The translations under genes and the position numbers were made by a program. DNA of 16,353 nt. Origin: Flavobacteriales bacterium (lineage in GTDB: Bacteria > Bacteroidota > Bacteroidia > Flavobacteriales > UA16). The notes beneath the pieces were generated by a model. It was not told where the DNA came from. It did no database searches and saw only the letters and a list, made by a program, of their open reading frames with translations. The stretch covers positions 1 to 16,353 of the forward strand of contig JAURKF010000143.1 in NCBI GenBank assembly GCA_030831885.1, given 5' to 3'. This document shows, piece by piece, positions 1-16,353 of the stretch (within the stretch, counting starts at the first letter, position 1; each line of letters opens with the position of its first letter).

Positions 1-164
1 CAGTGACTCCTTGTGGCGGTTGTCGCCAAAGTATGCTCGAATACGAACTCTTACAAAAACAAGATATTCAGCTTTACATGCTAAGCCCATCAGGTGAGAT
101 TCTCATTTCGCCATCCGTTAAGCAGTTACTACCTCTTTACTTCGAAAGCAAAGGCAAGTTTTAG
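1..164 (+). CDS. cdd: Cytidine deaminase, C-terminal 53 residues (5' end outside window)
   Basis: The reading frame is open from base 3 to a TAG at 162-164. It begins V-T-P-C-G-G-C-R-Q, matching the PCxxC-R zinc-binding motif of the cytidine/deoxycytidylate deaminase fold. In that fold the two Cys, with an upstream His or Cys, hold the catalytic zinc. The enzyme deaminates cytidine and deoxycytidine to uridine and deoxyuridine in cytoplasmic pyrimidine salvage. The tail after the motif (SPSGEILISPSV then LLPLYF) fits the end of the homodimeric/tetrameric CDA family, where the last residues pack a Phe near the active site. The catalytic HAE region lies upstream of the window, so activity cannot be judged. 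A strong hairpin terminator follows about 70 bases downstream. Identification rests on the motif and tail only, but both are characteristic. Confidence 0.85.
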   Translation, partial: VTPCGGCRQSMLEYELLQKQDIQLYMLSPSGEILISPSVKQLLPLYFESKGKF

Positions 165-231
165 AGGGCAAAAGGGTCAGGTATTGTATTTAAAGTATCC
201 ATTTAGTAACTCTTCCGAAATTGTTTTGGTT

Positions 232-267
232 AAAAAAAAGGCTGTCCGAAGACAGCCTCTTTTTTTA
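232..267. terminator. Bidirectional intrinsic terminator between cdd and the repeat protein
   Basis: A 7-bp perfect stem, GGCTGTC (240-246) with GACAGCC (251-257), encloses the tetraloop CGAA. It is flanked by an A-run (232-239) on the left and a T-run (260-266) on the right. On either strand this gives a GC-rich hairpin followed by a U-tract. It lies between two genes that converge on it, cytidine deaminase on + and the large repeat protein on -, and probably ends both transcripts. Confidence 0.85.
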
Positions 268-284
268 TTGTGTATCGTTTATTC

Positions 285-3200
285 TTAGTTCGGGCAGATG
301 CTTCCGTATGCTGCAATGAATATCAGCAAGTCAGATACACCCACGAAACCATTACCATCCAAGTCAGCAGGACAATCACTGATTACGCTACCGAAATCAC
401 AAGAGCCATCGTCAACTGCAGCTGTAGCATCATAGTTAGAAGCTTGCTCGTATGTGCAACCTGTGCATGATGAGAAGTCACAAAGTGAGCAATCACCTAC
501 TGTAGCATTCGGGTCGTAGTTACAAGCAACTGCGATCGTACATCCAGGAATGCAACTCACTCCGGCAGTGCTGAATCCAACTCCCGCAGGATCGTTGGCA
601 GCACCATTCAAAATACCACCGGTTACTCCGGTAAGTGTCCACGTGATTTCACCGTCAAAAGTACCGCCACCAACGATGATGGTGTAGCAACCATCTCCAA
701 GGCAGAAAGAAGCATTTCCATTGCTACCGGCAGGTAAGCCTGCTGTGCCAACCACGTTACCGCTACCGTCCAAAATAGTAGCCGTTGCGCCATTCCAACC
801 GTCACCGAACGAGTCGTTCATAATCAGTGTTACGCAGTTGTCATAGCAACACTGAACCGGATCGTTGATAAGCGCATTAGCATCGAAGTTACAAGCAGTT
901 GCGTCCGTGCAACCTGCGCATGATGAGAATTCACATGAGCCGTCATCAGACGTAGCAGCCGGATCATAGTTACAAGCTGTTTCATCTGTGCAACCGCAAA
1001 GGCCTGCGCCGATAGTGAACGAGAAAGTACCAGTACCATTCGGATTGGTAGCACTAACTATTACGTTACCCGCCTCATCCGACAATGACCATCCTGGCTC
1101 TCCGGCAAATGCACCACCACCAACAGTGATTGTGTAACAACCATCTGCAAGGCAGAAAACATCGAAGCCGGCTGAAATACCGAAGTTACCGGTACCTGTA
1201 ATGCACTGAGCATTGTCGAGATCACCTTCAGCCACAACGTTTCCGTCCAAGTCACTGATAGAATACGTATTGTTGTTCCATCCATCACCGAATGAATCGG
1301 TCATATCTAAACGAACACCGCTTTGACCGGCAGGACAGCTTACGCATGAGAAGTAATCGCAGTTGCCATCGTCTACGTTGGCGTTAGGGTTGTAATTGCA
1401 TGCACATTGTTCCTGACATCCGGCCAACACTGGCTCACAAGTGAATGACAGAGTGAAACTTCCTTCTGTAAGATCATCCACACCGTCACCATTTGTATCA
1501 ACACCACCGGCAGTAATATAAACGTAGTATTGAGTACCTATTGTTGAAACAAAACCAACAGAGGCGTCATCACCTTCAAAGAATCCACAACCGTCATCGC
1601 TAGGATCGTCGTCCTCAGAAATTACACACGTGAAAGGACCAGTGCAACCATTCGCTGAGCTAACTACAGTAATACGAGAATCGATTGGCGAACCGCAAGT
1701 GCTGAGATTTACATACTGACCATCACCAGTGAATGAATACCATACTCCAATATCTCCTGCACCTACAGGGCAAACGATAGGAGCACCTGTGTTGGTTGCT
1801 GCTCCTGTAGATCCGGCAATGTCCTCACCACAAACAAGTGGAGTTGCATCAGCACACAAGTCGTTTGGTGTAGTAGCACCGCATGAAACGTATTCGCAAG
1901 AACCATCATCGATGGTGCAATCAGCGCAGAAGTTACATGCTGAGGCATCTATACATCCAGTATTTGCCAAGGATACGTTCAATGTGAAATCACCACAGTT
2001 CACCGGGTCTGATGTTGTCAAACATAAGTAGTAGTTTGTATTGGGTATCAAGCCAATTCCGAATTCAACTGAATTGAAAATGAAGCCATCGAGTGGAGTG
2101 CCGTTGAAGCCTACACCACCTACCAAAGCATCCAACGCAGCGCAACCGCCTGTACCATCGAATACACCGATACCAACGTCTGTTCCATCACCGGCATCAG
2201 GACCTTGGCCTGAGCCATTGAAGAAAGAAATGTCAAGTGCGTCGAAATCGGCAGAGTTAATCACGTACCAGATTCCGTATTCTGTTCCGAAACCTGCCCA
2301 AGGACCCATGGCATCATCGGGGTTTGCACAACACAAGTTACCAGGGAAGTCAACACCGGTTGGCAATGGGAGGGCGTTATCACAAATGTCATTGATTGGT
2401 GATCCGTTAGGACAGTCAACGCAAGACATTTCAAGCACGAAGTCAATACCTTGACCTGCACCAAACTCCGAAACCAGCACGTAATAGGCAAAACCGTTGA
2501 TTGCTGTGAATGAGATGCTAGATAGGAATCCAGTTGCACAACCGTCATCGTTTTGGGTCACGCAAACAGGCGTAGCGCAATCTCCGGTGAATACGTGAAT
2601 CTTCGTATCACCACCTGCACTTCCGCAAGTACTCAAGCTAACCAACTCACCGGTACCAATGAAGGTATACCAAACACCAGGTGAAGTAACCAGATTGGTT
2701 GCGTCACAGCTGACTGCTGAAGGATCGTTATTCGCATTGGTTGTTGTGCCGTTTACAATTTGACCACAACCAATTGGTGTAGCATTGGCACAATCATCAT
2801 TTATAGGAGGGCAAACGCACGATCCATCGTCGGTAGTAGCGTTTGCGTTATAATTGTTACAAACAGGATTAGTACAACCTGGGATAACACAAGAAGAGCC
2901 ACCCCATGGGAATCCGATACTCATACCGGCGCCGCCTTCAGCAGCTATGGCACCTGAAATGCTGGTAATTTGCCATGATACTTGAGCAGGCTGATTACCT
3001 TCTGTAGTGATCATCGTGTAACATCCAGGGGCTAGACAGCCACTGTAAGTACCCGATCCGCCACCATCCAAACCACCGGTATTAATCAAGTTGCCGGAAG
3101 CAGCGTCAACAAGTGTCCAAGTGGCACCACCCCAGCCATTGTTGCCGGAGTCAAACATATTCACTGTATACAAGCTTTCTCCACCACTGCACACCAAACA

Positions 3201-4091
3201 GCTTCCGTCATCACACTGTGCGTTTGGATCGTAGTTGTTAGCCGAAGGGTTAGTACAACCTGAGGTGAAACCTCCTAAAGCAATAATGAGAGTGCCGGAG
3301 CCACCTGCGGCCAATGTGCCTGTTGCCTCTACGTTTCCATTTTCGTCTGTAATAGTGAATGTATTTCCATTCCAGCCATCACCGAAGGTATCGGTCATAA
3401 CCATTTGGAATCCGCAACCCGGAGTAACACAAAGATTTCCATTGAAAGGCGCACCACCTGTCGCAACAACAGTTCCTGATGCATCAAGCAACTGCCAGCC
3501 AACTTCACCTTGGAATGCGCCGCCGCCTACAACCATGTTGCGGCATGAGCCTAAACAGCAAGAGCCGTCGTCGGTAATTGCATCCGGTGAGTAGTTACAT
3601 GCCGCCGGGTTTGTACAACCATCGGTGTCGAGATCACAAATTACGTTTAACTGAAAGTTTCCTTCTCCGGCAGCATAGCCTCCCACGCGAATGAGGTAGG
3701 TTGTTCCGCCGGTAGCTGTAAACGTTACAGTAGATAAAAGTCCGGTGCCTGTATCATCGTCACCCCCAACACAACCCAAGGCGCCACATGTACCTGTGTA
3801 AACGTGAAGCTTCGTATCGTAATCACTAGTACCTTCCGTATTTACGGTGACGGTACCATTGGCAGGAGCCGTGAAAACAAACCACCACTGACCTGCTGTA
3901 CCTACCGCTGTGCCGCAGAAAGGGGCACCTGAGGTAGCATTATCGTTGGTAATTCCAACAGTGGACCCAAAATACGTATCACCGCAGTTGATGCCTACAG
4001 GTGAATCGCACGTGAACTGAGCAGAAGCAGAACTCCAACACAGCGATGCGACAATCATTAGAAACGAACCTAATCTCGTAAAAGTTTTCAT
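285..4091 (-). CDS. Large secreted Cys-rich repeat protein with dockerin-like C-terminus
   Basis: A 1268-residue secreted mosaic protein of unknown function. Start: the frame extends to a TTG at 4121, but the ATG at 4091 directly begins a good signal peptide (MKTFTRLGSF..., cleavage near SASAQ at about residues 21-25), so I prefer it. Residues about 28-150 form a pre-peptidase C-terminal-like beta-sandwich (WWFVFTAPANGTVTV, TKLHVYTG). Related sandwich modules with NDxCxxAxPL starts lie near 430-560, 565-710 and 740-890. Between them are four 'D-[ST]-x-G-[DN]-[NG]-W-x-G/N' modules (about 233, 313, 932 and 1093), each with a GGGxFxGExxW-type partner segment or a variant of it, and nine 21-residue Cys repeats. 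The end, residues about 1240-1263, reads PADLDGNGFVGVSDLLIFI, like half of a type I dockerin with EF-hand-type Asp/Asn positions. No canonical T9SS type A or B domain is visible. Probably a cell-surface or released adhesin or matrix protein stabilised by disulfides and possibly calcium; this is inference from composition. Confidence 0.85.
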   Translation of the reverse strand: MKTFTRLGSFLMIVASLCWSSASAQFTCDSPVGINCGDTYFGSTVGITNDNATSGAPFCGTAVGTAGQWWFVFTAPANGTVTVNTEGTSDYDTKLHVYTGTCGALGCVGGDDDTGTGLLSTVTFTATGGTTYLIRVGGYAAGEGNFQLNVICDLDTDGCTNPAACNYSPDAITDDGSCCLGSCRNMVVGGGAFQGEVGWQLLDASGTVVATGGAPFNGNLCVTPGCGFQMVMTDTFGDGWNGNTFTITDENGNVEATGTLAAGGSGTLIIALGGFTSGCTNPSANNYDPNAQCDDGSCLVCSGGESLYTVNMFDSGNNGWGGATWTLVDAASGNLINTGGLDGGGSGTYSGCLAPGCYTMITTEGNQPAQVSWQITSISGAIAAEGGAGMSIGFPWGGSSCVIPGCTNPVCNNYNANATTDDGSCVCPPINDDCANATPIGCGQIVNGTTTNANNDPSAVSCDATNLVTSPGVWYTFIGTGELVSLSTCGSAGGDTKIHVFTGDCATPVCVTQNDDGCATGFLSSISFTAINGFAYYVLVSEFGAGQGIDFVLEMSCVDCPNGSPINDICDNALPLPTGVDFPGNLCCANPDDAMGPWAGFGTEYGIWYVINSADFDALDISFFNGSGQGPDAGDGTDVGIGVFDGTGGCAALDALVGGVGFNGTPLDGFIFNSVEFGIGLIPNTNYYLCLTTSDPVNCGDFTLNVSLANTGCIDASACNFCADCTIDDGSCEYVSCGATTPNDLCADATPLVCGEDIAGSTGAATNTGAPIVCPVGAGDIGVWYSFTGDGQYVNLSTCGSPIDSRITVVSSANGCTGPFTCVISEDDDPSDDGCGFFEGDDASVGFVSTIGTQYYVYITAGGVDTNGDGVDDLTEGSFTLSFTCEPVLAGCQEQCACNYNPNANVDDGNCDYFSCVSCPAGQSGVRLDMTDSFGDGWNNNTYSISDLDGNVVAEGDLDNAQCITGTGNFGISAGFDVFCLADGCYTITVGGGAFAGEPGWSLSDEAGNVIVSATNPNGTGTFSFTIGAGLCGCTDETACNYDPAATSDDGSCEFSSCAGCTDATACNFDANALINDPVQCCYDNCVTLIMNDSFGDGWNGATATILDGSGNVVGTAGLPAGSNGNASFCLGDGCYTIIVGGGTFDGEITWTLTGVTGGILNGAANDPAGVGFSTAGVSCIPGCTIAVACNYDPNATVGDCSLCDFSSCTGCTYEQASNYDATAAVDDGSCDFGSVISDCPADLDGNGFVGVSDLLIFIAAYGSICPN
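399..3620 (-). repeat. Nine dispersed 21-residue Cys repeats (GCTxxxACNYxPxAxxDDGSC type)
   Basis: Within the large secreted protein, nine copies of a peptide with consensus G-C-T-[ND]-x-x-A-C-N-Y-[DN]-P-x-A-x-x-D-D-G-S-C can be read. In ATG numbering they begin near residues 158, 278, 405, 712, 891, 1033, 1060, 1184 and 1211. Copies 1-3, 6 and 9 are close to consensus. Copies 4 and 5 have altered Cys spacing. Copies 7 (INDPVQC) and 8 (VGDCSLC) have lost the DDGSC ending, though Cys is kept. They act as linkers between the beta-sandwich modules and cluster in the last quarter. The acidic DDGSC ending suggests metal binding or disulfide staples. The coordinates span the first to the last copy, not one continuous array. 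Confidence 0.8.
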
Positions 4092-4341
4092 CAAAAATCT
4101 GGTTTTGGTTAATACACTCAACTAATTCTAAAATAACAGAAACAAATCTGCACCGATACTTTTATTCCAACTCAACAACAAGAATCATCCGAATTCTTAA
4201 GATAAGACTTCTAGGTGCAAGCAGTTAAACGGTCAGAAAAGTGAGCGCAAGATATACGAAGAACCTTTCGCACAAAAAAAAACGCGGGAAAAAATTTCAA
4301 TAACCTTGAAAAGGTCTTTTGACTAAGGTGAAACTGTTTAT

Positions 4342-4827
4342 CTACCGCCCCCACATTTCTGAGTGCCAACTATCTTTAAACGCGACAATCAGTTTTTCAC
4401 GTAAACCCCCTAAGGTACGCATAGTAGTATCACATACAAGTGTCTGGTCGTTAACAATCAATGCCTTACGCATTGCCCAAAATTTATTCAAGGGGGCTTC
4501 TTCCCAGCCTGATTCATTCTGATAAACTATCACCGTGCGTTGAAAAAAGTCGATTTTCATACGCGTTGACAATTCCTGTAAAAACCGAACAGACTTATCA
4601 ATTCCGCATCCACTTGCCGGGACTGTTTGCTCATCAACGGCAAAAACAATAAATCGCTGATGCAGAATATCAAACGCTGCATTCATCGTTGAGCCGTGAG
4701 AGGTCCAATCCTCTAAAAAAACTTGTGCAGCGCTATGTATTTCGTGAACCTCCTCCTCAGTAAGATTGCGCTCTGATTGGTAAATCCAGACTCGTGAATG
4801 ATCGGCAAGTTGACTCAATTCCTTCAT
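4342..4827 (-). CDS. Small 'ABC transporter ATPase' family protein, fourth gene of exosortase operon
   Basis: A 161-residue soluble protein. It resembles a widespread Bacteroidota family often labelled 'ABC transporter ATPase', but no Walker A, Walker B or ABC signature is present, so that label is almost certainly wrong. Recognisable family features are SRVWIYQSERNLTEEE at 11-26, WTSHG at 41-45, ASGCGIDKSVRFLQEL at 71-86, DFFQRT at 93-98 and KDSWH near 151. The function of the family is unknown. The frame runs on to 4875, but the ATG at 4827 forms an ATGA overlap with the stop of the upstream membrane-protein gene and matches the family N-terminus, so it is chosen. It is the last gene of the four-gene unit. 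The overlap suggests coupled translation, but its membership may be chance operon growth, since the family also occurs elsewhere. The conserved GCGID segment is the best candidate functional site. Confidence 0.75.
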   Translation of the reverse strand: MKELSQLADHSRVWIYQSERNLTEEEVHEIHSAAQVFLEDWTSHGSTMNAAFDILHQRFIVFAVDEQTVPASGCGIDKSVRFLQELSTRMKIDFFQRTVIVYQNESGWEEAPLNKFWAMRKALIVNDQTLVCDTTMRTLGGLREKLIVAFKDSWHSEMWGR

Positions 4828-5369
4828 TCCTGATGTTTTTTTAACGTTGAACTCCAAAGAACTACCGCGGGCCAAATTATCATCGCGGGTATAATGGATT
4901 GCAAGGCACCAATTATTTTTCGACTAAAGGCATAGGCCTCCTCAACTGAATGCACAGCGATTCCAATCGCATAAATACCAAATGAGAACAAAACCAATAC
5001 TAGATAGGTTAATATCAAAAAGCGAGTAAGAGAAAATGTTGACTGAACAACTTTAAGAATGGTCAAATTGAGAAATGCAAATACCATCAAGGAACATCCG
5101 GTAATAATCCATTTCAAGACAGTAAGCTCACGAATGGTGAACCTGAAAAGCCAATCAGCAGTTGAATGATTATGGTAATAATCGAATGGTGCGTGAATTC
5201 TCTGCTGATCGATGGCCTGAGCCCTTTCCGTGGCAGTCATAGTATCAAAACCGGCGATAACAGATCCGTACTCTATCAGATAATTCACGCTTATTTTAAC
5301 CTTCTCCTGATAAAAGCCCACAGAGAGAGCAAGAATCAACAAAGCTGATAGTTTGAATGTCCTTTTCAT
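4824..5369 (-). CDS. Exosortase-associated integral membrane protein
   Basis: A 181-residue protein with about four predicted membrane helices (residues about 6-20, 83-105, 113-138 and 150-173). A soluble loop of about 60 residues lies between helices 1 and 2. The loop contains PFDYYHNHSTADWLFRF (61-77), whose paired His residues and aromatic cluster stand out as a likely conserved site. The end is basic (LKKHQE). It lies directly between the exosortase gene and the small family protein, with an ATGA overlap at each end, so it is probably co-translated with both. Bacteroidota exosortases are often accompanied by a dedicated small membrane protein (XrtF- or XrtX-associated proteins). The position and size fit, and the sequence looks more like the XrtX-associated kind than the XrtF-associated one, but that assignment is from memory and tentative. 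Role in the sorting complex is inferred. Confidence 0.7.
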   Translation of the reverse strand: MKRTFKLSALLILALSVGFYQEKVKISVNYLIEYGSVIAGFDTMTATERAQAIDQQRIHAPFDYYHNHSTADWLFRFTIRELTVLKWIITGCSLMVFAFLNLTILKVVQSTFSLTRFLILTYLVLVLFSFGIYAIGIAVHSVEEAYAFSRKIIGALQSIIPAMIIWPAVVLWSSTLKKHQE

Positions 5370-5914
5370 TTTTCCTCATTGCTTTTGGCATAGGGCGAAA
5401 ACTTCTGAACCCAAATTACCCACAATGCAAATACGTAGGCGTAAACAAGAATTGTGAACGTATAATCATGATTGAATGCGAGCCAATTCTCATTTATACT
5501 CATAATGATGGCCAATGCCGCTACCCGAAGTACATTCAAATAAAAAACAGTAAAGGCTCCTAGTGGTACAAACCAAAGTTTATGTTTCAGCGGCCCAGGG
5601 AATGCAACTACAAAAAATATGAATAGCGCGTATAGGACTACCCCATCGCAGGGAGCTCCAACAGTGACGCCTTTGAAACCTTGAATCCCGAGATGCTGCC
5701 TGAACCCTATATCAATCGATGAATAGTCAGTGGTTATATAACCAAACCACTGAAGCGTTTTCTCCGCCCACACAACAATTTGATTTACCGCATACTGATC
5801 AAAATCGGTATGCTTATGTAGGTAAAACTCATACAGAAAATACCAAATCAGGTAAAGTGAAGTTGATAACAGCAGAAAACGGAGGAAAGGATTATTCCGG
5901 AGTCTTTCTCGCAT
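5366..5914 (-). CDS. Exosortase-family transpeptidase/protease (XrtX- or XrtF-like)
   Basis: A 182-residue polytopic membrane protein of the exosortase/archaeosortase family, which cleaves a C-terminal sorting signal at the membrane and is thought to transfer the cargo to an acceptor. Helices lie near residues 10-31, 88-106, 112-139 and 151-170. The family's catalytic triad is visible: Cys89 in GAPCDG, Arg130 in LNVLRVAALAII, and His149 in AFNHDYTF. The protein is short, like other Bacteroidota members and unlike the roughly 300-residue EpsH types of Proteobacteria. The start ATG shares one base with the stop of the upstream substrate gene (TAATG), and the stop overlaps the next start (ATGA). 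The PID-type substrate upstream favours the XrtX class; XrtF is the alternative. Family membership is firm, the subtype less so. Confidence 0.88.
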   Translation of the reverse strand: MRERLRNNPFLRFLLLSTSLYLIWYFLYEFYLHKHTDFDQYAVNQIVVWAEKTLQWFGYITTDYSSIDIGFRQHLGIQGFKGVTVGAPCDGVVLYALFIFFVVAFPGPLKHKLWFVPLGAFTVFYLNVLRVAALAIIMSINENWLAFNHDYTFTILVYAYVFALWVIWVQKFSPYAKSNEEK

Positions 5915-6138
5915 TATGATTTCTTACGTGCCAAATCGTAAGTCTTTTTACCACCATATGCCAGTCCGGCCGCGATAAGAAAACTCACCCCTCCATCTAT
6001 TGGACATGGAGGTCCACCAAAAGGAGTACCGCAAGGTGCAGGTGGCGGTGGTGGCGGTGGTTGAGCAACAATCTTCGAATTGAAGCCGATGAACACCAAC
6101 ACTGAAACAAATACCGCTCTAACGATGATTTTTTGCAT
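5914..6138 (-). CDS. Tiny PID-CTERM-like exosortase substrate
   Basis: A 74-residue protein with the layout of a sorting substrate. Residues 1-26 form a signal peptide (MQKIIVRAVFVSVLVFIGFN..., cleavage after IVAQ). Then come seven consecutive Pro (27-33), a short Gly/Pro segment with Cys36 and Cys45, the motif PIDGG (46-50), a hydrophobic stretch VSFLIAAGLAYGG (51-63), and a basic tail KKTYDLARKKS. Motif, membrane helix and basic tail are the tripartite pattern of exosortase targets, and PIDGG matches what is called PID-CTERM in Bacteroidota. After removal of both ends only about 20 residues would remain. It is the first gene of the operon, and its stop overlaps the exosortase start by one base. 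The proposed role as the cognate substrate is inferred from this linkage. A structural or regulatory subunit of the sorting complex is the alternative. Confidence 0.78.
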   Translation of the reverse strand: MQKIIVRAVFVSVLVFIGFNSKIVAQPPPPPPPAPCGTPFGGPPCPIDGGVSFLIAAGLAYGGKKTYDLARKKS

Positions 6139-6156
6139 GACTAAAACTTTTCAAAG

Positions 6157-6164
6157 CAAAAATA
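6157..6164 (-). promoter_or_regulatory. Putative -7 box for the exosortase operon
   Basis: On the - strand this reads TATTTTTG, matching the Bacteroidota -7 consensus TAnnTTTG, and it ends 18 bases before the ATG of the PID-CTERM-like gene. No clear TTTG-type -33 element is seen 19-22 bases further upstream. The region is A/T-rich, so a chance match is possible. Confidence 0.4.
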
Positions 6165-6210
6165 ATAGTTTTGATACTAGAAAAAAATAAAAACTACCAG
6201 AGCATATACT

Positions 6211-6244
6211 TTTGATGCTAAAGAAGCTCGTGCGTCTATATTTG
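6211..6244 (+). promoter_or_regulatory. Putative promoter of the Wzc-like kinase gene
   Basis: TATATTTG at 6237-6244 matches the TAnnTTTG -7 element. TTTG at 6211-6214 could serve as the -33 element with a 22-base spacer, slightly longer than usual. The start codon at 6273 follows 28 bases after the -7 box. A second match, TACTTTTG, occurs at 6207-6214, overlapping the proposed -33 element. It could be an alternative start or only part of the first promoter. No other candidate lies closer to the gene. Confidence 0.5.
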
Positions 6245-6272
6245 CAACAGCTCCGCTTTACATTTAGTCACC

Positions 6273-8708
6273 ATGTCTAACACTAACCCAGCTCCTCAAA
6301 AAACCAATTTTTTGGACGCTGATGACTTAAGGCCCATAATTAAGTTCATCAACAAAAATTGGTATTTGATGATTCTCTTCTCGGGCATAGGTTGGCTATT
6401 CGCTATGTTCTATACTCATCGGCTACCGAACGTATATGCTGCGAAAACAGAGATTCTTCTAAAATCATCGGAAACGTACGACTATCAAACTCAGATTTAC
6501 AAGGACATCGGTTATTATTCCTTGATGCAAGACATCACCAATCAAAAACGAATTTTGAGTTCGTACGACATGATTGGTAAAGTGATGGAACGAGTTGACT
6601 TTACTCACAACTATTTCTTGGTTGGCCGCGTGAAAACGGAACAGGTCGACCGATTCGCTTACTTCGATGTGTTTTGCGATTGGCGCATGTTGGATAAGAG
6701 GCTCTATGGCAAGCCCTTCACTCTGAAAATTGTGGATTTATCGAAATACACCATCAGCTATGTGCTTGATGGAAATAAACTAACACATGAATTTGAATTT
6801 GGGAAGGAAAATGTCGATGTCAATTTTACCATCAAGGTTGACTTGCTTCCGCGCGTAGATGAGGTTAACTTAAAGAGCATTCAGGAACAGAATTTTCAGT
6901 TCACTGTGCAGCACCCGGAAGTCCTCATTGATCAGCTTCGCGGTGGATTGAAAATTGAGAATCAGGATATGACAAGCATCCTGACGCTCACCATGAGAGA
7001 TATGCTTGAGAGCAGGGCAAAAACTTTTCTGGACACACTTGCCCGAGTTTATCTCGAATTCACCCTGCAAAATCAACTTATCGTAAATGAGAAAACTGAG
7101 GATTATATAGACAAGCAACTTGATGGTATCATGATCATCATGGACTCCCTAGAAGGTTTGATTGATAATTTCAAAGCGAACAACAACATTCTTGATCTTG
7201 ACATGGAACAAGAAAACGCATTCTCTATTCTGGAACAAACAGAAAAGGACGAGCGAAATCTTGTACTGCGAGAAAACGCTCTTGCAGCTCTTGAAGAGTT
7301 CCTGGTCAAGGAAAGTGATATGTCTGTTATACCTCCTCTAAACTTACTGCAGGAAGAAGATCAGTCGCTAAGTGCCCTTGTGAAAGACTTGTTCAACTTA
7401 CGTCAACGCAGAACGGAACTCCTTGTAGACATGAAGCCCAGCGACCGAAGGGTCCAAAAGATTGATTCCGTTGTAAAAACCATCCGCAGCAGCATTTTCC
7501 GATACACCACGGATAATAAAAAACAGATTCAAAAACGCATACAGGATGTCAGAGCTCAACACTCGGCAGCTGAAGATGAACTTAGAAGTATTCCACGCTC
7601 GCAGCGCGACCTTCTCAGCATTGAGCGTAAACTGACAGTGAACGAAGGTCAGTACACGTTCTTGTTGCAGAAAAAAGCAAATACTGTCATTGCTCGTGCT
7701 GGTATTATTCCGCAAACAAGCATAATAGAGTCGGCCAGAAGCCTGGGTGTCGTGGGGCCGGAAAAGTCCGGCACGATATGGACTTTTGTAGGCGTTGGAT
7801 TTTTTATTGCACTCATTATTGGGCTTGTGCGTGCAATCTTCTTTGAACGTATAGAGAACACACGTGAATTAAAGGCATACACTCGACTACCGCTTCTGGG
7901 TGGAATTCCGAACTATCAGGACGTCGATTTGGATCCGATTGTAATTGCGAGTAACCCGCGTTCGAATGTGAGTGAAGCTTTTCGATCTATTCGAACCAAC
8001 TTACAATACATTCTTCACGATGAAGGGCCTAAAGTTATCCTTGTGACTTCGCTTCACCCCGGAGAAGGAAAAACATTTGTTTCTGTAAACTTATCTGCCG
8101 TATTAGCGAAAGCATCTAAGCGCGTTATCGTGTTGGACTTTGACATGCACAAGCCGAAAATTCACAAGTCCATGCGAATGGAAAATGTGAGCGGTATCTC
8201 ATCTTATCTCATTGGGAAAACGGATTTCAGGCAAAGTATAACCCCAACAGCGGTGGAGAACATGGATGCCATAACGGCGGGTCCAGTGCCACCCAACGCT
8301 TCGGAATTGGTCCTCAATCAGCGCGTTGATCTACTCCTCGAAGGAATTAAAGAAATGTACGATTATGTGATTATCGATACACCTCCATTGTTACTTATCA
8401 GTGACTCACTGGTGCTTCTAAGCAAAGTAGACCTTGGAATATTCGTATTGAACACAGAAAAAGCGACTAAAGCAGGATTGCGCCATCTTGAGGAGGTGCT
8501 CTCAATGAATAATCTAAAAAAGAATTCGATTGTACTGAACAATATCAAGCAAAAACGCTGGAAATATTACTACGGCAAATACGCTTACCGATATGGTTAT
8601 GGTTACGGCTACGGATATGGCTATGGCAACACATACGGCGGTTATATGTACGGAAACGCCTATTACTCCGAAGATGATTCCAGCAAATCAAAAAAGAAGA
8701 AGAAATAG
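6273..8708 (+). CDS. wzc: Wzc-like polysaccharide co-polymerase / bacterial tyrosine autokinase
   Basis: An 811-residue inner-membrane protein that controls chain length and export of surface polysaccharide. An N-terminal Wzz-type helix (about 31-50) leads into a long periplasmic region rich in coiled coil (about 290-490, ending RDLLSIERKLTVNEGQYTFL, the GNVR-type segment). A second helix lies at about 502-522. The cytoplasmic BY-kinase domain follows, with Walker A SLHPGEGKT (593-601, Lys600), Walker A' VIVLDFDMHKPK (Asp622, Asp624) and Walker B YVIIDTPP (Asp702). The tail holds 16 tyrosines between residues 765 and 798, the expected autophosphorylation cluster, and ends in polylysine. The fused kinase is the usual Bacteroidota arrangement. 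A GT2 gene follows after 15 bases, and the exosortase operon is divergent, 134 bases away. No outer-membrane Wza-like gene is present in the window. Confidence 0.93.
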   Translation: MSNTNPAPQKTNFLDADDLRPIIKFINKNWYLMILFSGIGWLFAMFYTHRLPNVYAAKTEILLKSSETYDYQTQIYKDIGYYSLMQDITNQKRILSSYDMIGKVMERVDFTHNYFLVGRVKTEQVDRFAYFDVFCDWRMLDKRLYGKPFTLKIVDLSKYTISYVLDGNKLTHEFEFGKENVDVNFTIKVDLLPRVDEVNLKSIQEQNFQFTVQHPEVLIDQLRGGLKIENQDMTSILTLTMRDMLESRAKTFLDTLARVYLEFTLQNQLIVNEKTEDYIDKQLDGIMIIMDSLEGLIDNFKANNNILDLDMEQENAFSILEQTEKDERNLVLRENALAALEEFLVKESDMSVIPPLNLLQEEDQSLSALVKDLFNLRQRRTELLVDMKPSDRRVQKIDSVVKTIRSSIFRYTTDNKKQIQKRIQDVRAQHSAAEDELRSIPRSQRDLLSIERKLTVNEGQYTFLLQKKANTVIARAGIIPQTSIIESARSLGVVGPEKSGTIWTFVGVGFFIALIIGLVRAIFFERIENTRELKAYTRLPLLGGIPNYQDVDLDPIVIASNPRSNVSEAFRSIRTNLQYILHDEGPKVILVTSLHPGEGKTFVSVNLSAVLAKASKRVIVLDFDMHKPKIHKSMRMENVSGISSYLIGKTDFRQSITPTAVENMDAITAGPVPPNASELVLNQRVDLLLEGIKEMYDYVIIDTPPLLLISDSLVLLSKVDLGIFVLNTEKATKAGLRHLEEVLSMNNLKKNSIVLNNIKQKRWKYYYGKYAYRYGYGYGYGYGYGNTYGGYMYGNAYYSEDDSSKSKKKKK
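8592..8627 (+). repeat. Six Tyr-Gly dipeptides in the kinase tail
   Basis: Six consecutive Tyr-Gly codon pairs lie at the centre of the tyrosine cluster of the Wzc-like kinase. The codons alternate (TAT/TAC for Tyr; GGT, GGC, GGA for Gly), so the DNA is not a perfect tandem repeat. The pattern is therefore more likely kept by selection on the protein than produced by recent slippage. More tyrosines flank it on both sides (8565-8666). Confidence 0.85.
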
Positions 8709-8723
8709 GCTTACATCGAACAA

Positions 8724-9365
8724 ATGGTTTCTCTTATCATAACGACCTATAATTATGCTCAATATGTAGAAAGAGCAATCAGAAGTGCCCTTGACCAGAG
8801 TCTTCCTCAAGATCATTTTGAGATAATCGTCATTAACGATAATTCGACGGACCATACTGCAAGTGTTCTTGAAAATTATTCTAACGATGTGCGTGTCTAC
8901 AACCTTTCAGAAAACATGGGCCTTGCAGGTGCACGGAATTTTGGAATTAAAAAAGCGAAAGGTCAATTTGTAGTCTTTCTGGATGCAGACGATTACATTC
9001 ACAAAGAAATGCTCCGCATGCAAAAAGTCTTTCTCGAGGAGAACAACAAACTCGATGCTGTTTCGGTCGATTACTATTTAGTTGATGAGCGGGGTAAGCA
9101 CATTGAGCATGTCAGTTCACAGGATAAGCCAATTGCCTGCGGAATTATGTTTCGAAAAGATTTTTTATTCAACATTGGCCTTTATGATGAGGATTTCAGA
9201 GCCCGAGAAGAAGAAGATTTACGCATTCGATGGAATAACCAATACAATATCCATAACATTATCTTGCCACTGTACAGATATCGTATGCACGACAATAATC
9301 TAACGAAGAACAGCAACGAAATGGGCAAACATCTCGAAAAGCTGAACAACAAACACAACCTATAG
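8724..9365 (+). CDS. GT2-family glycosyltransferase (short, soluble)
   Basis: A 213-residue family 2 (GT-A fold) glycosyltransferase. The N-terminus VSLIITTYNYAQYVERAIRS is the nucleotide-sugar binding start. INDNSTD (37-43) and the DxD-type metal site LDADD (86-90) follow, with GLAGARNFGI (66-75) between them. An acidic EEED (162-165) lies where the catalytic base region is expected. No membrane helix is seen, so it probably works at the inner face of the membrane, adding a sugar to a lipid-linked glycan. It is at the short end for the family, but the conserved elements are complete. It starts 15 bases after the Wzc-like gene and is probably co-transcribed with it. Donor and acceptor sugars cannot be told from sequence. 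It ends 19 bases before a convergent gene, with no visible terminator. Confidence 0.9.
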   Translation: MVSLIITTYNYAQYVERAIRSALDQSLPQDHFEIIVINDNSTDHTASVLENYSNDVRVYNLSENMGLAGARNFGIKKAKGQFVVFLDADDYIHKEMLRMQKVFLEENNKLDAVSVDYYLVDERGKHIEHVSSQDKPIACGIMFRKDFLFNIGLYDEDFRAREEEDLRIRWNNQYNIHNIILPLYRYRMHDNNLTKNSNEMGKHLEKLNNKHNL

Positions 9366-9384
9366 ATTCATTAGTAAAGGTAAT

Positions 9385-11478
9385 TTACTCGTAATTCAAT
9401 ACGGTGACATAGCCATATCGATCGACAGTTCTTCCCCGACCATCTTTTACTGAAATGTAAAAGTTGTAAACCCCCTCTTGAACATAGGTTCCATTGAGAG
9501 TTCCATCCCAGCCCTCATCAATGTTGTGTGATTCGAAAACAAGGTCGCCCCAGCGACTGAATATGTTGAGATAGTATTCCTGAACAAGGGCAAAAGAAAC
9601 CATTGGTTTGAATACGTCATTGTAGCCGCCAATTACAATTGCATTAGGAATCCATACAATTGCATCCATAGATAGATTCACTTCATTTGAGATTGATATG
9701 GCAGCCTCATTGGCTTCCGTTGTTTTTTCAACTGCATGAATCCGATAATAAAAATCTCCATCCGTTTCTACCAAGTCAGAGACATCGTCCTCATAAAACA
9801 AACTGCTTGAAGCATTTACTTCTTCAAGCAGCTCATATTCACTGTCCTTTTGTCGTCGGTAAATCTCGTATCGCTCAATACCATTGCTCCACTGGACATA
9901 TGGAGTCCAGGCTAGTGCATTGACCAACCGCTCCTGACTAGGTTGTCCATCAAGTAAAATGGTTGAAGCTATGTTGGTTGTATCAACAACGAGTCCGCAG
10001 GCATTGTAAACCAAAACTCTATACGTATATGAGAAAACATCGGTAACACGACCATCGTCCAAAAAGGAAATTTCAGCAGTTGCATTCTCATCTCGAACCA
10101 GCACCTGCTCCCAAGTTTGAGTAGCACTTTCCAATCGCTGAAGCTCATACCTGTATGTCTGAACAGTAGGTTCAAGTTTTACTAAAACTTCAACAGTATC
10201 CGAATTCAAAACAGTTGCATAAGCAATTTTTAGATTCTGCGGCACAGAAAAATCATCGACATAGGTATCATCGAAATTAGAAAACGCTCTAAAACCGGTT
10301 ATTGTATCGACAGCTTCAATTCTAAAAATATTATACCCCCCAAATTGAAAATTATCATAAGAATAACTCAAGGTTGTAATTGTATCCAAGGGTATCATTT
10401 GAATATCTGCGTAGGCATTGTTCAAGCCATATCCACCATGCACAACATAAAAGCTGGGCGAATTTTGCCAACTGCTATAGGGCGTCCAATTCATTTCGAT
10501 ACTTTCATCACAAACCGCAAAATTCTGTACCTGCAAAAAATGAGACATATAACAAACGGTAGTATCATAATTTCCACACGCATCATATGCGGCAATGGAA
10601 TATGATACCGGACCATTTTCTGTCTCTGCAAAGAAGTCTGTGAATTGCCAGGGTTCTTCATTTACCTGAAAAATCGGTGTCGTGGTATTTTCTTCACAGC
10701 GATAAACCATATAACCCAACACATCGGGCGAGGAACTCTGCTCCCATTCCACAACTGCATATCCCTCAGCATCAATATCGACACTTGAAACAATACCCGA
10801 CGATGGGAATACATTGTCGCTAAAATAATCCCCATCGATATTACTCACATAGGCGCATCCGTTCGAGGTAACGAGGCGAATCCGAAAGTTCATGGTGTCC
10901 TCAGTACAGTTAAAAACATTCTTCAGATAATAGTTTGTGCCGAAGTCAACGACCGACATTAGTTGCCAAACATTACCGGGGTAATCGGTCCACAATTCAT
11001 AGTGCCAATTAACCGTATTCATGCCATCCGGCAGCCAAGGGGTGTTCCACTCTAAATAAGCAGCGCTATCGCAGTTGTTGCATAGGTTTTCTGCTGCTTC
11101 CGCCTGAAGATGAATGGTTGAAAGTGTATCGGATGATACTGCGAATGTGCCGCCGGCTCCATTGGTGTACCAGGCCAAAACTGCATAGTAATAGCTATTT
11201 TGCAAAGATAAATTGGTTATATGAGTATAGCTGTTTGTTTGAAGGGGTGACAGATTATTGGCAATCGATGTAAATTCCAATACAGGTGAAATACTGTTTA
11301 AGACTTCATAGTGACTAAAATTTCCGGGGCTAGAAGTCGGAGGCGTCCAATTAATTGTAACGTTGCCCACCTCATCTACTTCCAAGCAACCTACCGTGGG
11401 CTCCAATTGAGTGTAGCCCACATTGAATGCAAAAAGCATAAACACCGAAATAGCAATGGGGTACAGTAATTTCTTCAA
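9385..11478 (-). CDS. Secreted fibronectin-III-like protein with T9SS type B sorting domain
   Basis: A 697-residue surface or secreted protein. Residues 1-24 form a signal peptide (MKKLLYPIAISVFMLFAFNV...YTQ). The body is a string of about five Ig/fibronectin type III-like modules (roughly 25-125, 235-320, 325-415, 420-512 and 520-605), recognised by repeated elements such as LAWTPYVQWSNGIERYEIYR. The last 90 residues are a CHU_C/gliding-motility-type C-terminal domain: WIPNA (609-613), FSRWGDLVFES (650-660), GWDG (666-669) and GVYNFYISVKD (679-689). This domain directs export through the type IX secretion system. The start codon is TTG at 11478, because an in-frame stop lies just upstream and no ATG would keep the signal peptide. 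It is probably an adhesin-like protein. The gene stands alone, convergent with the GT2 gene. Confidence 0.88.
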   Translation of the reverse strand: MKKLLYPIAISVFMLFAFNVGYTQLEPTVGCLEVDEVGNVTINWTPPTSSPGNFSHYEVLNSISPVLEFTSIANNLSPLQTNSYTHITNLSLQNSYYYAVLAWYTNGAGGTFAVSSDTLSTIHLQAEAAENLCNNCDSAAYLEWNTPWLPDGMNTVNWHYELWTDYPGNVWQLMSVVDFGTNYYLKNVFNCTEDTMNFRIRLVTSNGCAYVSNIDGDYFSDNVFPSSGIVSSVDIDAEGYAVVEWEQSSSPDVLGYMVYRCEENTTTPIFQVNEEPWQFTDFFAETENGPVSYSIAAYDACGNYDTTVCYMSHFLQVQNFAVCDESIEMNWTPYSSWQNSPSFYVVHGGYGLNNAYADIQMIPLDTITTLSYSYDNFQFGGYNIFRIEAVDTITGFRAFSNFDDTYVDDFSVPQNLKIAYATVLNSDTVEVLVKLEPTVQTYRYELQRLESATQTWEQVLVRDENATAEISFLDDGRVTDVFSYTYRVLVYNACGLVVDTTNIASTILLDGQPSQERLVNALAWTPYVQWSNGIERYEIYRRQKDSEYELLEEVNASSSLFYEDDVSDLVETDGDFYYRIHAVEKTTEANEAAISISNEVNLSMDAIVWIPNAIVIGGYNDVFKPMVSFALVQEYYLNIFSRWGDLVFESHNIDEGWDGTLNGTYVQEGVYNFYISVKDGRGRTVDRYGYVTVLNYE

Positions 11479-11697
11479 TTGAGTTCAATTTTGGCCCGGC
11501 TTTAACGGAAAACCTCGCGGATTATTACACGCAAAAACCACCTTCAAGGTTGCACGAATAAGACTGAGTTTTAACAGTTCTGCCCAGATCCAAATATTAT
11601 TTCATATCAGATGACGCATAAACGATTGAAGGAATTTTCTCAACAACTCACGTTGAATGCTCTCAATAAGGATTTAGAGCATCGAAACATATTAGCA

Positions 11698-12636
11698 TTA
11701 GCCGGGCATTTGCTTTCGCGTAGCCATATATTCTGACATCATCCGATTCACTATTTCCCCTGCCGGAAGAATGTCCTTAATCATAGCGGCGGCTTGTCCA
11801 ATCTCCAATTCCCCCTCTACTAAATCGCCTTCAAACATTCCGCGTTTAGCCCTTCCGCGTCCGAGTAATGCTCCCAACGACTCAGTGTCGGCGCCTTGGG
11901 CATATGCTTCCTGTACCCGCTTATAAAATTCGTTTTTTATCAATCGCACCGGCGTCAATTCCTTGAGTGTAAGATGCGTTCCGCCCTCGGGCGTCTGAAT
12001 AACAGTTTGTTTGAAATTTTCGTGGGCAGATGCCTCAACCGATGCTACGAAACGACTTCCAACTTGCACACCTTGCGCACCCAACGCAAATGCAGCCGCC
12101 ATGCTTCGGCCATCATGTATTCCCCCCGCAGCAATCAAGGGCAATTGTAAAACATCAGCCACGGCTGGAATGAGACAAAGCGTGGTGGTCTCCTCCCTTC
12201 CGTTATGCCCCCCGGCTTCAAATCCTTCAGCAACAACTGCATCGCAGCCGGCCTCCTGCGCCTTCAAGGCAAATCGCGCACTGCTCACCACGTGTACGAC
12301 TTTAATACCATTTTCCTTGAAAATAGGGGTATAGGTTTTAGGATTACCCGCTGAAGAGAATATTATTTTAACACCCTCCTCCAAAATGATTTGGATATGA
12401 TCGCTGATTTGGGGATAGAGCAACGGCAGATTTACACCAAAAGGTTTATTGGTTGAAGCCTTCGTCTTTCTGATATGTTCACGTAAAATATCAGGATACA
12501 TGGATCCGGATCCCAAAAGCCCCAACCCACCGGCGTTGCTCACCGCAGAGGCCAATTCCCAACCGGAACACCAAATCATCCCTGCTTGAATAATGGGGTA
12601 ACGAATATCAAAAAGCTCGGTAATACGTGTTTTCAT
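11698..12636 (-). CDS. Nitronate monooxygenase / FabK-like FMN-dependent oxidoreductase
   Basis: A 312-residue cytoplasmic TIM-barrel flavoprotein of the 2-nitropropane dioxygenase family. It would either oxidise alkyl nitronates or, if FabK-like, reduce enoyl-ACP. Visible motifs are the N-terminal ITELFDIRYPIIQAGM, NAGGLGLLGSG (34-44), the signature AEGFEAGGHNG (136-146) with candidate catalytic His144, AAGGIHDG (169-176) and QVGSRF (191-196), which bind the FMN phosphate. Met codons at 12648 and 12645 are also in frame. I chose 12636 because MKTRITELF is the family's usual beginning. Bacteroidota carry many close relatives annotated simply as nitronate monooxygenase, and sequence alone does not separate the two activities. 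The gene is divergent from the DUF6089 gene, with a -7-like box upstream. Confidence 0.87.
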   Translation of the reverse strand: MKTRITELFDIRYPIIQAGMIWCSGWELASAVSNAGGLGLLGSGSMYPDILREHIRKTKASTNKPFGVNLPLLYPQISDHIQIILEEGVKIIFSSAGNPKTYTPIFKENGIKVVHVVSSARFALKAQEAGCDAVVAEGFEAGGHNGREETTTLCLIPAVADVLQLPLIAAGGIHDGRSMAAAFALGAQGVQVGSRFVASVEASAHENFKQTVIQTPEGGTHLTLKELTPVRLIKNEFYKRVQEAYAQGADTESLGALLGRGRAKRGMFEGDLVEGELEIGQAAAMIKDILPAGEIVNRMMSEYMATRKQMPG

Positions 12637-12661
12637 AGCGCTCATCATCAGATTACACCGA

Positions 12662-12669
12662 CAAAAGTA
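12662..12669 (-). promoter_or_regulatory. Putative -7 box for the nitronate monooxygenase-like gene
   Basis: On the - strand this reads TACTTTTG, matching TAnnTTTG, and it ends 25 bases before the chosen ATG at 12636. That spacing resembles the one in front of the Wzc-like gene. No -33 element is obvious. If transcription starts about 7 bases below the box, both upstream ATGs (12648, 12645) would have almost no leader, which mildly favours the 12636 start. Confidence 0.4.
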
Positions 12670-12789
12670 CCCATCACAATCAGGCTTTCATGCTGAGAAA
12701 AATTAATTTCAATTTACTTTCAAAATATTTCCAGAATTGAAAATTGAATCTATCTTAGCGGCTTGGCAGCTAGAGCCTTAATTAATTCC

Positions 12790-13881
12790 ATGAAGAAGTT
12801 ATTATTCCTGTTTTTGCTATTGGCTTCAGTATCCGCCTCGGCCCAGTATCAGTGGGATTATGGCGTAAGGCTTGGTGCAGCGAATTACCTTGGTGATATC
12901 GGGGGTAAAGAACAACAGCGCAGAGATTATTTTTGGGATATGCACCTAGGACAAACCCGCTACGCAGTTGGGGCCTATGGTCGTTATAAATTCTCGAAGC
13001 GTTTTTCAATTAGCGCTGGTCTAGATCACATGCTGATTCAAGACGCAGATATTTACACAAGTTATATCCCTCGCCGTACGCGCAATCTCAATTTCCGTAA
13101 CCGTATGTTCGAACTATCCGGCAGAGCCGAGTTTACATTATGGTACGACAATGACGTTGGCAACAGAGGATTCTACAATCCGGATTATAAATTATTCGCG
13201 TTTGCCGGATTAGCTGCATACTACAGCAATCCTCAGGCACGACTTGTTTACGATGAGTCGGAAGGAAATCTGGCAGCTGAATTAGGGGGGGATACATCCA
13301 AGCTTTCAGCAGGAGAATTCGTCAATGACACATGGTACAATCTTCGACCACTTCGCACGGAAGGAGCAACATATAGCAGTATTGGTTTGGCAATTCCAAT
13401 GGGAATAGGAATGTATTTCACATTTAATAAGACATGGCGCGTCGGTTGGGAAATATGCTGGAGAAAAACATTCTCCGATTACATCGACGATGTTTCAACC
13501 TATTACAACAAACCTACACCCAACAATACAGACGAGTACGAATTGGCACTTGCACTTCAATCCCAGACATACCCCGAACTGCTATTAGAGCAAAATGCGT
13601 TGTTGCGATTAGAAGAAGGAAACCCAATCTATGAAGATATTTTCCCTGTCATGTCGTTGAATGATTTTAGATATCAACCTCAAAATGACGTAACAGCTGA
13701 AGCATTTCAATCAACACGCGGTTTGCATGATCCTGCCAATCCACTTGTGCGCAAGGATAGTTACATCACCTCTCAGGTAGTTGTAACCAAATTGGTTCGT
13801 GGACGTTCGAAATTTTACAAGAGCAAATACAGTTGGGTAAAGAACCGAGCCACAGTTCGTCGTTCACGTGCTAAGTTCTAA
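12790..13881 (+). CDS. DUF6089 outer-membrane beta-barrel protein
   Basis: A 363-residue secreted protein. Residues 1-19 form a signal peptide (MKKLLFLFLLLASVSASAQ). The frame could begin at TTG 12763, but only the ATG at 12790 puts the signal peptide at the N-terminus. The mature protein begins with the characteristic Y-G-V-R-L-G-A-A-N-Y-L-G-D-I-G-G segment, then a tyrosine- and arginine-rich pattern of alternating residues (DMHLGQTRYAVGAYGRYKF, ELSGRAEFTLWYDND, YKLFAFAGLAAYY) typical of porin-like beta-strands. It fits the Bacteroidota family DUF6089, whose function is unknown. Residues about 235-340 look less barrel-like and may form a periplasmic or surface portion. The C-terminal 20 residues are very basic (SKYSWVKNRATVRRSRAKF). 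Monocistronic, ending at a strong terminator. Confidence 0.85.
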   Translation: MKKLLFLFLLLASVSASAQYQWDYGVRLGAANYLGDIGGKEQQRRDYFWDMHLGQTRYAVGAYGRYKFSKRFSISAGLDHMLIQDADIYTSYIPRRTRNLNFRNRMFELSGRAEFTLWYDNDVGNRGFYNPDYKLFAFAGLAAYYSNPQARLVYDESEGNLAAELGGDTSKLSAGEFVNDTWYNLRPLRTEGATYSSIGLAIPMGIGMYFTFNKTWRVGWEICWRKTFSDYIDDVSTYYNKPTPNNTDEYELALALQSQTYPELLLEQNALLRLEEGNPIYEDIFPVMSLNDFRYQPQNDVTAEAFQSTRGLHDPANPLVRKDSYITSQVVVTKLVRGRSKFYKSKYSWVKNRATVRRSRAKF

Positions 13882-13912
13882 TACGGGATCATTCATATTC
13901 CATTTAAATAAA

Positions 13913-13940
13913 AAAGAGACGCGCACAAGCGCGTCTCTTT
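13913..13940. terminator. Bidirectional intrinsic terminator between the DUF6089 gene and ppiB
   Basis: A near-perfect palindrome. GAGACGCGC (13916-13924) pairs with GCGCGTCTC (13929-13937) around an ACAA loop, and the A-run on the left and T-run on the right extend the stem by three A-T pairs. On either strand it gives a GC-rich hairpin with a U-rich tail. It lies between the ends of two convergent genes (13881 and 13962) and can serve both. Confidence 0.88.
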
Positions 13941-13961
13941 CATTTTTAATAGACCTAAGTA

Positions 13962-14396
13962 TTATTCAACAATCTCAACTTTCGTCATCTTATCACCCTG
14001 ACGAATTTGATCGATAACTTCCAATCCCTCTGTCACTCTTCCAAAGCAAGTGTGATTGCGATCGAGATGAGAAGTGTTGTTCCTAGAATGGCAGATGAAG
14101 AATTGCGAACCACCGGTATTGCGACCTGCATGTGCCATACTTAAAACGCCGCGATCATGGTACTGATTACCGCCATCCAATTCACATGGAATTTTATAAC
14201 CCGGCCCACCAGTGCCAACTCCATTCGGACAACCTCCTTGAATCACAAAGTCAGGTATGACTCGGTGAAATGTCAATCCATCATAGAACCCGCTCTCCGC
14301 GAGTTTGATGAAGTTGGCCACAGTAACTGGTGCATCGTTGTGATAAAACTCCACATGCATGTCACCCTTTTCAGTGTGAATTATTGCTTTTTTCAT
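13962..14396 (-). CDS. ppiB: Cyclophilin-type peptidyl-prolyl cis-trans isomerase
   Basis: A 144-residue cytoplasmic cyclophilin with no signal peptide, catalysing cis-trans isomerisation of Xaa-Pro bonds during folding. Active-site positions of the family are present: Arg45, Phe50 and Gln53 in [13 protein letters not shown] (43-55), the GSQFFI block (96-101) and His115 in the DRNHTCFG segment. The Trp that confers cyclosporin sensitivity in human CypA is replaced by Leu111, which is usual for bacterial members. The length is close to the minimal single-domain bacterial enzymes. It starts at ATG 14396, 78 bases downstream of the GT2 gene on the same strand, so it may share that transcript or have its own promoter; none is clear. 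It ends near the bidirectional terminator. Confidence 0.93.
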
Positions 14397-14474
14397 TTAC
14401 TTGGTTTTGATGTTGCGAAAATAAACACTCACTGTGCAATTCGAAAGTTGAGGTAAAGAACCGAAAACCCCATT

Positions 14475-15218
14475 CTAGAAATATTGCAACAACTTTGAAA
14501 GTGGCTTTCGAATGAGTGTTAACAAGCCCGGACGTAATCCGTTCATCTTCCATGCAAGCAGATCTTCACGATTTGCCTTCCAGCGATTTTTAAGCGTTAT
14601 GTTGCTCTGTCCACCGGTGCGCATTCTGGTTATAATCTTCGGCAAATAGCTTAAACTAACCTGATGCTTGTGGACAAAACGAAGCATCAATTCGTAATCC
14701 GCAGAAGACCGCAGCTGAAGGGAATAGAGGCCAAAGGCCTGGTAAACAGAGCGCCTCACAAAAAACGTAGGATGCGGTGGCATCCACCCATTCAAAAAAC
14801 GGCCATTCCGATAAGAACCAGATTTCCATGTGCGCACAATACGTGATATATCGTTGCGGTCAACATAGACAAGATCTGCATAACAAGCATCACTTCCTGT
14901 CTCCCGGAACAAAGAAGCGATGTCTGATAATACAGTTGAGTTTGCGTAAAAATCATCGCTATTGAGGATGCCAATCACATCGCCTGTGGCAAGCATAACA
15001 CCCTTATTCATGGCATCGTAAATTCCCCGATCGGGCTCCGAAAGAATTGTATGAATTGAAGCTCGGTAGCGGTTTACTATTGCCATAGTATTGTCCGTTG
15101 ATGCGCCGTCAATGATTATATATTCTAAATCAGAATAATTCTGAGCGAGAACAGATCGAATGGTATCCTCTACCGTTTCGGCGCTGTTAAACGTTATGGT
15201 GATAATCGAAATCTTCAT
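14475..15218 (-). CDS. GT2-family glycosyltransferase (WcaA-like type)
   Basis: A 247-residue GT-A fold glycosyltransferase, probably cytoplasmic and membrane-associated through its basic C-terminus (LTLIRKPLSKLLQYF). Motifs are the N-terminal ISIITITFNSAETVEDTIRS, IIDGASTDNT (35-44), EPDRGIYDAMNKG (61-73), the metal-binding NSDD (86-89), PHPTFFVRRSVY (138-149), ADYELMLR (173-180) and GGQSN (202-206). This combination marks the subgroup found in capsule and exopolysaccharide loci, often beside WcaF-type acyltransferases, as here. The start ATG overlaps the stop of the upstream acyltransferase gene in an ATGA, implying coupled translation. The sugar and linkage are unknown. It differs clearly from the other GT2 in the window, so the two are not recent duplicates. 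Confidence 0.92.
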   Translation of the reverse strand: MKISIITITFNSAETVEDTIRSVLAQNYSDLEYIIIDGASTDNTMAIVNRYRASIHTILSEPDRGIYDAMNKGVMLATGDVIGILNSDDFYANSTVLSDIASLFRETGSDACYADLVYVDRNDISRIVRTWKSGSYRNGRFLNGWMPPHPTFFVRRSVYQAFGLYSLQLRSSADYELMLRFVHKHQVSLSYLPKIITRMRTGGQSNITLKNRWKANREDLLAWKMNGLRPGLLTLIRKPLSKLLQYF

Positions 15219-15760
15219 GCGTTTATGACGCGATCTTTTACCCTTACGGCGGGATTACCTCGGTAAACACCATATTTCGCGAGACGAGTGCTGGCAACAC
15301 TTCCTACTGCAAGGACGCAATGGCTCTCACAATACACTCCAGGACAAACTACCGAACGCGCACCAATCCATACACCATCCTCCAACACAATATCACCCAC
15401 TATTAGATCGAATGTCGCTTTTGAGAAATCGTGATTACCGCATAATAACATAGCCCCCTGAGAAATGCAACAGTTAGATCCAATCTCAACGCGACCAAGA
15501 TTATCAATCCAAACGCTCTCACCTATCCATGAAAATTCACCAATAATCAATTTCCATGGATATTTTACTACAACCTTTGGTTTAATTACAACGCCCTTAC
15601 CAATACTGGCACCAAACAATCGCAACAAAGCTACACGCAGTGCACTGAACGGCTGACCCGATGCAATGAAGAGCTCGTGAATAACAAACCAAAAAGCACG
15701 GCGCAAGAATCCGCCGGGCTTATACCAGCTATTATTAAATTTTGAAAGGTCTGTTGGCAA
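15215..15760 (-). CDS. wcaF: WcaF-like hexapeptide-repeat acyltransferase
   Basis: A left-handed beta-helix acyltransferase of the colanic acid WcaF type, which O-acetylates a sugar of a surface polysaccharide using acetyl-CoA. DLSKFNNSWYKPG marks the N-terminus and hexapeptide turns follow (IGKGVVIKPKV, IGEFSWIGESVWIDNL, IGSNCCISQGAML, VLEDGVWIGARSVVCPGV). GNHDF holds the likely catalytic His, and the end (YGVYRGNPAVRVKDRVI) is typical. No ATG is available in frame. The frame is open from 15820, and candidate starts are TTG codons at 15820, 15787 and 15760. I chose 15760 because it gives MPTDLSKF and 181 residues, close to the family length; the longer form would add 20 hydrophobic-basic residues. 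It overlaps the GT2 start by 4 bases. Confidence 0.85.
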   Translation of the reverse strand: MPTDLSKFNNSWYKPGGFLRRAFWFVIHELFIASGQPFSALRVALLRLFGASIGKGVVIKPKVVVKYPWKLIIGEFSWIGESVWIDNLGRVEIGSNCCISQGAMLLCGNHDFSKATFDLIVGDIVLEDGVWIGARSVVCPGVYCESHCVLAVGSVASTRLAKYGVYRGNPAVRVKDRVINA

Positions 15761-15839
15761 TGTTTGCTTGTATAATCTGAAAAACAAAGAAAACCGAAAA
15801 AGTGTTTCAAGCTTCCACAAAGTTCACTTCATGTGCCTT

Positions 15840-15847
15840 TAAATTTG
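15840..15847 (+). promoter_or_regulatory. Putative -7 box for the beta-propeller gene
   Basis: TAAATTTG matches the Bacteroidota TAnnTTTG element and ends 17 bases before the ATG at 15865. No convincing -33 element was found 19-22 bases upstream. The box lies in the short divergent gap shared with the WcaF-like gene. Confidence 0.4.
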
Positions 15848-15864
15848 AGCAATCTATTTTCACT

Positions 15865-16353
15865 ATGCGCATTTTTATTCTCACCTTTTTAATCCAGATA
15901 ATATTATCGGGATTTCATCTATCGGCCAATGCACAAGTCAAAGAAGTTCCTGAGGGCTTCAAGAATATGAGCATGCGCAGCATAGGCCCCGCTGTAATGA
16001 GCGGACGTGTAACAGCAATTGAAGTAGATCCGCTCAATGAGAACATTATTTACGCAGGAACAGCCAGCGGTGGCTTATGGAAAAGCGAAAGTGCCGGCAT
16101 GACCTGGTTGCCCCTTTTCGACAAGCAAGAAGTATTGAGCATTGGCTCCATAGCTATCGACCCCTCTAACCACGACGTAATATGGGCTGGCACAGGAGAA
16201 GGTAACCCTCGTAACTCACAAACCAACGGCTCCGGTATTTATAGAAGTCTCGATGCTGGCTCCAGCTGGGTTTGCATGGGGCTGGAGAATACTCGAACAA
16301 TTCATAGAGTACTAGTTGACCCGTCAAACTCAGAAACAATATATGCAGCTGCA
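15865..16353 (+). CDS. Secreted VPS10/BNR-type beta-propeller protein, N-terminal 163 residues (runs off window)
   Basis: The frame is open from ATG 15865 to the end of the window. Residues 1-24 form a signal peptide (MRIFILTFLIQIILSGFHLS...NAQ). The mature part has sortilin/VPS10-like or BNR (sialidase-type) propeller repeats: MRSIGPAVMSGRVTAIEVDP (about 36-55), NIIYAGTASGGLWKS with an Asp-box-like SAGMTW, IGSIAIDPSNHDVIWAGTGE with GNPRN, then GIYRSLDAGSSW. This closely resembles large (about 1000-residue) Bacteroidota exported proteins annotated as glycosyl hydrolase, WD40/YVTN/BNR-like or sortilin-like. Asp-box motifs alone do not show sialidase or hydrolase activity, and the function is unknown. 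Any C-terminal sorting domain is outside the window. A TAAATTTG box lies upstream. Confidence 0.88.
   Translation, partial: MRIFILTFLIQIILSGFHLSANAQVKEVPEGFKNMSMRSIGPAVMSGRVTAIEVDPLNENIIYAGTASGGLWKSESAGMTWLPLFDKQEVLSIGSIAIDPSNHDVIWAGTGEGNPRNSQTNGSGIYRSLDAGSSWVCMGLENTRTIHRVLVDPSNSETIYAAA

Follow-up and report, generated by a model that had tools for sequence, protein, structure and literature searches.

A run of four genes on the minus strand of the window, a stretch of 16,353 nucleotides from a Flavobacteriales bacterium, is best read as holding an exosortase X (XrtX)/PID-CTERM sorting unit that as a rule has one dedicated micro-substrate and serves surface display, a reading to which we give a probability of roughly 60%. 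Three of the four genes belong to a set already named by NCBI, namely PID-CTERM, XrtX and the XrtX-associated membrane protein. The original prediction could not match this run of genes to a described system, a view that found no support: the NCBIfam models PID_CTERM, exosort_XrtX and assoc_w_XrtX fit three of the proteins, the last of them under its cut-off. As far as its sequences suggest, the probable task of the exosortase X system is to trim a single very small exported protein and attach it. What is new here is that the tiny PID proteins of related bacteria tend to adjoin genes of large secreted surface proteins.

The four genes follow one another without a gap, in the order PID-CTERM microprotein (5914-6138; 74 aa), the putative substrate; XrtX (5366-5914; 182 aa); an XrtX-associated-type membrane protein (4824-5369; 181 aa); and P4 (4342-4827; 161 aa counted from its ATG), a soluble core Bacteroidia protein that is elsewhere annotated 'ABC transporter ATPase'. 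Re-reading of the window confirmed all four genes at this place, together with the predicted stop/start overlaps TAATG, ATGA and ATGA at the substrate/exosortase, exosortase/membrane and membrane/P4 junctions, whose letters are TCATAATGCG, AAATGAAA and GAATGAAG, respectively. After a gap of ~250 bases, the next gene beyond P4 encodes a large secreted protein of a family that we call F4big (285-4091, minus strand), which is found in 38 loci. Divergent from the unit, on the plus strand, lies a gene for a Wzc-type tyrosine autokinase/chain-length protein (6273-8708; TIGR01007, 161.1 bits against a cut-off of 108). There is no cargo gene upstream of the PID gene in the window, and its large neighbour sits downstream of P4.

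The microprotein matched the PID-CTERM model NF046080 over residues 46-67 of its 74 (40.2 bits; cut-off 26). Its signal peptide, helix and cleavage sites were judged by eye, which gave a layout of a signal peptide of ~25 residues, an exported part, the motif PIDGG, a hydrophobic helix and a basic tail. By the same judgement the exported part is ~20 residues long and Pro/Gly-rich, and it carries two Cys, with a Cys at its end. The exported part is short in most PID relatives too; an automatic signal-peptide rule applied to PID proteins gave a rough median of 19 residues, some of its sites being clearly wrong. Some XrtX-adjacent PID proteins, a minority, reach about 100-130 aa and are rich in Cys. 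A Cys stands 1-4 residues ahead of the PID motif in 66/66 scored XrtX-adjacent proteins, and in this they resemble the substrates of myxosortase, whose MYXO-CTERM sorting signal contains a cysteine according to the accessible part of PMC11980579. Myxosortase belongs to an unrelated enzyme family, however, and most of the 61 orphan PID proteins (those whose genes, from 46 genomes, are not directly upstream of an exosortase gene) have no such Cys. With the residue present in 20 of these 61, and L198 being without any, we dropped the Cys before PID as an essential element of the signal.

The second gene product scored 174.9 bits against the XrtX model NF046081, passing its cut-off of 170. Cys89, Arg130 and His149, which we take to be the catalytic residues of exosortases, were invariant in an alignment of 40 sequences (numbered without Met1), and the motifs CDG and FNHDYTF were kept in all of the 120 exosortase homologues listed. 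A search for phage relatives of the exosortase gave no match. The third protein reached 41.9 bits against NF046082 (assoc_w_XrtX) and so missed the cut-off of 75; the same model was matched by 40/42 aligned members of its family at E<=1e-3. Its AlphaFold2 model consists of five long helices (pLDDT 94.2), with no PDB fold match at E<=1e-3. 'XrtX-associated-type' is thus a name given to this putative partner from position and similarity only. Among the profiles to which the original prediction had looked, XrtX and PID-CTERM were passed, and XrtF and NF046082 stayed under their cut-offs. The window resembles the XrtX/PID-CTERM system of NCBI (NF046080, NF046081, NF046082) in having a substrate signal and an exosortase over the cut-offs, and in a gene order shared by most relatives among the best 80 of 128 loci; it differs in that its membrane protein falls short of NF046082 and P4 has no NCBIfam model.

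A related Bacteroidota exosortase with an associated protein is XrtF of Flavobacterium johnsoniae (TIGR04128; Fjoh_1448/1449), unlike which the exosortase of the window scores 83.2 bits against a cut-off of 90. In the summary table of PMC10936215, as far as that source was available, deletions of xrtF and Fjoh_1449 share a row with those of porU and porZ, with biofilm much reduced and zorbs abolished, and the substrates of XrtF are left to future work. This shared phenotype fits a link between PID proteins and type IX secretion (T9SS), though by analogy, XrtF being a different exosortase. A PID-like gene as partner of true XrtF was rejected, since no PID-like ORF was seen directly upstream in 13 XrtF-type loci (L185-L197).

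How widely the gene order is kept was read by scanning a single genome for each species with the exosortase alignment; 128 loci were confirmed in this way, and the analysis continued with the best 80. The membrane-protein family was present in every one of these loci and in the window (81/81). A PID-like ORF lay directly upstream of the exosortase in 73 of the same 81 by a wider rule, which itself demands a Cys ahead of the motif, and a strict rule scored 66 loci; three of the eight loci without such an ORF by the wider rule sit at contig ends. These counts support the earlier view of a single unit made up of substrate, exosortase and membrane partner. In 46 of the best 80 of the 128 loci (47/81 with the window), a P4 gene lay downstream of that for the membrane protein and on the same strand.

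The microprotein and the exosortase also occur together across genomes. In a sample of 150 genomes of the order, drawn from a larger group and of unstated completeness, 59 had a PID-CTERM match at E<=1e-4, which was a single match in 57 of them; 58 of these 59 also had an XrtX-like exosortase, directly downstream of the PID gene in 52. Among the 77 XrtX-like genomes of this sample, 19 gave no PID-CTERM match at E<=1e-4. A sample of 198 genomes of the class, likewise drawn from a larger group and with completeness not stated, held 118 PID matches in 88 genomes (one match only in 68/88), and 114 of the 118 frames were <=126 aa, the exceptions being 146, 153, 194 and 995 aa long. The PID system, with usually one, tiny target, is in this respect unlike PEP-CTERM, whose genomes often have twenty or more targets according to the accessible part of PMC3237569. 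The same part of that source describes adjacent pairs of rhombosortase and GlyGly-CTERM protein, in which the enzyme and its single target are encoded side by side, as are XrtX and the PID gene; the enzyme families differ, and the XrtX target is a micro-protein.

Where PID genes stand apart from an exosortase, their neighbours point to large secreted proteins. Upstream same-strand neighbours could be tested for 51 of the 61 orphan PID genes, 10 being omitted as short or ambiguous. The T9SS type A tail (TIGR04183) was present in 34/51 of these neighbours, compared with 7/53 control ORFs, each a random other ORF from the same orphan loci (Fisher p 1.6e-8, without kinship correction). Three control ORFs matched exosortases, so some of the sampled 'orphan' PID genes have an exosortase nearby. 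Seventeen of the 51 neighbours had no T9SS tail, and among the 51 were four acyltransferases and two sugar-phosphate transferases. At XrtX loci of the class sample, the tail was found in 9/10 tested upstream neighbours, these ten having been chosen for a long upstream ORF (10/14 XrtX-type loci among L185-L214).

The T9SS pairing is weak within the order to which the window belongs. Among nine orphans sampled there (L233-L241), an upstream neighbour judged by eye was T9SS-like in L237 only and dockerin-like in L233 and L235. The large neighbour at 285-4091 gave no NCBIfam match, a T9SS C-terminal sorting domain included, in its last 150 aa. Of 23 complete F4big members, nine matched the GC-type dockerin model, the window's own not being among them, and a single one (L033, as identified by its C-terminus) carried TIGR04183 in place of the dockerin. 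We regard the large neighbour as a possible partner of the exosortase unit, one that is not translationally coupled to it.

The pairing has, to the extent that the sources were available, no counterpart in the literature on exosortases and type IX secretion (PMC7468200, PMC10936215, PMC12645872), and the accessible exosortase literature that we searched contained nothing about XrtX. The term PID-CTERM did not occur in the literature searched. The available part of PMC7468200 likens genes for the modification of T9SS cargo to PEP-CTERM/exosortase gene clusters, and PID proteins go unmentioned in that part.

From what the sequences show (which families the proteins belong to, how the genes are ordered, the micro size of the PID protein, its co-occurrence with the exosortase and the enrichment among its neighbours), we infer the following course for the XrtX/PID-CTERM unit. 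The 74-aa precursor would be exported by Sec, and its C-terminal helix would hold it in the inner membrane. XrtX, by Cys89/Arg130/His149, would cut at or near the PID motif, a cleavage that the associated membrane protein may help. The mature peptide of ~20 residues would be handed to an acceptor, and the most likely role of the product would be to help display or anchor large secreted proteins of the cell surface, as well as exopolysaccharide. P4, on this view a core protein of the cytosol, would have come into the locus at an early stage of this lineage.

A more specific form of this proposal makes PID microproteins dedicated partners that anchor large secreted proteins, and T9SS cargo in particular, to the surface, with the XrtX product tethering or helping to display the protein encoded next to it. 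We put this forward tentatively; its odds are reduced because the window's own order shows the PID/T9SS pairing only weakly. The same tentative suggestion covers the chemistry, with XrtX reducing a precursor of ~70 aa to a short peptide rich in Pro and Gly and attaching it to a lipid or sugar acceptor. On this view the window's copy would work for the dockerin-tailed giant encoded downstream of it.

The neighbours of XrtX loci also raise the possibility that the PID peptide is a component of exopolysaccharide, with XrtX joining the peptide to a polysaccharide or lipid carrier and Wzc as a functional partner. Exosortase/PEP-CTERM systems (EpsH, XrtA) adjoin exopolysaccharide genes and a Wzc-type kinase, and their sorting signal is made of a motif, a helix and a basic tail; the unit in the window shares both the Wzc-type neighbour and this form of signal. 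The Wzc family was present in 54 of the 81 exosortase loci (best 80 of 128 plus the window), and beyond Wzc these loci held genes for glycosyltransferases along with further sugar genes. A sugar-phosphate transferase gene stands upstream of two among the 51 tested orphan PID genes, as such a role would allow, but the 34 that follow T9SS cargo rather than sugar genes argue against it, and we consider a polysaccharide-bound peptide a doubtful account of the system.

The small size of the exported part, ~20 residues in the window and short in most relatives, would equally suit a PID microprotein that is not sorted at all and acts as a small membrane peptide with a regulatory effect on XrtX, on its membrane partner or on a secretion machine nearby. 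The orphan copies adjoin T9SS cargo genes, as a regulator could. Such a role is nevertheless unlikely: motif, helix and basic tail are the layout of known sorting signals, PID presence tracks the exosortase (58 of 59 PID genomes), and one PID copy sits in a frame of 995 aa.

A further alternative concerns P4, which would be a true fourth component if it acted in the cytosol as a partner, binding or activating the exosortase/membrane complex or modifying the substrate before export. The linkage is old and mostly kept (46/80 loci, best 80 of 128). In a tree of P4 proteins, 47/50 of those from exosortase or Wzc loci formed one clade (SH-aLRT 99), with four Wzc-only proteins nested inside it and three long-branch rows outside. 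On the exosortase tree, the label of P4 adjacency needed 4 changes, compared with 26.2 in shuffles. Both trees were made by a quick method, and that of P4 leaves out L048, in which the P4 match is split over two frames. The trees suggest a single early arrival of P4 at the locus, followed by few separations.

Against a component stands the distribution of P4, which was present in 143/150 genomes of the order, as a rule once, whereas 77 of the 150 have an XrtX-like exosortase; it was also present in 172/198 genomes of the class. One genome (G057) had two partial P4 matches. Among the 77 XrtX-like genomes, P4 followed the exosortase within ~1 kb on the same strand in 32, lay elsewhere or on another contig in 43, and was not found in 2. 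We collected 40 loci around P4 genes elsewhere, half of them from genomes with and half from genomes without an XrtX-like exosortase (20 loci each); in one (L116) no P4 gene was called. Fe-S genes occurred in 25 of these loci, an MlaD-type gene in 26 and an amidase gene in 24, the usual order being amidase, MlaD, Fe-S, CCG, P4, and ABC transporter plus Ppx/GppA genes occurred in 7. These clusters are the usual contexts of P4. In another 4 of the 40, all from XrtX genomes (L110, L117, L118, L126), P4 stood beside Wzc and the large protein without the exosortase trio. P4 as a true fourth component is in our view improbable, and it is not clearly a part of the exosortase unit; it stays linked in many genomes, so its weight in the unit may exceed what our preferred reading of XrtX with a dedicated micro-substrate grants it.

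The name of P4 is a separate matter. The unit had been described as ending with an 'ABC transporter ATPase', a description that the other usual contexts of this core gene, its four Wzc loci without the trio and the protein itself do not support. The Walker A motif GxxxxGK[ST] is absent from the P4 of the window and present in 1 of 120 homologues listed (P0231), and we rejected an ABC ATPase for lack of this motif. P4 had 820 homologues at E<=1e-3, but no NCBIfam match and no Pfam match over threshold; its predicted structure (pLDDT 91.8) had no Foldseek match at E<=1e-3, and by sequence the solved structures gave one match, at E 0.036. The database name is therefore misleading, there being no Walker A and no clear relative among solved structures. 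Kinship with lipoate ligases was also rejected, with Pfam LplA-B_cat at only E 0.051 and the fold absent among the matches listed. A search for plasmid relatives of P4 gave no match. SGCGIDKS proved wrong as a fixed active site, Cys74 being kept in 74/79 proteins and Lys78 not conserved; the residues fixed across contexts are Phe37, Trp41, His44, Gly73, Asp77 and Arg97 (79/79 scored, in a table that leaves out three proteins from 'other' contexts).

Overlap between the genes proved less constant than their order. With any ATG, GTG or TTG start overlapping the stop accepted, the substrate/exosortase junction overlapped in 36/66 loci, exosortase/membrane in 67/81 and membrane/P4 in 19/47 (best 80 of 128 loci plus the window), and all three did so together in 8/40 scored loci, the window included. 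Under uniform gene calling, the junctions of the unit overlapped in 70/118 cases compared with 97/327 for other conserved same-strand pairs, and P4 overlapped the following F4big gene in 0/30. The gene order is thus conserved above chance, and the overlap pattern exceeds chance only weakly and is not remarkable. Where order and overlap had both been expected to hold across loci, the order did (46/80) and the full overlap mostly did not (8/40 loci); fixed stoichiometry, deduced from strict overlaps, is not supported, the three-junction overlap being an exception. The four-subunit machine of fixed stoichiometry and strict translational coupling that had first been proposed is very unlikely: the window overlaps at all three junctions and exosortase/membrane coupling is frequent, but so few loci show the triple overlap, and control pairs overlap too.

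To our knowledge, most exosortases owe their names to genome sequences, and what they produce is for the most part uncharacterised, in Bacteroidota above all. With a substrate of ~70 aa and an exported part of ~20 residues, the XrtX/PID-CTERM system is the simplest exosortase case to work out, and the present analysis also shows that databases carry a very common protein of Bacteroidia under a misleading name. The system itself is already named; its micro-substrate and the pairing with large secreted proteins lift it above routine. That PID microprotein genes pair with genes for T9SS cargo suggests a connection of two surface-sorting systems, and, should PID microproteins indeed anchor their neighbours, the sorting signal would be split off onto a separate tiny protein and exosortases would be linked to type IX secretion.

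Outside the exosortase unit, P4, the soluble 161-aa protein whose gene is the fourth of that unit in the window, usually closes another gene cluster, as seen in the 40 loci fetched around such genes (L089-L128). There the order is N-acetylmuramoyl-L-alanine amidase, MlaD-type protein, 4Fe-4S protein, CCG-domain protein and P4 (for example L097:3-4664), with MlaD genes present in 26/40 loci, Fe-S genes in 25/40 and amidase genes in 24/40. In seven of the 40 loci (L109, L111-L115 and L127), P4 was found in a different context, between a Ppx/GppA phosphatase, itself preceded by an ABC ATPase and an ABC-2 permease, and a CAP-domain protein. This neighbourhood may, at a guess, be the source of the label 'ABC transporter ATPase' that P4 carries in databases.

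The window also encodes secreted proteins. The giant cysteine-rich repeat protein at 285-4091 has relatives with a dockerin-like tail at the C-terminus and one (in L033) with a T9SS type A-like tail. A 697-aa secreted protein at 9385-11478 ends in a CHU_C / T9SS type B tail, which scored above threshold with Pfam and at 34.4 against a cut-off of 35 with NCBIfam.

Two unusual cases were seen among the PID-CTERM proteins (PID), the putative exosortase substrates. In L198, an exosortase scoring as the related XrtF (106.6 bits) has a PID-like microprotein upstream, with the motif PLDGG and without cysteine. L221 holds the sole very long PID-CTERM frame seen, of 995 aa, and the same genome encodes three further PID proteins, all tiny.

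Some orphan PID genes, which do not lie directly upstream of an exosortase, are preceded by an acyltransferase-like gene and not by a T9SS cargo gene (four Acyl_transf_3 matches); judging from the C-termini, we infer that these loci are L223, L225, L260 and L261. Others follow a sugar-phosphate transferase gene of the exopolysaccharide type (two Bac_transf matches, probably L238 and L240). Finally, a gene of about 310 aa precedes the PID gene in both L231 and L266. Because an ORF ahead of this gene in L231 appeared, by eye, sigma-factor-like, and two control ORFs from the orphan PID loci matched ECF sigma factors, a regulator pair may lie upstream of the PID genes in L231 and L266.
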